From the NCBI GenBank assembly GCA_025060475.1, contig JANXBZ010000004.1, positions 1-64,000 on the forward strand: 64,000 nucleotides of DNA, given 5' to 3'. This document shows positions 1 through 64,000 of this stretch, piece after piece; the first letter of the stretch is position 1; each line of letters opens with the position of its first letter. Source of the stretch: Dictyoglomus sp. GTDB taxonomy: Bacteria; Dictyoglomota; Dictyoglomia; Dictyoglomales; Dictyoglomaceae. Made by a program: the position numbers and the translations under genes. Under the pieces are notes generated by a model. That model saw only the letters and a program-made list of their open reading frames with translations, ran no database searches and was not told the DNA's origin.

Positions 1-974
1 TTATTAGTTATTTCCTTGTAATATTTGTAGGACTTACCATTGTTTTTATTGTTCCCCGTTTAAGCCCTATAGATCCTGTTCAACAAATGATTAACACTAT
101 AACTATGATGGGAACTTATATGGATCCAGAGGCTATAGAAAAATTAACCGAGACTCTAAAGGATCTTTATGGACTAAGAGGATCGTTATGGCAACAGTAT
201 CTAACTTTCTGGGGAAGATTTTTAAGAGGTGATTTTGGACCATCATTTTTTAGATTTCCTGTTCCTGTTATAAAGCTTATTGGAGATTCTCTTCCTTGGA
301 CTATAGGACTTTTAAGTATATCGACCTTTTTATCTTGGCTTATAGGAAATATTTTGGGAGGGCTATGCGGTTTCTTTTATCAAAAAAGATGGGCAAGAGC
401 TTTGGAAAATATAGCTATGGTTATTCGCCCAATTCCTTATTATATTTTTGCTTTTATATTATTACTCGTCTTTGGATATTTTTTAAAACTTTTTCCCATA
501 GCAGGAGGTTTTGGTATAGGTTCTACCCCATCCTTTAGTTTAAGATTTATTACAGAACTTATTAGACATGCTTTCCTTCCTCTCTTATCCATGATGACCC
601 TAGGAATTGCAGTTACCCTTCAATCCATGAGATTAATAGTTCAAAATGTTCTAAGAGAAGACTTTATTGTTTTTGCAAAGGCGGGAGGAGTTAGAAACAG
701 AACCCTTCTTTTCAAATATGCCATAAGAAATGCTATGCTTCCTCAGATTACTGGTCTTGCTCTTTCTATGGGTCAAATCTTTGGAGGAGCACTAATAACA
801 GAAATTGTATTTTCCTATCCTGGTATGGGAACTTTACTTTATAACGCAATAAATACTGGAGATTATAATTTAATAATGGGAATAACTGCCATATCCATTA
901 TTGGAATTGCAACCTTTATTTTAATTATAGATCTTTTATACCCATTATTTGATCCAAGAATAAGGTATAGATAG
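1..974 (+). CDS. Opp/Dpp-type ABC importer permease, OppB-like (5' end outside window)
   Basis: Inner-membrane permease subunit of a peptide/oligosaccharide-class ABC importer. The reading frame is open from base 3 and encodes a typical OppB N-terminus (a hydrophobic helix, then VPRLSPIDP), so the gene begins before the window and the first ATG at 87 is internal. About five further hydrophobic segments follow, with the ATPase-coupling loop region around 670-740 (DFIVFAKAGGVRNRTLLFKYAIRNA) and the family ending LYPLFDPRIRYR. It is followed 14 bases later by an OppC-like gene and belongs to the 1-10695 operon. In thermophilic fermenters such importers often carry oligosaccharides rather than peptides; the downstream alpha-glucuronidase makes aldouronic acids a reasonable inferred substrate. 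The binding protein is presumably upstream. Confidence 0.9.
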   Translation, partial: ISYFLVIFVGLTIVFIVPRLSPIDPVQQMINTITMMGTYMDPEAIEKLTETLKDLYGLRGSLWQQYLTFWGRFLRGDFGPSFFRFPVPVIKLIGDSLPWTIGLLSISTFLSWLIGNILGGLCGFFYQKRWARALENIAMVIRPIPYYIFAFILLLVFGYFLKLFPIAGGFGIGSTPSFSLRFITELIRHAFLPLLSMMTLGIAVTLQSMRLIVQNVLREDFIVFAKAGGVRNRTLLFKYAIRNAMLPQITGLALSMGQIFGGALITEIVFSYPGMGTLLYNAINTGDYNLIMGITAISIIGIATFILIIDLLYPLFDPRIRYR

Positions 975-988
975 GAGGAGAAAGAAAA

Positions 989-1849
989 GTGAATGTATTA
1001 AGAGATCTTTTAAGAGATGGGAAATTTAGATTTGGCTTTATAGTTATATGTATCCTTTTATTCTTAGCCTTTTTATCTTTCTTTTGTCCCTATGATCCCA
1101 CAAGATGGAATATTTTTCCACGGGATCTTCCTCCTTCTTTTCAACATATCTTAGGAACAAACTCAAAGGGACAAGATGTCTTTTGGGAAGCAACCTTTGC
1201 CATAAGAAATTCTCTTATTATATCAGTAATTGCAGCACTATTCTCACGAATAATTGCTATAATTGTAGGATTAGTTGCAGGATATTTAGGAGGAAGAGTG
1301 GATAGATTTTTAATGTTCTTAAGTGATAGTTTCCTTATCTTACCTCTTCTTCCCATATTGATATTGATATCCTCTCTAATAAAAGGTCATTTAAGTTTAT
1401 TTTCTTTAGGTATTCTTCTTGGGATATTTGGATGGCCTTGGGATGCAAGATTAATAAGAGCTCAGGTTCTAAGTTTGAGAGAAAGAGAATTTACATATAC
1501 TTCTATTTTGTCAGGTTATTCAACTCTAAATTTAGTAATAAAAGAGTATTTCCCCTTTGTTCTTCCTTTAGTGTTCTCCACAGTAATTAACAATATGGGA
1601 TGGAGTATAGGATTAGAAGTAACATTATCTATTTTAGGATTATCAAATCTTGCCATTCCTACCCTTGGAACAACCCTTCACTGGGCAATAAATTATCAAG
1701 CTATGCTTCTTGGCATTTGGTGGTGGCTACTAACTCCCATTGTAATTTCAGTGTTTTTATTCATAAGTTTATATCTTCTTTCCGTAAGTATAAGTGAATA
1801 TTCGGATCCTAGAACAAGAATTCAAAGAATAGGAATAGCAAAGGAGTGA
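989..1849 (+). CDS. Opp/Dpp-type ABC importer permease, OppC-like
   Basis: Second inner-membrane permease of the importer, 286 residues. It starts at GTG 989 after the SD sequence AGGAGG near 973-978. An N-terminal helix (about 15-37) is followed by the OppC hallmark HILGTNSKGQDVF (about 53-65), five more hydrophobic segments, and the conserved IFGWPWDARLIRAQVLSLREREF coupling stretch around 150-170. It ends with the family-typical DPRTR tail. It lies between OppB-like and OppD-like genes with gaps of 14 and 4 bases, consistent with one transcript. Paralogous to the OppC-like protein at 29910-30752, which shares the same motif order. Confidence 0.9.
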   Translation: MNVLRDLLRDGKFRFGFIVICILLFLAFLSFFCPYDPTRWNIFPRDLPPSFQHILGTNSKGQDVFWEATFAIRNSLIISVIAALFSRIIAIIVGLVAGYLGGRVDRFLMFLSDSFLILPLLPILILISSLIKGHLSLFSLGILLGIFGWPWDARLIRAQVLSLREREFTYTSILSGYSTLNLVIKEYFPFVLPLVFSTVINNMGWSIGLEVTLSILGLSNLAIPTLGTTLHWAINYQAMLLGIWWWLLTPIVISVFLFISLYLLSVSISEYSDPRTRIQRIGIAKE

Positions 1850-1853
1850 AAAA

Positions 1854-2846
1854 ATGGCGATACTAAAAGCGGAAAATCTAAAATCCTTTTATATATTAGA
1901 CATTTATGGAAGAAAGCAAATAGTTCAAGCAGTAAATGGGGTTTCCTTAGAAGTTGAAGAAAATGAAATATATGGAATAGCAGGAGAATCAGGCTGTGGA
2001 AAAAGCACTTTAGTGAAGGTATTATATGGTATGTTGGAACCCCCATTAACTCTTATTGATGGTAATGTTTTTTATAGAAAAAATGGAGAGTTTATCAGTA
2101 TATTTACCCTTTCTGAAGAAGAGATTCAAGATCTGAGATGGAAATTTATTTCCTATATTCCTCAAGGATCTATGAACGTTTTAAATCCCGTTATAAAAAT
2201 TATTGATTCTTTTTGGGACTTTATTGGAGCTCATGTAGCAAAGGATGAAAAAGAGAAGATGGAAAATTCATTATTTGAATTTTTTAAGATGTTAGGCTTA
2301 CCCTCAAAAACCTTATTTGCCTACCCTCATCAGCTCTCGGGTGGTATGAGGCAAAGGGTAATCGTTGCCTTGGCAACCTTTTTAAACCCGAAAGTAATAA
2401 TTGCAGACGAGCCAACTACTGCCTTAGATGTAGTAGCCCAAAGGGGAGTATTACAACTTTTAAAGTCTGTTCAGAGTATTTTAAATAATACAATAATTCT
2501 TGTTACTCATGATATGGGAGTTCATGCAACAACATCCGATAGGATTGGAATTATGTACGCAGGAAATATAATTGAAGAGGCAAAAACAGAAGAATTATAT
2601 GAAAATCCTCTTCATCCTTATACCCAATATTTAATAAGATCTTTACCTAAGATAGGGGATAAATCTTATAAAGTAAGTGCCCCAGGAACTCCCCCGTCCC
2701 TTGCCAATCCCCCATCAGGCTGTAAGTTTCATCCAAGATGTAACTATGCTATGGAAGAATGTAAAATAAATGTTCCAAAATTTGTGGAGATAAAACCTCA
2801 ACATAAGGTTGCATGTTTCCTATATTCAAAGGAGGTAGATTCATGA
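1854..2846 (+). CDS. Opp/Dpp-type ABC importer ATPase, OppD/DppD-like
   Basis: ATP-hydrolysing subunit of the importer, 330 residues. Visible motifs are Walker A GESGCGKST (44-52), signature LSGGMRQR, Walker B VIIADEPT and the H-loop VTHD. The C-terminal oligopeptide-transport extension keeps four cysteines, C290, C296, C303 and C321, in the spacing that binds an iron-sulfur cluster in characterised DppD-type ATPases. It starts 4 bases after the permease stop and overlaps the next gene in an ATGA junction, so the two ATPases are translationally coupled and probably form a heterodimer. Confidence 0.92.
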   Translation: MAILKAENLKSFYILDIYGRKQIVQAVNGVSLEVEENEIYGIAGESGCGKSTLVKVLYGMLEPPLTLIDGNVFYRKNGEFISIFTLSEEEIQDLRWKFISYIPQGSMNVLNPVIKIIDSFWDFIGAHVAKDEKEKMENSLFEFFKMLGLPSKTLFAYPHQLSGGMRQRVIVALATFLNPKVIIADEPTTALDVVAQRGVLQLLKSVQSILNNTIILVTHDMGVHATTSDRIGIMYAGNIIEEAKTEELYENPLHPYTQYLIRSLPKIGDKSYKVSAPGTPPSLANPPSGCKFHPRCNYAMEECKINVPKFVEIKPQHKVACFLYSKEVDS

Positions 2847-3805
2847 CAAATAATAACTATATTCTAAAAGTTGAGAATTTAACAAAGATATTTACTTTAG
2901 GAAATATCTTTTCCAGAATAAAAATTGTTGCAGTGAACAATGTATCCTTCGAGATAAAAGAAGGAGAAATATTTACCTTAGCAGGAGAAAGCGGTAGTGG
3001 AAAAACTACTGTTGCAAGAATAATTTTGGGATTTCATGAGCCCACCTCAGGAAGAATAATCTACAAAGGAAAGGATATAACAAGTTTAAATAAAGAAAAC
3101 AGAAATTTCTTTAGAAGAGAGGTACAAGCAATATTCCAGAACCCCTTTGAAACTTTTAATCCCTTGAGAAAAGTCTCTAGCTACTTATATGAAACCTTAG
3201 AAAATTTTAATATCACAAAGGAAAATATGGACGAAATAGTAGATAATGCTTTAAGATCAGTAGGATTATCAAGAGAAGAAGTTATAGATAAGTATCCTAG
3301 CGAGTTTTCAGGAGGACAGCTTCAAAGAATATCAGTAGCAAGAGCATTAATAACAAAGCCCTCTCTTTTAATCGCAGATGAGCCTGTATCCATGATAGAT
3401 GCTTCCTTAAGAATGTCCATTGTAAATCTTTTTAAGGATTTAAAAGAGAAAAATAACGTGAGTGTCATATATATAACCCATGACCTTGCCACTGCATATT
3501 ACATAAGTGATAAGATAGCTATTATGTTCCGAGGAGAAATCGTAGAATTGGGAGAAGTAGAAAAGGTACTAATGAACCCCAAACATCCATACACAATGGT
3601 TCTTTACGAATCTATTCCAGAGCCTGATCCCAAAAAGAAGTGGAAAAAACAAATCTCTCTTTCTGCTTTTGAAGAAGAGGAATTCTTATTGAAAGGATGT
3701 AAATTTGCAAAAAGATGTTCTTTTGTTATGGATGATTGTACAAAGGAAGAAATTCCATATTTTGAAGCTAACGGTAGAAAAGTTAAATGCTTACTCTATA
3801 GATAG
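2843..3805 (+). CDS. Opp/Dpp-type ABC importer ATPase, OppF/DppF-like
   Basis: Second ATPase of the importer, 320 residues from ATG 2843. An in-frame ATG at 2813 exists but lies inside the upstream gene; 2843 has the SD GGAGGTAG just before it (2831-2838) and overlaps the upstream stop by ATGA. Walker A GESGSGKTT, signature FSGGQLQR, Walker B LLIADEPVSMID and H-loop ITHD are present. Unlike the partner of the second importer (31747-32565), it also keeps the C-terminal four-cysteine extension (C286, C292, C299, C316). The next gene, a corrinoid protein, follows 11 bases later, tying transport to methyl transfer. Confidence 0.92.
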   Translation: MTNNNYILKVENLTKIFTLGNIFSRIKIVAVNNVSFEIKEGEIFTLAGESGSGKTTVARIILGFHEPTSGRIIYKGKDITSLNKENRNFFRREVQAIFQNPFETFNPLRKVSSYLYETLENFNITKENMDEIVDNALRSVGLSREEVIDKYPSEFSGGQLQRISVARALITKPSLLIADEPVSMIDASLRMSIVNLFKDLKEKNNVSVIYITHDLATAYYISDKIAIMFRGEIVELGEVEKVLMNPKHPYTMVLYESIPEPDPKKKWKKQISLSAFEEEEFLLKGCKFAKRCSFVMDDCTKEEIPYFEANGRKVKCLLYR

Positions 3806-3816
3806 GAGGACCAAAA

Positions 3817-4461
3817 ATGGTGGAACTTTCTGAGATTGCATCCGCCTTAATAGAGGGAAATAGAAAAAAGGTTCAGGAATTAGTAGAATTAGCAATTAAA
3901 GAAGGTATACCTCCTGAGAGAATACTAAATGAGGGACTACTTGCAGGAATGCAAGTAATAGGAGAAAGATTTAAAAATAATGAAATTTTTGTTCCTGAAG
4001 TTCTAATTTCCGCAAGAGCAATGCATGCAGGAATGAACTTATTAAAACCTCTGCTTGCAAAATCTCAAGGAATTTTAAAAGGAAAGGTAGTTATAGGAAC
4101 TGTAAAAGGAGATCTACATGATATAGGGAAAAATCTTGTTGCAATGATGCTAGAAGGAGCAGGTTATCAAGTAATTGATCTAGGAATAGATGTGGATGCT
4201 GAAAAATTTGTAGAAGCAGTTAAAACTCATAATCCTGATATATTAGGAATGTCCGCTTTATTAACCACAACTATGCCTTATATGAGAACAACTATCGAAG
4301 CTCTAGAGAAAGAAGGAGTAAGGGATAAGGTTAAGGTAATTGTGGGAGGAGCACCTGTTACCGAAGAATTTGCAAAGGAGATAGGTGCAGATGGATACGC
4401 AGATTCTGCAAGTTCTGCTGTAGAATTAGTTGATAATCTCTTGGGAATAAAAAGTGCCTAA
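3817..4461 (+). CDS. Corrinoid (cobalamin-binding) methyl carrier protein, MtaC-like
   Basis: Methyl-carrying corrinoid protein of a methyltransferase system, 214 residues. The N-terminal four-helix cap (about 1-85, with ALIEGNRKKVQELVE and GERFKNNEIFVPEVL) is followed by a Rossmann-like B12-binding domain. The base-off/His-on motif DxHxxG is intact as D99-L-H101-D-I-G104, with H101 the lower cobalt ligand. Members of this family (MtaC, MtbC, MtvC and others) accept a methyl group on Co(I) from a substrate-specific methyltransferase and pass it to a second methyltransferase. It sits after the ABC ATPases (SD GATAGGAGGACC) and its end overlaps the activator gene. The family does not fix the substrate. 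Confidence 0.93.
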   Translation: MVELSEIASALIEGNRKKVQELVELAIKEGIPPERILNEGLLAGMQVIGERFKNNEIFVPEVLISARAMHAGMNLLKPLLAKSQGILKGKVVIGTVKGDLHDIGKNLVAMMLEGAGYQVIDLGIDVDAEKFVEAVKTHNPDILGMSALLTTTMPYMRTTIEALEKEGVRDKVKVIVGGAPVTEEFAKEIGADGYADSASSAVELVDNLLGIKSA

Positions 4462-6184
4462 AATAACAATATATCCTGAAAATATTGAAATATACATTTC
4501 TGAAGAAGAAAATCTTTTAAGAGTATTACAAAAAAATAAAATAGGGATAAATTCCTACTGTGGAGGAGAAGGATGGTGTGGAAAATGCAAAGTACTAGTA
4601 AAAGAAGGAAATCCTTCTCCTCTTACTTTAAAGGAAAAAAGAATCTTAACAGAAGAAGAAATAGAAAAGAGAATAAGACTTGCCTGCCAGATAAGAGTTA
4701 AAGAGGATATTAAAATAGAAGTATTAAACAGAATAAAAGAATTAGATATTATTTATCGATTTAATTTAGATTTAAATCTAGAGTTTAATCCAGTAATTTC
4801 TATTCAAAGTTTTTCCCTTCCTTTGCCTAATCTTTATGATCAAACTTCTGATACAGAAAGATTATTAAGGGCAAAAAAGGGCTTAAAAATTAAAAATATA
4901 AATCTTATAAGAAAAATTCCAAGGTTTTTAAGGGAAAATAATTTTCAAGGTAAATTAGTTATATATGAAGATGAGATTATAGATATAAGAGAGGAAGAAT
5001 TTGATTCTCCTTTAGGAGTTGCCTTTGATATAGGGACCACGACTTTAGTAGGATATCTTTTAGATTTAAAAAGAGGCAAAGAAATAGATATAATTACCTA
5101 TTTAAATCCCCAGAGTTTTTATGGAAGTGATATAATCTCAAGAATAACCTATGCTATAAATTCCAAGGATGGAATAAAAATTTTAAAAGAAACAATTCTT
5201 TCTTCCCTTAAAGAGATGATAGAAACTATTTGCTCTAAAAATAACTTATCTCCAAAGGACATATATGCCTTTTCCATCGCAGGAAATCCTACTATGGTTC
5301 ATCTTCTCTTGGGAATAAATCCAGAATATATCTCTGTTTCTCCCTATGTTCCTGTAATATCTTCAGGAATGATCTTAGATTCTCAAGATTTAGATCTTAA
5401 TATTTCTCCTTTTGCAAAAGTTTATATTCTACCTAATATTTCGGGATATGTAGGAGGAGATATAATAGCGGGAATTTTAGCAATAGGATTATGGAAGGAG
5501 AAGGGAAATATATTGTTTGTAGACGTAGGAACCAATGGAGAAATTGTATTAAAAACCAAGAAGGGAATATTCTCCTGTGCTACAGCAGCAGGACCTGCCT
5601 TTGAAGGGGGACATATAAGCTCTGGAATGATAGCAAAGGAAGGAGCTATTAATCGTGTTTGGTTAGAAAATAATGATGTGAAATTCAGCGTTATAGGAGA
5701 TAAAAAGGAAGAAGGAATCTGTGGTTCAGGAATAATAGATGCAGTAAAAGTAATGTTGGATCTTAATATTATTGATAAAACAGGAAGATTTAATAAAGGG
5801 GAATACTTTTCCCTAGGAGACGTAAAAATTACCCAAAGGGATATAAGAGAATTTCAGCTTGCAAAATCCGCTATAAGAACGGGAATAGAAATTTTGTTAA
5901 AGGATGCAAAGACGACTTTTAATAATATCGATAAGATATATTTAGCAGGAGCCTTTGGAAACTATTTAAATAAAGATAGCATTCTAAGAATTGGGTTATT
6001 GCCTCCTATTAATCCTGAAAAAATTATTTTTGTAGGAAACTCCGCAGGAAAAGGTGCGGAATTAGTTCTTCTTAACAAAGACTTTATAGATTTGGCAGAA
6101 AAACTAAGAAAAGAAATTATCTATATAGAGCTTTCAGGAAGAAAGGATTTTCAAGACTATTTTGTGGAATTTATGTACTTTTAA
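4454..6184 (+). CDS. Reductive activator of corrinoid proteins (RACo family; 2Fe-2S plus ASKHA domain)
   Basis: Repairs the corrinoid cofactor by ATP-dependent reduction of inactive Co(II) to Co(I). The 576-residue protein starts at GTG 4454, overlapping the corrinoid gene by 8 bases with little SD, so translation is probably coupled. The N-terminal ferredoxin domain has a plant-type 2Fe-2S set C36, C42, C45 and C78 (CGGEGWCGKC then RLACQ). A linker leads to the large DUF4445/ASKHA-type domain beginning around 185 (GVAFDIGTTTLVGYLLDL), with FVDVGTNGEIVL and AAGPAFEGG typical of the RACo family. The archaeal RamA uses a different Fe-S arrangement, so this is the bacterial type. Its placement argues that the neighbouring corrinoid protein is catalytically active. 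Confidence 0.92.
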   Translation: MPKITIYPENIEIYISEEENLLRVLQKNKIGINSYCGGEGWCGKCKVLVKEGNPSPLTLKEKRILTEEEIEKRIRLACQIRVKEDIKIEVLNRIKELDIIYRFNLDLNLEFNPVISIQSFSLPLPNLYDQTSDTERLLRAKKGLKIKNINLIRKIPRFLRENNFQGKLVIYEDEIIDIREEEFDSPLGVAFDIGTTTLVGYLLDLKRGKEIDIITYLNPQSFYGSDIISRITYAINSKDGIKILKETILSSLKEMIETICSKNNLSPKDIYAFSIAGNPTMVHLLLGINPEYISVSPYVPVISSGMILDSQDLDLNISPFAKVYILPNISGYVGGDIIAGILAIGLWKEKGNILFVDVGTNGEIVLKTKKGIFSCATAAGPAFEGGHISSGMIAKEGAINRVWLENNDVKFSVIGDKKEEGICGSGIIDAVKVMLDLNIIDKTGRFNKGEYFSLGDVKITQRDIREFQLAKSAIRTGIEILLKDAKTTFNNIDKIYLAGAFGNYLNKDSILRIGLLPPINPEKIIFVGNSAGKGAELVLLNKDFIDLAEKLRKEIIYIELSGRKDFQDYFVEFMYF

Positions 6185-6200
6185 AAGAAGGAGGATTTCT

Positions 6201-7580
6201 ATGGTAACAAGGAAAACTTTTAGAGAATTAGCGTATTTATCAAAGGATGAAGTTGTCTTTGGAAGGGCCAAGTATCCTTTAGAATGTGGTTTTGGTGTAG
6301 AGATAGGAAAAGGAAAGGTTTTGCCTGAAGTTAATTTTACCCTTCCTCCTATGAGCATTAATGAGAATAACATATCTGAAGTTAGAAAGAGATTTAAAGA
6401 TATGGTAAGTCGTATATTGAATAAAGCAGTAGAATTAGAGCAGGAATCATTGGTTTTAGAATTTGAACATCTTTATGAGCTTACAAAGAATCCTGAATGG
6501 GGAGCAATTATTACCTCTGATATTAAAAAAATAATGGAAGAATTTAATAATAAATACGGTCTGAAATCTGCATTGAGAGTTACAATAGCGGATATTAGAG
6601 ATCAAGAAAGACCACCCAAAATGAGAACAGGAAAATTAACGGAAATCATGCTTAAGTCCTTTGAATTATGTGCAAAGGAAGGAGCGGATATATTATCCAT
6701 AGAAAGCACCGGAGGAAAAGAAATCCATGATAGAGCATTATTAGAAGGAGATTTAGAGGGAATAGTCTTTTCCCTAGGAGTTCTTGCAGAAAGGGACATG
6801 GAATTTTTGTGGGAAAATATTGTGAAGATTTCAAAAAAATACAATGTAATACCAGGAGGAGATACTGCATGTGGCTTTGCTAATACAGCTATGCAACTTT
6901 CCCATCAAGGCATGCTACCTAAAGTATTAGCGTCTGTGGTTCGTTTAATGAGTGCTCCACGTTCTCTAATTGCCATTGAGATGGGAGCTTTAGGTCCCTT
7001 AAAGGACTGTGGCTATGAGAATCCTATCCTAAAAATAATAACAGGAGTTCCCATAAGTATGGAGGGAAAAAGTAGTGCCTGTGCCCATTCCTCTCCTCTT
7101 GGAAATATATCATCCTATGCTTGTGATCTATGGAGTAATGAATCAGTTCAGGATGTAAGACTTCTTTCGGGATTTGCTCCTGAAGTATTTACAGAAATTC
7201 TTATTTATGATTGTAGATTAATGAATACTGCATTAAAAACAGGTTTTGAAAAAAATCTAAGGGATTTATTTATCTTATCTGATATTTATTTAGATCCTCA
7301 AGCTTTAGTAATGAGTTTAGATGTTGCCTATGAATCCGCAAAGAAAATTGTAAGTGTAGAAAATAATTATCAAAGAACATTAGAGTTAGGAAAATATGCT
7401 ATCTCTATCCTAAAGGATTCTTTGGAAAAAGGGGAGATAGAAATCAAGGCAAGAGAAAAAAGTTGGCTTTATAAGCTTCAAGAAGATTTGGAAAGTCTAC
7501 CCCAAAATTATGAAGAAATTTTTGAAAGGATTTGCGAGAATTATAAAGATCTATTCTTAAAAGAAGAATATGGATTTTAA
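6201..7580 (+). CDS. MtaB-family zinc methyltransferase (substrate:corrinoid methyltransferase, MT-I)
   Basis: Substrate-activating methyltransferase that moves a methyl group to the corrinoid protein. I chose ATG 6201 (459 residues) because the SD AAGGAGG lies 7 bases before it; an earlier in-frame ATG at 6162 is inside the activator gene. It matches MtaB, the methanol:corrinoid methyltransferase of methanogens and acetogens, over its whole length. Candidate zinc ligands E168, C224 and C270 (in SIEST, DTACGF and KDCGYE) have nearly the spacing known for Methanosarcina MtaB (Glu164, Cys220, Cys269). The family is known for methanol, but the next gene is a GH67 enzyme that releases 4-O-methylglucuronate, so the real substrate may be that sugar ether or methanol derived from it; this is inference. 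Confidence 0.88.
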
Positions 7581-7591
7581 GGGTGATAATT

Positions 7592-9640
7592 ATGGAAAAT
7601 TTCAAAAAGTATGATATGTGCTGGTTAGAATATAAGCCTCTGGAAAATAGAGAAGAATATAAAGAATGGGAAAACGTTGTTATACTTGAAAATTACTATA
7701 ATATAAAACCGTGTGTTGAAGAACTTAAGCTCTTCTTTCAAAATTCTTTAAATATAGACCTAAAATTTTATAAGAATTTTATAGAAAAACCTTCAATTAT
7801 TATTGGAAAACTTGAGAAAATAAAAGAAATATTTAGAATAGCAAAAGATTTGGAAAATCTAATTAACGATGAGGGATTTGTAATAAAACATATTAATTCA
7901 AAGGATATTCCAAGAATCATAATTACAGGAAAGAGTTTAAATTCCTTAATTTATGGAGTCTTTGAATTTATAAAGAGGATTAGGCTAAAGGAAAAAATTA
8001 CTAGTTTAGATACTTTTGAAAATCCAAAAGTAAAATTCAGGATGATAAATCACTGGGATAATTTGGATGGAACCATTGAGAGAGGATATGCAGGAAATTC
8101 TATATTCTTTAAGGACAACAAGATCATATATTCTGAGAGAATTAAAGATTATGCAAGACTTTTAGCTTCTATAGGAATAAATGCTATAGTTCTAAATAAT
8201 GTAAATGTTAAAAAGAAGGAAGTAGAATTGATTGAGAAACATTATCTTAAAAAGCTTCTAAGAATTGCAAAAATATTTGAGAGTTATGGAATTAAAATAT
8301 ATCTTTCTATAAATTTTGCCTCTCCTATATATTTGGGAGGATTAAGTACTGCGGATCCTCTCTCCTACGAAGTAGCTTTATGGTGGAAGAAAAAGGCAGA
8401 AGAAATTTATAATATTATACCTAATTTTGGTGGATTCTTAGTTAAAGCAGATTCAGAGTTTAACCCAGGACCCCATATGTACGGAAGAACCCACGGAGAT
8501 GGAGCAAATATGCTAGCAAAAGCTCTTGCTCCCTTTAATGGACATGTAATCTGGAGAGCCTTTGTATATAACTGCATGCAAGACTGGAGAGATACAAAAA
8601 CTGATAGAGCTAAAGCTGCATATGATAATTTTAAACCCTTAGATGGGGTCTTTGATGATAATGTTATTTTGCAGATAAAATATGGGCCCATGGATTTTCA
8701 GGTAAGAGAACCTGTTTCTCCTCTTTTTGGAGCTTTAGAAAAAACAAATCAAATTCTTGAACTACAGATAACTCAGGAATATACTGGTCAACAGATTCAT
8801 CTCTGCTATTTAGGAACCTTATGGAAAGAGATTTTAGAGTTTGATACTTATGCAAAGGGAGAAGGATCTACGGTTAAAAAAATTCTTGAGGGAAAAGTAT
8901 TTAGTAATAAAAATTACGGTTTTGCTGGAGTTTCCAATATTGGAGATAGTATAAACTGGACAGGACATGATTTAGCTCAAGCAAATCTTTGGACTTTTGG
9001 AAGGCTCTCATGGAATCCTGACGAAAACGTAGAAAAGATAGTGAATGAATGGATAAGATTAACCTTTGGGGATGATAAAAAAGTCATTGAAAATATCTCG
9101 TATATGCTTTTGAATTCTCATAGAATATATGAGAAATATACTACTCCTCTTGGTTTAGGATGGATGGTAAATCCTGGCAGCCATTATGGTCCAAATCCAG
9201 AAGGATATGAATATTCTCATTGGGGAACATATCATAGAGCGGATTTTAAAGCTATAGGAGTTGATAGAACTTCTAGCGGAACAGGCTTTACCCTTCAGTA
9301 TTATTCTCCCTGGAGGGAAATTTTTGACGACATTAAAAAATGTCCTGAGGAGTTAATATTGTTTTTCCACAGAGTTCCTTATGATTTTAAGCTAAAATCG
9401 GGAAAAACCCTATTACAATTTATATACGATTCCCACTTTGAAGGAGCGGAAGAGACAGAAATCTTAAAAGAGAAATGGCTAGAACTTGAAGGGAAAATTG
9501 AAAAAAGCAAATTTGAAAGGGTATTAGAAAAATTAAACCAACAAATTTGGCATGCCAAGGAATGGAGGGATGTAATCAACACATATTTTTATAGAAAAAC
9601 AGGAATTCCCGATGAAAAGGGAAGAAAAATTTATCCTTGA
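7592..9640 (+). CDS. aguA: GH67 alpha-glucuronidase
   Basis: Cleaves the alpha-1,2 bond between (4-O-methyl)glucuronic acid and the terminal xylose of short xylo-oligosaccharides. It is 682 residues from ATG 7592, preceded by GGGTGA; a GTG at 7583 is the alternative. There is no signal peptide, so it is cytoplasmic and acts on imported fragments. An N-terminal glycosidase-associated domain precedes the TIM barrel, which begins with the GH67 stretch [18 protein letters not shown] (157-174). Candidate catalytic residues E289 ([10 protein letters not shown]), D368 ([10 protein letters not shown]) and E396 (QEYTGQ) have exactly the spacing of Glu285, Asp364 and Glu392 of the Geobacillus enzyme. 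It lies between two methyltransferase genes, a context that suggests its product is demethylated. Confidence 0.93.
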
Positions 9641-9654
9641 GGAGGAAAAAGTAA

Positions 9655-10695
9655 ATGAACGAAAAACAATGGGAAATAATACTAAATTGTGCAAATCTTA
9701 AACCTTTAGATAAAATTCCTATTGGTTTAATTGTTGATAGCCCATGGATTCCTGGATTTCTCGGTATTTCCCATTTGAAGTTTTATGCAATTCCTGAAAT
9801 ATGGCTAAATTCCTATTTTGAGATTAAAAGAAGATTTCCTGAGATAATTTTTATTCCAGACTTTTGGGTAGAATATGGAATGGCTCAGGAACCTTCTGGT
9901 TTTGGAGCAAAAATTACTTTTAATGAGAACTCTACACCAAATATTCATCCCATTATTCCTTCTGCGGATGATCTAGGAGAATATTTAAAAAAAATAAAAA
10001 CTCCAAATCCTAAAACCGATGGTTTTATGCCCTTTATTTTAGAATTTTACAAATATGTAGAACCTAAAATAAAAGAAAAGGGAGAATTTATAAAGATTGT
10101 TGCATCAAGAGGTCCCTTTGCCATTGCGTCCCATATTATGGGAGTATCTGAATTTTTAATATCAGTAAAAATATATCCTGAAGAAGCAAAAAAACTTATT
10201 GATATTACCACTAATCTAGTTATTGATTGGCTTTCTGCTCAAATAGAAATATTAAGAGATTCCGAGGGAATTCTTGTATTAGACGACATAGTAGGATTCT
10301 TCTCTGAAGAGGATTATCTAGAATTTTGCCATCCATCCTTGAAAAGAATTTTTTCTTATTTTAATTTTCCCGTAAAAATCTATCACAACGACACAAATAA
10401 CCCTGTCTTTTATAAATATCTTCCTGATTTAGGGATAAATATATTTAATTTCACCCATCTTCAAAACATAAAGGATGTTTACGAAAAAACCCAAGGGAAG
10501 ATTTGTCTTATGGGAAATATTCCTCCTTTAGACGTGCTAGTAAAGGGAACTCCTGAAGACGTTAAAAAGTATGCTAAAGATATATTAAAAGAATTCTCCT
10601 CAAAAAGGGGACTTATTCTTTCTGCAGGAGGAGGAGTATCTCCAGGAACTCCTGAAGAAAATATAAGAGCTTTAATTGAGATAGTAGGAATTTAA
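9655..10695 (+). CDS. UroD/MtaA-superfamily protein, probable second methyltransferase (MT-II)
   Basis: 346-residue member of the uroporphyrinogen decarboxylase superfamily, which includes MtaA/CmuA-type enzymes that take methyl from the corrinoid protein. SD GAGGAGG lies 12 bases before ATG 9655. In MtaA a His-x-Cys and a later Cys bind zinc to activate a thiol acceptor. Here the first site reads H244-N-D246 and the position of the later cysteine reads LSAGGG (322-327), so both zinc cysteines are absent. That argues against coenzyme M chemistry and leaves the acceptor (a folate, another thiol or something else) open. As the last gene of the methyltransferase operon it is the natural MT-II, but a heme role is not suggested by context. 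Confidence 0.75.
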   Translation: MNEKQWEIILNCANLKPLDKIPIGLIVDSPWIPGFLGISHLKFYAIPEIWLNSYFEIKRRFPEIIFIPDFWVEYGMAQEPSGFGAKITFNENSTPNIHPIIPSADDLGEYLKKIKTPNPKTDGFMPFILEFYKYVEPKIKEKGEFIKIVASRGPFAIASHIMGVSEFLISVKIYPEEAKKLIDITTNLVIDWLSAQIEILRDSEGILVLDDIVGFFSEEDYLEFCHPSLKRIFSYFNFPVKIYHNDTNNPVFYKYLPDLGINIFNFTHLQNIKDVYEKTQGKICLMGNIPPLDVLVKGTPEDVKKYAKDILKEFSSKRGLILSAGGGVSPGTPEENIRALIEIVGI

Positions 10696-10723
10696 AATCT
10701 CTATTTAAAACTAAAAAAATTCA

Positions 10724-10732
10724 TGGTATAAT
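10724..10732 (+). promoter_or_regulatory. Extended -10 promoter before the CBM lipoprotein operon
   Basis: TGGTATAAT is an extended -10 element with no clear -35. A start about 7 bases downstream would place the palindrome at 10741-10758 directly over the start site, the usual geometry for repression. Confidence 0.5.
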
Positions 10733-10740
10733 TTACATAA

Positions 10741-10758
10741 AACGGTTGCGCAATTGTT
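10741..10758. promoter_or_regulatory. LacI/GalR-type operator, site 1
   Basis: AACGGTTGCGCAATTGTT is an imperfect 18-base palindrome centred on GCGC, the shape of LacI-family operators. The core TTGCGCAAT recurs at 13857-13874, and I found no third intergenic copy in the window. It overlaps the predicted transcription start of the lipoprotein operon, so binding should repress it. The regulator itself is not in the window. Confidence 0.5.
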
Positions 10759-10763
10759 AGGTA

Positions 10764-10774
10764 AAAGGAGGTGA
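10764..10774 (+). promoter_or_regulatory. Orphan Shine-Dalgarno in the 5' leader (possible mRNA stabiliser)
   Basis: AAAGGAGGTGA would pair fully with the 16S rRNA tail, but no plausible start codon or ORF follows within reach. The gene has its own SD (AAAGGAGGGAT at 10807-10817) before GTG 10822. The same arrangement occurs in the leader of the gene at 12721-13770. STAB-SD elements near Bacillus mRNA 5' ends, which protect transcripts by binding 30S subunits, are the closest known parallel. Confidence 0.45.
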
Positions 10775-10821
10775 GATTTAAAATTTCTATCTTTTAAAAA
10801 TTTTCTAAAGGAGGGATAGTT

Positions 10822-11925
10822 GTGAGAAGTCACCAAAATTTAATTAAGTTTTTAGCTATTTTACTGATAGTTTCTCTTATTAGTGGATGTCAACCTCCTT
10901 TAAAACCACCGGCGGCACCAAGTAATTTACAAGCGGAAGCGCTATCTAAAACGGAAATAAGATTAACTTGGAAGGATAATTCAAATAATGAGGACGGATT
11001 TAAAATCGAAAGAAAAACCACTGATGGAACATACACTTTAATTGGAAGTGTAGGTGCCAATGTTACAACTTATACTGATACGAATCTGAATCCCGCAACT
11101 ACATATTATTATAGAGTATATGCCTATAACTCTGCAGGAAATAGCGGATATTCTAATGAGGCATCAGCAACTACATTAGCTCCTGGTGCTCCAAATCCTC
11201 CTTCCAATCTGCAAGCTGTAGTACAATTCCCCAATAAGATTGTTTTAAGTTGGCAAGACAACTCAGAGGACGAGGAGGGATTTAAAATCTATAGAAAGCT
11301 TCCAGGAGGAAATTGGGAGCTTATTGGAACTGTTGGTGCAAATATAACTCAACATGAGGAAACACCTCCTGTTTTAACTCTACTTGAATATAGAGTAACA
11401 GCATATAGTGCTTATGGAGAAAGTACTCCTGCAACAGCAAGTGTTCAAGGATTTATCCTTATTTCAACCTTTGAAGAAGGAACAGGAGCTTGGTATGGAA
11501 GAGGTGGATGTTCCATCGAAAGAAGTTCTACTGTAGCAAACACAGGACAATATTCCTTAAGAGTCTTCGGAAGAGATGCTACCTGGAAGGGACCTGCAAT
11601 AACACTATATGCAAGTAATGTAAATACTATCACTCCAGGAAAAACTTATCGTATATACATATGGGGATATCAAAGTACGGGAGACACTCAAAGTCTTACT
11701 GTAACTATGGAAAGAAAGTTACAAGATGGTAGTACAAGATGGGATACCATAGTATGGCGACACCCTACACCCACAAATACATGGACTCTCCTCTCAGGAA
11801 CATATACTTTTCCTGCGAATTTAGGAACACAAACAGATACAATAAGAGCCGATCTTTATGTGGAATCTCCAAATGCCTCATTGGAATTTTATATCGATGA
11901 TGTTGCTATTGTAGAAAGACCTTAA
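10822..11925 (+). CDS. Lipoprotein with two fibronectin type III domains and a C-terminal carbohydrate-binding module
   Basis: Surface or periplasmic lipoprotein, 367 residues, starting at GTG 10822 after SD AAAGGAGGGAT. The signal peptide ends in lipobox LISGC with C23 as the lipidated residue. Two FnIII domains follow (about 31-118 and 123-210; each has the LTWKDNSNNEDGFKIER / LSWQDNSEDEEGFKIYR opening). The last 155 residues form a CBM4/9-like beta-sandwich (from LISTFEEGTGAWYG to LEFYIDDVAIVER). No catalytic domain is visible, so it probably binds polysaccharide at the cell surface. The CBM is paralogous to the one in the next gene. Expression is probably controlled by the operator at 10741-10758. 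Confidence 0.8.
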   Translation: MRSHQNLIKFLAILLIVSLISGCQPPLKPPAAPSNLQAEALSKTEIRLTWKDNSNNEDGFKIERKTTDGTYTLIGSVGANVTTYTDTNLNPATTYYYRVYAYNSAGNSGYSNEASATTLAPGAPNPPSNLQAVVQFPNKIVLSWQDNSEDEEGFKIYRKLPGGNWELIGTVGANITQHEETPPVLTLLEYRVTAYSAYGESTPATASVQGFILISTFEEGTGAWYGRGGCSIERSSTVANTGQYSLRVFGRDATWKGPAITLYASNVNTITPGKTYRIYIWGYQSTGDTQSLTVTMERKLQDGSTRWDTIVWRHPTPTNTWTLLSGTYTFPANLGTQTDTIRADLYVESPNASLEFYIDDVAIVERP

Positions 11926-11940
11926 AAAAATTACTATATC

Positions 11941-11972
11941 TCTCCCCTGGGATAATATAGTCCCAGGGGAGA
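11941..11972 (+). other. Intercistronic 12-bp perfect hairpin
   Basis: TCTCCCCTGGGA (11941-11952) and TCCCAGGGGAGA (11961-11972) form a perfect 12-bp stem with an 8-base loop. No T-run follows it on the + strand, so it is not a normal intrinsic terminator. Its place 15 bases after one lipoprotein gene and 28 before the next suggests protection of the upstream mRNA end or partial termination. Confidence 0.6.
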
Positions 11973-11999
11973 AGAATTTAAGTTAAGGGGGGAAAAATT

Positions 12000-12671
12000 T
12001 TGAAAAAGTACAGTATATTTATTTTGATAGTTATTTATTTATACTCTCTTTTTATTACAGGATGCGCAAGACCAATAGAAGTACCATCAACTTCTCCAGC
12101 TCCCTCTGAACCTATTCCTAAGACTGAAGTTCAAATTCCAAAGGCAGAAGAAATAAAAGGACTTATTCTCTTAACCACTTTTGAAACAGGGGAAGAAGGA
12201 TGGCAACCTTTTGGAGGAGGGGTAAAGATAAGTATTTCTGAAAAAGTCGCTCGTTCTGGAAAATTTAGTCTTTACGTTGAAGGAAGAAGTGCTGGATGGC
12301 ATGGAGCCCAAATACCTCTAAAAAATATCCTGCAACCTGGAAAAACTTATAATATCTCAACCTGGATTTACCAAGAAAGTGGAACTGATCAAAGAATGAT
12401 CTTAACTATGAGAAGAAAATACAGTACTGACGAAAGTACTCAGTATAACTGGATCAGAGCTCAATTTGTACCTAATAAAAAATGGACAGAGTTTAGAGGA
12501 TCATACAGTATACCATCAGGTGCAATAATTGAGGATTTAGCTTTATATATAGAAGCTCCTGATAATGCGAATCTTACATTTTATATTGATGATTTAGTTA
12601 TAACAGAAAAAGGATCCTCCTTTAAATTAAATCCTGAGCTATTAACCCTTATATCTAAGTATATCAAATAA
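12000..12671 (+). CDS. Lipoprotein with a single carbohydrate-binding module
   Basis: 223-residue lipoprotein starting at TTG 12000, chosen because the purine-rich SD AAGGGGGG (11985-11992) lies just before it and a signal peptide begins at once. The lipobox is FITGC with C22 as the lipidated cysteine. A Pro/Ser-rich linker (about 23-50) leads to a CBM4/9-like domain (LLTTFETGEEGWQPFGGG to LTFYIDDLVITEKG, about 55-207). The domain aligns with the C-terminal domain of the preceding lipoprotein, so the pair arose by duplication of this module. Likely role: polysaccharide capture at the envelope. Confidence 0.75.
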   Translation: MKKYSIFILIVIYLYSLFITGCARPIEVPSTSPAPSEPIPKTEVQIPKAEEIKGLILLTTFETGEEGWQPFGGGVKISISEKVARSGKFSLYVEGRSAGWHGAQIPLKNILQPGKTYNISTWIYQESGTDQRMILTMRRKYSTDESTQYNWIRAQFVPNKKWTEFRGSYSIPSGAIIEDLALYIEAPDNANLTFYIDDLVITEKGSSFKLNPELLTLISKYIK

Positions 12672-12687
12672 AAGATTGAACATTATA

Positions 12688-12714
12688 AGCCCCTCCATAT
12701 TGGAGGGGCTTTTT
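12688..12714 (+). terminator. Rho-independent terminator of the lipoprotein operon
   Basis: AGCCCCTCCA / TGGAGGGGCT form a perfect 10-bp stem (12688-12697 and 12701-12710) with a 3-base loop, followed by TTTT. It lies 17 bases after the upstream stop and just before the convergent gene end. Confidence 0.9.
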
Positions 12715-12720
12715 ATTAAA

Positions 12721-13770
12721 TTACCAACTTATGGATATTGAATTTTCCACAACAAATTTTTCTTGATCTACAGGTGTGGGTGAGGAAGTTATTACTCTTG
12801 CTCTAAACCATCGCTCAGAGGGATCATATCTATAATAAGCCCTCAAAATATTAGTTGCAGGTCCAATTAAAGTTGTAAGATCTATATACCACGCAAGATT
12901 TGGATCCTGAGCAAATTCTACAGTAGATCTATATCCAATCCATGCATTTATTTTACCAAGAGTTCCTAAGGGGATACTTGCAGAACCTATAAGAACTGTT
13001 CCATTTATATCGTTATAACTAAGATCAAGGGAGAAAGTCCCTATAGGTAATCCTTGAGTTATTTTAGCTCCTAACACCCAATTTGCAGTTACCCATGCAG
13101 GTTTAACTGGATTACTCGAAGCATATTCTCCATATATTTCCAAATTTGAAAAAGGCTTGATTTCTCCTCCAAAGGAAAGTACCGAAGTATAAGTATTCGG
13201 AGTACCATAAGGAGATCCACCAGTAAAGAATTCAGATTTATAAATTCCCCATATGTTAATGGGAATATTTGCAAATTTAAAATTTGTGTCCGCCCTTACC
13301 ACTAATGTTCCTTGAGTATAAGTATAAAGTTTACCCTCGGTGGTAGTAGGAGCATAAGCCAAGGTAATTTTTAAAGGAGTATTTAATACTGCTCTAATCC
13401 CTGTTCCCCCACTGAGAGCTCCTAAAAAAGGATAATATTTATAACTTGGTCCCATTCTTCCCACCAATTTTGTTCCAGGAACACTCAGCCTATTCACTGC
13501 TAAAGTTAAATCTAACAAGTTTGCAATTTGAGATAAAGTTATTTCATGTTGTTGCCACCAACCTAGACTTCCTCCACTCCAGTAACCAAAACCTAATCCA
13601 AATAAAGCAGAAACATTCTGGCGAGAAACCGAAGACCAAATAACAGTTCCTGTAGATTCAAAATATGATTTTTCTTGTGGCCATAATCTAATGTTAAAAC
13701 CTGCAGTAACAGCATAAGCCGGAACAATAATAAAAAATAATAAGATAAAAAGCAAAATCAATTTTTTCAT
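12721..13770 (-). CDS. Predicted outer-membrane beta-barrel protein
   Basis: 349 residues with a clear signal peptide (cleavage after about A20 in VPAYAVTAG). The mature chain is made of alternating, aromatic-rich, amphipathic beta strands, and the last residues (ENSISISW) end in an aromatic residue like the C-terminal strand signal of outer-membrane proteins. I do not recognise a named family. SD AGGAGGTG precedes the ATG. A strong promoter and a LacI-type palindrome lie upstream and match the arrangement at the CBM lipoprotein operon, so it may be a sugar-responsive porin for the oligosaccharides those lipoproteins bind. That link is inferred from the shared site. Confidence 0.65.
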   Translation of the reverse strand: MKKLILLFILLFFIIVPAYAVTAGFNIRLWPQEKSYFESTGTVIWSSVSRQNVSALFGLGFGYWSGGSLGWWQQHEITLSQIANLLDLTLAVNRLSVPGTKLVGRMGPSYKYYPFLGALSGGTGIRAVLNTPLKITLAYAPTTTEGKLYTYTQGTLVVRADTNFKFANIPINIWGIYKSEFFTGGSPYGTPNTYTSVLSFGGEIKPFSNLEIYGEYASSNPVKPAWVTANWVLGAKITQGLPIGTFSLDLSYNDINGTVLIGSASIPLGTLGKINAWIGYRSTVEFAQDPNLAWYIDLTTLIGPATNILRAYYRYDPSERWFRARVITSSPTPVDQEKFVVENSISISW

Positions 13771-13830
13771 TTTAGCACCTCCTATTTTCTTAATGAAGAT
13801 AATTTAAATTTTGTTTTTAAGAGTTTTAAA

Positions 13831-13840
13831 TCACCTCCTT
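13831..13840 (-). promoter_or_regulatory. Orphan Shine-Dalgarno in the 5' leader of the beta-barrel gene
   Basis: On the - strand this reads AAGGAGGTGA. It sits about 60 bases before the ATG with no nearby start codon, while the gene has its own SD directly before the start. It is the second instance of the pattern seen at 10764-10774, again just downstream of a TTGCGCAAT palindrome. Confidence 0.45.
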
Positions 13841-13856
13841 ATTAATTATGATTAAA

Positions 13857-13874
13857 TCGCATTGCGCAATCGTT
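13857..13874. promoter_or_regulatory. LacI/GalR-type operator, site 2
   Basis: On the - strand: AACGATTGCGCAATGCGA. It shares TTGCGCAAT and the flanking AACG with site 1 and starts about 19 bases after the -10 box of the beta-barrel promoter, so a bound repressor would block early elongation or initiation. It could also affect the divergent transketolase promoter about 85 bases away. Confidence 0.5.
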
Positions 13875-13892
13875 TATTTTGATTTATAATTA

Positions 13893-13921
13893 ATTATAAT
13901 TTGTATTCTTTAAAAAGTCAA
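13893..13921 (-). promoter_or_regulatory. Sigma-70-type promoter of the beta-barrel gene
   Basis: On the - strand TTGACT (13916-13921) and TATAAT (13893-13898) are separated by exactly 17 bases. This is one of the best promoter matches in the window and suggests strong expression when not repressed. Confidence 0.7.
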
Positions 13922-13958
13922 ATATAAATTTATGCTTTTTCTTCTTCTACCTTTTTAG

Positions 13959-13964
13959 TATAAT
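13959..13964 (+). promoter_or_regulatory. -10 box of the transketolase promoter
   Basis: TATAAT lies 37 bases before the chosen start at 14002, with only a weak T-rich -35. It overlaps the ATG at 13963, which is a further reason to reject that ATG as the translation start. Confidence 0.5.
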
Positions 13965-14001
13965 GAATAAAACTTTAATAAGAAGTTGTGGAGGTGCAAT
14001 G

Positions 14002-15930
14002 ATGGATATAAGAGTGGAGAAAGGATTTACAAAGGAGAGAATAGAAAAAGACATATTAGAATATCTAAAAGGATTAGCCCATAAGTGCAGAGGAGATATT
14101 TTAAAGATGACCACATTAGCAGGATCAGGCCATCCAGGAGGCTCCATGTCCTCTATTGAAATGTATCTTACTCTTTTTTTCTTTGCTAATGTAGATCCTA
14201 AAAATCCAAGAAATCCTGACAGAGATAGGATAATAATAAGTCATGGACATACATCTCCTGGAGTTTATTCTGCCCTTGGAAATTTAGGATTCTTTGATAT
14301 TGATAAAGCAATAGCTTATTTTAGGCTTGCAGGAAGTATGTTTGAGGGACATGTGGAAAGATATGTTCCAGGAGTGGAATGGAGTACTGGGAACTTAGGG
14401 CAAGGACTTTCTGCAGGATGTGGTATGGCTCTCTCCGCAAGACTTCTTAAAAAAGATTTTCATGTCTTTGTGGTAATGGGAGATGGAGAACAACAAAAGG
14501 GACAAATTTCTGAGGCAAGAAGATTTGCAGTAAAATATAATCTTTCTAATTTAACTGTCCTTATTGATTATAATAAACTTCAATTATCAGGTCCCTTATC
14601 TTCTATTATGCCTCAGAATATAAAAGAAAATTATCTTTCTGATGGATGGGAAGTAATAGAAGTAGATGGCCATGATTTCCAAGATATATATCAAGGTATA
14701 AGAAAGGCAATTTCCGATGGAAAACCCACAGCAATTTTAGCCCACACAGTAATGGGGAAAGGTGTTTCCTTTATGGAGAATAAGTTTGAGTTTCATGGAA
14801 GGGCATTAAAGATAGACGAATATAAAAAAGCATTAGAGGAACTGGGAATAGAGGATGATTTGGAGAAGTACAGGAAGATGAGAGAAGAATTTAAGAGTGG
14901 AGAAAAACATGTTATAGAGATAGAGCCAGTGAATATAGATACTGGAGAGCCCTTTACCTATACCCCTGATGTAAAGATAGATAATAGATCTTCCTTTGGA
15001 AAAGCATTAAAGAATCTTGCAGAGTTAAATATTGGAAAAGAAGGAAGAACTCCTATTGCAGTTTTTGATTGTGATTTAGTGGAATCGGTAAGAACTCATG
15101 AATTTGAAAAGGTTGCTCCAGATAACTTTTTTGAGGGAGGAATACAGGAGCACAACACAGCAACTATAGCAGGAGCTTTATCTACTCAAGGAGTCTTAAC
15201 CTTCTTTGCGGATTTTGGGGTTTTTGGAGTAGATGAGACCTATAATCAACATAGATTAAATGATATTAACTTCACAAATTTAAAAGTAGTAGTAACCCAT
15301 TGTGGTTTGGATGTGGGAGAAGATGGAAAAACCCATCAATGCATAGATTATATTGGTCTACCAAGGAACCTTTTTGGTTTTAAGATTATTGTTCCTGCGG
15401 ATGCAAATCAGACCGATAGAGTAATAAGATATATAGCAAAGGAAAAAGGAAATTTCTTAGTTGCCATGGGAAGATCCGCTCTTCCCATAATAACCGATGA
15501 GAATGGAAATCCTTTCTTTGGAGGAGATTACAAGTTTATTTACGGAAAGATGGACAAGATAAGGGATGGAGATAAGGGAGCAATAATCACTATGGGAAGT
15601 ATGGTATTTAGGGCAGTTCAGGCTTGGGAAAAATTAAAGGAAATGGGAATAAAGGTAAAGGTTTTTAATTTTTCCACACCTAAAGAGATAGACTGGGATT
15701 CTTTAAAGGAGGCAGTAGATACAGGATTAGTTATAACCTATGAAGATCATAATGTCCATACTGGAATAGGAAGCATTATTGGGAATGCCATAGCAGAAAA
15801 GGGATTTAAAGTTAAGTTTATAAAATTAGGGGTAAAAGAATACGGAGCATCGGGAAAACCTGATGATCTTTTTAAACTTCAAGGTTTAGATGTAAACTCT
15901 TTAGTTAACGTAATAAAGGAAAATATATAA
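14002..15930 (+). CDS. tkt: Transketolase
   Basis: Thiamine-diphosphate enzyme of the non-oxidative pentose phosphate pathway; it would process pentoses such as xylose. Start 14002 (642 residues) is preferred because SD GGAGGTG lies at 13990-13996; the upstream ATG 13963 falls in a -10 box and ATG 13999 is too close to the SD. All three domains are in one chain: the PP domain with H44, H81 and the ThDP motif G160-D-G-E with N191, the PYR domain with FFEGGIQEHN around 380, and the C-terminal domain. The length is normal. It has its own promoter and a terminator at 15938. Confidence 0.93.
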   Translation: MDIRVEKGFTKERIEKDILEYLKGLAHKCRGDILKMTTLAGSGHPGGSMSSIEMYLTLFFFANVDPKNPRNPDRDRIIISHGHTSPGVYSALGNLGFFDIDKAIAYFRLAGSMFEGHVERYVPGVEWSTGNLGQGLSAGCGMALSARLLKKDFHVFVVMGDGEQQKGQISEARRFAVKYNLSNLTVLIDYNKLQLSGPLSSIMPQNIKENYLSDGWEVIEVDGHDFQDIYQGIRKAISDGKPTAILAHTVMGKGVSFMENKFEFHGRALKIDEYKKALEELGIEDDLEKYRKMREEFKSGEKHVIEIEPVNIDTGEPFTYTPDVKIDNRSSFGKALKNLAELNIGKEGRTPIAVFDCDLVESVRTHEFEKVAPDNFFEGGIQEHNTATIAGALSTQGVLTFFADFGVFGVDETYNQHRLNDINFTNLKVVVTHCGLDVGEDGKTHQCIDYIGLPRNLFGFKIIVPADANQTDRVIRYIAKEKGNFLVAMGRSALPIITDENGNPFFGGDYKFIYGKMDKIRDGDKGAIITMGSMVFRAVQAWEKLKEMGIKVKVFNFSTPKEIDWDSLKEAVDTGLVITYEDHNVHTGIGSIIGNAIAEKGFKVKFIKLGVKEYGASGKPDDLFKLQGLDVNSLVNVIKENI

Positions 15931-15937
15931 AAATAAT

Positions 15938-15955
15938 GGGGACCTTTTGGTCCCC
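15938..15955. terminator. Bidirectional terminator between convergent genes
   Basis: GGGGACC TTTT GGTCCCC forms a perfect 7-bp stem. On the - strand it is followed by ATTATTTTTATA, a good U-rich tail; on the + strand the tail is TTAT. It separates transketolase from the convergent gene whose stop begins one base later. Confidence 0.8.
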
Positions 15956-16882
15956 TTATCTTCTAAATATTTTCTCCCCTGTATTAGGCCAGATAATCTT
16001 CTCCTCTTGAAGCATGTTAAAGGCAGAGAGTTCCAATTTTTCCGCAAAACTTTCTTCTCCTCTGGCCCTAATTTCTCTTAATAATCGAGCATATAATCTT
16101 TCTACCTCTTGAGCTAAAAAGGTAATTTCCTCTTGAGACTCAATGTAGCAGTTCCAAGTTTTTCTATCAAAGGTTATTTTTAATGGTCCTTGGGTTCTTT
16201 CAAGAGGAAGAAGGATAAGCTCTGTAGCGTTTTGTCCCCATCTTTCAACTAGCATTTTTGCAATATTCGATAGAATTCTCTGGGAAAAACCTATAATTTT
16301 TTTCCTTTCTTCTTTTTCCCACTCTTCAAAGTAATCCACCAAAGGAATACCTTCTATAACAAATACATTTAAGTTTCCCTTTGGAGGTAAAACTCCAGGA
16401 AGAACATTTAGAGGAGTTCCTTTTTGGAAAAGCCAATATTTAACTTCAGAGGAACTCTCATAAAAAACTACCCCACTAAAACCTCTTTTCTGAAGAAGGG
16501 CAAAAAATCTACTAGGAATTATAGTATCTACATCCAATTGGGTATAGAGGGGTTTTCCTATATAAAGACCTGCGAGGGCAATAATGAGACTCTTATCTAT
16601 ATTATAAAAACTTACCTTGCCAATTCCTGAATAGATCTGTTGAACTAAGAAATTTATGGAGCTTAAATCATCATACTCTAAAATATTTAGTATTCTTGCA
16701 AGAAAAGCTTTTCCTTGATGAATTAGTACAATTTCTCTAATCTTCTCATCCCAATAATAAAGCACTCCTGTTGATTTTTCCTTTCTTATTTTGGAAAGAA
16801 AACGATCAAAATTTAAAAGATAAGAAGGTAAATCCCCAAACTCTAAGTTTTTCTTGTCGAGGAGCTTTGTGATATCCTCCAT
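15956..16882 (-). CDS. Conserved-looking protein of unknown function (308 aa)
   Basis: I do not recognise this protein. It has no signal peptide or membrane segment. It appears to hold two related alpha/beta segments, around 35-80 (STGVLYYWDEKIREIVLIHQGKAFLARIL) and 130-165 (FSGVVFYESSSEVKYWLFQKGTPLNVL). Such strand-rich repeats with a short effector-like loop recall DUF4388/PATAN-type domains of regulatory proteins, but that is a weak resemblance. A charged helical C-terminal third follows. It stands alone between transketolase (convergent) and the GH106 operon (divergent), with no obvious partner. Confidence 0.6.
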   Translation of the reverse strand: MEDITKLLDKKNLEFGDLPSYLLNFDRFLSKIRKEKSTGVLYYWDEKIREIVLIHQGKAFLARILNILEYDDLSSINFLVQQIYSGIGKVSFYNIDKSLIIALAGLYIGKPLYTQLDVDTIIPSRFFALLQKRGFSGVVFYESSSEVKYWLFQKGTPLNVLPGVLPPKGNLNVFVIEGIPLVDYFEEWEKEERKKIIGFSQRILSNIAKMLVERWGQNATELILLPLERTQGPLKITFDRKTWNCYIESQEEITFLAQEVERLYARLLREIRARGEESFAEKLELSAFNMLQEEKIIWPNTGEKIFRR

Positions 16883-16959
16883 TTTACCCCTCTTTTCTCC
16901 AAAACTTTCATTTTTAATTTATCATAAATTTCAAATTTAGAAAAGAGCCTTTTAAAAAT

Positions 16960-16988
16960 TTGCCTGAAAAAAAGAAAAATAATAAAAT
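16960..16988 (+). promoter_or_regulatory. Promoter of the GH106-lexA operon
   Basis: TTGCCT (16960-16965) and TAAAAT (16983-16988) are separated by 17 bases, about 32 bases before the TTG start. Confidence 0.5.
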
Positions 16989-17020
16989 TAAAAGAAATTA
17001 AAGGAAGGAGGAAGTCTATT

Positions 17021-20000
17021 TTGAAAGAAATAAAAGAAAAATTTATAAATCCTGATATAGAATTTAGATCTGCTCCTTTCTGGTCATGGAATGATCGTCT
17101 TTCTATAGATGAGTTAAAAAGACAAGTTGAAGATATGAAAGAACACGGAATTGGCGGATTTTTTATGCACTCCAGAGTAGGTTTAGAAACAGAATATCTT
17201 AGTAGAGAATGGATGGAATGTATTAAAGAAACGGTAAAAAAGGCAAAAGAATTAGGAATGAAAGCATGGCTTTATGATGAAGATAGATGGCCTTCAGGAT
17301 TCGCGGGAGGTTTAGTTCCTAAAAAAATTGGTGATGAGGGAAGAGAAAAAAAGCTTATATACGAAATTATTTCTTCGGGTGAATTTACTCCTAAAGGAAA
17401 GGAATTAGCATTATATAAAGTTCTTATGGAGGGAGAAAAAATATTAAAAGAAGAAAGATTAAGAGAAATCTCGTATATTGAGGTAAATCCTCCCGAAAGG
17501 TTAATAGTCCTAAGAAGAGAGATTGTAAAACCTTCTGATTGGTTCAACTACGATTCCTATAGCGATAACTTAAATCCTAAAAGTGTTAAAGCTTTTATAG
17601 AAATTACATATGATGCATATTATAAAGAGGTGGGGGAAGAATTTGGAAAAACAATTCCTGGAATCTTTACTGATGAACCCAATATTTTTTCTTCTTTATG
17701 GACCAGAGGAGAAGAGTTATCCTTTCCGTGGACTGATATATTTCCTGAATATTTTAAAGAAAAAAGAGGTTATGATTTTTTTGATATTGCTGTTTATATT
17801 CCCTTTAAAGGAGAAAAATCTCTAAAAGCAAGATATGATTATTGGAGGACCATTTCTGAACTCTTTTTAGAATCTTATTCAAAACAGATTGGAGAATGGT
17901 GCGAAAAGCATAATTTATATTTTACAGGACATTATCTTTATGAGAATGAGTTCTCAAAAAGCATTTTAACTAGTGGATCCATAATGCCCCATTATGAATA
18001 TCAACATATCCCAGGTATAGATATTCTTATGGAAAAAACTGACGAAATCCTAACAGTAAAGCAAGTAAGCAGTATAGCAAATCAATTAGGAAAAAACAGG
18101 GTAATTTCAGAGCTTTATGGTTGTACAGGGTGGGAATTTACCTTTGAAGGTCAAAAATGGATAGGAGATTGGCAATATGCTCTAGGAGTTAACCTTAGAT
18201 GCCAGCACTTAACCCTTTATACTCTAAGAGGTTGTAGAAAGAGAGATTATCCTCCTTCATTTAATTATCACAATATATGGTGGAAATATAATAAGATTGT
18301 AGAAGACTATTTTGCAAGACTATCCTTTATGCTTTCTTTAGGAAAAGCAGTGCGGGATATATTAATAATTCACCCTATAGAAAGTGCTTGGTGCGAATTT
18401 AATGGAAGAAATACCGAAGAGATTGATGAAAAAGGGAGAGATTTTCAAAGTCTATGTAAAACCCTCTTAGGACTTCACTGGGATTTTGATTTAGGAGATG
18501 AGTCTATTGTTGAGAAATATGGGAAAATTGACAAAGAGAAAAAAGAGTTTGTTGTAGGAGAAGGAAGATATAAATTAGTAATTCTTCCTCCCATGATCAC
18601 TATTAGAGAAAAAACCCTAAATCTTCTACTGGAATTTTTAAATTACGGAGGAAAGGTTATCTCTTTAGAGCCATTACCAGAATGTTGTGAAGGAAAATCC
18701 TCTGATCTTTTAAAGGAATTTATAAATCACCAAAATTTGATTATTCTCCATGGAAAAAGAGCTTTAGGAAAGACATTAGAAGAGATTTTATCAAGAAGAA
18801 TATCAATACAAAATATTCCTGCTCAGGAAGCAGAAACATTTCTATATATGGAAAGAATCTATGAGGGAAAAAGAATATTTTTCATAGTAAATAATGATAG
18901 AAATCAAGGATATGAGGTAGATATTGTTTTAGGTTGTAAAGGAAGGGTAGAAGAATGGGATCCATTAACAGGAGAGATAAAACCAGTATCCTCTATGGAG
19001 GTTAATGGAAATCAACATTTAAGAGTAAAATTTGGACCTGCAGATTCAAAATTATATGTGATTAATCCTGAAGAACCTTCTCTACTAAAACCTGAGAAGA
19101 GATTTAAATTGAAAAAAAGAATATATCTAGGACCTGTTTTTGAGTTTAGAAGGGACAATCCCAATGTATTAGTGTTAGATACATGTAGATATAGATTAGA
19201 GAATGAGAACTGGTCTGAAGAAATGCCCATATGGATGGCTCAAAGGGAAATAAGAGAAAAATTGGGAATGATACCTATTCATATAAATAGAATTCCTCAA
19301 AGATGGCTATGGGTTAACAATCCCCATCCCAAGGATGGAACCTTTGTAGAGTTTAAATTAAGTTTTAAAATAAAAGATATTCCTAAGAGTTCTTTTTTTG
19401 TAATAGAGGGAGCAAAGAATTTTAGTATATTTCTTAATGGAGAAAAATTAGAAGAACCCACTTCTTGGTACTTAGATAGATCCTTTGATAAGATTCCTGT
19501 ATCCAATTTAAAAGAAGGAGAAAATGAGATAATTCTCCAATGTTATTATAAAAATTCCATGGAAATTGAAGACTGCTTTATTATTGGAGATTTTGCTGTA
19601 GATCCTATAAGCAAAGAGATCATAAAGGAGCCTAATTTTTTAAGATTTGGAGATTGGTGTCTACAAGGATATCCCTTTTATGCAGGATGTATCTTTTACA
19701 AGGAAAGAATTAATATAAATCTTGAAAAAGAAAATAAAGTTTTTTTAAATATGGGGGAATATTCTGCTATTCATATAGCTATATGGCTAAATGGAAAATT
19801 AGTAGAACATATTCCCTGGAGATGCAGAAATAGAGTAGATATTACAAATTATGTGAAAAATGGAGAGAATTTAATAGAAATAGAAGTAGTGGGAAGTCCA
19901 AGAAATATGTTGGGACCTCTTCATAGAAAAAAAGGAAAAGATCTTTGGACCGATTCTAATTCTTTTAGAACAGAAGGAGAAGAGTATACAAAAGACTATG

Positions 20001-20053
20001 TTTTACATCCATATGGGATCTTTAGTCCCATTTCTATTGATGTTTTAGAGTAG
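17021..20053 (+). CDS. GH106-like glycoside hydrolase (alpha-L-rhamnosidase family)
   Basis: Large 1010-residue enzyme starting at TTG 17021 after a long SD (AAGGAAGGAGGAAG at 17001-17014). The N-terminal region opens with the GH106 pattern FRSAPFWSWNDRLSIDEL and then GGFFMHSRVGLETEYLS and WLYDEDRWPSGFAGG (about 15-95), followed by FTDEPNIF around 215, which holds a conserved acidic pair. The C-terminal 270 residues are beta-sandwich modules of the galactose-binding type. No signal peptide is visible, so it is cytoplasmic and must act on imported fragments. Known members remove alpha-L-rhamnose, for example from pectic rhamnogalacturonan. The exact sugar here is uncertain. It heads an operon with unrelated amino-acid and peptide functions. 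Confidence 0.8.
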   Translation: MKEIKEKFINPDIEFRSAPFWSWNDRLSIDELKRQVEDMKEHGIGGFFMHSRVGLETEYLSREWMECIKETVKKAKELGMKAWLYDEDRWPSGFAGGLVPKKIGDEGREKKLIYEIISSGEFTPKGKELALYKVLMEGEKILKEERLREISYIEVNPPERLIVLRREIVKPSDWFNYDSYSDNLNPKSVKAFIEITYDAYYKEVGEEFGKTIPGIFTDEPNIFSSLWTRGEELSFPWTDIFPEYFKEKRGYDFFDIAVYIPFKGEKSLKARYDYWRTISELFLESYSKQIGEWCEKHNLYFTGHYLYENEFSKSILTSGSIMPHYEYQHIPGIDILMEKTDEILTVKQVSSIANQLGKNRVISELYGCTGWEFTFEGQKWIGDWQYALGVNLRCQHLTLYTLRGCRKRDYPPSFNYHNIWWKYNKIVEDYFARLSFMLSLGKAVRDILIIHPIESAWCEFNGRNTEEIDEKGRDFQSLCKTLLGLHWDFDLGDESIVEKYGKIDKEKKEFVVGEGRYKLVILPPMITIREKTLNLLLEFLNYGGKVISLEPLPECCEGKSSDLLKEFINHQNLIILHGKRALGKTLEEILSRRISIQNIPAQEAETFLYMERIYEGKRIFFIVNNDRNQGYEVDIVLGCKGRVEEWDPLTGEIKPVSSMEVNGNQHLRVKFGPADSKLYVINPEEPSLLKPEKRFKLKKRIYLGPVFEFRRDNPNVLVLDTCRYRLENENWSEEMPIWMAQREIREKLGMIPIHINRIPQRWLWVNNPHPKDGTFVEFKLSFKIKDIPKSSFFVIEGAKNFSIFLNGEKLEEPTSWYLDRSFDKIPVSNLKEGENEIILQCYYKNSMEIEDCFIIGDFAVDPISKEIIKEPNFLRFGDWCLQGYPFYAGCIFYKERININLEKENKVFLNMGEYSAIHIAIWLNGKLVEHIPWRCRNRVDITNYVKNGENLIEIEVVGSPRNMLGPLHRKKGKDLWTDSNSFRTEGEEYTKDYVLHPYGIFSPISIDVLE

Positions 20054-20063
20054 ATGTGAGAAA

Positions 20064-20876
20064 ATGGATATTGTAGATTTAAAAGTTATACCTAGAGAGT
20101 ATAAGTATAAAGAACCATTTAGAATTGCAACGGGAGTAAGGGATCAAGAATTAAATCTTGAAATTGAAATAACCCTTAAAGATGGAACAAAGGGCGTAGG
20201 AGAAGCATCCTCTGTGATGATTTCCTATCTTTTTTCAAAGGATTCTTTTTTTCAATTGGAAAAAACCTTAAGAGATATATTAAAAATTTTATACTTCCTC
20301 CCATCAGTTATGGCAGGAGCAGAATATGCAATAATATCTGCCCTTTGTAATTTAAAAGATATTCTTCCTTATATTTTTTTTGGGGGAGAAAAGGAAGTTA
20401 TTAAAAGTGATAGAAGTAAAGATTTAGATTTGGAAGAGGATTTAAGAAAAGTTATAGAAATTCAAAAGACTCTTCCCTTGACAAGATTTATTGTAGATGC
20501 CAATCAAAGTTTTGATGTAAAATCTGCAATAATCTTTGCAAAAGAGTTGTACAAAGAAGGAGTAAAGGTTGAAATTTTTGAACAGCCAGTGTTAAAAAAA
20601 GATATTGAGGGCTTAAAACTTGTAAGATTTTACTCTCTTTTTCCTATAGCAGGAGATGAGAGTGTTTATAGATTAATAGAGCTAGTAAGAGCTGGGAATA
20701 AAGGACTTATGATTGGATGCATGGGAGAATCAAGTCTTGGTATATCCCAAAGTGTTCATTTTACTACAGGAACAGGAGTTTCTTCTTATTGTGATTTGGA
20801 CTCCCATCTTCTTATAGAAGAGGAAGGTTTTAGAGGAAGTTTTATACAAGAAGGAGAAAAAATAAAAGTAAATTAA
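20064..20876 (+). CDS. Shortened enolase-superfamily protein, L-Ala-D/L-Glu epimerase-like, lacking catalytic lysine segments
   Basis: 270 residues; dipeptide epimerases of this family have about 345. N-terminal capping domain, metal ligands D145 (VDANQSF), E173 (IFEQPV) and D198 (AGDES) and the C-terminal stretch LMIGCMGESSLGISQSVHF are well kept and match the Thermotoga enzyme as I remember it. Three in-frame gaps explain the missing 75 residues: about 14 in the capping domain near 72, about 31 near 115-120 removing the KxK strand, and about 30 near 200-213 removing the strand with the second catalytic lysine. It should therefore be unable to epimerise by the normal two-base mechanism. It may be decaying, repurposed for binding, or an assembly error. 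It lies 10 bases after the GH106 gene. Confidence 0.75.
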   Translation: MDIVDLKVIPREYKYKEPFRIATGVRDQELNLEIEITLKDGTKGVGEASSVMISYLFSKDSFFQLEKTLRDILKILYFLPSVMAGAEYAIISALCNLKDILPYIFFGGEKEVIKSDRSKDLDLEEDLRKVIEIQKTLPLTRFIVDANQSFDVKSAIIFAKELYKEGVKVEIFEQPVLKKDIEGLKLVRFYSLFPIAGDESVYRLIELVRAGNKGLMIGCMGESSLGISQSVHFTTGTGVSSYCDLDSHLLIEEEGFRGSFIQEGEKIKVN

Positions 20877-20893
20877 GAAGGGAGAATCAAACA

Positions 20894-21700
20894 ATGATTA
20901 TTGATTACCACATACATTTAGAAAGAGGACCTTTTTCCGAAGAATGGTTTGAAAAATTTTGGGAAAAAGCAAAGGAAATGGAGATTGAAGAGATAGGAAT
21001 ATCAGAGCACGGACATAGATTTCAAGAATTTAGACCTGTTTATCAAGATTTACCCCATACCTCTTCCTGGTGTGATTCTAATTTAGATGAATATATTAGT
21101 TTTCTTTCTTTTCTTAAGAAAAAATATCCAATAAAAATTGGAGTTGAAATGGATTATCTTCCTGAAAAGGAAAGGAAAATTGAAGAATTATTAACAAAAT
21201 ATAATGTTTTTGATTATGTAATTGGTTCTGTTCATTGGCTAAATCATGGCTTCGGTTTCGATATAGATCCACATGATCCTCGATGGAAAAAGGAATCAGA
21301 ATCAATATTTTTAGATTATTTTGAAAGATTAGAATTGGCAATAAAAAGTGAGTTGTTTGATATTGTGGGACATATTGATCTTGTTAAATTATGGGGACAT
21401 AAACCTCCAGAAAATATCTTAGAAATTTATGAAAATTTAGCGAAAATAATAAAGAATAGAGGTATAAGCATAGAAATAAATACCTCTGGCTTAAGAAGAC
21501 CTGTAAATGAAATATATCCTTCTCCAACTTTTTTAAAGATTCTAGCTCCCTTTGAAATCCCTTTAACTTTTGGATCCGATGCTCATTCTCCTGATAATGT
21601 GGGAAATAATATAAAGGAATTTTACGAATTTGCAAAAAATCTAGGATTTAAAAAAATAGCTATTTTTTCTAAAAGAATACCTCAATATGTAAATATTTAG
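20894..21700 (+). CDS. PHP-domain phosphoesterase, histidinol-phosphatase-like
   Basis: 268-residue metal-dependent phosphoesterase of the PHP superfamily, closest in pattern to HisK/HisJ histidinol phosphatases. Metal-binding motifs are all visible: DYHIHLE (4-10, H6 and H8), SEHGH, GVEMDY, SVHW, GHIDL and GSDAHSPDNVG near the end. SD GAAGGGAG precedes ATG 20894. No other histidine genes are in the window, so histidinol phosphate as substrate is only a family-based guess. It is in the operon between the shortened epimerase and tldD. Confidence 0.8.
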   Translation: MIIDYHIHLERGPFSEEWFEKFWEKAKEMEIEEIGISEHGHRFQEFRPVYQDLPHTSSWCDSNLDEYISFLSFLKKKYPIKIGVEMDYLPEKERKIEELLTKYNVFDYVIGSVHWLNHGFGFDIDPHDPRWKKESESIFLDYFERLELAIKSELFDIVGHIDLVKLWGHKPPENILEIYENLAKIIKNRGISIEINTSGLRRPVNEIYPSPTFLKILAPFEIPLTFGSDAHSPDNVGNNIKEFYEFAKNLGFKKIAIFSKRIPQYVNI

Positions 21701-21716
21701 AAAGGAGGGAAAAATT

Positions 21717-23150
21717 TTGCGTGATATTGGAAAAGAAATATTAAATTATGCTAGTAGGTTAGGTGTGGATTATGCGGATGTGAGAATTGTTAAAAGACAA
21801 AGAGAGGAGCTAGTAGTAAAGAATGGAATTTTAGAAACTGCAAATATAAATGAAACCTATGGATTTGGGGTAAGGATTCTATATAAAGGCGCATGGGGAT
21901 TTGCATCCTCCTTTGATCTTGAAAATTTTAAATCTACAGTAGATAAAGCCTTTGCTATAGCTAAGGCAACATCCTCGGTAAACAAAAGTAAAGTATCCTT
22001 ATCTCCGATAACTCCAGTAAAAGCTCAATGGAAAAGCAATTATGTAATTGATCCCTTTCAGATGTCCTTTGAGAAAAAACTTAATCTTTTATTTGAAAGC
22101 AATAAAATAATAAGAGAAGTATCTGGAATATCCATTGCCATTTCTGAGATGGAATTTTTTAAAGAAGATAAAATTTTTCTTAGCAGTGAAGGATCGGAAA
22201 TAGAACAAAGTATTTTAGAAAGCGGTGCTGGAATCTCTGCATTAGCTATTGAGGGAAATGAAGTTCAAAGAAGATCCTATCCTAATTCCTTTGGGGGAGA
22301 CTATAGAAAAGCAGGATGGGAATTTATTGAAGAGTTGAATCTTTTAGAAAATGCTGAAAGAATTGCAAAAGAAGCAGTAGAGCTACTAAAAGCAGAGCCA
22401 TTACCAGAAAAAATAACAACTCTAATTTTGGATGGAACTCAATTGGCACTACAAATACATGAGTCCTGTGGACATCCTACAGAATTAGATAGAGTTCTGG
22501 GAACTGAAGCAAGCTTTGCAGGAACGAGTTTTCTAACCTTAGATAAGAGAGGAAAGTTTCAGTATGGTTCAGAAATTGTAAATATAGTCGCGGATGCTAC
22601 TCATCCCTATGGGCTTGGCTCTTTTGCCTATGATGATGAAGGAGTACCTGCTCAAAAAAGCTATTTGGTTAAAGATGGAATTTTTGTAGGATATTTAACT
22701 TCCAGGGAAACAGCAGGAATCATTGGAGAGACATCCAATGGAACCATGAGAGCGGATGGGTGGAATAGAATTCCCATTATTAGAATGACAAATATAAATC
22801 TTCTTCCCCAAGATAAATCCTTTGAGGAAATTATCGAGTCCACAGAAGATGGAGTTTATATGAGTACAGTAAAAAATTGGTCCATTGATGATAAGAGATT
22901 AAATTTCCATTTTGGATGCGAGATTGCCTATGAGATAAAGAAAGGAAAGATTGGTAAGATATATAAGAATCCCTATTATACGGGAATAACCTATGAGTTT
23001 TGGAGAAACTGCGATGCCATTGCCAATGAAAAATATTGGAGAGTTTGGGGCGTTCCCAATTGTGGAAAGGGAGAACCTATGCAAGTTGCCCGAGTGGGAC
23101 ATGGAGTTTCCCCTGCTCGTTTTAGAAAGGTAAAGGTAGGTGGTAAATAA
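21717..23150 (+). CDS. tldD: TldD metalloprotease subunit
   Basis: 477-residue catalytic subunit of the TldD/TldE heterodimeric protease that degrades unfolded peptides and in some bacteria processes peptide natural products. The zinc motif HExxxH is present as H248-E249-S-C-G-H253, followed by the conserved PTELDR. It starts at TTG 21717 behind the strong SD AAAGGAGGG. The gene end overlaps the start of tldE by one base, matching the fixed partnership of the two proteins. No modified-peptide precursor or tailoring gene is adjacent, so a housekeeping role is more likely. Confidence 0.93.
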   Translation: MRDIGKEILNYASRLGVDYADVRIVKRQREELVVKNGILETANINETYGFGVRILYKGAWGFASSFDLENFKSTVDKAFAIAKATSSVNKSKVSLSPITPVKAQWKSNYVIDPFQMSFEKKLNLLFESNKIIREVSGISIAISEMEFFKEDKIFLSSEGSEIEQSILESGAGISALAIEGNEVQRRSYPNSFGGDYRKAGWEFIEELNLLENAERIAKEAVELLKAEPLPEKITTLILDGTQLALQIHESCGHPTELDRVLGTEASFAGTSFLTLDKRGKFQYGSEIVNIVADATHPYGLGSFAYDDEGVPAQKSYLVKDGIFVGYLTSRETAGIIGETSNGTMRADGWNRIPIIRMTNINLLPQDKSFEEIIESTEDGVYMSTVKNWSIDDKRLNFHFGCEIAYEIKKGKIGKIYKNPYYTGITYEFWRNCDAIANEKYWRVWGVPNCGKGEPMQVARVGHGVSPARFRKVKVGGK

Positions 23151-24481
23151 TGTGGGGAAAGGAAAAAATATATAATTTCCTAGAAGACTTGATGAGGAAA
23201 ATTCCTTTTGAGAAAAAAGAATTAGTTCTAGAAATTTCTTCTTCAGAGTTAACTCGCTTTGCAAATAATATAATCCATCAGAATGTATCAGAAGAAAATC
23301 TAACTTTATTTGTTAGGGTAGGCGAAGGCAAAAAAAAGGCAGTAGCAAGTATAAGTAAAATTGATGAGGAAAGTATAAACAATCTTATAAGTACCTTGAA
23401 ATTACTTATACAAAACCAACCTGAAATGGAAGAATTAATCCTTCCCAAACCTCAAGTTTATCAGAATGTTGAAAATAAATTGTTTACCCCTTCTCCTGAA
23501 AAAAGAGCAAGTATTGTAAAAAATATTATAAAAAAGGGTGAATTAAAGGCATTAAATACCTATGGAGCTATAAGTGAAATAATAAGTGAACTTTCTATAA
23601 TGAATTCTAATGGACTCTTTGCATATGGAACTCTCTCCTATGCTCATGGAAAGACAATGTATATTTCTGAGAATTCATCGGGATATCAGGAAAGTGCTGG
23701 TAAAGATCTGGACTCTATAGATTTTGAGTATCTTTCTGAAATGGCTCTAAAGAAATGTTTAGATAGTAAAAATCCAGAAGATTTAGAGCCAGGAAAATAT
23801 GAAGTGGTCCTGGAACCCTTGGCGGTAGCAGAGATTATGGAACAGCTTTCCTATTTTGGTTTTTCCGCAAAGGCAGTACAGGAAAAAAGATCCTTTCTTT
23901 CTTTGTATAAAGGGCAAAGGATTTTTAGTCCATTAATTCATATATATGATGATGGTTTAGACGAAAAAGGGATAATAATTCCTTTTGATTTTGAAGGTGT
24001 TTCTAAAAAGCATGTGGATTTAGTAAAAGAAGGAGTCCCTCTTTCTCCTGTTTACGACACTGCAACCGCAATAAAAGATAATAGAGAATCCACAGGACAT
24101 GCCCTACCTCCCACAGACTCTTCCTTTGGTCCCCTTCCTTCAAATCTCTTTTTAGTTTCTGGTGATAAAAAATTAGAAGACTTAATTTCTTCTACAGAAA
24201 GGGGAATATTGGTTACAAGATTTCACTATGTAAATGCCTTTTTAGATCCTATTAAGGTTTTAGCAACAGGAATGACCAGAGATGGAACTTTTCTTATAGA
24301 AAATGGTAGAATATTAAAACCTTTGAAGAATTTACGATTTACTCAGAGTTTTGTTGAAGCATTAGGAAATGTAGAAGCTATATCCTCAGAAAGTATTCTT
24401 CTTCCCTTTTTCGCAGGATTCTGTTCCGTTCCTGGTTTGAAAATAAAAGAATTCAATTTCACAGGAGTCACAGAATTTTAG
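23150..24481 (+). CDS. tldE: TldE/PmbA-family subunit
   Basis: 443-residue non-catalytic partner of TldD. It belongs to the same PmbA/TldD fold but has no HExxxH motif, as expected. The C-terminal half carries the family pattern GRILKPLKNLRFTQSFVEALGNVEAIS (about 383-409). ATG 23150 shares its first base with the tldD stop and has GGTAGGTGG upstream. lexA begins one base after its stop, so the three genes are very probably cotranscribed. Confidence 0.9.
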   Translation: MWGKEKIYNFLEDLMRKIPFEKKELVLEISSSELTRFANNIIHQNVSEENLTLFVRVGEGKKKAVASISKIDEESINNLISTLKLLIQNQPEMEELILPKPQVYQNVENKLFTPSPEKRASIVKNIIKKGELKALNTYGAISEIISELSIMNSNGLFAYGTLSYAHGKTMYISENSSGYQESAGKDLDSIDFEYLSEMALKKCLDSKNPEDLEPGKYEVVLEPLAVAEIMEQLSYFGFSAKAVQEKRSFLSLYKGQRIFSPLIHIYDDGLDEKGIIIPFDFEGVSKKHVDLVKEGVPLSPVYDTATAIKDNRESTGHALPPTDSSFGPLPSNLFLVSGDKKLEDLISSTERGILVTRFHYVNAFLDPIKVLATGMTRDGTFLIENGRILKPLKNLRFTQSFVEALGNVEAISSESILLPFFAGFCSVPGLKIKEFNFTGVTEF

Positions 24482-24482
24482 T

Positions 24483-25073
24483 ATGAGAAAATTAAGCAAA
24501 AGACAAAAAGAAGTATTAGAATATATAAGAAATACATGGGAAAAAACAGGGACTTTTCCCACAGTAAGAGAGGTATCTAAAGCTTTAGGATTAAAGTCTT
24601 CAGGATCTGGCTATTTTCATCTTAAGGCATTAATTAAAAAGGGATTTTTGGAACAGGATTCCTCGGGAAAATTCAAATGGAGAGGTTTTAGAGAAGAAAT
24701 TCCAAGATACATACCTTTATTGGGTAATATAAAAGCAGGATATCCTGTAGAGAGTCCTGAGCTTATTGAGGATTATATTCCTGTTCCTAATTTTCTCTTG
24801 AAAAGTAAAGAAGAGGTTTTTTCTTTAAAAGTCAAAGGAGATAGTATGGAAAATGCTCATATATTAGAAGGAGATATTGTTATTGTAAGAAAACAAGCAA
24901 TGGCAGAAATAGGAGATATTGTTGTTGCATTAGTGGGAGACGAGACTACCATTAAATTTTTAAAAGAGAAAGAAGGCAGGCTCTATTTAGAGCCTGCTAA
25001 TCCTCAATATTCTCCTATCTTTGAACCTTTTACAATCCTCGGAAAGGTTATAGGATTAATGCGGAAGATTTAA
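24483..25073 (+). CDS. lexA: LexA repressor
   Basis: SOS-response repressor of 196 residues. The N-terminal winged helix (1-70, with TVREVSKALGLKSSGSGYFHLKALIKKG) is followed by the S24 self-cleavage domain. The Ala-Gly cleavage site is A85-G86 (IKAGYP), and the catalytic pair is S121 (GDSM) and K158 (TTIKFL). It begins one base after the tldE stop, which is unusual, as lexA is normally alone or near DNA-repair genes. No promoter of its own is visible in the short junction, though one could lie within tldE. Its end overlaps the convergent small gene by 26 bases. Confidence 0.95.
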   Translation: MRKLSKRQKEVLEYIRNTWEKTGTFPTVREVSKALGLKSSGSGYFHLKALIKKGFLEQDSSGKFKWRGFREEIPRYIPLLGNIKAGYPVESPELIEDYIPVPNFLLKSKEEVFSLKVKGDSMENAHILEGDIVIVRKQAMAEIGDIVVALVGDETTIKFLKEKEGRLYLEPANPQYSPIFEPFTILGKVIGLMRKI

Positions 25074-25317
25074 CATCCATTCTTTCTAAGAACCACATAT
25101 CAAGAAGGGAATCATAGGCTATTTCATAATAATTCTCATCTTCTGCCTTTACTCTTAAATAAATTTTATATCCCTTTTCTCCTAAAGCTTTATATATTGT
25201 CTCCCATTTTCTTTCCACTTTTTTAATTCTGTAATATCTGCCATTTAAAATAAAATAGGAGGGAATTCCTGTAGTTTCTAAATTTACTTTTATAGGAAAA
25301 TGAAATAAGTTCTTCAT
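25048..25317 (-). CDS. Small DUF6504-like protein (possible SOS-linked)
   Basis: 89 residues, rich in aromatic and charged residues, with the pattern NGRYYRIKKVERKWE ... YYEIAYDSLLDMWFLERM. This resembles DUF6504, a small domain often encoded beside or fused to Y-family polymerase genes in other bacteria; the resemblance is from memory. SD GGGAGG precedes the ATG, and a very good promoter (25350-25378) drives it. Its 3' end overlaps lexA by 26 bases on the opposite strand. The location next to lexA and the family's usual company suggest a DNA-damage role, which is inferred. Confidence 0.55.
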   Translation of the reverse strand: MKNLFHFPIKVNLETTGIPSYFILNGRYYRIKKVERKWETIYKALGEKGYKIYLRVKAEDENYYEIAYDSLLDMWFLERMDVKSSALIL

Positions 25318-25349
25318 ATAGACCTCCCAGCTTAATAATTTATAAAAAA

Positions 25350-25378
25350 ATATTAAACAAAATATTGAACAATGTCAA
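25350..25378 (-). promoter_or_regulatory. Consensus promoter of the DUF6504-like gene
   Basis: On the - strand TTGACA (25373-25378) and TAATAT (25350-25355) with a 17-base spacer. The -35 is a perfect consensus. The half-sites TTGA and TCAA around it (25365-25378) could form part of an operator, but symmetry is weak. Confidence 0.65.
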
Positions 25379-25436
25379 GAATTATAAAACTTTTTTTTCA
25401 GAAGTTAGCCTATAAAACTAGAAAAAATCTTGTTTC

Positions 25437-25465
25437 TTGATTTTTTATTAAAGTTTTGTTATAAT
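25437..25465 (+). promoter_or_regulatory. Promoter of the M23 peptidase-bactofilin operon
   Basis: TTGATT (25437-25442) and a perfect TATAAT (25460-25465) with a 17-base spacer, about 84 bases before the ATG at 25549. Confidence 0.65.
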
Positions 25466-25548
25466 TTCATTCAGTTAATTTATTTTTAGTTAATTTTATT
25501 TTTTTATTATTTGATTATTTTTTCTTTACAAAGAGGTGAATAATAATT

Positions 25549-26463
25549 ATGATAAGAAAAAAAAGAAAGCGAAAAAGTTCTTTTACATTGATGATTATTC
25601 CCCATGATTCTTCCAATCCTCGTACTCATAAAATTAATAAAACTATAATGATTATAATAGCGGTTTTTCTTATAGGAATCATCACAGGTTCTGCTATATT
25701 ATATAAAATCTCATCAAATAAACTTACTAGAGTAAAACATCTTGAGGTATTAGAAGAGGTAACAGAACAACAAAAGGCTCAACTTAAAGAATTGGAAAAT
25801 CTAAGAAAAAAGATAAAAGAATTAGAAGAGGTAGAAAAAAAATTAAAACAAATTCTGGGAATAAAAGGAAGTATACCTCTACCTAAAAAAGTCACTGCAG
25901 TTCCCCTTAATTTAAAAACCTATGAAGATTTAGAAACCTTTAACACTCAAAGACAAATTCTAGAAATGAAAGCAATATTAGAAGAAAAAGAAGAAGCTTT
26001 AGCTTATATAGAAAAAGAAATTAATAGAAGAAAATCTATTTTAGCAGTTACTCCTTCCCGCTGGCCAACTTTTGGCTTCATAACATCAGGATATGGTTGG
26101 AGAATTCATCCCATATTTCGAAGGGGTGATTTTCATGAGGGTATCGATATAGTTTCTTTCTGGGGTGCACCCGTTTATGCAACTGCAGATGGTTTTGTAA
26201 CTTTTGCAGGATGGAAAAGTGGATATGGAAAAACTATAGAGATAAGTCATGGAAGGGGAATTTCTACATTATATGCCCATCTTTCAGTAATAAGAGTAAA
26301 TTCTGGAAGATATGTGAAAAAGGGACAAATAATAGGATTAGTAGGTAGTACTGGAACCAGCAAGGGACCTCATCTTCATTATGAGGTAAGAAGAAATGGT
26401 ATTGCTGTAAATCCTATTCCCTATCTCAATGTAGATCTTATAAAAATTGGTCGTCTAAAATAG
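25549..26463 (+). CDS. Membrane-anchored M23 (LytM-type) endopeptidase
   Basis: 304-residue cell-wall hydrolase. A very basic N-terminus (KKRKRK) precedes one transmembrane helix (about 32-53), a coiled coil (about 62-105 and 130-162), then the M23 domain (about 175-295). Zinc ligands are visible as H196 with D200 (FHEGID) and H277 in HLH (275-277), plus H244 (YAHLS). It likely cuts peptidoglycan cross-bridges outside the inner membrane. A bactofilin gene follows 9 bases later; this pair is a recognised cell-shape module (as with Helicobacter Csd1 and CcmA), where the bactofilin positions the peptidase. SD AGAGGTGAAT precedes the ATG at 25549. Confidence 0.9.
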   Translation: MIRKKRKRKSSFTLMIIPHDSSNPRTHKINKTIMIIIAVFLIGIITGSAILYKISSNKLTRVKHLEVLEEVTEQQKAQLKELENLRKKIKELEEVEKKLKQILGIKGSIPLPKKVTAVPLNLKTYEDLETFNTQRQILEMKAILEEKEEALAYIEKEINRRKSILAVTPSRWPTFGFITSGYGWRIHPIFRRGDFHEGIDIVSFWGAPVYATADGFVTFAGWKSGYGKTIEISHGRGISTLYAHLSVIRVNSGRYVKKGQIIGLVGSTGTSKGPHLHYEVRRNGIAVNPIPYLNVDLIKIGRLK

Positions 26464-26472
26464 GAGGTAATT

Positions 26473-26853
26473 ATGTTTGGAAAAAAAGGTAAACCTGAAG
26501 TTGTGGATACTATTATTGGTCCCATGGTTGAAATTCATGGGAAAGTTTTTTCTGAAGCCTCTATAAGAATAGATGGAAAGATCTTTGGAGATGTGGAAGT
26601 AAAAAATGAAGTCATTGTAGGAAAAACAGGTTATATTGAGGGAAATATAAAATGTCAAAGATTAACTGTTGTAGGAAAAATTAAAGGAAATGTTATCTCT
26701 TATGAAAGTATAGAAATATTATCTTCAGGAAGATTAGAGGGAGATCTGAAACACGGAGGGAAATTCTCCGTAGAAGAAGGCGGTATTTTCTTGGGTAAGG
26801 TAGAACTCTTAGAAGAAAAATCCCAAGAAATTATTGAAGTGAAAAATTTATAA
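26473..26853 (+). CDS. Bactofilin
   Basis: 126-residue cytoskeletal protein. The central part is a right-handed beta-helix of short repeats (GPMVEIHGKVFSEASIRIDGKIFGDVEVKNEVIVGKTGYIEGNIKCQRLTVVGKIKGNV), which polymerises without nucleotide, flanked by short disordered tails. It lies 9 bases after the M23 peptidase gene with SD TAGGAGG across the gap. The pairing implies that it localises the hydrolase to shape the rod-like cell. After the stop there is only a weak CAAG/CTTG hairpin followed by T-runs near 26867-26893, which may terminate the operon. Confidence 0.9.
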   Translation: MFGKKGKPEVVDTIIGPMVEIHGKVFSEASIRIDGKIFGDVEVKNEVIVGKTGYIEGNIKCQRLTVVGKIKGNVISYESIEILSSGRLEGDLKHGGKFSVEEGGIFLGKVELLEEKSQEIIEVKNL

Positions 26854-26905
26854 TCTAAGTTAATCAAGAAAAATACTTGCTTTTTAATATTTTTTAAATT
26901 ATCTC

Positions 26906-26934
26906 TTTACAAATTAATTTCAATATGATATTAT
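26906..26934 (+). promoter_or_regulatory. Promoter of the second Opp-type importer operon
   Basis: TTTACA (26906-26911) and TATTAT (26929-26934) with a 17-base spacer. A start near 26941 leaves a leader of about 58 bases before ATG 26999. Confidence 0.6.
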
Positions 26935-26998
26935 TTTAGGCACCAAGGATTTAGTGTATGGTCCCAAAAGGCCCTTAAAAAATTTAGGAGGTGAAGGT

Positions 26999-28852
26999 AT
27001 GAAGGGTTTAAAGGGCAAATTCTTAGTGTCCCTACTATGTTTCTTCGTTCTCCTTTCCCTTCTCCTTCCTGTAAAATCCACAGCACAAGTAGCAATACCC
27101 CGTGACGAAACCGTATATTGTATAGGAGGAATTTGGGGACCTCCCACAACTTGGAACCCATACGCTGCAAATGTCACTTGGGGAACTGAGCCTTTCCTTT
27201 TTGCACCTCTCTTCTACTACAGCAACGCCAAAGATGCATGGCTTCCAGCAATTGGCGAAGGATATAAAGTAGTTAATAAGACAACTATTCAAGTGAAAAT
27301 TAGACCTCAAGCAAAATGGAGCGATGGAAAACCAATTACTGCCCATGATGTAGTATATACCTTTGAATTAACAAAGAAGGTAGGAACAGGACCTGGTGCA
27401 GGATGGGATGCTTATATTGCTAGTATTAGAGCAGTAGATGATAGAACTGTAGAATTCAAAGTAAAGACTCCAAATCCCAACTACTTCTCCTTTATGGGTT
27501 ATGCCCTTGGAACAAGAGTTGTTCCAAAACATGTATATGAAGAATTAGAAAAGAAAGGACTTACTGCAGTAAGAGAGTTTGCTCATGATGATCCAGCAAA
27601 ACAGGTAGTCTCAGGACCTTACAAATTATTCTATGCAGATCCTAACATCGTAATATATGGAAGAATTGATGACTGGTGGGGCAAGGATATATTCGGGCTT
27701 CCAAAACCCAAATATATCGCCCATATAGTATACAAAGATAACCCCAGTGCAAACCTTGCCTTCGAAAAAGGAGATGCGGATTGGGCAAGCACCTTTATCC
27801 CAGCAGTGTATGAGCTCTGGGAAAAGAAAGGTTTACCTGTAAGAACATGGTTCAAATCTAAACCATACTACATGCCTGATGGTGTAAACTTCCTATACAT
27901 AAGCTACTTTAAGAAGGAATTAGCAGATCCTACATTAAGAAAAGCAATTGCCCACGCAATACCTTATGAAGAAATGTTAGAAAAAGCATACTTTGGATAC
28001 AGCCCTCAAGCCCATCCCGCATGTGTAATAGATGTATTTGAAATTTATAAACAATGGATAGATTATGGTTATTCAAGATATCTATGGGGTACTAAAGATG
28101 GAAAAATCCCAACAGATCTAAAGAAAGCAAATGATATATTAGATAAAGCAGGATATAGAAGAGGTCCTGATGGAATAAGAAGAACTCCTGATGGAAAGAG
28201 ATTAGGACCATACACCATAGAAGTACCCTATGGATGGACAGACTGGATGATGATGTGTGAAATGATAGCAGAAAATCTAAGAAAGATTGGAATAGATGTA
28301 AAAACAGAATTCCCAGACTTTACAGTATGGGCTGAAAGAATGACCACAGGAAGATTTGACTTTATCATCTCTTGGGATGCAGGTCCAGGATATGACCATC
28401 CATGGAATACTTATAGATTCGTAACAGATATTAGATTAACTCTACCCTTCGGACAAAGCTCCTGGGCAGGAAACTGGACAAGATACAACAATCCAGAAAC
28501 CACAAAATTACTAGATGAAATTGCAGCAACCCTAGATGTGACAAGAAGAAAAGCACTAATATCTAAGTTCCAAAGAATCCTCCAAAAAGATCTTCCAGGA
28601 ATTCCAATGTTCTATGGAGCCCATTGGTATGCCTATGGTGAGTTCCGATGGGTAGGTTGGCCAAGAGAAGAGAACGCATGGTGGTTCCCAGCAGCAAACT
28701 GGTCTGCTAACTCTCTACCTGTTCTCTTTGGAATTGCCAAGAGAGGCGAAGTACCAAGAGTTCCTGCATGGCTCACCACAGTAGATAAAGGCGGAATTTT
28801 AATACCAACATCCCTAATCTGGAACGACTTAATGAAAGCTCCAACAAAGTAA
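26999..28852 (+). CDS. ABC importer substrate-binding protein (SBP_bac_5 family)
   Basis: 617-residue periplasmic binding protein of the peptide/oligosaccharide (cluster C) class. I chose ATG 26999 because SD TAGGAGGTG precedes it and a signal peptide (cleaved near A30, VKSTAQ) starts immediately; the in-frame ATG 26954 would add a polar 15-residue tail. Family pattern VKIRPQAKWSDGKPITAHDVVYTFEL lies around 97-122. No lipobox is seen. Codons here are richer in C-ending forms than in neighbours, fitting high expression. Followed by its permeases and ATPases. Ligand unknown; thermophile homologues often bind oligosaccharides, and a GH5 gene lies at the end of the locus on the other strand. Confidence 0.92.
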   Translation: MKGLKGKFLVSLLCFFVLLSLLLPVKSTAQVAIPRDETVYCIGGIWGPPTTWNPYAANVTWGTEPFLFAPLFYYSNAKDAWLPAIGEGYKVVNKTTIQVKIRPQAKWSDGKPITAHDVVYTFELTKKVGTGPGAGWDAYIASIRAVDDRTVEFKVKTPNPNYFSFMGYALGTRVVPKHVYEELEKKGLTAVREFAHDDPAKQVVSGPYKLFYADPNIVIYGRIDDWWGKDIFGLPKPKYIAHIVYKDNPSANLAFEKGDADWASTFIPAVYELWEKKGLPVRTWFKSKPYYMPDGVNFLYISYFKKELADPTLRKAIAHAIPYEEMLEKAYFGYSPQAHPACVIDVFEIYKQWIDYGYSRYLWGTKDGKIPTDLKKANDILDKAGYRRGPDGIRRTPDGKRLGPYTIEVPYGWTDWMMMCEMIAENLRKIGIDVKTEFPDFTVWAERMTTGRFDFIISWDAGPGYDHPWNTYRFVTDIRLTLPFGQSSWAGNWTRYNNPETTKLLDEIAATLDVTRRKALISKFQRILQKDLPGIPMFYGAHWYAYGEFRWVGWPREENAWWFPAANWSANSLPVLFGIAKRGEVPRVPAWLTTVDKGGILIPTSLIWNDLMKAPTK

Positions 28853-28878
28853 AAAATTAAAGCATAGGAGGATTTAAA

Positions 28879-29907
28879 ATGAGGGACCATACACTAAATC
28901 CTTTCATAAAATATCTAGGAAGAAGATTCTTATTCTTACTTATCACATATTTCATTGCGTTAACCATAGTGTTTATTCTGCCAAGGGTGATTCCAGGAAA
29001 CCCCTTGGCTTCTCTTTTGAGTAGAATATTTCAACAGGGACAAGCGAATCCTGAGCTTTTAAGAAGTGTAGAAAGAACCCTAATGCAAGAATTTGGACTA
29101 GGAAAACCTTGGATCGTGCAATATGTGGAATTTATTAGTAGAGCCCTAAGGGGAGATTTAGGAACATCCATTTCGTCCTATCCAAAGAAAACTTTGGAAT
29201 TAATTATTCCTGTTATTCCCTGGACTTTAGCCCTTCTTATACCCTCTATTCTTATTGCATGGATTATTGGAAATACCCTTGGTGCCTTTGCAGGATATAG
29301 AAGAGGATCCCTTGTAGATAAAGTTGCCTTAAATACCTCTCTAATTATCGGACAGATTCCTTACTATTGGCTAGGAATGCTCCTTATTTTTCTTTTTACT
29401 GTAAAATTAAAAATTTTCCCAGGACAAGGAGGATATACCCAAGGAACAATTCCCCATTTTAGTATTAACTTTATTCTTGATGTTCTTTCCCATTATATTC
29501 TCCCGTCTTTATCCATTATAATTTCTGCCCTTGGTGGATGGGCTATTGGAACAAGAATGTTAGTAGTAAATGAATTAGATTCTGATTACGTCAGCTTTAG
29601 TGAACATTTAGGGGTAAAAAGCAATACAATCTTTGGATATGTATTTAGAAACTCTTTACTTCCTCAGGTAACAGGTCTTGCTTTAAGCCTTGGAGGTGCC
29701 CTTGGTGGTGCGCTAATAACGGAGATTATATTTAACTATCCTGGAACAGGATATCTATTATTCAGAGCCTTAAGCACTCTAGATTATCCATTGATTCAGG
29801 GTATATTTGTTATCTTAATTGCATCAATTTACCTTGCAAACTTTTTTGTAGATTTTGTATATGCCATAATAGATCCAAGAATTAGATTAGGACAAGGAGA
29901 GAGCTAA
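28879..29907 (+). CDS. Opp/Dpp-type ABC importer permease, OppB-like (second system)
   Basis: 342 residues with an N-terminal helix (about 16-36) ending in FILPRVIPGNPL and about five further membrane segments. The coupling region YVSFSEHLGVKSNTIFGYVFRNSLLPQ lies around 235-261, and the chain ends DPRIRLGQ. SD TAGGAGG precedes the ATG. It is 26 bases after the binding-protein gene. It is a paralogue of the partial permease at the window start, as shown by the shared GGALITEIIF-NYPG block. Together with OppC it forms the channel. Confidence 0.92.
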   Translation: MRDHTLNPFIKYLGRRFLFLLITYFIALTIVFILPRVIPGNPLASLLSRIFQQGQANPELLRSVERTLMQEFGLGKPWIVQYVEFISRALRGDLGTSISSYPKKTLELIIPVIPWTLALLIPSILIAWIIGNTLGAFAGYRRGSLVDKVALNTSLIIGQIPYYWLGMLLIFLFTVKLKIFPGQGGYTQGTIPHFSINFILDVLSHYILPSLSIIISALGGWAIGTRMLVVNELDSDYVSFSEHLGVKSNTIFGYVFRNSLLPQVTGLALSLGGALGGALITEIIFNYPGTGYLLFRALSTLDYPLIQGIFVILIASIYLANFFVDFVYAIIDPRIRLGQGES

Positions 29908-29909
29908 AA

Positions 29910-30752
29910 ATGTTTGGAACTATTTTTAAGCCATTATTTAGAAACAAAAAGTTTATTGGTGCTTTTTCTGTTTTTATTATCATTGTTTTAATGGGTATTT
30001 TCGGCCCTATTCTCTATCCTAAAGATCCCATGTCCTTTACTGGAAAAATGGAATCTCCGCCATCTAAGGAATTTCCATTAGGAACAGACACCTATGGTGG
30101 AGATTTATTGGCAAAACTTCTAAATGGAATAAGAACTTCGCTTTATATTGGATTTCTTACCGCTGTGATATCTATGGTGATTGGGCTTCTTATTGGTTCT
30201 ATTTCTGCAGTAAAGGGTGGAATCGTCGACGAGATTCTCATGTCCTTCACAAATATAGTTTTAACTATCCCCAATATTCTTTTAGCTATATTAGTAGCAA
30301 CGTACCTTAAGATCAGAAGTGCGGAAGTTGTAGCAATACTTTTAGGGGTCCTTGGGTGGCCATGGTTTGCTCGTGCTATAAGAGCTCAGCTTCTTTCTCT
30401 TATTAATAGAGAATATGTATATTTATCAAGACTTGCAGGATACACTGACTTACAACTTGCTTTCGAAGACTTAATTCCAGGAATTGCAACCTATGCTCTT
30501 ATGGCCTTTATTCTTTTCATTAATGGAGGAATATTAGGCGAGGCTGGATTAAGCCTTATTGGTTTAGGTCCTACAAAAGGAGTTTCTCTAGGAATTATTC
30601 TTCAATGGGCAGTTCTTATGGAAGCTATAAGAAGAGGATTATGGTGGTGGTTTATTCCTCCAGGTTTAATAATTGTAGCTTTAACTTCCTCCCTTCTTAT
30701 TGTCACCACAACAATGGATGAAGTATTTAACCCAAGATTAAGGGAGAGGTGA
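29910..30752 (+). CDS. Opp/Dpp-type ABC importer permease, OppC-like (second system)
   Basis: 280 residues with six predicted membrane segments. Family features are FPLGTDTYGGDLLAKL (about 51-66) and LGVLGWPWFARAIRAQLLSLINREYVYLSRLAGY (about 145-178, the ATPase contact). It starts 2 bases after the OppB stop with SD AAGGAGAG inside the upstream gene, and is followed 3 bases later by the ATPase gene, so the five genes form one tight operon. Substrate not determinable from this subunit. Confidence 0.92.
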   Translation: MFGTIFKPLFRNKKFIGAFSVFIIIVLMGIFGPILYPKDPMSFTGKMESPPSKEFPLGTDTYGGDLLAKLLNGIRTSLYIGFLTAVISMVIGLLIGSISAVKGGIVDEILMSFTNIVLTIPNILLAILVATYLKIRSAEVVAILLGVLGWPWFARAIRAQLLSLINREYVYLSRLAGYTDLQLAFEDLIPGIATYALMAFILFINGGILGEAGLSLIGLGPTKGVSLGIILQWAVLMEAIRRGLWWWFIPPGLIIVALTSSLLIVTTTMDEVFNPRLRER

Positions 30753-30755
30753 AAA

Positions 30756-31742
30756 ATGGAAAATATAATTTTAGAATTGAAAGGAGTAAAAGCCTACTAC
30801 GTTATAGAAAAAAATTTTGTCAAAGCAGTAGATGGTGTATCTTTAGAAATAAGAGATGAAATTGTAGGTATCGTAGGCGAAAGTGGATCTGGAAAATCCA
30901 CCCTGTCCAATGTAATGCTTATGAGTATTAAAAGACCTTTAACCTTTGTAGAAGGAAGTGTAAAACTCTACACTAATGGAACAGATTTGGATTTAACAAA
31001 ATTAAATAGGGAGGAACTTCAGAAAAAGATCTGGGGAAAAGAAACCTCTATTATTCCCCAGTCTGCAATGAATGCATTAATGCCCACAAAAAGAATAAGA
31101 AACTATATATTAGATGTAATAAAATCCCACTTTGATGAAGTAGATGAAAAAGAAGTAATTTCAAAAGCAATGGATAGATTCGAAGAGGTAGGAATATCAA
31201 GAGATTTTATAAATAGGTATCCCTTTGAGCTTTCAGGAGGAATGAAACAGAGAGCAGTCATTGCTGTAGCAACCCTTCTTAACCCTCGACTTCTTATCGC
31301 AGATGAGCCTACATCAGCATTAGATGTAGCAACTCAAAAAATGGTCTTGAAAACCATTAAAGAATTAAAGGATAAAAAAATTGTTAAAAGCATCGTTTTC
31401 ATAACCCACGATATAGCCACAGTAAGACAAATTGCGGACAGAATGGTAGTTATGTATTCAGGAAAAATTGTAGAAGAAGGAAGTATAGACGAAATAGTAA
31501 ATGAGCCTTTGCATCCATATACTAAGGGTCTACTTTTCTCTGTAGTAACCCCAGAACCAGAAGTAAAAAGAAGAGGCATCACCTATATACCAGGAACTCC
31601 TCCCAATTTAATAAATCCTCCTTTAGGATGTAGATTTCATCCTCGATGTCCCAATAGAATGGAAATCTGTGATAAAGAGGAACCCTTACTCAAAAATATA
31701 AATCAGAGAAGGGTAGCCTGCTTCTTATATGATAAGAGGTGA
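30756..31742 (+). CDS. Opp/Dpp-type ABC importer ATPase, OppD/DppD-like (second system)
   Basis: 328 residues. Walker A GESGSGKST around 44-52, signature LSGGMKQR, Walker B LLIADEPT and H-loop ITHD are intact. The C-terminal extension has the four-cysteine pattern (CRFHPRCPNRMEIC then VACFLY), the iron-sulfur site known from DppD-type ATPases. SD GAGAGGTG precedes the ATG. The next ATPase begins 4 bases after the stop. Confidence 0.92.
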   Translation: MENIILELKGVKAYYVIEKNFVKAVDGVSLEIRDEIVGIVGESGSGKSTLSNVMLMSIKRPLTFVEGSVKLYTNGTDLDLTKLNREELQKKIWGKETSIIPQSAMNALMPTKRIRNYILDVIKSHFDEVDEKEVISKAMDRFEEVGISRDFINRYPFELSGGMKQRAVIAVATLLNPRLLIADEPTSALDVATQKMVLKTIKELKDKKIVKSIVFITHDIATVRQIADRMVVMYSGKIVEEGSIDEIVNEPLHPYTKGLLFSVVTPEPEVKRRGITYIPGTPPNLINPPLGCRFHPRCPNRMEICDKEEPLLKNINQRRVACFLYDKR

Positions 31743-31746
31743 TAAA

Positions 31747-32565
31747 ATGGCTCTATTAGAAGTGAGAAATTTAAATAAAATATACGAGATAGGTCTATTA
31801 AGAAAGAAATATATTCATGCTGTGAAAAATGTATCCTTTAGTGTAAATGAAGGAGAGATTATTTCTTTAGTTGGAGAAAGTGGATCAGGAAAAACTACTA
31901 CCGCAAAGATTATACTCGGTTTATTAAAACCTACGTCAGGGGAAATATTATTTGAAGGAAAAAATCTATGGGATTATTTCAATAATATCGAAACCTTAAG
32001 AGAGCTGAGAAGAAAGGTTCATGCAGTATTCCAAGATCCCTTTGCAAGTTATAACCCCTTTTACCCTATAGATAGGGTTTTACATCAGGCTATAAGACTT
32101 ATTGGATTCGATCCTGCAAGTCCTGAGGCAAAGGAATTAATAGAAGAAGCTTTAAGAAATGTGGGTTTAGATCCCAAATCTATTCTTGGAAAATATCCCC
32201 ATCAGCTTTCTGGTGGTGAAAAGCAAAGAATAATGGTAGCAAGATGCTGGCTGTTGATGCCTAAATTGATTGTGGCGGACGAGCCTGTATCTATGATTGA
32301 CGCATCAACAAGAGGTGGCGTGATAAAACTTTTTGAGAAACTAAGAAAAGTTCAAAATACATCTATTATTTTTATCACCCATGACATGGGATTAGCATAC
32401 TATATTTCCGATAGAATATTGATAATGTATCTAGGAGAAATAGTAGAAGAAGGAACTCCCGATGAGATCCTTTTGAATCCAAAGCATGATTATACAAAGA
32501 GATTAATTGGAAGTATTCCTACTTTATACAAGAAGTGGGAGGATTTAGAAAAGGTTAAAGTATAG
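31747..32565 (+). CDS. Opp/Dpp-type ABC importer ATPase, OppF/DppF-like, short form
   Basis: 272 residues from ATG 31747; an in-frame ATG at 31729 is inside the upstream gene and 31747 has SD AGAGGTGAT at the junction. Walker A GESGSGKTT, signature LSGGEKQR, Walker B LIVADEPVSMID and H-loop ITHD are all present. In contrast to its paralogue at 2843-3805, it ends soon after the nucleotide-binding domain and has lost the C-terminal four-cysteine extension, so this heterodimer can carry only one iron-sulfur site. Ends at a terminator. Confidence 0.92.
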   Translation: MALLEVRNLNKIYEIGLLRKKYIHAVKNVSFSVNEGEIISLVGESGSGKTTTAKIILGLLKPTSGEILFEGKNLWDYFNNIETLRELRRKVHAVFQDPFASYNPFYPIDRVLHQAIRLIGFDPASPEAKELIEEALRNVGLDPKSILGKYPHQLSGGEKQRIMVARCWLLMPKLIVADEPVSMIDASTRGGVIKLFEKLRKVQNTSIIFITHDMGLAYYISDRILIMYLGEIVEEGTPDEILLNPKHDYTKRLIGSIPTLYKKWEDLEKVKV

Positions 32566-32591
32566 GCTGGGATAAACCCCAGCCTTTTTTT
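32564..32591 (+). terminator. Rho-independent terminator of the second importer operon
   Basis: AGGCTGGG (32564-32571) pairs with CCCAGCCT (32578-32585), followed by a T-run to 32591. The stem begins at the last base of the stop codon, and the T-run overlaps the stop of the convergent GH5 gene. Confidence 0.9.
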
Positions 32592-34206
32592 ATTTTACCC
32601 TTAGTGAGGTTTCTAAAGATATATTCTCTGGGAAGAACTCAAATATAACCTTTACATTTCCATCAATTTTTTCTACTACATGTTTTTTAATTATCACTTG
32701 ACTATCTTTTACTTCAAAATCATCCCATCCTCTTAAATAGGGTGTCCAAGAATCCCTTACTGGTTTTCCATTATCTTCCCTTATAAGTTTTATGGCGCAA
32801 AGCCTTGTTCCATTAAAAGCAATAAGAAAATTTATAGGAACAGAAAGACCCTTCAGTACTACTAATGGTTTATCTAATAGTACTGGATTTTTATAAAAAA
32901 TAACCTCTAAATCATAATCTGCACCCCTATTAAATCTAAAGGTAAGAACAAGACTTGATCCCAATTCTCCCTTTATTGACTTAAGAAAATCTGATTTTAA
33001 TATAACTTTATCGTTATCTAATACGTAATCTCTACCTTTGTTAAGAGCTTTTCCCTGATAAATAATATCTACTAACTGATTTCCGTTTAGTATAAGATTA
33101 ACAGTCTCATCTTTTATTAGAGTATCTCCTCTAATGAAAAGTATTCCTGGATTTAGAAAAGAATTGGGAATATCTTTTACTCCATTCATGATAATTCTTA
33201 TTTTCATTTCATCTCTCCATATTCTTCTCCTTCTATCAAAATTATCAAAGCCATTATCCCAATAAAAGGTTGCCATTTTATATTTTCTTGTAATTCTTAT
33301 AAGATTATCAAAATAGAGCCACTCAGAAGGTCTGTTCCCATTAGATACTCCATATTCTCCTACAATAATGGCATAGTCTTTAAATTTATCGTAAAAAGCT
33401 TTAAAATCCTTTTCCATCTGAGCTATATCTTCAAAAGATCCCCAACTTTTTCTTCCCCACCAATTGGCGACGAAATCCCAAGGAGAGTAATAGTGAATTC
33501 CTATAATAATATTAGGGTCTTTTGGAGGTCTGAAATACTTTATTCCTTTGTATATATCCGTTGAAAGAGGTGGAACTACCACAAGCCTTTTATCATTAAA
33601 TCCCCCTGACTTTCTTATAATTTTTAAAATCCTCTCATTAACTTCATTTTGAATTTCCCCCTCTTCCCACTCCTGAAATCCTTCATATTGAGGTTCATTT
33701 ATTATCTCAAAAATAAGCTTTTCAGAATAATTTTTAAATCTTTCTGAGATCTGAAGCCAAAGTTTTTCCAATTTACCTATGGTCTTCTCTTTATTTTGTC
33801 TCATCTCTTTACTTAGCCATCTCCAGGAATCATGATGCACATTTATTATCACATAAAGATCCTTTTCCAATGCATAATTTACTACCTCTTCTACCCGATC
33901 CATCCAATCTTTATATACATTAAAGTTTGAGTCCACGTGATCTATCCATGTTACCGGAATTCTTACCCCATTAAATCCTGCCTTTTTAATATCCTCAAAA
34001 ATATATGGCTCTGTCTTTGGATTTCCCCACGATGTTTCATCAGGTATAGCATCTAAAGAGTTTCCAAGATTCCATCCTGGATTCATCTCCTCTACCGCTT
34101 TATATGGTTCTATATCTCTGAAAATATTTTTATACCTTTTTTCCTCTGCCATTAGCATATTGAAAATTAAGATTATTAGTATAAATAATAGCTTTAATAC
34201 TTTCAT
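32590..34206 (-). CDS. GH5 endoglucanase/mannanase-type glycosidase with C-terminal X2-like domain
   Basis: 538-residue secreted glycoside hydrolase of family 5. A signal peptide (about 1-20) is followed by the TIM barrel starting MNPGWNLGNSLDA. The acid/base is E171 in IINEPQ and the nucleophile E284 in IVGEYGVS; HHDSW (124-128) and HYYSPWD (238-244) are also typical. After about residue 340 comes an Ig-like CBM_X2-type domain (RGDTLIKDETVNLILNGNQLVDI), then a further beta domain to the C-terminus. Likely substrates are beta-1,4-glucans or mannans outside the cytoplasm. It is the last gene of the long - strand locus, 11 bases after a small secreted beta-sandwich protein, and supplies oligosaccharides for the adjacent importers. 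Confidence 0.9.
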   Translation of the reverse strand: MKVLKLLFILIILIFNMLMAEEKRYKNIFRDIEPYKAVEEMNPGWNLGNSLDAIPDETSWGNPKTEPYIFEDIKKAGFNGVRIPVTWIDHVDSNFNVYKDWMDRVEEVVNYALEKDLYVIINVHHDSWRWLSKEMRQNKEKTIGKLEKLWLQISERFKNYSEKLIFEIINEPQYEGFQEWEEGEIQNEVNERILKIIRKSGGFNDKRLVVVPPLSTDIYKGIKYFRPPKDPNIIIGIHYYSPWDFVANWWGRKSWGSFEDIAQMEKDFKAFYDKFKDYAIIVGEYGVSNGNRPSEWLYFDNLIRITRKYKMATFYWDNGFDNFDRRRRIWRDEMKIRIIMNGVKDIPNSFLNPGILFIRGDTLIKDETVNLILNGNQLVDIIYQGKALNKGRDYVLDNDKVILKSDFLKSIKGELGSSLVLTFRFNRGADYDLEVIFYKNPVLLDKPLVVLKGLSVPINFLIAFNGTRLCAIKLIREDNGKPVRDSWTPYLRGWDDFEVKDSQVIIKKHVVEKIDGNVKVIFEFFPENISLETSLRVK

Positions 34207-34217
34207 TTAATAGCCTC

Positions 34218-34796
34218 CTACTTTTTAAGGAAGGAAATATCGTCCACATATAAGGTCAATTCTCCAGCAGGAATTCCTGTAACCTCAATGGACATTCCCC
34301 AAATTCTCTTTAGATCTACCCCTTTGAATACTGAAATAGGAACAGAAATTTTAGTCCAAGTATTAGGAATTCCTCCTGATATTGTCGCTTTATCAGAATA
34401 TTTTTCCTTTCCTTCAGGGCTTTCTGGAGCTTGAGCTAATGTAAGTAAAAGGGTGACTGTATTTTCAGTCTCTGCCTTAATCCATAATTCTAACGTGTCA
34501 AAATTAGAAAGATCAAATACTTTATCTTTAATATTCCATTTTGCCCAGTTCAGTCCCATTCCGGCCCACCAGCTTCCCCATTTAAAATAAATCTTAATAC
34601 TCTTTTCTCCAGAACGAGCATTACCTTTTACTTCTTCTGCTTTACATCCTTCAGGGGCAGTCCAAAAACCAATGGAGGAAAGATTTGTAGCTTCTTTTTC
34701 TCCATCGTAGATTAACAAGACGGAGGAAGTTTGAGCCCAGAGGATATTAAGAAGGAGAAAAACAGTTAAAATCATCAAAAATTTAAATTTTTTCAT
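34218..34796 (-). CDS. Secreted carbohydrate-binding-like beta-sandwich protein
   Basis: 192 residues: signal peptide (cleavage near A21, NILWAQ) and one domain. The domain starts LLIYDGEKEATNLSSIGFW and ends ELTLYVDDISFLKK, the classical first and last strands of galactose-binding-like CBMs, with several exposed tryptophans (WGSWWAGMGLNWAKW around 73-87). It has no catalytic motif. Its place between the permeases and the GH5 enzyme suggests that it binds the same glycan. Family assignment (CBM11-like or another) is not certain. Confidence 0.7.
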   Translation of the reverse strand: MKKFKFLMILTVFLLLNILWAQTSSVLLIYDGEKEATNLSSIGFWTAPEGCKAEEVKGNARSGEKSIKIYFKWGSWWAGMGLNWAKWNIKDKVFDLSNFDTLELWIKAETENTVTLLLTLAQAPESPEGKEKYSDKATISGGIPNTWTKISVPISVFKGVDLKRIWGMSIEVTGIPAGELTLYVDDISFLKK

Positions 34797-34823
34797 GGAA
34801 AAAAACCTCCTTTTTAAATATTT

Positions 34824-35783
34824 TTATCCTACAATACCTGTTCTTTCCACACTCTCCACAAAAAACTTTTGAGTAAAAATATAAAGAATTAGCATGGGAA
34901 GAATAACCAAAATTGCACCAGCATACTGAGGAGGAAGGATAAGAAGAGGATCCCAAATTTGAGTACCACCAGTAATTATAGCTTTAAGATTTGCAAGATT
35001 CATAGATAAGGTATATTTATTAAAGTCCCCTATATAGACAGAAGGACCAAAGGCATCATTCCAATGCCAAACCAAAGAGAAAAGAAAAACAGTAGTGATC
35101 GCAGGTATGGAATTAGGAATAAAAATTCTAAAATAGGTTTGAAATGGAGAACAACCGTCTATATATGCTGCTTCCTCAAGCTCCCTTGATATTCCCCTAA
35201 AGAATTGTCGAAAGATATATATAAAAAGACCACTTCTTAAACCTCCCCCAAGAATTGTAGGCAAAATTATAGGATAATAAGTATTCAATAAATTTAAAGG
35301 GGATCCTCTTATAAGCTTAACTAAACCTAAAATATCAAAATTCTGATAAAAAGCATATAAAGGAATTAGAACCACTTGGGGAGGTACCATAAGGGTAAAA
35401 ACTATCAAGGCAAAAATAATCTCCCTTTCTTTGAATTTAAATCTTGCTAATCCATATCCAATCATGGAGCAACTTATAACATGGAAAATCGCAGGCAATA
35501 TAGAAGTTATAACGCTATTTTTAAAAGAGTTAAGAAAGGATAAGGAACGAAAGGCAAGGATAAAATTGTTGAAAGTAATATTTTTTGGTATCCAAACTAC
35601 TGTAGGATCCATCAGATCTTCTCTACTTTTCAATGCAGTACTTAACATAAACATAACAGGCCTTAAAAGAATATATATAAGACCAAGGAACAAGAGAATT
35701 CTTAAAAATATTCCAATAAATCTTAGAAACTTATGTTTTACAATAAATAAAAACTCTTCCCTTTTATATCCTGATAATTTCAT
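34824..35783 (-). CDS. CUT1 sugar ABC permease, MalG-type (pair 2)
   Basis: 319 residues, six predicted membrane segments after a cytoplasmic tail. The ATPase-contact EAA motif is EEAAYIDGCSPFQTYFRIFIPNSIPA (about 196-221). The C-terminus FFVESVERTGIVG is typical of MalG-type permeases (a shorter G-V-K-G-like ending). It lies 12 bases after the MalF-type partner. No ATPase gene is present in the locus, as is common for such systems, which use a shared MsmK-type ATPase. Confidence 0.9.
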   Translation of the reverse strand: MKLSGYKREEFLFIVKHKFLRFIGIFLRILLFLGLIYILLRPVMFMLSTALKSREDLMDPTVVWIPKNITFNNFILAFRSLSFLNSFKNSVITSILPAIFHVISCSMIGYGLARFKFKEREIIFALIVFTLMVPPQVVLIPLYAFYQNFDILGLVKLIRGSPLNLLNTYYPIILPTILGGGLRSGLFIYIFRQFFRGISRELEEAAYIDGCSPFQTYFRIFIPNSIPAITTVFLFSLVWHWNDAFGPSVYIGDFNKYTLSMNLANLKAIITGGTQIWDPLLILPPQYAGAILVILPMLILYIFTQKFFVESVERTGIVG

Positions 35784-35795
35784 TCTTTTTTCCTC

Positions 35796-36722
35796 CTATT
35801 CGCTCATGTAAAATACCCTTTTAGATATAAAAATCACAAGTAATACAAGAATTATCCCCAAAATTAGAAAATAAATCCAAGCGATAGCAGAACTGTATCC
35901 ATGTTGTAATCTTCTAAAAGCAACCTCAAGAATATACCTTAATACGTCATTACTATAATCAGTAAAAGAATCTATCACTGTATAAACCACATTAACTAAT
36001 ATAATGGGAGAAAGTAAAGGAAAAGTAATCTTCCAAAAAGATTCCCATGGAGTAGCTCCTTCTACACTGGCAACCTCATATAAGGAATGGGGAATTGACT
36101 GAAGACCTGCTAAAAAAATCAATATTTGGACTCCTGATTTCCATATTATCTCATAGATCCTATTAATAGCATCAATTAATGGTCTAACAAAGGGAATATT
36201 TCCTGTAATCTGTATAAGAAGCATTCTGAAATCAATTCCCCTAACAAAAGGAGAATTAGACATTGCCATTCCCGTTTGGGCACCTATATAAAATTGTTCC
36301 ATGGTATAACTTTCCAAAACATATAGTAAAGCTCCTGACATAACTACTACAGGGAGAAAGAAAATTGCTCTTACAAGAGCTCTTCCTTTAAACTTTTGAT
36401 TTAAAAGTATAGCAATAAACAAAGAAAACATTAAAATTAAAGGAATATTGACTATGGTATTACTCACCTCTAAGGTTAGATACTGAATAAAAGTGGGATC
36501 CTCTTGGAGAGCCTTAATAAAATTTTTAAACCCTATAAAGGTCAATTTCAAACCAAAGGGGGTAAGATCCAATTCACTAAAGGCAAAAACCAGGGATTGT
36601 ATAAAGGGTGTGGCAAAGAATATTAAAAAGCCAATCAGCCATGGATAGACAAAGAGTCTTCCCGTAAGAGCTTGTCTTTGGGAAAGACTTTTAAATCTTT
36701 TTTTTCTCATTCTAGATCTCAC
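35796..36722 (-). CDS. CUT1 sugar ABC permease, MalF-type (pair 2)
   Basis: 308 residues. The basic N-terminus and FVYPWLIGFLIFFATPFIQSLVFAFSEL opening (about 24-51) are standard for MalF-type subunits. The EAA-like contact loop is YEVASVEGATPWESFWKITFPLLSP (about 214-238). A long periplasmic insert (about 118-190) contains the segment YIGAQTGMAMSNSPFVRGIDF, which is longer than in most MalF-type proteins outside the DUF5696-associated group. It follows the DUF5696 gene by 6 bases and pairs with the MalG-type gene at 34824-35783. Confidence 0.88.
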   Translation of the reverse strand: MRSRMRKKRFKSLSQRQALTGRLFVYPWLIGFLIFFATPFIQSLVFAFSELDLTPFGLKLTFIGFKNFIKALQEDPTFIQYLTLEVSNTIVNIPLILMFSLFIAILLNQKFKGRALVRAIFFLPVVVMSGALLYVLESYTMEQFYIGAQTGMAMSNSPFVRGIDFRMLLIQITGNIPFVRPLIDAINRIYEIIWKSGVQILIFLAGLQSIPHSLYEVASVEGATPWESFWKITFPLLSPIILVNVVYTVIDSFTDYSNDVLRYILEVAFRRLQHGYSSAIAWIYFLILGIILVLLVIFISKRVFYMSE

Positions 36723-36728
36723 TCCTTT

Positions 36729-38909
36729 TTAACTCTTAAAATAAATAAAACTTTCTTTTTCAATTAATTTTTCTTTGTATTTTAAGGGTCTTAAATTATA
36801 ATTAACCACAACCTCTACTCCATTTTCATATACCGTTCTATATAATCCTTCCTCTAATTTTTCATGAATCTTTATAGGAACATTCACAGTGGATTTATAT
36901 AAATCCTCAATCTTTTTATATTCTTCTACTGCCTTCTTAAACCAGTCTTTATAATAGGAACTTAACATTTCGTTATAAAAACTTTTTCTAAATAAAGAAG
37001 AATCCTCATAGATTAGAAGATAATAAGGAAGAGCACCATACTCTACCATTCTTAAGAAATCTTTTTTATGATTCTCTCTTAAATTTCCTGGTCTTCCACT
37101 ATAAGGAATATATCCATGGATTACTATTTGGTAAAAAGGAACAGGCTCACTTTCTATAGCATAATTACTACAATCTAAAGGAAGATCCAAAATCAAAGAG
37201 GAATATAAAAGGGTATAGAAATTGCCATGGGTAAAAAGAAGATTTACTTTATTTACAGTTTCTCCAAAAACCTCGTGAAGAATACTTACTACTTCTTCCC
37301 GAGAGAGTAATTTAGGCTTTTTATTCTGAGAGTATATATAATCTCCAATATTTTCAACCAATACATTCTTAATACCATATTTTTCAATATCTCTTAAAAA
37401 ATTCTTAAAATAAAAAGGTATTTTTTCGGGAAGAACATTAAACCATGGCTCATAATCTCTATTTTTCTTTTTAGTTACAGGATCCCATTTATACAAAAAA
37501 GCCAATCCATTATTTATATATCTGTTTGCGTCCCTTGGAGGAGAAAATCCATTTCCTTCTTCATGAATCTCTATTATCTCTGCAGAAAGGCTTAGATTTA
37601 TATTATTTCTTTTACAGAAATCCAATAGTTTCTTAAAATCTCTTTCTCCTCCTAGTTTTTTTTCAAACTTAATACCATTAGTGATTTTACCTAAATAACC
37701 TCCAGGTTGATATCCTCTGTATATAAGGTTAATATTTTCTATCCCTTCCTTTCTGAATTCTTCTAAAATTCTTATAGCATTTTCAAAGGTAGTAAGGGGA
37801 GAAAATCTTTCCATAGGAATCCCCAAAAAGGTTGTTTTTATCTTTATTCCTCCAATAAAAGAAAGATTAAGATAAAGAGAATTATCTTTTATCTTTTTCT
37901 TTAGAATATTATTCTTAATAAGATATTCTCTAAAAATTCTTCCCATACCCGAATAATTAGCATCTTTTCCCTTTAGAAAATAATAATCTACTACTATATC
38001 CTTATTGAGATGATAGGGAGATATCTTATTAACTAATACATCTACCACTTCTCCTGCTTGTCCTGTAGCTACTTCTCTCTCATAAAGAAGAAATTTATGA
38101 ATACTTCTGTAGGTAAATACAGGATATACTCTGTAATATCCTGTACTGTTTCCTGCGATATATGAAGCAATACTTGCGGAATAATCTCCACTTTTTATAA
38201 CTCCTAAAACTGCCCAATCGTTTCTTTTTATTCCAAAGATAGGAAGTCTCAATCCTTCATTTTTAGGAGGCATATCATAAAGGGGAAGACCCTTATCATA
38301 ACCATATAGGGGTAGTTCAAAACCTCTTTCTGTTCCATAACTTTCCCTAAATCTTATTATAGCTCCAGAGCCATCAGGGACTAATAAATATCCATCATCC
38401 TTTTTTGTTCCCGAAAGAAAATAAGGAAGAAGCCATATTCTATTAATTTTTAAATCTTTAGGTTCCTTAATAGAATTTATGGGAATACGCACCGAAAGTC
38501 CCGAGGAATTTAATATAAACTCTATGGATATTTTTATCTCTTGAATGGGAAAATCATAATCAATTCTTACTCCTCTCTCAATTTTTGAAACACGAAAGTT
38601 ATTCCTCATAATACCTAAAGCATAGGTATTGTAAGTAGTAATTTTCCCTTCTTCATCTACCATTTCTAATACCAAATGGGAAGGTATACTAAACTTTGTA
38701 ATTCCAAAGGAAAAATCTCTTTCCCAGTCCTCAGGAAATTGTTTAAATAACTCTTTAGATCCTTTATCCTCTATAGCAATGCTTCCATCCTTTTCATTAA
38801 AAAGAAGAGAAAAGTTATGATTTTCTGCTATTTTTTTATAAATAACTTCCTTTCCATACAAGGGTATTATTCCTATTAATAAAAATATAATAAAGATTTT
38901 TTTAAGCAT
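36729..38909 (-). CDS. DUF5696 family secreted protein
   Basis: 726 residues with a signal peptide (cleavage near G19, IPLYGKEV). The N-terminal third is a beta-rich domain of the type that precedes glycosidase barrels (VYPVFTYRSIHKFLLYERE near 260-280 ends it), and the middle has alternating helix-strand spacing with ENINLIYRGYQPGGYLG, NNINLSLSAEIIEIHEEG and IPYSGRPGNLRENHKKDF, consistent with a TIM-barrel-like glycan-active fold. From memory, this matches DUF5696, which has no established activity and is usually found with CUT1 sugar transporters. Tight packing (gaps of 12 and 6 bases) with an NHL-YIP1 protein and permeases supports a shared extracytoplasmic glycan function. Confidence 0.75.
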   Translation of the reverse strand: MLKKIFIIFLLIGIIPLYGKEVIYKKIAENHNFSLLFNEKDGSIAIEDKGSKELFKQFPEDWERDFSFGITKFSIPSHLVLEMVDEEGKITTYNTYALGIMRNNFRVSKIERGVRIDYDFPIQEIKISIEFILNSSGLSVRIPINSIKEPKDLKINRIWLLPYFLSGTKKDDGYLLVPDGSGAIIRFRESYGTERGFELPLYGYDKGLPLYDMPPKNEGLRLPIFGIKRNDWAVLGVIKSGDYSASIASYIAGNSTGYYRVYPVFTYRSIHKFLLYEREVATGQAGEVVDVLVNKISPYHLNKDIVVDYYFLKGKDANYSGMGRIFREYLIKNNILKKKIKDNSLYLNLSFIGGIKIKTTFLGIPMERFSPLTTFENAIRILEEFRKEGIENINLIYRGYQPGGYLGKITNGIKFEKKLGGERDFKKLLDFCKRNNINLSLSAEIIEIHEEGNGFSPPRDANRYINNGLAFLYKWDPVTKKKNRDYEPWFNVLPEKIPFYFKNFLRDIEKYGIKNVLVENIGDYIYSQNKKPKLLSREEVVSILHEVFGETVNKVNLLFTHGNFYTLLYSSLILDLPLDCSNYAIESEPVPFYQIVIHGYIPYSGRPGNLRENHKKDFLRMVEYGALPYYLLIYEDSSLFRKSFYNEMLSSYYKDWFKKAVEEYKKIEDLYKSTVNVPIKIHEKLEEGLYRTVYENGVEVVVNYNLRPLKYKEKLIEKESFIYFKS

Positions 38910-38921
38910 CTAAAAATCCTC

Positions 38922-40943
38922 CTACAAGGTCATATACTTTATCTCAAGATAAAGGGTATATATAAATCTTAAGAATTGCTGAAAAGTACCAAAAAATACT
39001 ATGCCTATAAACATAACAAAAAGTATCCCTACCACAGTAAGAAGAGAAGTACCCAAAGCTTTACCCAATGTATAATCCTGAGTAACAATTATTCCAGAGA
39101 ATAAAAGGAATAAACTCCAAAGAGAAGCTAAAGTTCCTATAATCCCGTAAAATCCTATTTCTTCTAAGGTAAAGACATGACTTAATAAAGTCTGAGGTAT
39201 ATTAAACAACGCTATAGGAAAAAGAGAATAAAGAGTAAAAGTCCAGATATTTTTCATTGTCGCCTTTCCATCCATTATTGTGGTTATAGCCCAATTTATT
39301 ATCACCCACCCTAATAAAGGAAATACTATTTTACTGACTTCAAGAATTATATTCAGTTCCTCGATTCTCTCAGGATTAAAATGGAAACTTGTAAATATTC
39401 TCTTAATTAAGAAGGAAACTATTAAGAAAATTAAAATTATAAAAGAAGATTTGAAGGAATTTTTGCTTTTTTTGAGTTCATAAAATCCATCAAAGGGATG
39501 GAACATTGTGTAAAATAAAAGGGATTTTTTAAATTTTTCTTTTATTTTATCTCCCCAGAACTTAATTAAAATATAAATAAAGACAAAAAACAATATTAAA
39601 GCATTCATAATTTTCGAGAAATTTTTTCTCATATATTCAATTCTATATCCCCTCAATGCCTTTGAATATCCCTGGGGATAAAACCCTAGCTTAAAGGCAT
39701 CCATTGCAAATTTATATTCCTCTTTAGAAAGATAATTCTTTCCAAGACCTATATAAGCTAAATCATAGTTGGTGTCTAACTTTACTACCTCTTTCCAGAC
39801 TTCCGCTGCTTTTCCGTAATATCCTTGCACATAATAAGAATTTGCTTTTAAAACCAATTCTCCAAAATATGTAGGAGAAAAAACCGTTATTGTTGCTTTA
39901 TTTTCATCAAGAACATAAATTTTATTTTTATAAACAGCAATAGCGCAGGGATAGGAAAATTGCCCCTTTTGATTTCCCAGATCTCCTATCACAAAGAGAA
40001 AATCTCCTAAGGTATTGTATACAAATATTCTTCCTACTCTTCCATCTAAAACATAAAGATTATCAGATTCATCTAGGGCAATATCCACAATTTCTCCCCT
40101 TATAGTAAATCCAAAATAAAGATCACCATAAACACTCCCTGTTCTTCCTTCTTGCTTTATAATATTGTCTCCAAGGGCATTTAACCTTTTAACTTGATTA
40201 TAGTAGGCTCTTACACATCCATATATGAATCCATCCTTATCTGTAGTGACATTTCTATATTCTATGGGAATAAATAGAGCTAATTGTTGACGCTGTCTCC
40301 TTGTAAGAACTCTTCTCCAAAAAAGATCCAGAGGATTTACTTCTACTCTATTACTTCCAAAGAATCTTTCAAATTTTCCTTCCACATTAAATTGTATAAG
40401 ACCTTCTACTACGTTTTCTGCAACTACATATATGCGACCTAATTTATCTACAGCCAATTTTTTAGGTTTGTAAACAAAATCTGTTTTTATAACATCTCCT
40501 TCGGGCTTCCCAATAATTTTATATAAACTTCCATCTTCCTTTAATACTACAATTCTCCCCTTTTCAGAATCAGCAATATAGATTTTGCCATCATCAGTTT
40601 TAAACAATCCTGTAGGCAGATTAAAGGTATCTATTTTTCCATTATTATTAAAACTATCTATAATTTTTTTAAGTTTAAAATCTGATGTAACAATAACTAT
40701 TCTGTTATTTCCTGTATCTGCAATATACATATTCCCTTCTTTATCTACGAAAAGATCTTGAGGGGAAGAAAAATTATTAACCCCTATACTTTCACCTGTT
40801 ATTATCTTTTCAGGTTCAAATCCAGGAAGAGAAGGGACAGGTCTTCTTTTCTCATTATAAATGTAAGTATAATAAGGAGTACCCCCAAAGGTAATTTCCA
40901 AAATTAAACTTATAAAAAGAGTAATAAATAATAATCTTTTCAT
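38922..40943 (-). CDS. NHL-repeat / TPR / YIP1-domain membrane protein
   Basis: 673 residues with an unusual architecture. A signal peptide (about 1-20) is followed by NHL-type beta-propeller repeats (about 45-345), for example NNFSSPQDLFVDKEGNMYIADTGNNRIVIV. A short TPR-like pair follows (about 358-412), then a membrane helix (about 437-455). The C-terminal YIP1-like domain (about 470-673; PFDGFYELKKSKNSFKSS then roughly five helices) completes it. The propeller would face the periplasm or surface and the YIP1 part sits in the inner membrane. Its role is unknown; the operon position between two sugar-permease pairs suggests a scaffold or sensor for the transport system. Confidence 0.8.
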   Translation of the reverse strand: MKRLLFITLFISLILEITFGGTPYYTYIYNEKRRPVPSLPGFEPEKIITGESIGVNNFSSPQDLFVDKEGNMYIADTGNNRIVIVTSDFKLKKIIDSFNNNGKIDTFNLPTGLFKTDDGKIYIADSEKGRIVVLKEDGSLYKIIGKPEGDVIKTDFVYKPKKLAVDKLGRIYVVAENVVEGLIQFNVEGKFERFFGSNRVEVNPLDLFWRRVLTRRQRQQLALFIPIEYRNVTTDKDGFIYGCVRAYYNQVKRLNALGDNIIKQEGRTGSVYGDLYFGFTIRGEIVDIALDESDNLYVLDGRVGRIFVYNTLGDFLFVIGDLGNQKGQFSYPCAIAVYKNKIYVLDENKATITVFSPTYFGELVLKANSYYVQGYYGKAAEVWKEVVKLDTNYDLAYIGLGKNYLSKEEYKFAMDAFKLGFYPQGYSKALRGYRIEYMRKNFSKIMNALILFFVFIYILIKFWGDKIKEKFKKSLLFYTMFHPFDGFYELKKSKNSFKSSFIILIFLIVSFLIKRIFTSFHFNPERIEELNIILEVSKIVFPLLGWVIINWAITTIMDGKATMKNIWTFTLYSLFPIALFNIPQTLLSHVFTLEEIGFYGIIGTLASLWSLFLLFSGIIVTQDYTLGKALGTSLLTVVGILFVMFIGIVFFGTFQQFLRFIYTLYLEIKYMTL

Positions 40944-40952
40944 AAATACCTC

Positions 40953-41804
40953 TTACCCCTTTATACCTGCTGATTTCATAGTCTCCATTACATTACTTTG
41001 AGTAATTAGGAAGATCAGAATCGAAGGTATTAACATTAAGACCGCTGCAGCAGCTCCAGCACCAGCTCTAACAAAGCCCCCTTGCTGAATATAAGTCAAA
41101 GCTAGAGAAAAAGGCTTTAGAGCCTCATTATGAATATAAAGAGCAGGAGTATAAGTATCATTCCAGATTTCACGAAAAGAGAAAAGAATCAAAGTAAGCC
41201 AAGCAGGTTTTACATTAGGCATTATCACATACCACCAAATTTTAAATTCATTTGCACCATCGATCCGTGCAGACTCTATATAGGAATCAGGAATTTGTTC
41301 CATAAACTGTTTCATAAGAAATAAACCAAGGGTAGCACCAATATAGGGAAGAATTAGAGAGAGATAGGAATCAAGAAGATGAAGTTTTGACATTATTATA
41401 AATCTAGGAATGTTAGTCACATAGCCTGAGAACATAAGAGAGAAAATAACTAAATTAAAAAGTATTTTACTGCCAGGAAATCTATGTTTTGCAAGAGGAT
41501 ATGCAGCCATAGATGCAATAAGAACATGCCCCAGGGTCCCAAAAAAACTTATAAAAATACTATTAAATATATATCTAGAAAAGGGAACAAAAGAGGTACT
41601 CATAAGATAAAAAAGGTCAGAAAAATTTTTAAAAGTTGGTTTTCTTACAAAAAGTCTTGGGGGAAAGAGAAAAAGTTCATCTAAAGGTTTAAAGGCATTC
41701 ATTATAGAATATACTAAAGGGAGAGCCATGAATATAGCAACAACTATCAACACAAAAGAGACTATTAAATTTCCCCATATAGATCTATTTATCTTTTCTT
41801 TCAT
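40953..41804 (-). CDS. CUT1 sugar ABC permease, MalG-type (pair 1)
   Basis: 283 residues with six predicted membrane segments. The ATPase-contact motif is IESARIDGANEFKIWWYVIMPNVKPAW (about 175-201). The C-terminus (QSNVMETMKSAGIKG) carries the usual A-G-x-K-G ending of MalG-type permeases. It pairs with the MalF-type gene 17 bases upstream and is followed 9 bases later by the NHL-YIP1 gene. Confidence 0.9.
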   Translation of the reverse strand: MKEKINRSIWGNLIVSFVLIVVAIFMALPLVYSIMNAFKPLDELFLFPPRLFVRKPTFKNFSDLFYLMSTSFVPFSRYIFNSIFISFFGTLGHVLIASMAAYPLAKHRFPGSKILFNLVIFSLMFSGYVTNIPRFIIMSKLHLLDSYLSLILPYIGATLGLFLMKQFMEQIPDSYIESARIDGANEFKIWWYVIMPNVKPAWLTLILFSFREIWNDTYTPALYIHNEALKPFSLALTYIQQGGFVRAGAGAAAAVLMLIPSILIFLITQSNVMETMKSAGIKG

Positions 41805-41821
41805 CTTTTCTTATCCCCCTA

Positions 41822-42724
41822 TTAGTCAGATCTTAGGATTCTTCTTACCCCTTGATTAATAGTAACAGTAATCAGGAATAAAATAACTGCAATAGCAGAT
41901 GCATATCCCATCTCATATCTTATACTTCCATAATCCCACATATGAAGAACAATAGTATGGGCAGAGTATAAAGGACTAGGAAACCCAATAAGAGTTGCAG
42001 AAATATCAGCAACGGCAAAAGAAGCAGTAACTTGCATAATAGCTCCAAATATAAGCTGAGGTTTCATAGAAGGTAATGTTATATACCAAAGTTCCTGCCA
42101 TCTATTTCGAATTCCATCTATAGCTCCTGCTTCATATAAGGATCTATCAATGGTCTGAAACCCTGCTATAAATGCCAAAAAGCTTGTCCCTAAGCTCATC
42201 CAAAGTTGAATAAGCATTAATACATAAAGATTTATGTTAGGATCCTGTAACCAATAAATAGGTTCTTTAATAATTCCAAGATTCATTAAAATCCCATTAA
42301 GAAGTCCATAAACATCGCCAGAAAAAATATAGGTCCAGATGAAAAAGATCGAGGAAGAAAGGGCAGGAGCATAGTATAGAAGGGTTGCAATAGCTCGTAT
42401 CTTAGGAGACAACTCGTTTATTAACCACGCAAAGAAGAGACAAGCAAAATAACTAATAGGACCTGTAATCAAAGCAAATTTAAAGGTGTTCTGAAAGGCT
42501 ATTAAAAATATATCATCTTCAAGAAAAAGTCTTCTATAATTAGACCAACCTATAAATTTGGGAGCTTGAATTATATTATAGTTAGTAAAACTCAATATAG
42601 CTCCAAATAATACAGGAATAACAACAAAAATAAAAAATAATACAAAATATGGGAGAATTAAAAAATAGGATTCCCTATTTTTCTTAATTTCTTTCCAAAT
42701 ATTTTTTATTTTATCTCTTTTCAT
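41822..42724 (-). CDS. CUT1 sugar ABC permease, MalF-type (pair 1)
   Basis: 300 residues, standard length and six membrane segments. YFLILPYFVLFFIFVVIPVLFGAILSFTNYNI (about 19-50) is the typical first segment, and YEAGAIDGIRNRWQELWYITLPSMKPQ (about 193-219) is the EAA loop. It begins 24 bases after the large binding protein gene. Sequence differs clearly from the pair-2 MalF (which has a long insert), so the two permease pairs are not a recent tandem duplication. Confidence 0.9.
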   Translation of the reverse strand: MKRDKIKNIWKEIKKNRESYFLILPYFVLFFIFVVIPVLFGAILSFTNYNIIQAPKFIGWSNYRRLFLEDDIFLIAFQNTFKFALITGPISYFACLFFAWLINELSPKIRAIATLLYYAPALSSSIFFIWTYIFSGDVYGLLNGILMNLGIIKEPIYWLQDPNINLYVLMLIQLWMSLGTSFLAFIAGFQTIDRSLYEAGAIDGIRNRWQELWYITLPSMKPQLIFGAIMQVTASFAVADISATLIGFPSPLYSAHTIVLHMWDYGSIRYEMGYASAIAVILFLITVTINQGVRRILRSD

Positions 42725-42748
42725 TTTTTACCACCATATTAATAAATT

Positions 42749-45586
42749 CTAAAGCCCAAATTCTTCTCTCTTTCTGCTAATTTCCTTATTTATTTCTCTC
42801 GTATATTTTTCAATAGCTTCCCTTGGTAATTCTCCCAACATTACTACCTCTCTAAAGGCGTTATCAAGATGTCTTGAAATATAATAACTTCCAGGAACTA
42901 CAGGAATTTCCTTAAGATATTTCCACTGCTCCGAAAGAACCCTATAATCTGAAGAGGGCCAAGGAAGATAAGAAATTGCCTCTAGATTAGAAGTATTATA
43001 TCTTGCTCCCGCCCCTAACAAGGCTTCTAGTTCCCTTCCAAATCTTGCTTGAATTTCTGTTGAGAGCCACCACTTCACAAATTCCCAGGATTCATTAAGC
43101 TTTTTTGTATTTTTAAAGATTAGAACAGCATTACTATTTCCTGACATTGATCTATCTATATAATTACCTTTTTTCCTTCCTGGCAGAGGTGCTATTCCCC
43201 AAAGTCCACTAATTTCAGGGGCTGCAACCTTAAATGCATTATAAAGGGTATAATTTGCTATACCGATGGGCATTTCTCCTGTTCTAAATCTGTTAAAGAA
43301 ATCATAATAAAGGGGAATACCAAATAATGTATAAAGATTTGTCCACTCTTTAAAGGCATCTATTCCCTCTTCATTATTAAGTAGGCATTTTTTGCCATCT
43401 TCATCATAATATCTTCCTCCCCTTTGAAGAAGAAGCATGTTAAATATATCAAAGCTTGTAGCATTTCCTGGCCCTGCTCCAAACTGTAAATTATATCCTT
43501 GCAATTTTGCTATAGCCTCATAAAGTTCTTCCCAGGTTTCAGGAATTTTTATCTTAAGTCTTTCCAATATATCTCCCCTATAAAATATTATGGGAAAATC
43601 TTGAGTCATAGGTAATCCATATACCTTATCACGAAATTGATAAGGAACTAAGGCTGAGTCTGCAAATCTCTTCCTTACCTCATCAAAACCTGAAAGCCTA
43701 GAAAGATCTACTAAAGCTCCTCTAATCCCATAATCTATGGCAAGGGTACGAGAAACATTTAAAGCAACATCAGGTGGATTTTCCTGAGAAGCTACTGCAA
43801 AAAGTAAAACCGATTCATTGGGAATTATATTTAAATTTACCCCTATTCCTGTTTTAGGAGTAAAATCAGTATCAATAAGTATTTTTAGAGTTTCTGCTTG
43901 ATCCCTTCCCATTTGTACCCATACATTTATGGATTTTTCCCTATCATATAGTGAACCAATAACGTTATAATTCTCTATAAAGGAAATAAAAAATTTTTTA
44001 AGACCATCTATAAACTTTTCAGCAAAATTTGGAAGAATTCGAGGAATACTTTGCTCTAAAGATGCAATTACTATATAATCTATATCTAAAGGTTGTTCCC
44101 TTATACTAAGAACCCATGAAGATAATGCGGAAAGATTGTCTCTATATCTTTGTAATCTTTGAGCAATAGTCTCAGGTTCCTTTGCCATTCCTTCTAGTTG
44201 CAATGCAACTCTTTCTAAAAGAGCGGACTCACTTGCTCTTTTTCCACTTATCTTTATTATTTTTTCTGCATTTTCTCTTAATATTTTGGCATTTTCCTCA
44301 AGGGTTGGTATAAGATCTGGAATATGTTGATCTAAAAGATAATCCCTTAAAGGATCAGGATTTGGTCCTGTTATCATAACAATCTTAGTATAAAGCTGAG
44401 AAAGGTCAATGGAACTTTGCCAAACCTTTCTTATAATCTCAGCAATTAACCCATAGGAAACTTTTAATCTTATAGTATGCTCTCCTTTTTTAAGATAGAA
44501 AAGATAGGACTCTTTATCTCCAAGATACATAAATTGCCAATTGGTATCATATGTAAATCTTATGCTTTTTGCCTCCTCAAAGGGTATTTCTCCATCAATA
44601 TAAAGGGTTCTTTCTGTGGGAATTCCAGGATTTGAATTTTGTCTAAATTTTATTCCAATTTTATAAAGCCCATCTTCTGGAACTTTAAATTTCCATTCAA
44701 TCCACTGTCCTGCATTTCTCCAATTATATCCTCCAATTATATTTAAGACCTTTCTCCTAAAATCATAGGGCTCATTCAAAGGATTAGATCTATCAGAGAT
44801 AGGGTAAAGAGTAGGTTCTGATTTAGAATTTGCCTTTTCTCCTTGAATCTTTATAAAAACTCCCTTGGGAATAGGATAATTATTATCTAAGTATTCCCTT
44901 TTTAAAATTTCATAATTTCTAACTTCGGGCTTATTAAATATTTTTATGTAATCAATTACAAAAGGTTCTTTAATAGAGTTTAAGCGTAGAACATGTTTTC
45001 CTTTTTTAAAATAGAATAAAAATGGTTCATTATACAAACCTTCGGAATCCTCTATCAATTTTTCTTCCCATCTTGGATCTTCTATTTGAGCAGGTCGTAG
45101 TTCATTCCCTCTATTATCTTTAATAGGAGAGCCTGCATCTTTCCATATCCTTTCAAATCTTACAACCCTTGCTTCATTAAAGGGTCTCTTTCCATCAATG
45201 ATTATCTCTCTCTCAATGCTAGAATTTTTTCCTTTTATGGGATAATATTTTATAGCTATATTATAAAATCCTTCTTCTTTTATTAAAAACTCCCATTCTA
45301 CATATCCCCCATCACTAATATATAAAACAGGGTGACCATCATCGGTAAGATCAGTTCTTTTTTCCACAATGCAGTCTTTAAAAGATTTATAATTAACAGC
45401 AGGAATAAAGATAACATCCTTTGGCCTTTTAAGTTCTTTAAATTTTTTTAAATAGGCATCATAATTATTTTTTTTGCTTATAAATTCAAGAAACTCTGTT
45501 TGAGAAAAAAGAGGAGTTTTAAGATTAAAAATAATTAATATGATAATTCCTATATATTTTAATATTTTGTATATTCTTATTCTCAT
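42749..45586 (-). CDS. Oversized sugar ABC binding protein with N-terminal carbohydrate-binding-like modules
   Basis: 945 residues, about twice the length of a normal sugar-binding protein. An N-terminal hydrophobic segment (about 10-28) serves as signal or anchor. Two beta-sandwich units follow (about 50-220 and 235-385), each with the pattern GGYVEWEFLIKEEGFYNIAIKY / AGQWIEWKFKVPEDGLYKIGIKF and LFYFKKGKHVLRL / LFYLKKGEHTIRL, resembling CBM35-type modules. A helical linker (about 410-545) leads to an SBP_bac_1-type domain (about 555-940; PESWEELYEAIAKLQGYN). No lipobox is seen. The SD is poor: the only GGAG lies inside the hairpin at 45606-45636. It probably grips a polymer while delivering oligosaccharides to pair 1. 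Confidence 0.8.
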   Translation of the reverse strand: MRIRIYKILKYIGIIILIIFNLKTPLFSQTEFLEFISKKNNYDAYLKKFKELKRPKDVIFIPAVNYKSFKDCIVEKRTDLTDDGHPVLYISDGGYVEWEFLIKEEGFYNIAIKYYPIKGKNSSIEREIIIDGKRPFNEARVVRFERIWKDAGSPIKDNRGNELRPAQIEDPRWEEKLIEDSEGLYNEPFLFYFKKGKHVLRLNSIKEPFVIDYIKIFNKPEVRNYEILKREYLDNNYPIPKGVFIKIQGEKANSKSEPTLYPISDRSNPLNEPYDFRRKVLNIIGGYNWRNAGQWIEWKFKVPEDGLYKIGIKFRQNSNPGIPTERTLYIDGEIPFEEAKSIRFTYDTNWQFMYLGDKESYLFYLKKGEHTIRLKVSYGLIAEIIRKVWQSSIDLSQLYTKIVMITGPNPDPLRDYLLDQHIPDLIPTLEENAKILRENAEKIIKISGKRASESALLERVALQLEGMAKEPETIAQRLQRYRDNLSALSSWVLSIREQPLDIDYIVIASLEQSIPRILPNFAEKFIDGLKKFFISFIENYNVIGSLYDREKSINVWVQMGRDQAETLKILIDTDFTPKTGIGVNLNIIPNESVLLFAVASQENPPDVALNVSRTLAIDYGIRGALVDLSRLSGFDEVRKRFADSALVPYQFRDKVYGLPMTQDFPIIFYRGDILERLKIKIPETWEELYEAIAKLQGYNLQFGAGPGNATSFDIFNMLLLQRGGRYYDEDGKKCLLNNEEGIDAFKEWTNLYTLFGIPLYYDFFNRFRTGEMPIGIANYTLYNAFKVAAPEISGLWGIAPLPGRKKGNYIDRSMSGNSNAVLIFKNTKKLNESWEFVKWWLSTEIQARFGRELEALLGAGARYNTSNLEAISYLPWPSSDYRVLSEQWKYLKEIPVVPGSYYISRHLDNAFREVVMLGELPREAIEKYTREINKEISRKREEFGL

Positions 45587-45605
45587 AATTTAAAAATTAT
45601 TTTTT

Positions 45606-45636
45606 CCTGGCTCTCCTCTAAAAGAGGAGAACCAGG
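45606..45636 (-). other. Intercistronic RNA hairpin between two binding-protein genes
   Basis: On the - strand CCTGGTTCTCCTCT and AGAGGAGAGCCAGG form a 14-bp stem with a 3-base loop. The single irregular pair is a G-U wobble on the - strand but a C-A mismatch on the + strand, so the structure is selected as - strand RNA. In the direction of transcription it is followed by A-rich sequence, not a T-run, so it is not a plain terminator. It probably protects the upstream binding-protein mRNA and lowers downstream expression. The distal arm contains a GAGGAG that could serve as a masked SD, although it is far from the ATG. Confidence 0.65.
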
Positions 45637-45650
45637 ATTTTTTAAAATTC

Positions 45651-46979
45651 TTATTTAAGTCCTTCTAGTATGGCATCGATGGCAGATTGGAATTTAGGCT
45701 TTAAAGCCTTAATAGACTTTGCAGGATTAGCATAATCTATTTGATTTAAAAGATCCCAAAAACCAGGAATTCCAGAGATAGGATCTATTTGAGCTCTTGT
45801 AGCAGCATCTAATAATAGATCATAATTTTCCTTTCCTCCTACTTTTTCAATCTGACTCTTTACAATAGCTTCCTTTTCTTTATCTGTGGGCAATAGCATA
45901 TAAAGAAGCCAAAGAGCAGCAAGTTCTGGATCCTTTGAGGAAGAAGCGATAGCCCATGCCCCATCATCTGCCATATCAGCACTCTTTTTCTTGCTATCAG
46001 GTCCCTTAGGGAATGGTACAATTCCTAATTTTTTGCCCAATGCCTGCCTCATAGAAGTTAACTCCCAAGGTCCCCAATAATCCATACAGGTAATTCCCTT
46101 TTGAAATCTTCCTTGAGGATCATTCCACCAATCTGCAGGTCTCATTTTATATTTTGCATCCATATCATAAATAGCTTGAAAGGCTCTATATGCTTTAGGA
46201 TTATCCATGGCAAAGACTGGTTTGCCACCTATATATCTTACAACCTCTACATCATTGGTATAAAGGAAAGGTTGAACCACTGCCCAAGTAGCATAAGCCC
46301 ATTGATCTATTTTCCCATCGCCATTAGTATCTTGAGTTAATTTTGAACCAAGAGAGAAAAAGGCATCCCAAGTCCATTTACCCTGTTTATAAAGTTCTAG
46401 AGGATCAGGAAGACCATTCATCTCAAATTTTTCCTTGTTATAGTAAAGAATATATGGAAAAACATTGTCATTATAAATATTTGTTACTGCATAAACTTGT
46501 CCTTTCCAAGTGAAAAATTTAATAGTACTATCCCTAAATCCTGCTGCATCCCATAAATTCTTATCTTTAAAATTAATATATTTGTTTAAAGGCAAAAGCA
46601 TTTTTTTCATCATCCAAGTAGGTTTTTCTCCTGCACCAATATAAACCACATCTGCCCCACTACCTGAAAGAATTGCTGCACTAAGTTTAGGTCTATAATT
46701 TTCCCAAGTAGTATAAACTATTTGAACCTTTGCTCCTGTAATTCTTTCAAATTCTTCTCTAACTTGCTTTCCTGATCTTATTCCAGGAATACTGCTTTGT
46801 TCCTCCTCTGGCCAAAACTGCCACATGTAGATAGTCTTTCCTCTATATTTTTGAGTATCAATGTTAAGAGTGTAATTTCCGATCTTTACAGTATATATTC
46901 TTTGGCCAAAACCTGGAAGAATAGCAGTCAAAATAAAAAGAATTAGTAAGGAAAGAATAAATAAAGAGGATTTTTTCAT
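45651..46979 (-). CDS. Sugar ABC transporter binding protein (SBP_bac_1-type)
   Basis: 442 residues with an N-terminal signal peptide (about 1-25, LPGFGQRIYTV). An unusual feature is a 40-residue stretch before the fold (VKIGNYTLNIDTQKYRGKTIYMWQFWPEEEQS), after which typical binding-protein motifs follow: YRPKLSAAILSGSGADVVYIGAGEKP and TWDAFFSLGSKLTQDTNGDGKIDQWAY (an EF-hand-like calcium loop, DTNGDGKIDQW). SD AAAGGAGGG precedes the ATG, and a promoter lies at 47075-47103. First gene of the glycan locus after the AraC gene, likely the most highly expressed member. Confidence 0.9.
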   Translation of the reverse strand: MKKSSLFILSLLILFILTAILPGFGQRIYTVKIGNYTLNIDTQKYRGKTIYMWQFWPEEEQSSIPGIRSGKQVREEFERITGAKVQIVYTTWENYRPKLSAAILSGSGADVVYIGAGEKPTWMMKKMLLPLNKYINFKDKNLWDAAGFRDSTIKFFTWKGQVYAVTNIYNDNVFPYILYYNKEKFEMNGLPDPLELYKQGKWTWDAFFSLGSKLTQDTNGDGKIDQWAYATWAVVQPFLYTNDVEVVRYIGGKPVFAMDNPKAYRAFQAIYDMDAKYKMRPADWWNDPQGRFQKGITCMDYWGPWELTSMRQALGKKLGIVPFPKGPDSKKKSADMADDGAWAIASSSKDPELAALWLLYMLLPTDKEKEAIVKSQIEKVGGKENYDLLLDAATRAQIDPISGIPGFWDLLNQIDYANPAKSIKALKPKFQSAIDAILEGLK

Positions 46980-47074
46980 TATAATCCCTCCTTTAAAATT
47001 TCTTTAATGTTAATTTTAATTATCTGGGAAAATTCTTTCTATTACAAAATTGACAAAAATTAAAATTATCTTGT

Positions 47075-47103
47075 TATATATAAAAAATTATCTTAAAAAT
47101 CAA
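47075..47103 (-). promoter_or_regulatory. Promoter of the - strand glycan locus
   Basis: On the - strand TTGATT (47098-47103) and TATATA (47075-47080) with a 17-base spacer, leaving a leader of about 90 bases. The region 46980-47179 is otherwise non-coding and AT-rich and would hold the AraC binding sites; I could not pick out a clear direct repeat. Confidence 0.45.
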
Positions 47104-47179
47104 AATAAAAATATAATGAAGATAATTTGATAGTTTTAAAGAGTATCTATTTATAGATTTATAAAACAAAATTTAATTA

Positions 47180-48061
47180 TTAATATTCTCCCAAGCTAAG
47201 ACCTTTTCTATATTTTAAAGGAGTGATCTTCATATATGTTTTAAAAACTTTTATAAAATAACTAATATTATTAAAGCCACATTCAAAGGCAATATCAGAG
47301 ATACTCATATCTGTATTTCTCAAAAATTCTGTAGCTTTTTCTACTCGAACTTTATTTATATACTCTATGGGACTCATATGCAAAAGATCTTTAAATATTC
47401 TGCAAAGATAAAATTTACTAATATTAGCCTTTTCACTAAGTTCTTCTAAAGTGATTGGCTTTTGATAATTTATATCGATATAAATCAAAACATCCTTTAT
47501 TTTTTCAAGTTTTGAAATTAACTCTCCACTAAAGGAACTTTTAGTTATATATCTATTGAAAATCTCCCAGAAAATTTCATAGAGTAGAGCTTTAATGAGA
47601 AGTTCATATCCATAGGGTTTTACTTTAAATATTTCTATTATCTTATAAACATTCCTTTGTAGAATCTCATCATTAATAAAACTAGGAACTAAAAATTTTC
47701 CATCTCGCAAGGGAACAAAAAACTTATGCTTACAGGAATCTGGCTCTTCAGAGCAAAGAAGTCTTAAATCAAACACTATGGCATAAGCCATGGTTTTTTC
47801 TAATTCCTCTCCAGAATGTATGGAACCGCAATTTACAAAGAGAAATTGATTATCTGCTAATATAAATTCCTTTCCGTCAATGTAGAATTTTGCTCTTCCC
47901 TTTTCCAAATATAAAATCTCAAACTCATTGTGCCAATGAGGATTAAAGACTCCATTATTATATATAAATATGTTTTCATGAACAAAAAAAGGAAAATCAG
48001 GCTCTCCATGGGGAAGTAGCTCCCTTAATTGTTTTTTATCTTTATTCAATTTCTTCACCAC
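47180..48061 (-). CDS. AraC-family transcriptional regulator
   Basis: 293 residues. The N-terminal cupin sensor domain (about 25-110) includes NPHWHNEFEILYLEKGRAKFYIDGKEF, a sugar-binding pocket pattern. The C-terminal double helix-turn-helix (about 192-290) has LEELSEKANISKFYLCRIFKDLLHMSPIEYINKVRVEKA and ISDIAFECGFNNISYFIKVFKTYMKITPLKYRK. It starts at GTG 48061 (a GTG-GTG pair) with a weak SD, suggesting low expression. It precedes the glycan locus in the same direction and most likely activates it in response to the transported sugar. Confidence 0.9.
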   Translation of the reverse strand: MVKKLNKDKKQLRELLPHGEPDFPFFVHENIFIYNNGVFNPHWHNEFEILYLEKGRAKFYIDGKEFILADNQFLFVNCGSIHSGEELEKTMAYAIVFDLRLLCSEEPDSCKHKFFVPLRDGKFLVPSFINDEILQRNVYKIIEIFKVKPYGYELLIKALLYEIFWEIFNRYITKSSFSGELISKLEKIKDVLIYIDINYQKPITLEELSEKANISKFYLCRIFKDLLHMSPIEYINKVRVEKATEFLRNTDMSISDIAFECGFNNISYFIKVFKTYMKITPLKYRKGLSLGEY

Positions 48062-48516
48062 CCTATGATCTTTCTTATAAAATATAAAATATTTTATTTA
48101 TAATTTTATATCATACTTAGGAGATGAAATTATTACAGTTAATATTTTACACAGTTATTCTAATAGAGCCCATCTTGGAAGAAATATAACGGAACAGATC
48201 ATGAAATACCCATTTTAGAACTTCCTGAAAAATTCTCAGAATGGAGTAATGAATTAGTAGTTGAAATTATTCATTCGAATCTTGATAATTATGTAAATGA
48301 AATTCTAAAAGAAAAATCCTAAACTGAATAGAATTGTAAGAAAACTATCAACTACCATACTTAAATATTTAGAGCCTCTTTCCGCTATAAGTAAAATTCT
48401 ACCGTAGAAATGGACTTGGGAAAGTCAACGAGACTTCTTGCAGATATAGTTTTAAAACTTGAAAGAGAAGATAAAACAGGTAAAAGTTTTTCTTCCTCCT
48501 TTTTCCTTTACTTCTT
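48062..48516. other. Gene-free stretch, probably decayed coding sequence
   Basis: No intact gene. Short open stretches exist in several + strand frames (for example a HSYSNRAHLGRN-like peptide near 48147-48182 and one at 48410-48490) but each is soon closed by stops, and I cannot assign them. Given the GH38 remnant directly downstream, this may be more heavily decayed sequence of the same gene or of another gene. The AraC gene's promoter should lie in the first 100 bases. Confidence 0.4.
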
Positions 48517-49149
48517 TTGTACTCAAAGAAAAAAGAGAAAAATAAGTACTATTTCTTTCGCCTTAATTCCCATGGAACCTTCGATCTTTATGACAAGATT
48601 AACAAAATAGAACTTAAGAACAAGGGATTTCTTAAGGTAATAAACTTAAAAGGAGAAATTACTCTTCCAGAAGGGGCGGATGGAAATAAAAGAAGTGTTA
48701 ATAAAATTTCCATGCCATTTTGCATATCTTACACACTATATAGAGACTTTCCAAAAGTAGATGTTTTTATAGAAATGGAAAATAAATCAAAAGATCATAG
48801 ATAAGTACAAAGATTATGTAGAAGAGAACGTATCAAGATACTCCATGGAGTCTTTTGTAAGTCTTATAGGTCGAAAATCAAAAATAATGATAGAGGGAAA
48901 AATTCTCTTAAAATTACTCTATTTAGATGTATAGGATATTTATCCCGAGGAGATTTAAAGACAAGAAAAGAATTCGCAGGACCTTATATTCCTACTCCTA
49001 ACGCTCAATGTCTTGGAAAATATAATTTTGAATATTCCTTTGTTTTACTAAATTCTAATAGTATATAAGAACTTCATGAAAAAACAAGAGATTATTTAAT
49101 TTATCCCAAAGAAGAAGTTCAAACTATAAAATTAATCTTATCCCCGTAA
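48517..49149 (+). pseudogene. Remnant of a GH38 alpha-mannosidase, C-terminal part
   Basis: Three pieces in two frames read like the end of a GH38 alpha-mannosidase. Piece one (48517-48804) contains SHGTFDLYDK and then FPKVDVFIEMENKSKDHR, the family block before the late beta domain. A stop follows, then SFVSLIGRKSK in another frame, and after a shift near 48898 the piece LKITLFRCIGYLSRGDL, KTRKEFAGPYIPTPNAQCLG and KYNFEYSFVLL. An in-frame stop at 49066 is followed by more matching sequence to 49149. The N-terminal catalytic domain is not recognisable. At least one frameshift and two stops make it non-functional. Its 3' end overlaps the gene at 49124-49507. Confidence 0.75.
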
Positions 49150-49507
49150 TTAAAGTAAGTATAAGAAATATCACACCAAATAGAGATAAGAATCTATGTA
49201 ATTTTCTTATCTTAAATTTATTTTTTACTTTCATAAATTTATAAATAAGTCCCAAGAGTAAAATAATGCCTAACACTACAAAAAATGTGATTGCAAGATA
49301 AAAATGAGTAAAAGCTGGGTAAAGCCTATTCTCAATTATAAGATGAAAAAATCCAAGGATAAACAGTATATCTGTTATCATTCCTGTATATAAATGGATA
49401 TTTAATCTTTTATCTCCTCTATCTAAAATCCCAATAATTGAGGTTATTAAATATAAAATACTTGCAAGAATCATAATCAAAAGGTGAATATATAAAAAAC
49501 TTGACAT
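49124..49507 (-). CDS. Four-helix membrane protein of unknown function
   Basis: 127 residues with four predicted membrane helices (about 5-27, 41-58, 68-90 and 105-126). Histidines H8, H38, H55, H68 and H104 lie in or at the ends of the helices, an arrangement seen in small heme-binding membrane proteins, but I cannot confirm heme binding or a family. SD GGGGGAT precedes the ATG. Its last 26 bases overlap the GH38 remnant on the other strand, so the real 3' boundary may have been set by that decay. Confidence 0.6.
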   Translation of the reverse strand: MSSFLYIHLLIMILASILYLITSIIGILDRGDKRLNIHLYTGMITDILFILGFFHLIIENRLYPAFTHFYLAITFFVVLGIILLLGLIYKFMKVKNKFKIRKLHRFLSLFGVIFLILTLITGIRLIL

Positions 49508-49601
49508 GAGGATCCCCCTTCATTTTTATTTATTATAAAAGTTTTATTTCTATTATTTTAACACAAAATTATATAAAGAAAAGAAGTTTAAAATTTTTGT
49601 C

Positions 49602-49630
49602 TTTTCAATTTTATAAAAAGAACATAGAAT
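49602..49630 (+). promoter_or_regulatory. Possible promoter of the aldo/keto reductase gene
   Basis: TTTTCA (49602-49607) and TAGAAT (49625-49630) with a 17-base spacer, 30 bases before the ATG. Both hexamers are imperfect, and the region is AT-rich. Confidence 0.35.
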
Positions 49631-49659
49631 TATATTATTAACTATTTGGGAGGCGTCCT

Positions 49660-50508
49660 ATGGAAAAAAGAGAATTTAAAAATAAAGAATTTATTTCAAT
49701 AATCGGTCTGGGAGGGGTAGCAGTAATGAATGAGGAACAAAAATTCGCAAATAAATTAGTTGCAGAACTTATTGATAGAGGAATAAACTATTTTGATGTG
49801 GCACCTTCCTATGGAAATGCGGAAGAAAGATTAGGACCTGCTTTAAGAGGAAAAAGAAAAAAAGTATTTCTTGCATGTAAAACAGGAGAAAGAACAAAAG
49901 AAGGTGCCTGGAAAGAACTTCATGAATCTTTAAAGAGATTAGAAACAGATTATTTTGATCTATATCAACTTCATGCAATGACTACAGAAGAAGATTTTGA
50001 AAAAGCAATGGGGCCTAACGGAGCCATGGAAGCTTTTCTAAAAGCAAAAGAGGAGGGAAAAATAAGATACATAGGTTTTTCTGCTCACTCTGTAGAGATA
50101 GCACTAAAGCTTTTAGATACCTTCAATTTTGATTCCATTTTGTTTCCTATAAATTGGGTGCTTTACTTCAATGAAAATTTTGGCCCTCAGGTAGTAAATA
50201 AAGCAAGAGAAAAAGGAACAACAGTTTTAGCTATAAAACCCTTTGCAAAAGAATTAATTCCTGAAGGAAAAGAAAGACCTTTTAATAAATGCTGGTATAT
50301 TCCTGTCGATGATAAAGAATTAGCAGAATTAGCTTTAAGATTTACCTTATCCCAACCTGTAGCCTCTGCTATTCCTCCAGGAGAACATAAGTTTTTAATG
50401 TGGGCTCTAGAAATTGCTGAGAATTTCAAGCCAATAACAGAAGAAGAAATAAACTATTTAAAAGAAAAAGCAAAGGGATTAAATTCCATATTCAAATTAG
50501 CAGTTTAA
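49660..50508 (+). CDS. Aldo/keto reductase
   Basis: 282-residue NAD(P)H-dependent oxidoreductase with the aldo/keto reductase TIM barrel. Catalytic tetrad candidates are the Asp and Tyr in YFDVAPSYGNAEERLG (about 46-61), Lys in FLACKTGER (about 70-78) and His in LYQLHAM (about 104-110). SD TGGGAGGCG precedes ATG 49660. It lacks the C-terminal ferredoxin domain found in some related anaerobe proteins. It is probably a separate unit from trxB, given the 68-base gap. Substrate unknown. Confidence 0.88.
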   Translation: MEKREFKNKEFISIIGLGGVAVMNEEQKFANKLVAELIDRGINYFDVAPSYGNAEERLGPALRGKRKKVFLACKTGERTKEGAWKELHESLKRLETDYFDLYQLHAMTTEEDFEKAMGPNGAMEAFLKAKEEGKIRYIGFSAHSVEIALKLLDTFNFDSILFPINWVLYFNENFGPQVVNKAREKGTTVLAIKPFAKELIPEGKERPFNKCWYIPVDDKELAELALRFTLSQPVASAIPPGEHKFLMWALEIAENFKPITEEEINYLKEKAKGLNSIFKLAV

Positions 50509-50576
50509 TATTTTTTTAACTTGATTATTTACTACCTATTTGATATTCTTTTTACTGAAAGGCAGGTGATAAGAAT

Positions 50577-51572
50577 TTGGATTTCCTTTTAATACCAAAA
50601 AAGGAAGAAGAGATAGAGCCTGAACAAGATGTTATTATAATTGGGGGAGGACCAGCAGGTCTTACCGCAGGAATCTATACAGGTAGAGCTCGTTTAAAAA
50701 CTCTCCTTATAGAGGAATCTCTAATAGGGGGACTTGCTGCATTAACTGCTGTTATTGAAAATTATCCTGGATTTCCCGAAGGAATCACAGGAAAAGAACT
50801 TTCTAAGCGTCTAGAAGAACAAGCGAAGAAATTTGGAACAAAAATTTTAGAAGCAAAGGTTTTAAAGTTATCCATTGAGGGATATTGGAAAATTGTAGAA
50901 ACCACAAAAGGAATTTATAAAGCTCTTTCAATAATTATTTGTAGTGGAACAAAGCCCAAAAAATTAGGTGTTCCTGGAGAAAATGAGTTTTTGGGTAAAG
51001 GAGTTTCCTACTGTGCTATCTGCGATGGTGCCTTCTTTACAGGAAAAAAAGTTGCAGTTGTTGGAGGAGGAGATGCTGCAGTGGAAGAAGCTTTATATTT
51101 GTCAAGAATTGCAGAAGAAGTGATTATTATTCATAGAAGAGATGAATTAAGAGCAGAAAAAATTACCCAGGAAAAAGCCTTTGCCAATCCTAAAATTAAG
51201 TTCTTATGGAGCCATATAGTGAAAGCAATAGAAGGAGATAAAAAAGTAGAAAGATTAATATTAGAGGATCTAAAAACAAAAGAAGAAAAAATCTTACCTA
51301 TAGATGGAGTTTTTATATACATTGGACTTTCTCCTCAAACGGAACTATATACTTCTCTCTTGAATTTAGATAATAACGGATTTATTATTACTGATGAGAA
51401 TATGCAAACCTCTGTCCCTGGTATTTTTGCAGCAGGAGACATTAGGGTCAAACCCTTAAGACAAATTGTCACAGCTTTAGGCGATGGTGCCATTGCAGGC
51501 ATCTCTGCCAGTAAATATATTGAAGAAATAAAATTTAAAGGAGGAATTAAAAATGGCATTACTAAAAGATGA
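50577..51572 (+). CDS. trxB: Thioredoxin reductase
   Basis: 331-residue flavoprotein that reduces thioredoxin-like proteins with NAD(P)H. It starts at TTG 50577 with SD GGCAGGTGAT. FAD motif GGGPAGLTAG (23-32), redox pair C146-A-I-C149, second nucleotide motif VGGGDAAVE (162-170) with HRRDELRA after it (which favours NADPH) and the late FAD motif GIFAAGDIR are all visible. Its end overlaps the PDO gene by 20 bases; the pair forms the thermophile-type disulfide relay, with PDO as the likely substrate. An N-terminal extension of about 16 residues before the first strand is slightly longer than usual. Confidence 0.93.
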   Translation: MDFLLIPKKEEEIEPEQDVIIIGGGPAGLTAGIYTGRARLKTLLIEESLIGGLAALTAVIENYPGFPEGITGKELSKRLEEQAKKFGTKILEAKVLKLSIEGYWKIVETTKGIYKALSIIICSGTKPKKLGVPGENEFLGKGVSYCAICDGAFFTGKKVAVVGGGDAAVEEALYLSRIAEEVIIIHRRDELRAEKITQEKAFANPKIKFLWSHIVKAIEGDKKVERLILEDLKTKEEKILPIDGVFIYIGLSPQTELYTSLLNLDNNGFIITDENMQTSVPGIFAAGDIRVKPLRQIVTALGDGAIAGISASKYIEEIKFKGGIKNGITKR

Positions 51573-52236
51573 AGATAGAAAATATCTGGAAAATCTTTTT
51601 AGAGAAAATCTAAAAGACAAGATAAAGATAATACTTTTTAGTGAAAGATCTGCAGGAAGTAAACTGTATGTTCCTGGAAGGATAGAATGTCCCTATTGTC
51701 AACAGACAAGAGAGATCTTAGAAGAAGTTGTTAGTCTCTCAGAGTTATTGGAATTGGAAGTCCATGATTTTCTTGCAGAAGAATCTTTAGCTAAAAAATA
51801 TGGGGTAGATAAAATTCCTGCAATTTTATTCCAAAAAAATGATGAAGTACTTAATTTAAGATTTTTTGGAATCCCATCAGGATACGAATTCTCCACGTTA
51901 ATAGAAGATATAATAGATATATCAAGAGGAGAGACCCATCTTTCTGAAAAAACTAAAAACTTCCTAAAAAGTTTAACAAAACCAGTACATATTCAAGTTT
52001 TCGTTACACCTACCTGTCCTTATTGTCCTAGAGCAGTGAGACTCGCCCACCAGATGGCAATGGAGAGTAAATTAGTCACTGCAGATATGATAGAATCAAT
52101 TGAATTCCCTCATCTTGCTGAAAAATATCAAGTTTCTGGAGTACCTAAAAGTATAATAAACGAAAAAGTAGAAATAGAAGGGGCAGTTCCTGAAGATGTT
52201 TTTGTGGAATATATAAGATCCGCTATAAAATTCTAA
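51553..52236 (+). CDS. Protein disulfide oxidoreductase (PDO), double-thioredoxin fold
   Basis: 227 residues made of two thioredoxin-like units, each with an active-site CPYC: C46-P-Y-C49 in the first and C155-P-Y-C158 in the second, each followed by the cis-proline region (DKIPAIL, SGVPKSI). This glutaredoxin-like two-domain protein is typical of hyperthermophiles and thermophiles that rely on intracellular disulfides. ATG 51553 follows SD GGAGG inside the end of trxB. Its 3' end overlaps the convergent folC by 4 bases. Confidence 0.93.
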   Translation: MALLKDEDRKYLENLFRENLKDKIKIILFSERSAGSKLYVPGRIECPYCQQTREILEEVVSLSELLELEVHDFLAEESLAKKYGVDKIPAILFQKNDEVLNLRFFGIPSGYEFSTLIEDIIDISRGETHLSEKTKNFLKSLTKPVHIQVFVTPTCPYCPRAVRLAHQMAMESKLVTADMIESIEFPHLAEKYQVSGVPKSIINEKVEIEGAVPEDVFVEYIRSAIKF

Positions 52237-53555
52237 TCTAATTTTCCTAATAAATAGTCTCGAGCCTCACCTACAAGATATAAAGAACCGGTTATTAAGA
52301 TAAGATCATTGGGTGAGGCTCTTTTATATACATCCTCAAAGGTAGACGGAAAATCCTTATAAAAATAAATTGGTTTACCTCTATCTTTTACATTTTCTCC
52401 TAAATCTTCAGGATTTCTAGTTCTAGAACTAGGAAGAGGTAAAAAATGAAAACTATATACTAAAGGTTCCAAAGTATTAAGAAAAGAATAAGAATCTTTA
52501 TCTTTCATCATGCCACATATTAAAAATAATCTTTCAAATTTAACATAATCCTCTAAGGTTTCCCTTAAAGCTATAGCGGAAGAAATATTATGAGCTCCAT
52601 CAAGAACCACTAAAGGTTCATTCTTTACTATTTCAAATCTTCCTGGCCAACTTACTGAGGAAAATCCCCTTCTTAAATCCTCCGAAGAGATTTCCCAGAA
52701 AAGGTTGAGGGATAAACTAGCATAACAACATACTGCATTTACAAGTTGATGAGCTCCTAGAAGAGGTATACTGAAAATCTCTTCCTTTTCCTTTCCAGAA
52801 ATCACAAAAATTTGTTCTTTAAGATTAGAAGCTATTTTTTTCCAACTATATATATCATCTACTTTAAAGTATGGAGCCTTTTTATTGATTGCAACCTCTT
52901 TGATTACCTCCCATGCAGAAGGATCCTGAGGAGAACAAACTAATGGCACCTTTTCTTTTATAATTCCTGCTTTTTCCCGGGCAATTTCAGATAAGGTATT
53001 TCCAAGAATATGCATATGATCGAAACCAATAGGAGTAATAATGGAAACCATAGGAATAATTGTATTTGTAGCATCCAGTCTACCCCCAAGACCCACCTCA
53101 ATTACTACAAAATCCAATTTTTTCTTGTAAAAATACAGAAAAGCAATAGCAGTTAAAACCTCAAAAAAGGTAGGTGGTCCATAAACAGGATGTTCTTTTG
53201 CTTTTTCTATATAAGGTTTTGCATCTTCAATAAGCTCCACAAATTCTTCTTTACTTATCAAGCCATCATGGGTAGATATTCTTTCTCTTATAGTTTGAAG
53301 ATGAGGAGAAATAAATAATCCCACCTTATATCCCTTAGATTTCAAGACAGAGAAAATCATAGCGGATGTAGATCCCTTTCCTTTAGTACCAGCTATATGA
53401 AAAGCTTTAAGAAATCTATGGGGATTTCCCATTATATTTAATAAATGATTCATTCTTTCAAGATAAAATTTTTTTTCTCCATAGGTTATCTGATCTAAGT
53501 GTCTTTCATAATTTATAAAACTATATAAATAATTTACCGCTTCCTTATATTCCAT
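52233..53555 (-). CDS. folC: Folylpolyglutamate synthase / dihydrofolate synthase
   Basis: 440-residue Mur-ligase-like ATP-dependent enzyme that adds glutamate to (dihydro)folate. The P-loop is G56-TKGKGST (56-63). Other family marks are FISPHLQTIRERIS (about 79-92), FFEVLTAIAF and EVGLGGRLDATNTI, and LVVLDGAHN further on. No signal peptide. Single gene with convergent neighbour on its 3' side and divergent to pduL. Its folate product could be relevant if the UroD-like methyltransferase uses tetrahydrofolate, but there is no direct evidence. Confidence 0.93.
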   Translation of the reverse strand: MEYKEAVNYLYSFINYERHLDQITYGEKKFYLERMNHLLNIMGNPHRFLKAFHIAGTKGKGSTSAMIFSVLKSKGYKVGLFISPHLQTIRERISTHDGLISKEEFVELIEDAKPYIEKAKEHPVYGPPTFFEVLTAIAFLYFYKKKLDFVVIEVGLGGRLDATNTIIPMVSIITPIGFDHMHILGNTLSEIAREKAGIIKEKVPLVCSPQDPSAWEVIKEVAINKKAPYFKVDDIYSWKKIASNLKEQIFVISGKEKEEIFSIPLLGAHQLVNAVCCYASLSLNLFWEISSEDLRRGFSSVSWPGRFEIVKNEPLVVLDGAHNISSAIALRETLEDYVKFERLFLICGMMKDKDSYSFLNTLEPLVYSFHFLPLPSSRTRNPEDLGENVKDRGKPIYFYKDFPSTFEDVYKRASPNDLILITGSLYLVGEARDYLLGKLD

Positions 53556-53681
53556 AGGTTCACTCCCTAATTATTTTTTTCTTTGGAATTTTATCTCAAA
53601 AAATATTTTTGGACAAATGAAAATTTTTTTAAAAGGTGGTAAAATATAATTGAAAAAATTCTCAAGGAGGAGTTTTAAAAA

Positions 53682-54284
53682 ATGGAAGAAATAAAGGTAC
53701 CTATTGGAGTATCCGCAAGACACATTCACTTATCTTTAGAAGATAAAGAAAGACTCTTTGGGCCAGGATATAAACTTACCCCAAGAAATCCTTTATCCCA
53801 AAAGGGTCAATTCGCCTGCGAGGAAGAGGTGGAAGTTCTTGGTCCTAAAGGAAGAAGTTTAAAATTTAGAATCTTAGGACCAGAAAGAAAATCAACCCAA
53901 ATAGAATTATCTCTAACTGATGCTATTTTTCTTGGTTTACAACCTCCTGTAAGAGATTCAGGAGATATTGAAGGATCTCCAGGAGCTAAAATAATAGGAC
54001 CAAAGGGAATAATAGAAATTGAAAAAGGTGTAATTATTCCCTGGAGACATATTCATACTCCAACTCCCATAGCAGAAAAATTGGGACTTTATGATAAACA
54101 GTTGGTTAAGGTAAGATTAGGAACCATTAGAGCTGTAGTTTTTGAGAATGTTCTTATAAGGGTAAGGGATGATTTTACCTGGGAACTACATCTTGATACC
54201 GATGAAGCTAATGCAGCAATGGTAAAAACAGGAGATATTGCCACATTAATATTAGAAGAGGTAAGAGAAAAGGTAAAATTATAA
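53682..54284 (+). CDS. pduL: PduL-type phosphotransacylase
   Basis: 200-residue zinc enzyme converting acyl-CoA and phosphate to acyl-phosphate and CoA, unrelated to Pta. The two histidine motifs SARHIHLS (11-18; H14, H16) and WRHIHTP (121-127; H123, H125) are intact, with a late ELHLDTDEAN. The N-terminus begins directly at the fold, so it has no microcompartment-targeting extension, and no shell genes are near. It probably forms acetyl-phosphate for ATP synthesis in fermentation. A perfect TATAAT lies at 53645-53650, and SD AAGGAGGAG precedes the ATG. Confidence 0.9.
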   Translation: MEEIKVPIGVSARHIHLSLEDKERLFGPGYKLTPRNPLSQKGQFACEEEVEVLGPKGRSLKFRILGPERKSTQIELSLTDAIFLGLQPPVRDSGDIEGSPGAKIIGPKGIIEIEKGVIIPWRHIHTPTPIAEKLGLYDKQLVKVRLGTIRAVVFENVLIRVRDDFTWELHLDTDEANAAMVKTGDIATLILEEVREKVKL

Positions 54285-54292
54285 TTTTTTCA

Positions 54293-54319
54293 GGGGGAGA
54301 AAAAACTCCCCCTTATTTA
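54293..54319 (+). terminator. Rho-independent terminator of pduL
   Basis: GGGGGAG AAAAAA CTCCCCC (54293-54312) followed by TTATTTAA. It lies 8 bases after the pduL stop; the tail overlaps the end of the convergent GH20 gene. Confidence 0.8.
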
Positions 54320-56037
54320 ATATTTAAATCGATTCTTCCACCAGCACCCCAAAATTTTGTAATTATAAACTCTAATCCCTCTTCTTTTCTTTCTGAAAGC
54401 CATAGTTTACCATAAATGTTAGCAAGTTTTATAAAATCAGAAACTTTTAACTCTCCTTTTAATTTACTTATTCCCACTTTTAACATTTCTCTTATAAAAC
54501 ATAAATCTTCAGGAAGATTTATAGGAAATACCTCTTCCAAAAGCTTTTCATATTTTTTCAATAGTTCCTCTTTATTGGTTAAATCTCCTAATATTTTAGA
54601 ATAATAATCCATCCAGAAATCTCCTGTGGGTTCTCTTTTCTGATAGTCTTTTCCTATTACTTCTGTAAAATATCTAAATAGAAAATCTCCTAAAACAACC
54701 CGTTTTATAGTTTCTGAAAAGAAAGTCTCCCCAAAGACTTTTCTTACTCTAACAATTTCCTCCCCTTCTTTCGATAATGCCATCCATTTTTCTTCCCATT
54801 CTCCATTTCCTTCTGCGATTTCCATTCCTGCAAGAATAAGAGGATCCAAAAAAGAAAAAAGACATTCTGAACCATCGTCTCCCCACGCAGTAATTAAAAA
54901 ACCAGGAAGTTTTTCTTTTTTAGCAGAAGTCAAGAAGTTCCTAAGATTTCCAAGAGCAATATCAAAATTAGGATAAAATCTTAGCCAGTTAGAAAGACCA
55001 GGACACGCTAATTCCTTTTTCTTTCTCTCCCCAAACATATTTATCTTATTTTCAAAATGCTCATAGGAAAGATCTGTATAATCCCAATTAGCAATAACCA
55101 CATCATCCCAAATATCACTTTCTAATACAATTTTCCACCTCTCCTTCTCCTCTTCTCTAAGATACATGCCCGTTAACATATCTCCCCATACTACAGGAAT
55201 TTTTCCTTTATCCTTTACCATATTTATCATGTTTCTATGATGCATCTCAAAAAGAAAAGGACCATTAAAAGTTCCTGTTTTATCTAAGCTTCTTCCCCTT
55301 CCCAAGGCCCAGGTCTCATCTCCACCAATATGTATATATTTTGAAGGGAAAAATTCCAAAACCTCAGAAAGAAGGTCATAAGTGAATTCTCTTGCAGATT
55401 CATTGGACACATCTAAGCATCCCTCTTGAGGTCTATGCCATTCACTAAATTTTGTAAAATCAGGTAAAGAAAGAATATGTTCCATATGGCCACAAAGCTC
55501 TAAAGAAGGAAAAACCTCAATTCCTAAATTTTTGCCAAAATCTATGATTTCTTTTAATTCTTCCTCTTTTAATCTTCCTCGAAGAATCCCAATCTGGGGA
55601 TATTTTCTCCAAGGAAAAAGATCCTCAAAATATATAGCAAAATAATTGTATTTTAGAAGGAAAAGCCATTTTAGAATCTTTTTGAAAGTATCAAGATTAG
55701 GGACTCCGCCCCTTGCAATATCCAAATGATATCCTCTAAAGGAAAAGGAAAATTCTTCTTCTATAATTACCTCAGGAAGCATCTTTTTATTTTGTATTAA
55801 AAGTTGAATAATTGTTGCATAACATATTTTCTCATCCCCCCAAATATAGATTATTTTATCCTTTATCTCTAGTCCCGTTCCTTCCTTTTCTAATTTATTT
55901 ATTCTCCATGTCCCTTTAGGAATACTAAATTCTTTAGAAAGAAATTGGGGAAAATTCTCAAATCCATCAAAGGGAAACCATTTTCCTCTAAATTCCAATC
56001 TTTTAGGTTCGGGAACAATATAAATTCTTCCTTCCAT
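54313..56037 (-). CDS. GH20-like beta-N-acetylhexosaminidase
   Basis: 574-residue glycoside hydrolase without a signal peptide, so probably cytoplasmic. A short GH20b-like N-terminal domain (about 1-95) precedes a TIM barrel with FRGYHLDIARGG (100-111) and the catalytic pair D240-E241 in HIGGDETWALG, which is how GH20 enzymes place the polarising Asp and the acid Glu for substrate-assisted hydrolysis. The C-terminal 130 residues are helical. The substrate would be terminal GlcNAc/GalNAc or a related sugar; some barrel motifs are unusual, so the exact specificity is open. Confidence 0.82.
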   Translation of the reverse strand: MEGRIYIVPEPKRLEFRGKWFPFDGFENFPQFLSKEFSIPKGTWRINKLEKEGTGLEIKDKIIYIWGDEKICYATIIQLLIQNKKMLPEVIIEEEFSFSFRGYHLDIARGGVPNLDTFKKILKWLFLLKYNYFAIYFEDLFPWRKYPQIGILRGRLKEEELKEIIDFGKNLGIEVFPSLELCGHMEHILSLPDFTKFSEWHRPQEGCLDVSNESAREFTYDLLSEVLEFFPSKYIHIGGDETWALGRGRSLDKTGTFNGPFLFEMHHRNMINMVKDKGKIPVVWGDMLTGMYLREEEKERWKIVLESDIWDDVVIANWDYTDLSYEHFENKINMFGERKKKELACPGLSNWLRFYPNFDIALGNLRNFLTSAKKEKLPGFLITAWGDDGSECLFSFLDPLILAGMEIAEGNGEWEEKWMALSKEGEEIVRVRKVFGETFFSETIKRVVLGDFLFRYFTEVIGKDYQKREPTGDFWMDYYSKILGDLTNKEELLKKYEKLLEEVFPINLPEDLCFIREMLKVGISKLKGELKVSDFIKLANIYGKLWLSERKEEGLEFIITKFWGAGGRIDLNIK

Positions 56038-56115
56038 ATTATTTCCTCCTATTTTGATTTTTTAAAACTCAAGAATATATAAATGAAAACATCTTTTAAA
56101 ATTAGGAGGAAGATT

Positions 56116-56365
56116 ATGAGCAATTATTGCTCTTATTTTTTCAATGCAGAATAATACATCCATAACCATATATTTTGGTCCCTGACAGTTCCAAGGACCT
56201 ACTGCCTTGATCTTATTAATATCCTTCTCCCTTGGGATCCTTTTAAGTATGATTTCTGTGATCCCTACATTGATAAAAAATAAATTTACCATTTCAAAGC
56301 AACAAAAGAAAATAGAAGAACTTGAAAGGAAAATATCTGAAGGGAGAGAAAACGTAAAGTCCTAA
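56116..56365 (+). pseudogene. Decayed LapA/DUF1049-like membrane protein gene
   Basis: From 56120 one frame reads AIIALIFSMQNNTSITIYFGP, stop, QFQGPTALILLISFSLGILLSM, then a basic, coiled C-terminus ending ELERKISEGRENVKS. This is the pattern of LapA-domain proteins: N at the end of helix one, a short beta loop, helix two and a coiled tail. SD TTAGGAGGAAG precedes an ATG at 56116, but that ATG is one base out of frame and helix one is cut short. The TGA at about 56183 replaces an expected Trp or similar. So it carries a frameshift or deletion at the start and one stop. The - strand ORF here is its shadow. Confidence 0.65.
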
Positions 56366-56367
56366 CA

Positions 56368-57414
56368 TTATTTAAGCCTCTTTTCAAATTTTTCTATATC
56401 TACCTGAGAACCTTTTAGTATAATTTTCTCAGGATTTTTTATTCCTATTCCTACTTCTACTGCTCTTTTTATCTGAGGATGATCCCACATATTTTTATCC
56501 TGAATCTCAGGAGTTGTTCCAAGAATCTTCAGAAGGGAAAGACCTACTATATCACATGCAATCCTATCAGGAGATGCAATAATCATCATAGGTTCCCTTA
56601 CCTCTCCCTTTGCAGGTCCTCCTCTAACGAATACTCTACTGGCATCTAATATATTTAATGCAGGATTAAAGGCAAGATTTAATTCTGCAATCATCTCCTT
56701 TATATATCTTGACCCATGCATTATCATCCTATCTTGTCTATGAATTAATCCAACAAAGTTTTTTAATGACATAGTAAAATCTGTAATAGAATGAGTTTTA
56801 ACTACAGCTACATTAATAATATGATCTACTTCTTTTACTATTTTGGGGATTCTAAATCCATTACTCCAATATTTTGCCTTCTCAGGTTTTACCCATATCC
56901 ATTCCATATTATCTAAAGCATATAATTCTACCCCTAATTTTTTAGCTACTTGTGCAATTCCAACTCTTTCCATGTTTCTCATAGTATTAGGCCAAGGAAT
57001 CCCTGAACAATCCGCGACAATAATCCTTTTCGCTCCCCTTTCTTTTACCATTAAGATTACTTCTTCTAAAACTTGAGGGTTTGTTGTTCCTGGATAGGGA
57101 TCATCGGAGTTTACATTTGGTTTTATAAGGACTGTATCCCCGGGATTTATAAAATTAAGCCCTCCAACCATATAAACTGAAGTTCTTACTGACTGCTTTA
57201 TATCCCTTTCCTTTGCAATACCAACAGGAACAACCTCTGAGATTTTTTGGTTTTCTATTTCTTTAGTCTCCATTGATAGATTTTGAACAATTCTATTAAG
57301 ATCAAGGTTGTTGACTTTATCAAACTTTACAAAATTTTTTTCTATTTTTGAGAAACTCTGAGAAATTAAGAAGGCGATCCCTAAACCTAAGTTAAAAATT
57401 TTTTCCTTTTTCAT
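56368..57414 (-). CDS. DUF362 family protein
   Basis: 348 residues with a hydrophobic N-terminus that may be a signal peptide (about 8-22). The DUF362 domain spans about 65-340 with TVLIKPNVNSDDPYPGTTNPQ, RIIVADCSGIPW and INVAVVKTHSITDFTMSLKNFVGLIHRQDR, all typical. The family has no firmly established activity; some members carry ferredoxin domains, which this one lacks. It lies 21 bases after the beta-glucuronidase gene in the same direction with its own SD (GGAGGG), so the two are probably cotranscribed. Confidence 0.82.
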   Translation of the reverse strand: MKKEKIFNLGLGIAFLISQSFSKIEKNFVKFDKVNNLDLNRIVQNLSMETKEIENQKISEVVPVGIAKERDIKQSVRTSVYMVGGLNFINPGDTVLIKPNVNSDDPYPGTTNPQVLEEVILMVKERGAKRIIVADCSGIPWPNTMRNMERVGIAQVAKKLGVELYALDNMEWIWVKPEKAKYWSNGFRIPKIVKEVDHIINVAVVKTHSITDFTMSLKNFVGLIHRQDRMIMHGSRYIKEMIAELNLAFNPALNILDASRVFVRGGPAKGEVREPMMIIASPDRIACDIVGLSLLKILGTTPEIQDKNMWDHPQIKRAVEVGIGIKNPEKIILKGSQVDIEKFEKRLK

Positions 57415-57435
57415 GGAAATCCCTCCAATATGAAT

Positions 57436-59202
57436 TTATTTATTCGCCCATCTTTCCTTAAGAAATAAAGCAGAAGCTTTAGGCTGTCTCTGTCTTGTAA
57501 ATACTCCCTTCTTATTTCCCAAAACCCTTATTACATGCTGTTTTGTAGCAAAATCAGCAAAATTCCAAACATGTTCTCCAATTACAAAGGATAATTTATC
57601 AAGAACCTCTCCATATTTTTTTAGAAATTCCACCTGAAATTCTTCAGTAAACATTACTGGTGGATCCTGATGAAATCCTGCAATGGTATCCGCACCAAAC
57701 TCAGAGAGTAAAATGGGCTTTTTATATAACTCATACCATGTTCTTAACTCTCTCTCTAGTTGAAATCCTATCAATTCCAAATGTCCCATATCAGTATACC
57801 AAGCATAATATCTGTTTACACTGATAATATCCACATACTTTGCAGTCTTTGTTTCTAAAGGACCTGAACTTTCTACAATGGTAATGGGTCGTGTAGGATC
57901 TAATCTTCTTACCTCTTCTATTATCCTTTTAAAATATTCTTCAGCTTCTTCTTCATAATCTGCAGGTTCATTTGCCACACTCCACATGATTACACAAGGA
58001 TGGTTCTTATCTCTATTTATCATTTCCTTCATTACCTGAATATGATATTGTAATGTTTTTTCATTAATTCTCTCTTCACAAAAGACCTTTTTTTGACGAT
58101 TAAAGAAATTCATCCCCACTCCAGGAGCTTCATCTATTACCAGTATTCCATATTGATCAGCAAGATCCAATATTTCTTCTGCATAGGGATAATGAGATGT
58201 CCTAAAGGAGTTTGCATTTATCCATTTTAATAAGTTAAAATCTTTAACCGCTATCACAGGATCATATCCTTTTCCTCGAATATCACTATCTTCGTGCTTT
58301 CCAAATCCCTTAAGATATATGGTCTTTCCATTTAGAAGTAACTTATCTTCTTTTACTTCAATAGTTCTTATACCAATATTTAAAGAGTATGAATCTTCTA
58401 ATTCTTCACCATTATAGGTATCAACTTTTAAGGTATAAAGATAGGGATTCTCAGGACTCCAAAATTCACAATTTTTTATAATCAATTTTCCTTTTTCTCC
58501 CTTTTCCCTACCTATTTCCTTTCCATTCTTATCAAAAACTATTACCTCTACTCTTTCTTTTTCTCCCTCTATTTTTACCTCATAATTAATCTCTCCATCT
58601 TCTCCATTTATATTCGTTACAACTTTAATATCAGATATGTAATTCTTTGGAGTAGTGTAAAGAAATACAGGTCTGTGAATGCCTGAATAATTATAAAAAT
58701 CAAAATAATATTCTTGAGTTTTATATCCTTCAGGATGCATAGGATCTTTATACTCTATAATTTCACCTGGAGGAAGAGAATTCCAATCAAGGATATTATT
58801 TACTGCTATAACCACTCTATTTTCCTTCCCAAATTCTACAAATGGAGTGATCTCTCCCTCAAAGGGTAAAAATCCTCCTTTATGTTCCACGATCTTTTCT
58901 CCATTTACCCATAAAATAGCATAATGGGAAGCGCTTCCAACTCTTATAAATACTCTTTTATCTTTCCAAGATAAGGGAACAAAAAATTTCCTCTCATACC
59001 AAACATATCCTATATGATCTCTTATGGATATATCTTGAGTTATATCATTATAACTTGATGGAACAGGCATTAATATAGCATTTTCTAAGGGTTTCTTATA
59101 CCATTCCTCTATTAACCCCTTATTTTCTTTATCAACCTTAAATCGCCAGATTCCTGAAAGATCCTTAACCTCTCTTCTTTCGCTTTCCCGAGGATATAAC
59201 AT
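57436..59202 (-). CDS. uidA: GH2 beta-glucuronidase
   Basis: 588-residue glycoside hydrolase that releases beta-linked glucuronic acid. It aligns along its whole length with E. coli UidA: LYPRESERREVKDLSGIWRF at the start, sugar-binding domain, Ig domain and TIM barrel. Acid/base E412 (VANEPAD) and nucleophile E501 (LLSEFGADT) are present. The N-x-K motif that recognises the uronate carboxylate is intact as N563-K-K565 (LGNKKG), which separates true glucuronidases from GH2 galactosidases. No signal peptide, so cytoplasmic. Together with the GH67 alpha-glucuronidase it gives this organism both anomeric routes to glucuronate. SD AAGGAGGAT precedes the ATG. Confidence 0.93.
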   Translation of the reverse strand: MLYPRESERREVKDLSGIWRFKVDKENKGLIEEWYKKPLENAILMPVPSSYNDITQDISIRDHIGYVWYERKFFVPLSWKDKRVFIRVGSASHYAILWVNGEKIVEHKGGFLPFEGEITPFVEFGKENRVVIAVNNILDWNSLPPGEIIEYKDPMHPEGYKTQEYYFDFYNYSGIHRPVFLYTTPKNYISDIKVVTNINGEDGEINYEVKIEGEKERVEVIVFDKNGKEIGREKGEKGKLIIKNCEFWSPENPYLYTLKVDTYNGEELEDSYSLNIGIRTIEVKEDKLLLNGKTIYLKGFGKHEDSDIRGKGYDPVIAVKDFNLLKWINANSFRTSHYPYAEEILDLADQYGILVIDEAPGVGMNFFNRQKKVFCEERINEKTLQYHIQVMKEMINRDKNHPCVIMWSVANEPADYEEEAEEYFKRIIEEVRRLDPTRPITIVESSGPLETKTAKYVDIISVNRYYAWYTDMGHLELIGFQLERELRTWYELYKKPILLSEFGADTIAGFHQDPPVMFTEEFQVEFLKKYGEVLDKLSFVIGEHVWNFADFATKQHVIRVLGNKKGVFTRQRQPKASALFLKERWANK

Positions 59203-59294
59203 TTAAAAATATCCTCCTTCCAAAAATCTGGTATTATTGATAATATTATGGAATATAAATTAATAAAAATCAAAGGAAATAGTAGGAGAGATAA

Positions 59295-60158
59295 ATGAGA
59301 GAAAAAGAAAGGGCATATATATTGCTACTTATTGGTATTCTTGCTATGTCTACAGCTTCATTATTTATAAGATTAGCTCAAGCTCCATCTTTAATTGTTG
59401 CTACTTATAGATTAATCTTCTCTTCTCTGATTTTGTTAATTATATACAGAAAAAAGATTAAAATAGAGAAAAATATATTACCTTTCTTAATAATTTCTGG
59501 AATCTCCCTTGGCATTCATTTCTATACCTGGATTTCATCGGTATATTTAACTTCTGTGGCCAACGCAGTAGTACTTGTAAATACAAATCCTTTATTTATT
59601 ATCTTGTTTACAATTCTCTTTGATAAAAAAAGGCCTCCCCTTTATTATTTTCTCTCCTTATTCTTTGTCCTTCTTGGAATGTTCCTTATTACCAGCAAAA
59701 GTTTAGAGTTTAAATTGGGATTAGGAGAAATCTTTGCAATTATTGGAGGGTTCTCCGTAGCAGTTTATCTTTATATAGGTCAAAAATTATCTAATAAAAT
59801 ATCTTTGATAAGTTATATATCCTCGGTTTATAGTTTTTCTGCTATCTTTCTATTCATTATATCCCTATTTGCTCCCTATCCTTTATTTGGTTATTCCTTA
59901 AAGAACTATATTTATTTCTTACTTTTAGCTCTTATTCCTCAGCTTATTGGACATTCTTCTGCTAACTATGCCTTAAGAATTCTTCCTGCAAGCTCTGTAG
60001 CTCTTATAATACTGGGAGAAAATGTGTTTGCAACAATTTTTGCATATATATTTTTAAAGGAATCTATCTCTTTAAATCAGGCATTAGGAATGATAATTAT
60101 TACCTTAGCCATAATGTATAATTCTATAAAGGAAAGAATAGAGGAAAGAAGACAATGA
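59295..60158 (+). CDS. EamA/DMT-superfamily transporter
   Basis: 287 residues with ten predicted helices arranged as two repeated EamA domains (about 5-135 and 145-280). Typical features are an N-terminal LIGILAMSTASLFIRLA and a mid-domain junction after YFLSLFFVLLGMFLITSK. It likely exports or imports a small metabolite; the substrate cannot be read from sequence. It starts at ATG 59295 after SD TAGGAGAG and ends in an ATGA overlap with murT, so the three genes through gatD form an operon. Confidence 0.85.
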   Translation: MREKERAYILLLIGILAMSTASLFIRLAQAPSLIVATYRLIFSSLILLIIYRKKIKIEKNILPFLIISGISLGIHFYTWISSVYLTSVANAVVLVNTNPLFIILFTILFDKKRPPLYYFLSLFFVLLGMFLITSKSLEFKLGLGEIFAIIGGFSVAVYLYIGQKLSNKISLISYISSVYSFSAIFLFIISLFAPYPLFGYSLKNYIYFLLLALIPQLIGHSSANYALRILPASSVALIILGENVFATIFAYIFLKESISLNQALGMIIITLAIMYNSIKERIEERRQ

Positions 60159-61480
60159 CAAGATTTTTTCTTGCTCTTTTTCTAGGAAGGATAGTTTATT
60201 ATATTATGAGAATTCTTTCTCAGGATGCTACCACATTACCAGGGAAAATTGCTCTAATTATAGATCCTCGTTTTATAAAAAAAATATCAAAAAGGATTAA
60301 AAATATTATCCTTGTTACGGGAACTAATGGAAAAACTACAACTAATAATCTTATCTTTTTTTTATTAAAAAATAAAGGATATAAAGTTTTAGGAAATCTT
60401 GAAGGTGCTAATTTAAAAAGTGGAATTGCTACATGTTATATAAAAAATCCCAAAACTTTTGATTTTGGAACCTTTGAGATTGACGAAGGTATCTTTCCTA
60501 AAATCCTTGAAGATTTAAATCCTAATATTGTTGTAATTACAAATTTTTTTAGGGATCAATTGGATAGATATGGAGAGATTGATATAACAGTAAATAGGAT
60601 TTTTAAAGCTTTAGAGGGAAAAAGGGAAATAAAACTGGTATTGAATGGGGATGATCCCTTTGTAGCAAGATTTCAAGATCTACCTTTAGAAAAAATATTT
60701 TATGGAATAAAAGAAAAAGTTGGAAGTAAAGATTCTGATATAAAGGAAAGTATCTATTGTCCAAAATGTGGTGAAAAACTTAATTATGATTATTTTAACT
60801 ATGCTCAACTGGGAAAATACTCTTGCTCCTGTGGTTTTAAAAATCCAGAATATGAATTTTATATTAAAAAAGTTAACATCACTAACTCTTGGAGTTTCTC
60901 TATTATAGAACAAAAGAAAGAAATTTCTTTATCTTTTAAATATCCAGGAATTTACAATCTTTATAATGCTCTTGCAGGATATACTGTTGGAAGAATATTA
61001 GGACTTTCTTCTGAATATCTTAAGGAAACTATATCAAGTTTTTCCTTCTTTTTAGGAAGATTTGAAAAATTTATATATAAAGGTATGGAAAAAATTCTTA
61101 TTCTTGTTAAAAATCCTACAGGATATAATCAAGTTCTTGATACTATAAAATCAGATCCCTCGGAAAAGATTTTGGTTTTAATTTTAAATGATAATATTGC
61201 AGATGGAAGAGATGTATCCTGGATTTGGGATGTAGATTTTGAAAGATTAAAAGAGGAAGAGAGTATAAGAGAAATTTATTGTTCAGGAAAAAGAGGAGAA
61301 GACTTAGTTGTAAGATTGAAATATGCAGAAATTCCCTTAGAGAAAATTAAATTGGTTAAAAGTTTAAGAAAAGCTATAAACCTTTCTCTTTCTTTCCCCT
61401 ATAAGGTTTATATTCTTCCTACCTATACTGCCCTTTTTAAATGCCGAAAATTATTATTGAGGGTTAAAAATGGAGCTTAA
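60155..61480 (+). CDS. murT: Lipid II isoglutaminyl synthase subunit MurT
   Basis: 441-residue Mur-ligase-like subunit that, with GatD, amidates the D-Glu of lipid II to D-isoglutamine. The ATP-binding P-loop is GTNGKTTT (56-63). A zinc ribbon inserted in the middle domain has C202, C205, C224 and C226. The C-terminal DUF1727 domain follows. ATG 60155 overlaps the EamA stop; its own end overlaps gatD by 11 bases, matching the obligate partnership. MurT-GatD is best known from Gram-positives and is notable here given the diderm features elsewhere. Confidence 0.93.
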   Translation: MTRFFLALFLGRIVYYIMRILSQDATTLPGKIALIIDPRFIKKISKRIKNIILVTGTNGKTTTNNLIFFLLKNKGYKVLGNLEGANLKSGIATCYIKNPKTFDFGTFEIDEGIFPKILEDLNPNIVVITNFFRDQLDRYGEIDITVNRIFKALEGKREIKLVLNGDDPFVARFQDLPLEKIFYGIKEKVGSKDSDIKESIYCPKCGEKLNYDYFNYAQLGKYSCSCGFKNPEYEFYIKKVNITNSWSFSIIEQKKEISLSFKYPGIYNLYNALAGYTVGRILGLSSEYLKETISSFSFFLGRFEKFIYKGMEKILILVKNPTGYNQVLDTIKSDPSEKILVLILNDNIADGRDVSWIWDVDFERLKEEESIREIYCSGKRGEDLVVRLKYAEIPLEKIKLVKSLRKAINLSLSFPYKVYILPTYTALFKCRKLLLRVKNGA

Positions 61481-62192
61481 ATTATTTTATATGTATCCAG
61501 ATCTTTTAAATTTATATGGAGACAGAGGAAATATAATAATAATTGAAAGAAGAGCGAAATGGAGAAAGATATTTGTAGAAATAAAGGAGTTCACAAAGGA
61601 TAAAGAAGAGAACTTAGAAGAAGCGGATATAATCTTTTTAGGAGGGGGTTCAGATAGAGAACAAGAGATCCTATATTCTCACTTTTACAAGTTTAAGGAC
61701 ATTATTAAAGATCTTATAGAAGATGGAGTACCTCTTCTTGCAGTATGTGGAGGATATCAACTTTTAGGAGAATATTATTTAGATGCCCAGGGAAGAAAAA
61801 TAGAAGGGCTTTCCATATTAAAATTTTATACGCGAGCAGAAAGAGGAAGACTAATTGGGAATATATTAATTGAGACAGATCTTCCCATAGACCCAAAAAC
61901 CTTAGTAGGCTTTGAAAATCATGGAGGAAGAACTTATCATAATTACAAACCCTTAGGAAGGGTAATAAAGGGTTATGGAAATAATGGAAAGGATGGATAT
62001 GAAGGGCTTGTTTATAAAAACTGTATAGGTACTTATCTTCATGGTCCTATCCTTTCCAAAAATCCTCATCTTGCAGATTTTATAATAAAATCTGCCTTAG
62101 AAAGAAAATACAAGAGAGAAGTTTTTCTTCCGCCTCTTTCCGATAAAGAAGAATTTCTTGCCCATAGGAATATAATAAAAAAGCTAAAGTGA
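61470..62192 (+). CDS. gatD: Lipid II isoglutaminyl synthase glutaminase subunit GatD
   Basis: 240-residue class I glutamine amidotransferase of the CobB/CobQ type. The nucleophile is C93 in AVCGGYQLLG and the general base candidate is H191 in GTYLHGPIL, close to the C94 and H189 of Staphylococcus GatD. It delivers ammonia to MurT. The early motifs LNLYGDRGN (13-21) and FLGGGSDREQ (56-65) are family-typical. Its start lies 11 bases inside murT. Confidence 0.93.
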   Translation: MELKLFYMYPDLLNLYGDRGNIIIIERRAKWRKIFVEIKEFTKDKEENLEEADIIFLGGGSDREQEILYSHFYKFKDIIKDLIEDGVPLLAVCGGYQLLGEYYLDAQGRKIEGLSILKFYTRAERGRLIGNILIETDLPIDPKTLVGFENHGGRTYHNYKPLGRVIKGYGNNGKDGYEGLVYKNCIGTYLHGPILSKNPHLADFIIKSALERKYKREVFLPPLSDKEEFLAHRNIIKKLK

Positions 62193-62193
62193 A

Positions 62194-62202
62194 TGCTATA
62201 AT
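62194..62202 (+). promoter_or_regulatory. Extended -10 promoter of nadAB
   Basis: TGCTATAAT is a perfect extended -10; no convincing -35 precedes it. It overlaps the gatD stop region and lies 20 bases before ATG 62223. Confidence 0.5.
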
Positions 62203-62222
62203 TTATAAGAATGAGGTGAGCT

Positions 62223-63119
62223 ATGGATCTTATAGAAAAAATTGAAAAACTAAAAAAAGAGAGAAATGCTATCATATTAGCTCATAATTATCAGCTTCCT
62301 GAGATTCAAGATATTGCAGACTTTGTAGGAGACTCTTTAGAACTTTCCCGTATCGCAAAGAAAGTAGAAGAAAAAGTTATTATTTTTTGTGGAGTCCATT
62401 TTATGGCAGAAACTGCAAGTATCTTAGCACCAGAAAAGAAAGTGCTTTTGCCTGATTTAAATGCGGGATGTCCCCTAGCAAATATGATAACTGCAGAAGA
62501 TGTAAGAAGACTAAAAAAAGAATTTCCTAATGCACTGGTGGTGGCATATATTAATACATCCGCGGAAGTTAAAGCAGAGAGCGATTATTGTTGCACTTCT
62601 GCTAATGCAATAAATGTGGTAGAAAAGGTTCCTTCTGAGGAAATTATATTTATTCCCGATAGAAATCTAGGTTATTACGTAAGTAAAAATACAAAGAAAA
62701 AGATGTACATATGGAATGGATTTTGTCCTACTCACCAAAGAATTCTTCCCCAAGATATTGAAAGGCTAAAAAAGGAGCATCCCAATGCAAAAGTAGTAGT
62801 TCACCCCGAATGTAGAAAAGAAGTACTAGAGCTTTCTGATAAAATTGCTAGCACCAGTGGGATTATAAGATTTGTAAAAGAGGATGAGGGAAAGGAATAT
62901 ATAATAGGAACAGAGATGGGAATTCTCCATAGACTGAGAAAGGAATGCCCTGATAAGATATTTTATCCTGCATCTTATCTTTCCGTTTGTCCCAACATGA
63001 AGAAAATTACTTTGGAAAAGGTTTTATGGGCTTTAGAGGATTTAGAGCCCGAAGTAAAAGTTAAAGAACCTATAAGATCAAGAGCGTTAAAGGCTATTGA
63101 GAATATGCTTAATTTATGA
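62223..63119 (+). CDS. nadA: Quinolinate synthase
   Basis: 298-residue 4Fe-4S enzyme that condenses iminoaspartate with dihydroxyacetone phosphate to quinolinate in NAD synthesis. Cluster ligands are C83 (AGCPLANM), C168 (GFCPTHQ) and C256 (SVCPNMK), the three cysteines at positions nearly identical to those known in thermophile NadA. Substrate motifs HNYQ (21-24) and GDSLELSR are present. SD GAGGTGAG precedes the ATG. Its stop overlaps the nadB start (ATGA), and the two form the usual pair for iminoaspartate hand-over. Confidence 0.95.
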   Translation: MDLIEKIEKLKKERNAIILAHNYQLPEIQDIADFVGDSLELSRIAKKVEEKVIIFCGVHFMAETASILAPEKKVLLPDLNAGCPLANMITAEDVRRLKKEFPNALVVAYINTSAEVKAESDYCCTSANAINVVEKVPSEEIIFIPDRNLGYYVSKNTKKKMYIWNGFCPTHQRILPQDIERLKKEHPNAKVVVHPECRKEVLELSDKIASTSGIIRFVKEDEGKEYIIGTEMGILHRLRKECPDKIFYPASYLSVCPNMKKITLEKVLWALEDLEPEVKVKEPIRSRALKAIENMLNL

Positions 63120-64000
63120 GGGAATATTTTTTTGATATTATCATAGTAGGAAGTGGAATTGCAGGTCTTGCATCTGCTTTTTATTCTCCTGAGAATTATA
63201 AAGTTGCTCTTTTTACAAAGGAGAGATTAGAAGAAAGTAGCACCTATTATGCTCAAGGGGGAATTGCTGTTGCCCTAAATAAAGATGACTCTCCCCTACT
63301 CCATTTCGAAGATACTCTAAAAGTAGGAGCAGATTTTAATGAGGAAAATATAGTAAAGATAGTTGTTGAAGAAGGAATAGAAAGAATAAAGGATTTAATT
63401 GAAATTGGAGTAAACTTTGATCGAAGTAATGGACTTGAATTTACACGAGAAGCAGGACATAGTAGAAGAAGAATCCTTCATGCCCATGGAGATTCCACAG
63501 GTCTTGAAATAGCAAAAACTCTAATTTCAATAATCAAAAATAAAAAAAATATATCCATTTTTGAAAATTATTTCCTTGTGGATCTAATAAAAGAAGAAGA
63601 AAAAATAGTTGGAGGTATTTTTCTGAATGAAAAAGGAGAGTTAGAGGTAATTTATAGTAAATATACCATTCTTGCAACAGGAGGAGCAGGACAAGTTTAT
63701 CTTTATACAACAAATCCTAAAACAATTACAGGAGATGGTTTAGCAATTGCCTATAGAGCAGGAGCAAGATTAATGGACATGGAATTTTTTCAATTTCATC
63801 CCACCGCATTAAAGATAGATCTTCCTCAAAGATTTTTAATTTCCGAGGCAGTAAGAGGTGAGGGAGGAATCCTAAGGAATTATTATGGTGAAAGGTTCAT
63901 GTTAAATTATCATCCCCAAGGAGAATTGGCAGGAAGGGACATAGTAACTAGAGCTATATACTTAGAGATGTTAGAGACAGAAAGGGATATATATTTGGAT
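63116..64000 (+). CDS. nadB: L-aspartate oxidase (3' end outside window)
   Basis: The first 295 codons of the FAD enzyme that oxidises L-aspartate to iminoaspartate, the NadA substrate. ATG 63116 overlaps the nadA stop as ATGA. The FAD motif GSGIAGLASA (about 12-21), YYAQGGIAVAL (about 43-53), HSRRRILHAHGDSTG (about 119-133) and FFQFHPTAL (about 224-232) are all intact. In anaerobes the flavin is reoxidised by acceptors other than oxygen. It runs off the window end in frame. Confidence 0.95.
   Translation, partial: MREYFFDIIIVGSGIAGLASAFYSPENYKVALFTKERLEESSTYYAQGGIAVALNKDDSPLLHFEDTLKVGADFNEENIVKIVVEEGIERIKDLIEIGVNFDRSNGLEFTREAGHSRRRILHAHGDSTGLEIAKTLISIIKNKKNISIFENYFLVDLIKEEEKIVGGIFLNEKGELEVIYSKYTILATGGAGQVYLYTTNPKTITGDGLAIAYRAGARLMDMEFFQFHPTALKIDLPQRFLISEAVRGEGGILRNYYGERFMLNYHPQGELAGRDIVTRAIYLEMLETERDIYLD

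Follow-up and report, generated by a model that had tools for sequence, protein, structure and literature searches.

An operon of Dictyoglomus, a heat-loving plant-fibre degrader, combines a GH67 alpha-glucuronidase gene with a corrinoid methyl-transfer system. We propose, with a probability of roughly 0.42, that it processes the side chains of glucuronoxylan, with UroD1, a protein of the UROD superfamily, serving as methyltransferase (MT-I) for the sugar ether and MtaB as a second methyl port. The genes lie in a stretch of 64,000 nucleotides (the window), and five of them, encoding an MtaC-type corrinoid protein, its reductive activator RACo, MtaB, GH67 and UroD1, are intact between positions 3817 and 10695.

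The substrate we infer is 4-O-methylglucuronate, which hardwood xylan commonly carries as its acidic side group. The importer encoded upstream would bring aldouronic acids into the cell, GH67 would free 4-O-methylglucuronate from them, and UroD1 would transfer its 4-O-methyl group onto Co(I)-MtaC, so that glucuronate is left to be catabolised, with RACo keeping MtaC in its active state. MtaB would either bring in a methyl group derived from methanol or, more speculatively, run in reverse and release the sugar methyl group as methanol. Such an exit would explain why MtaB occurs in only two Dictyoglomota genomes, both of which are without UroD2, a thiol-type UROD protein found in sister genomes.

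The operon and its conservation

All of the genes lie on the + strand. Two permease and two ATPase genes of an Opp/Dpp-family ABC importer (87..3805, with the first permease truncated by the start of the contig) are followed by those for MtaC (3817..4461), RACo (4454..6184), MtaB (6201..7580, with a likely ATG start at 6201), GH67 (7592..9640) and UroD1 (9655..10695), and from OppC to UroD1 neighbouring genes overlap or are at most 16 bp apart. The 126-bp gap 3' of UroD1 contains a promoter-like site (TTTAAA-N17-TATAAT, with TG before the second hexamer; 10704..10732, + strand), suggesting that the operon ends at UroD1, the site being a consensus match of a kind no commoner than chance expectation in the region around it. 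The operon is kept in a second Dictyoglomus-group species (locus L004, genome G006) at 73-96% protein identity, pN/pS values for its genes are 0.05-0.30 between the two, and it is under purifying selection across these two species. Coordinates and spacing agree with the preliminary description, which saw a single tight operon of five parts downstream of an importer. The importer is of the Opp type and is incomplete in the window, its binding-protein gene having been lost at the contig edge; L004 holds a complete importer (L004:20-5290) that includes this gene (L004:20-1348). No cobalamin or other riboswitch was matched by Rfam in the window, in L004 or in two Thermotogota loci discussed below (L009 and L012), and we rejected riboswitch control.

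The catalytic residues named earlier for MtaC, RACo, MtaB and GH67 are all present, and all five proteins exceed their Pfam cut-offs by a wide margin. MtaC matches the B12-binding_2 and B12-binding domains (PF02607/PF02310) and bears the D99/H101/G104 motif, and RACo has all four of its Pfam domains (2Fe-2S, linker, middle and C-terminal), including the 2Fe-2S cysteines C36/C42/C45/C78. GH67 is identified by PF07488/07477/03648, with 528 bits for the middle domain, and its triad E289/D368/E396, numbered from the better-placed likely start (ATG 7592, preceded by AAGGGTG), lines up with E285/D364/E392 in the G. stearothermophilus enzyme of known structure (1mqp). Activity on xylan oligosaccharides has been verified for Dtur_1714, the GH67 of D. 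turgidum (PMC5167688), and the window enzyme is predicted to release (4-O-methyl)glucuronate from xylo-oligosaccharides. MtaC is the sole B12-binding_2 protein found in the window genome, MtaC and RACo are each present in one copy in all seven Dictyoglomota genomes, and every genome with UroD1 has one of each, in the same operon in two cases.

UroD1 as the partner of GH67

UroD1 matches the URO-D domain (PF01208) at 149 bits, and its AlphaFold model (pLDDT 90) is closest in the PDB to MtbA (4ay7/4ay8, TM 0.77-0.80). In NCBIfam it matches the MtaA/CmuA families best, with HemE behind, and direct scores against three reference proteins are 38 bits (MtbA), 35 (CdmB) and 34 (UROD). Its active site reads H244-x-D246...G326 at positions where MtbA and the UroD2 proteins of sister genomes carry the thiol-zinc site H-x-C...C. 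Residues E73, D122, R152, D211, H244 and D246 of UroD1 are invariant. Lacking these zinc cysteines, UroD1 appears not to be an MT-II of the MtaA/MtbA type, and we rejected that candidate; the earlier label of a UroD/MtaA-like MT-II finds no support in the same residues. Active-site comparison, adjacency to GH67 and predicted fold instead point to a UROD-superfamily methyltransferase of a non-thiol type. The superfamily includes known O-demethylase MT-Is (PMC13222342, PMC10418091), and our analysis suggests UroD1 as a candidate 4-O-methylglucuronate:corrinoid methyltransferase.

The distribution of the genes bears on this assignment. GH67 is present in all seven Dictyoglomota genomes, and in each of the six with an assembled junction it is followed on the same strand by UroD1 at a distance of 10-18 bp; four of these six are without MtaB, which is absent from 5/7 genomes overall. 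The pair spans two genera at ~70% identity, with different flanking genes. This adjacency, kept where MtaB is absent, indicates that UroD1 is the long-standing partner of GH67. MtaC lies at the GH67-UroD1 locus in three of the seven genomes, one of which (G005) has no MtaB; there the sole corrinoid protein is encoded 26 bp beyond the pair. The same Opp genes are found 3-7 kb upstream of GH67 in two further genomes (G003 and G004). The proposal of a corrinoid pathway coupled to GH67 stands as far as the operon is concerned, which is present in both MtaB-bearing genomes of the phylum, and lacks support in the roles that it gave to MtaB and to an MT-II.

Some observations count against UroD1 as the demethylase. 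Its linkage to GH67 is seen in Dictyoglomota only: the four clear relatives in other phyla either have GH3, enolase-family or Gfo/Idh genes nearby or sit in surroundings without an evident tie to sugars, and since none adjoins GH67 we rejected them as support for the linkage. We also identified no methyl exit for the window genome, in which we found no MtrH, no thiol-type UROD protein and, among Pterin_bind genes, only a DHPS-like one. In favour of the assignment, two related MtaB loci, L009 and L012 of Thermotogota, pair MtaB and MtaC with non-thiol UROD proteins in sugar-type operons that also hold TRAP transporters, a FucI-family isomerase and two DHDPS-family genes, and four genomes without MtaB have a LacI-type gene, resembling sugar regulators, ahead of MtaC-RACo-UroD2. 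A broader proposal, that UroD1 and the other non-thiol UROD proteins from sugar-type operons (Dictyoglomota, Thermotogota, Armatimonadota) form an unrecognised class of corrinoid-dependent anaerobic sugar O-demethylases, sharing one corrinoid protein per Dictyoglomota genome and with MtaB as methanol exit, strikes us as decidedly doubtful.

MtaB, methanol and the methyl acceptor

The preliminary description assigned demethylation of 4-O-methylglucuronate onto MtaC to MtaB, with the UROD protein as an MT-II passing the methyl group on. That MtaB is a zinc methyltransferase is borne out by PF12176 (565 bits, cut-off 25) and by alignment of E168/C224/C270 with the zinc ligands of M. barkeri MtaB (2i2x), which are invariant in 82 sequences. 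A role on the sugar could draw on the presence of MtaB, MtaC, RACo, GH67 and UROD in one operon in two species, on a clade (SH-aLRT 99) separate from the Moorella and Sporomusa methanol enzymes, and on a score of 479.7 bits against the NCBIfam methanol-MtaB model NF040651, under its equivalog cut-off of 720, although this model is by name aimed at methanogen enzymes and such a score is compatible with methanol. Against it stand the five genomes that have GH67 but no MtaB (in four of these the GH67-UroD1 junction is assembled) and the missing thiol-zinc cysteines of the supposed MT-II. Nor do the residues of MtaB set its clade apart from methanol enzymes: only five alignment columns are specific to the clade, M. 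barkeri matches the window clade at three of them, and with no consistent contrast we discarded these differences as a putative sugar pocket. The survey for GH67 beside this MtaB clade elsewhere returned 1/80 related loci, many with short flanks, and that one belongs to the sister species; linkage to GH67 is therefore no general trait of the clade. We regard a sugar-demethylating MtaB as distinctly unlikely. From its domain, the 2i2x alignment and the phylogeny, MtaB is probably a methanol-specific enzyme and a second methyl port on MtaC; to our knowledge, the role on record for MtaB is on the methyl donor side only.

A methanol-type MtaB also fits a scheme in which MtaB uses methanol, an option that the preliminary description had already raised. 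The methanol would arise from 4-O-methylglucuronate (or its keto isomer) by beta-elimination of the 4-methoxyl group, or else come from other plant polymers, and UroD1 would be an acceptor-side enzyme of a new kind that delivers the methyl group to folate or another acceptor. UROD-fold proteins are the classic MT-IIs, and clustered FTHFS, FolD-like, MetV and MetF genes could take up methyl-folate. We know of no UROD-fold folate methyltransferase, however, the elimination step comes from chemical reasoning with no gene attached, and GH67-UroD1 is kept in genomes that lack MtaB and thus methanol entry, so that we consider this route unlikely. Folate MT-IIs of the AcsE/MeTr or MtgA/MtrH type were not found across the seven genomes: PF02007 (MtrH-type) has no match in any, and PF00809 has a single match per genome in 5/7 (~400 aa long, with a score of ~290 bits, where the frame is complete), which we read as DHPS from score and copy number. 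Use of MtaC by a MetH-type methionine synthase was likewise rejected, there being no second B12-binding_2 protein. Alternatively, the corrinoid genes might belong to methyl-sulfur or methionine metabolism, with other reasons behind the locus they share with GH67. HcyBio and NIL genes (homocysteine synthesis) follow MtaC-RACo-UroD2 in four genomes, UroD2 has the thiol-zinc site, and UROD-family corrinoid clusters with methyl-sulfur or selenide roles are known (PMC10418091). Yet a split-MetE-like gene pair (split MetE has been described previously, PMC7857596) already accounts for methionine synthesis in 7/7 genomes, UroD1 adjoins GH67 and not sulfur genes, and the window operon is without a thiol-type UROD protein, which makes this explanation very unlikely. 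The methyl-sulfur genes could instead be the acceptor side of the pathway that we favour, in which UroD1 would demethylate the sugar.

Significance and comparison with known systems

Open-access literature yielded aromatic ethers, small methyl compounds and, for a different sugar, a P450 route that depends on oxygen, and we found in it neither corrinoid demethylation of a sugar ether nor anaerobic demethylation of 4-O-methylglucuronate. If the proposed role of UroD1 is right, a known kind of corrinoid system gains a new substrate class. With a corrinoid sugar demethylase, O-demethylation would reach beyond lignin-type aromatics to carbohydrates, and plant-fibre breakdown would be linked with methyl, methanol and possibly methionine metabolism. 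Some of the "uroporphyrinogen decarboxylase-like" genes of polysaccharide degraders, which are numerous and unassigned, would also gain a function.

The MtaABC methanol:CoM system of M. barkeri and the MtaBC systems of acetogens have the MtaB fold, its zinc ligands and an MtaC-type protein in common with the window, whose genome differs in having no MtaA-type thiol methyltransferase and an MtaB in a separate clade. The GH67 loci of xylanolytic bacteria, like that of the window, place GH67 behind an ABC importer; we know of no description of corrinoid methyl-transfer genes as part of them. The aromatic O-demethylases (MtvB/OdmB/VdmB/MtoB with MtvC/MtoC, an activating enzyme and an MT-II) resemble the window in having a UROD-superfamily MT-I (a candidate in our case), an MtaC-like protein and an ATP-dependent reductive activator, and act on an ether methyl group, as proposed here (PMC8630106, PMC13222342). 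The window system differs from them in its glycoside hydrolase link and in its proposed substrate, an ether of an aliphatic sugar acid; we found none of the known folate MT-II families in its genome, and UroD1 is no nearer to CdmB, a relative of these enzymes, than to MtbA or UROD. In marine porphyran degraders, a cytochrome P450 oxidatively demethylates 6-O-methyl-D-galactose, likewise a sugar methyl ether from polysaccharide breakdown (PMC10033563); that route requires oxygen and yields formaldehyde, whereas the window system would be anaerobic and corrinoid-based.

Operon content and conservation

The window genome (1.72 Mb, 99.6% complete) is placed in the Dictyoglomota by its Dictyoglomus-like genes and its closest relatives, and the window lies at the beginning of its contig C4. 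A single operon (87-10695, + strand) encodes an Opp-type ABC importer, an MtaC-type corrinoid protein, the reductive activator RACo, MtaB, a GH67 alpha-glucuronidase and UroD1, a UROD-superfamily protein (9655-10695). From OppC to UroD1 the genes overlap or are separated by at most 16 bp, a 126-bp gap follows UroD1, and Pfam domains confirm each protein. The residues listed in the preliminary description (MtaC D99/H101/G104, RACo C36/C42/C45/C78, MtaB E168/C224/C270, GH67 E289/D368/E396) were all recovered in the window proteins, those of MtaB and GH67 aligning with solved structures, and its GH67 numbering matches a start at ATG 7592, the most likely start codon. The importer's first permease is truncated by the contig start (87), and the solute-binding protein gene is missing because the contig begins inside the operon; the full importer set, including the binding protein, is present in the sister genome G006 (L004:20-5290). 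At this locus the operon layout is identical and the proteins are 73-96% identical to those of the window, with pN/pS of 0.05-0.30, which, together with the kept operon, indicates that the genes are maintained.

Just past the operon (10822-12671), two lipoprotein-like proteins carry CBM_4_9 carbohydrate-binding domains; a 1044-aa protein upstream of GH67 in another genome, G004 (L104:11041-14175), is 43% identical to one of them.

UroD1 as a candidate MT-I

Each of the seven Dictyoglomota genomes compared contains one strong GH67 match, one MtaC and one RACo, and only two contain MtaB. UroD1 lies 10-18 bp 3' of GH67 in all six genomes with an assembled junction, whether or not MtaB is present, and is 72-85% identical to the window protein in those six. 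Since the genes upstream of GH67 vary between genomes, the GH67-UroD1 pair is the constant unit, a linkage so far confined to one phylum. In G005, which lacks MtaB, the genome's sole MtaC gene ends 26 bp past UroD1 on the opposite strand.

MT-IIs of the MtaA/MtbA type, which pass the methyl group on to an acceptor, activate the acceptor thiol by zinc held on an H-x-C...C motif. UroD2, the UROD protein found beside MtaC-RACo elsewhere, carries this motif; UroD1 has H-x-D without a matching second cysteine, in all Dictyoglomota and in its Acidobacteria and Verrucomicrobia relatives, so the earlier labelling of UroD1 as an MtaA-type MT-II had to be abandoned. The O-demethylase MT-Is MtvB, OdmB, VdmB and MtoB, together with the chloromethane enzyme CdmB, belong to the same superfamily (PMC13222342; PMC10418091), which makes an MT-I role for UroD1, passing the methyl group from donor to MtaC, reasonable. 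The nearest structure to the predicted model of UroD1 (pLDDT 90) is MtbA, followed by uroporphyrinogen decarboxylase. UroD1 scores about equally against CdmB, MtbA and UROD, so its sequence does not single out this role.

We tentatively regard UroD1 as the most likely MT-I of a predicted 4-O-methylglucuronate demethylation, with a probability of about 0.4; GH67-linked corrinoid demethylation of this sugar acid in outline, by this or the previously proposed route, has somewhat better than even odds. That a methanol-fed MtaB supplies the corrinoid protein, with UroD1 as acceptor enzyme, is unlikely and ranks second. We rank third, and doubt, the original proposal that MtaB itself is the sugar demethylase. 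Sugar genes recurrently adjoin related MtaB genes in examples that were picked rather than surveyed statistically, and several near-clade loci have no sugar context; GH67 lies nearby at 1 of 80 related MtaB loci, namely L004. Window MtaB falls in a 16-member clade (SH-aLRT 99) of Dictyoglomota, Thermotogota, Chloroflexota, Armatimonadota and others, separate from the Moorella and Sporomusa enzymes. M. barkeri MtaB is among the 82 sequences compared, in which 55 positions are invariant, zinc ligands among them; only five columns distinguish the clade from acetogen MtaB, and M. barkeri sides with the window clade at three of these. Nothing in the sequences points to a new pocket.

An unrelated methyl-sulfur role of the corrinoid genes ranks last and seems improbable; the surroundings of UroD2 bear on it. 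In four second-genus genomes MtaC-RACo stands away from GH67-UroD1, in one operon with thiol-type UroD2, with a LacI-type regulator 5' and HcyBio and NIL/4Fe-4S genes 3' (L140:7794-14800; conserved in L141, L142 and L143). HcyBio and NIL genes serve homocysteine synthesis, and the cluster may encode a corrinoid pathway that leads from some methyl donor to methionine. RACo of G005 adjoins a UroD2-like protein that has diverged further, with about 37% identity to the other UroD2s. MtaB and thiol-type UroD2 are mutually exclusive, co-occurring in none of the seven genomes.

Fate of the methyl group

The methyl group could plausibly leave through UroD2 to homocysteine in the five UroD2 genomes. 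The two MtaB genomes have no thiol-type UROD, so MtaB may run in reverse, releasing methanol, or some other acceptor may serve. MtrH-family proteins are absent from all seven genomes, and the sole Pterin_bind match, considered as a folate methyltransferase, was rejected as resembling dihydropteroate synthase. MetF occurs in all seven genomes and FTHFS in six, the two sharing one cluster where this was read (G000, G004); the G000 annotation adds MetV and places a FolD-like protein between MetF and FTHFS. A split-MetE-like pair of adjacent genes, present in all seven (in G000 at L185:7529-9531, contig C11), can provide for methionine synthesis.

Related loci and known systems

A Thermotogota operon (L009:1-13196, L012:1578-11179) combines two TRAP transporters (both in L009), an L-fucose-isomerase-family gene, two DHDPS-family genes, a non-thiol UROD, MtaC, MtaB and RACo, and looks like a pathway for breaking down a methylated sugar or sugar acid. 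MtaC and MtaB sit with a MetH-activation-like protein and a thiol-type UROD in a Bacteroidales Sus-type polysaccharide locus (L034:1711-17358, also L038 and L040), their neighbours being common to three genomes; the L034 annotation lists SusC/D/E-like proteins, GH13, GH3 and GH127. GH10, GH2 and a UROD lie near MtaB and MtaC in Ignavibacteria (L039). On contig C3 of G006, a TRAP transporter, two more UROD-like proteins, a DHDPS-family gene and a LacI-like regulator stand in a row (L148:5660-10819). A third UROD protein, of the H-x-D type, adjoins a zinc alcohol dehydrogenase and a flavoprotein in both G000 (L145:7756-11734, contig C2) and G006 (L147:1-8206, contig C63); the G006 locus additionally holds a Gfo/Idh oxidoreductase and a probable tripartite tricarboxylate transporter.

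Searches of the open-access literature turned up neither the combination of GH67 with corrinoid genes nor a sugar methyl ether serving as substrate. In the D. turgidum genome paper GH67 is reported to be active on xylan oligosaccharides, and a term search of that paper returned no mention of cobalamin or uroporphyrinogen (PMC5167688). Taken one by one, the components are already known: corrinoid O-demethylases, MtaB and GH67.
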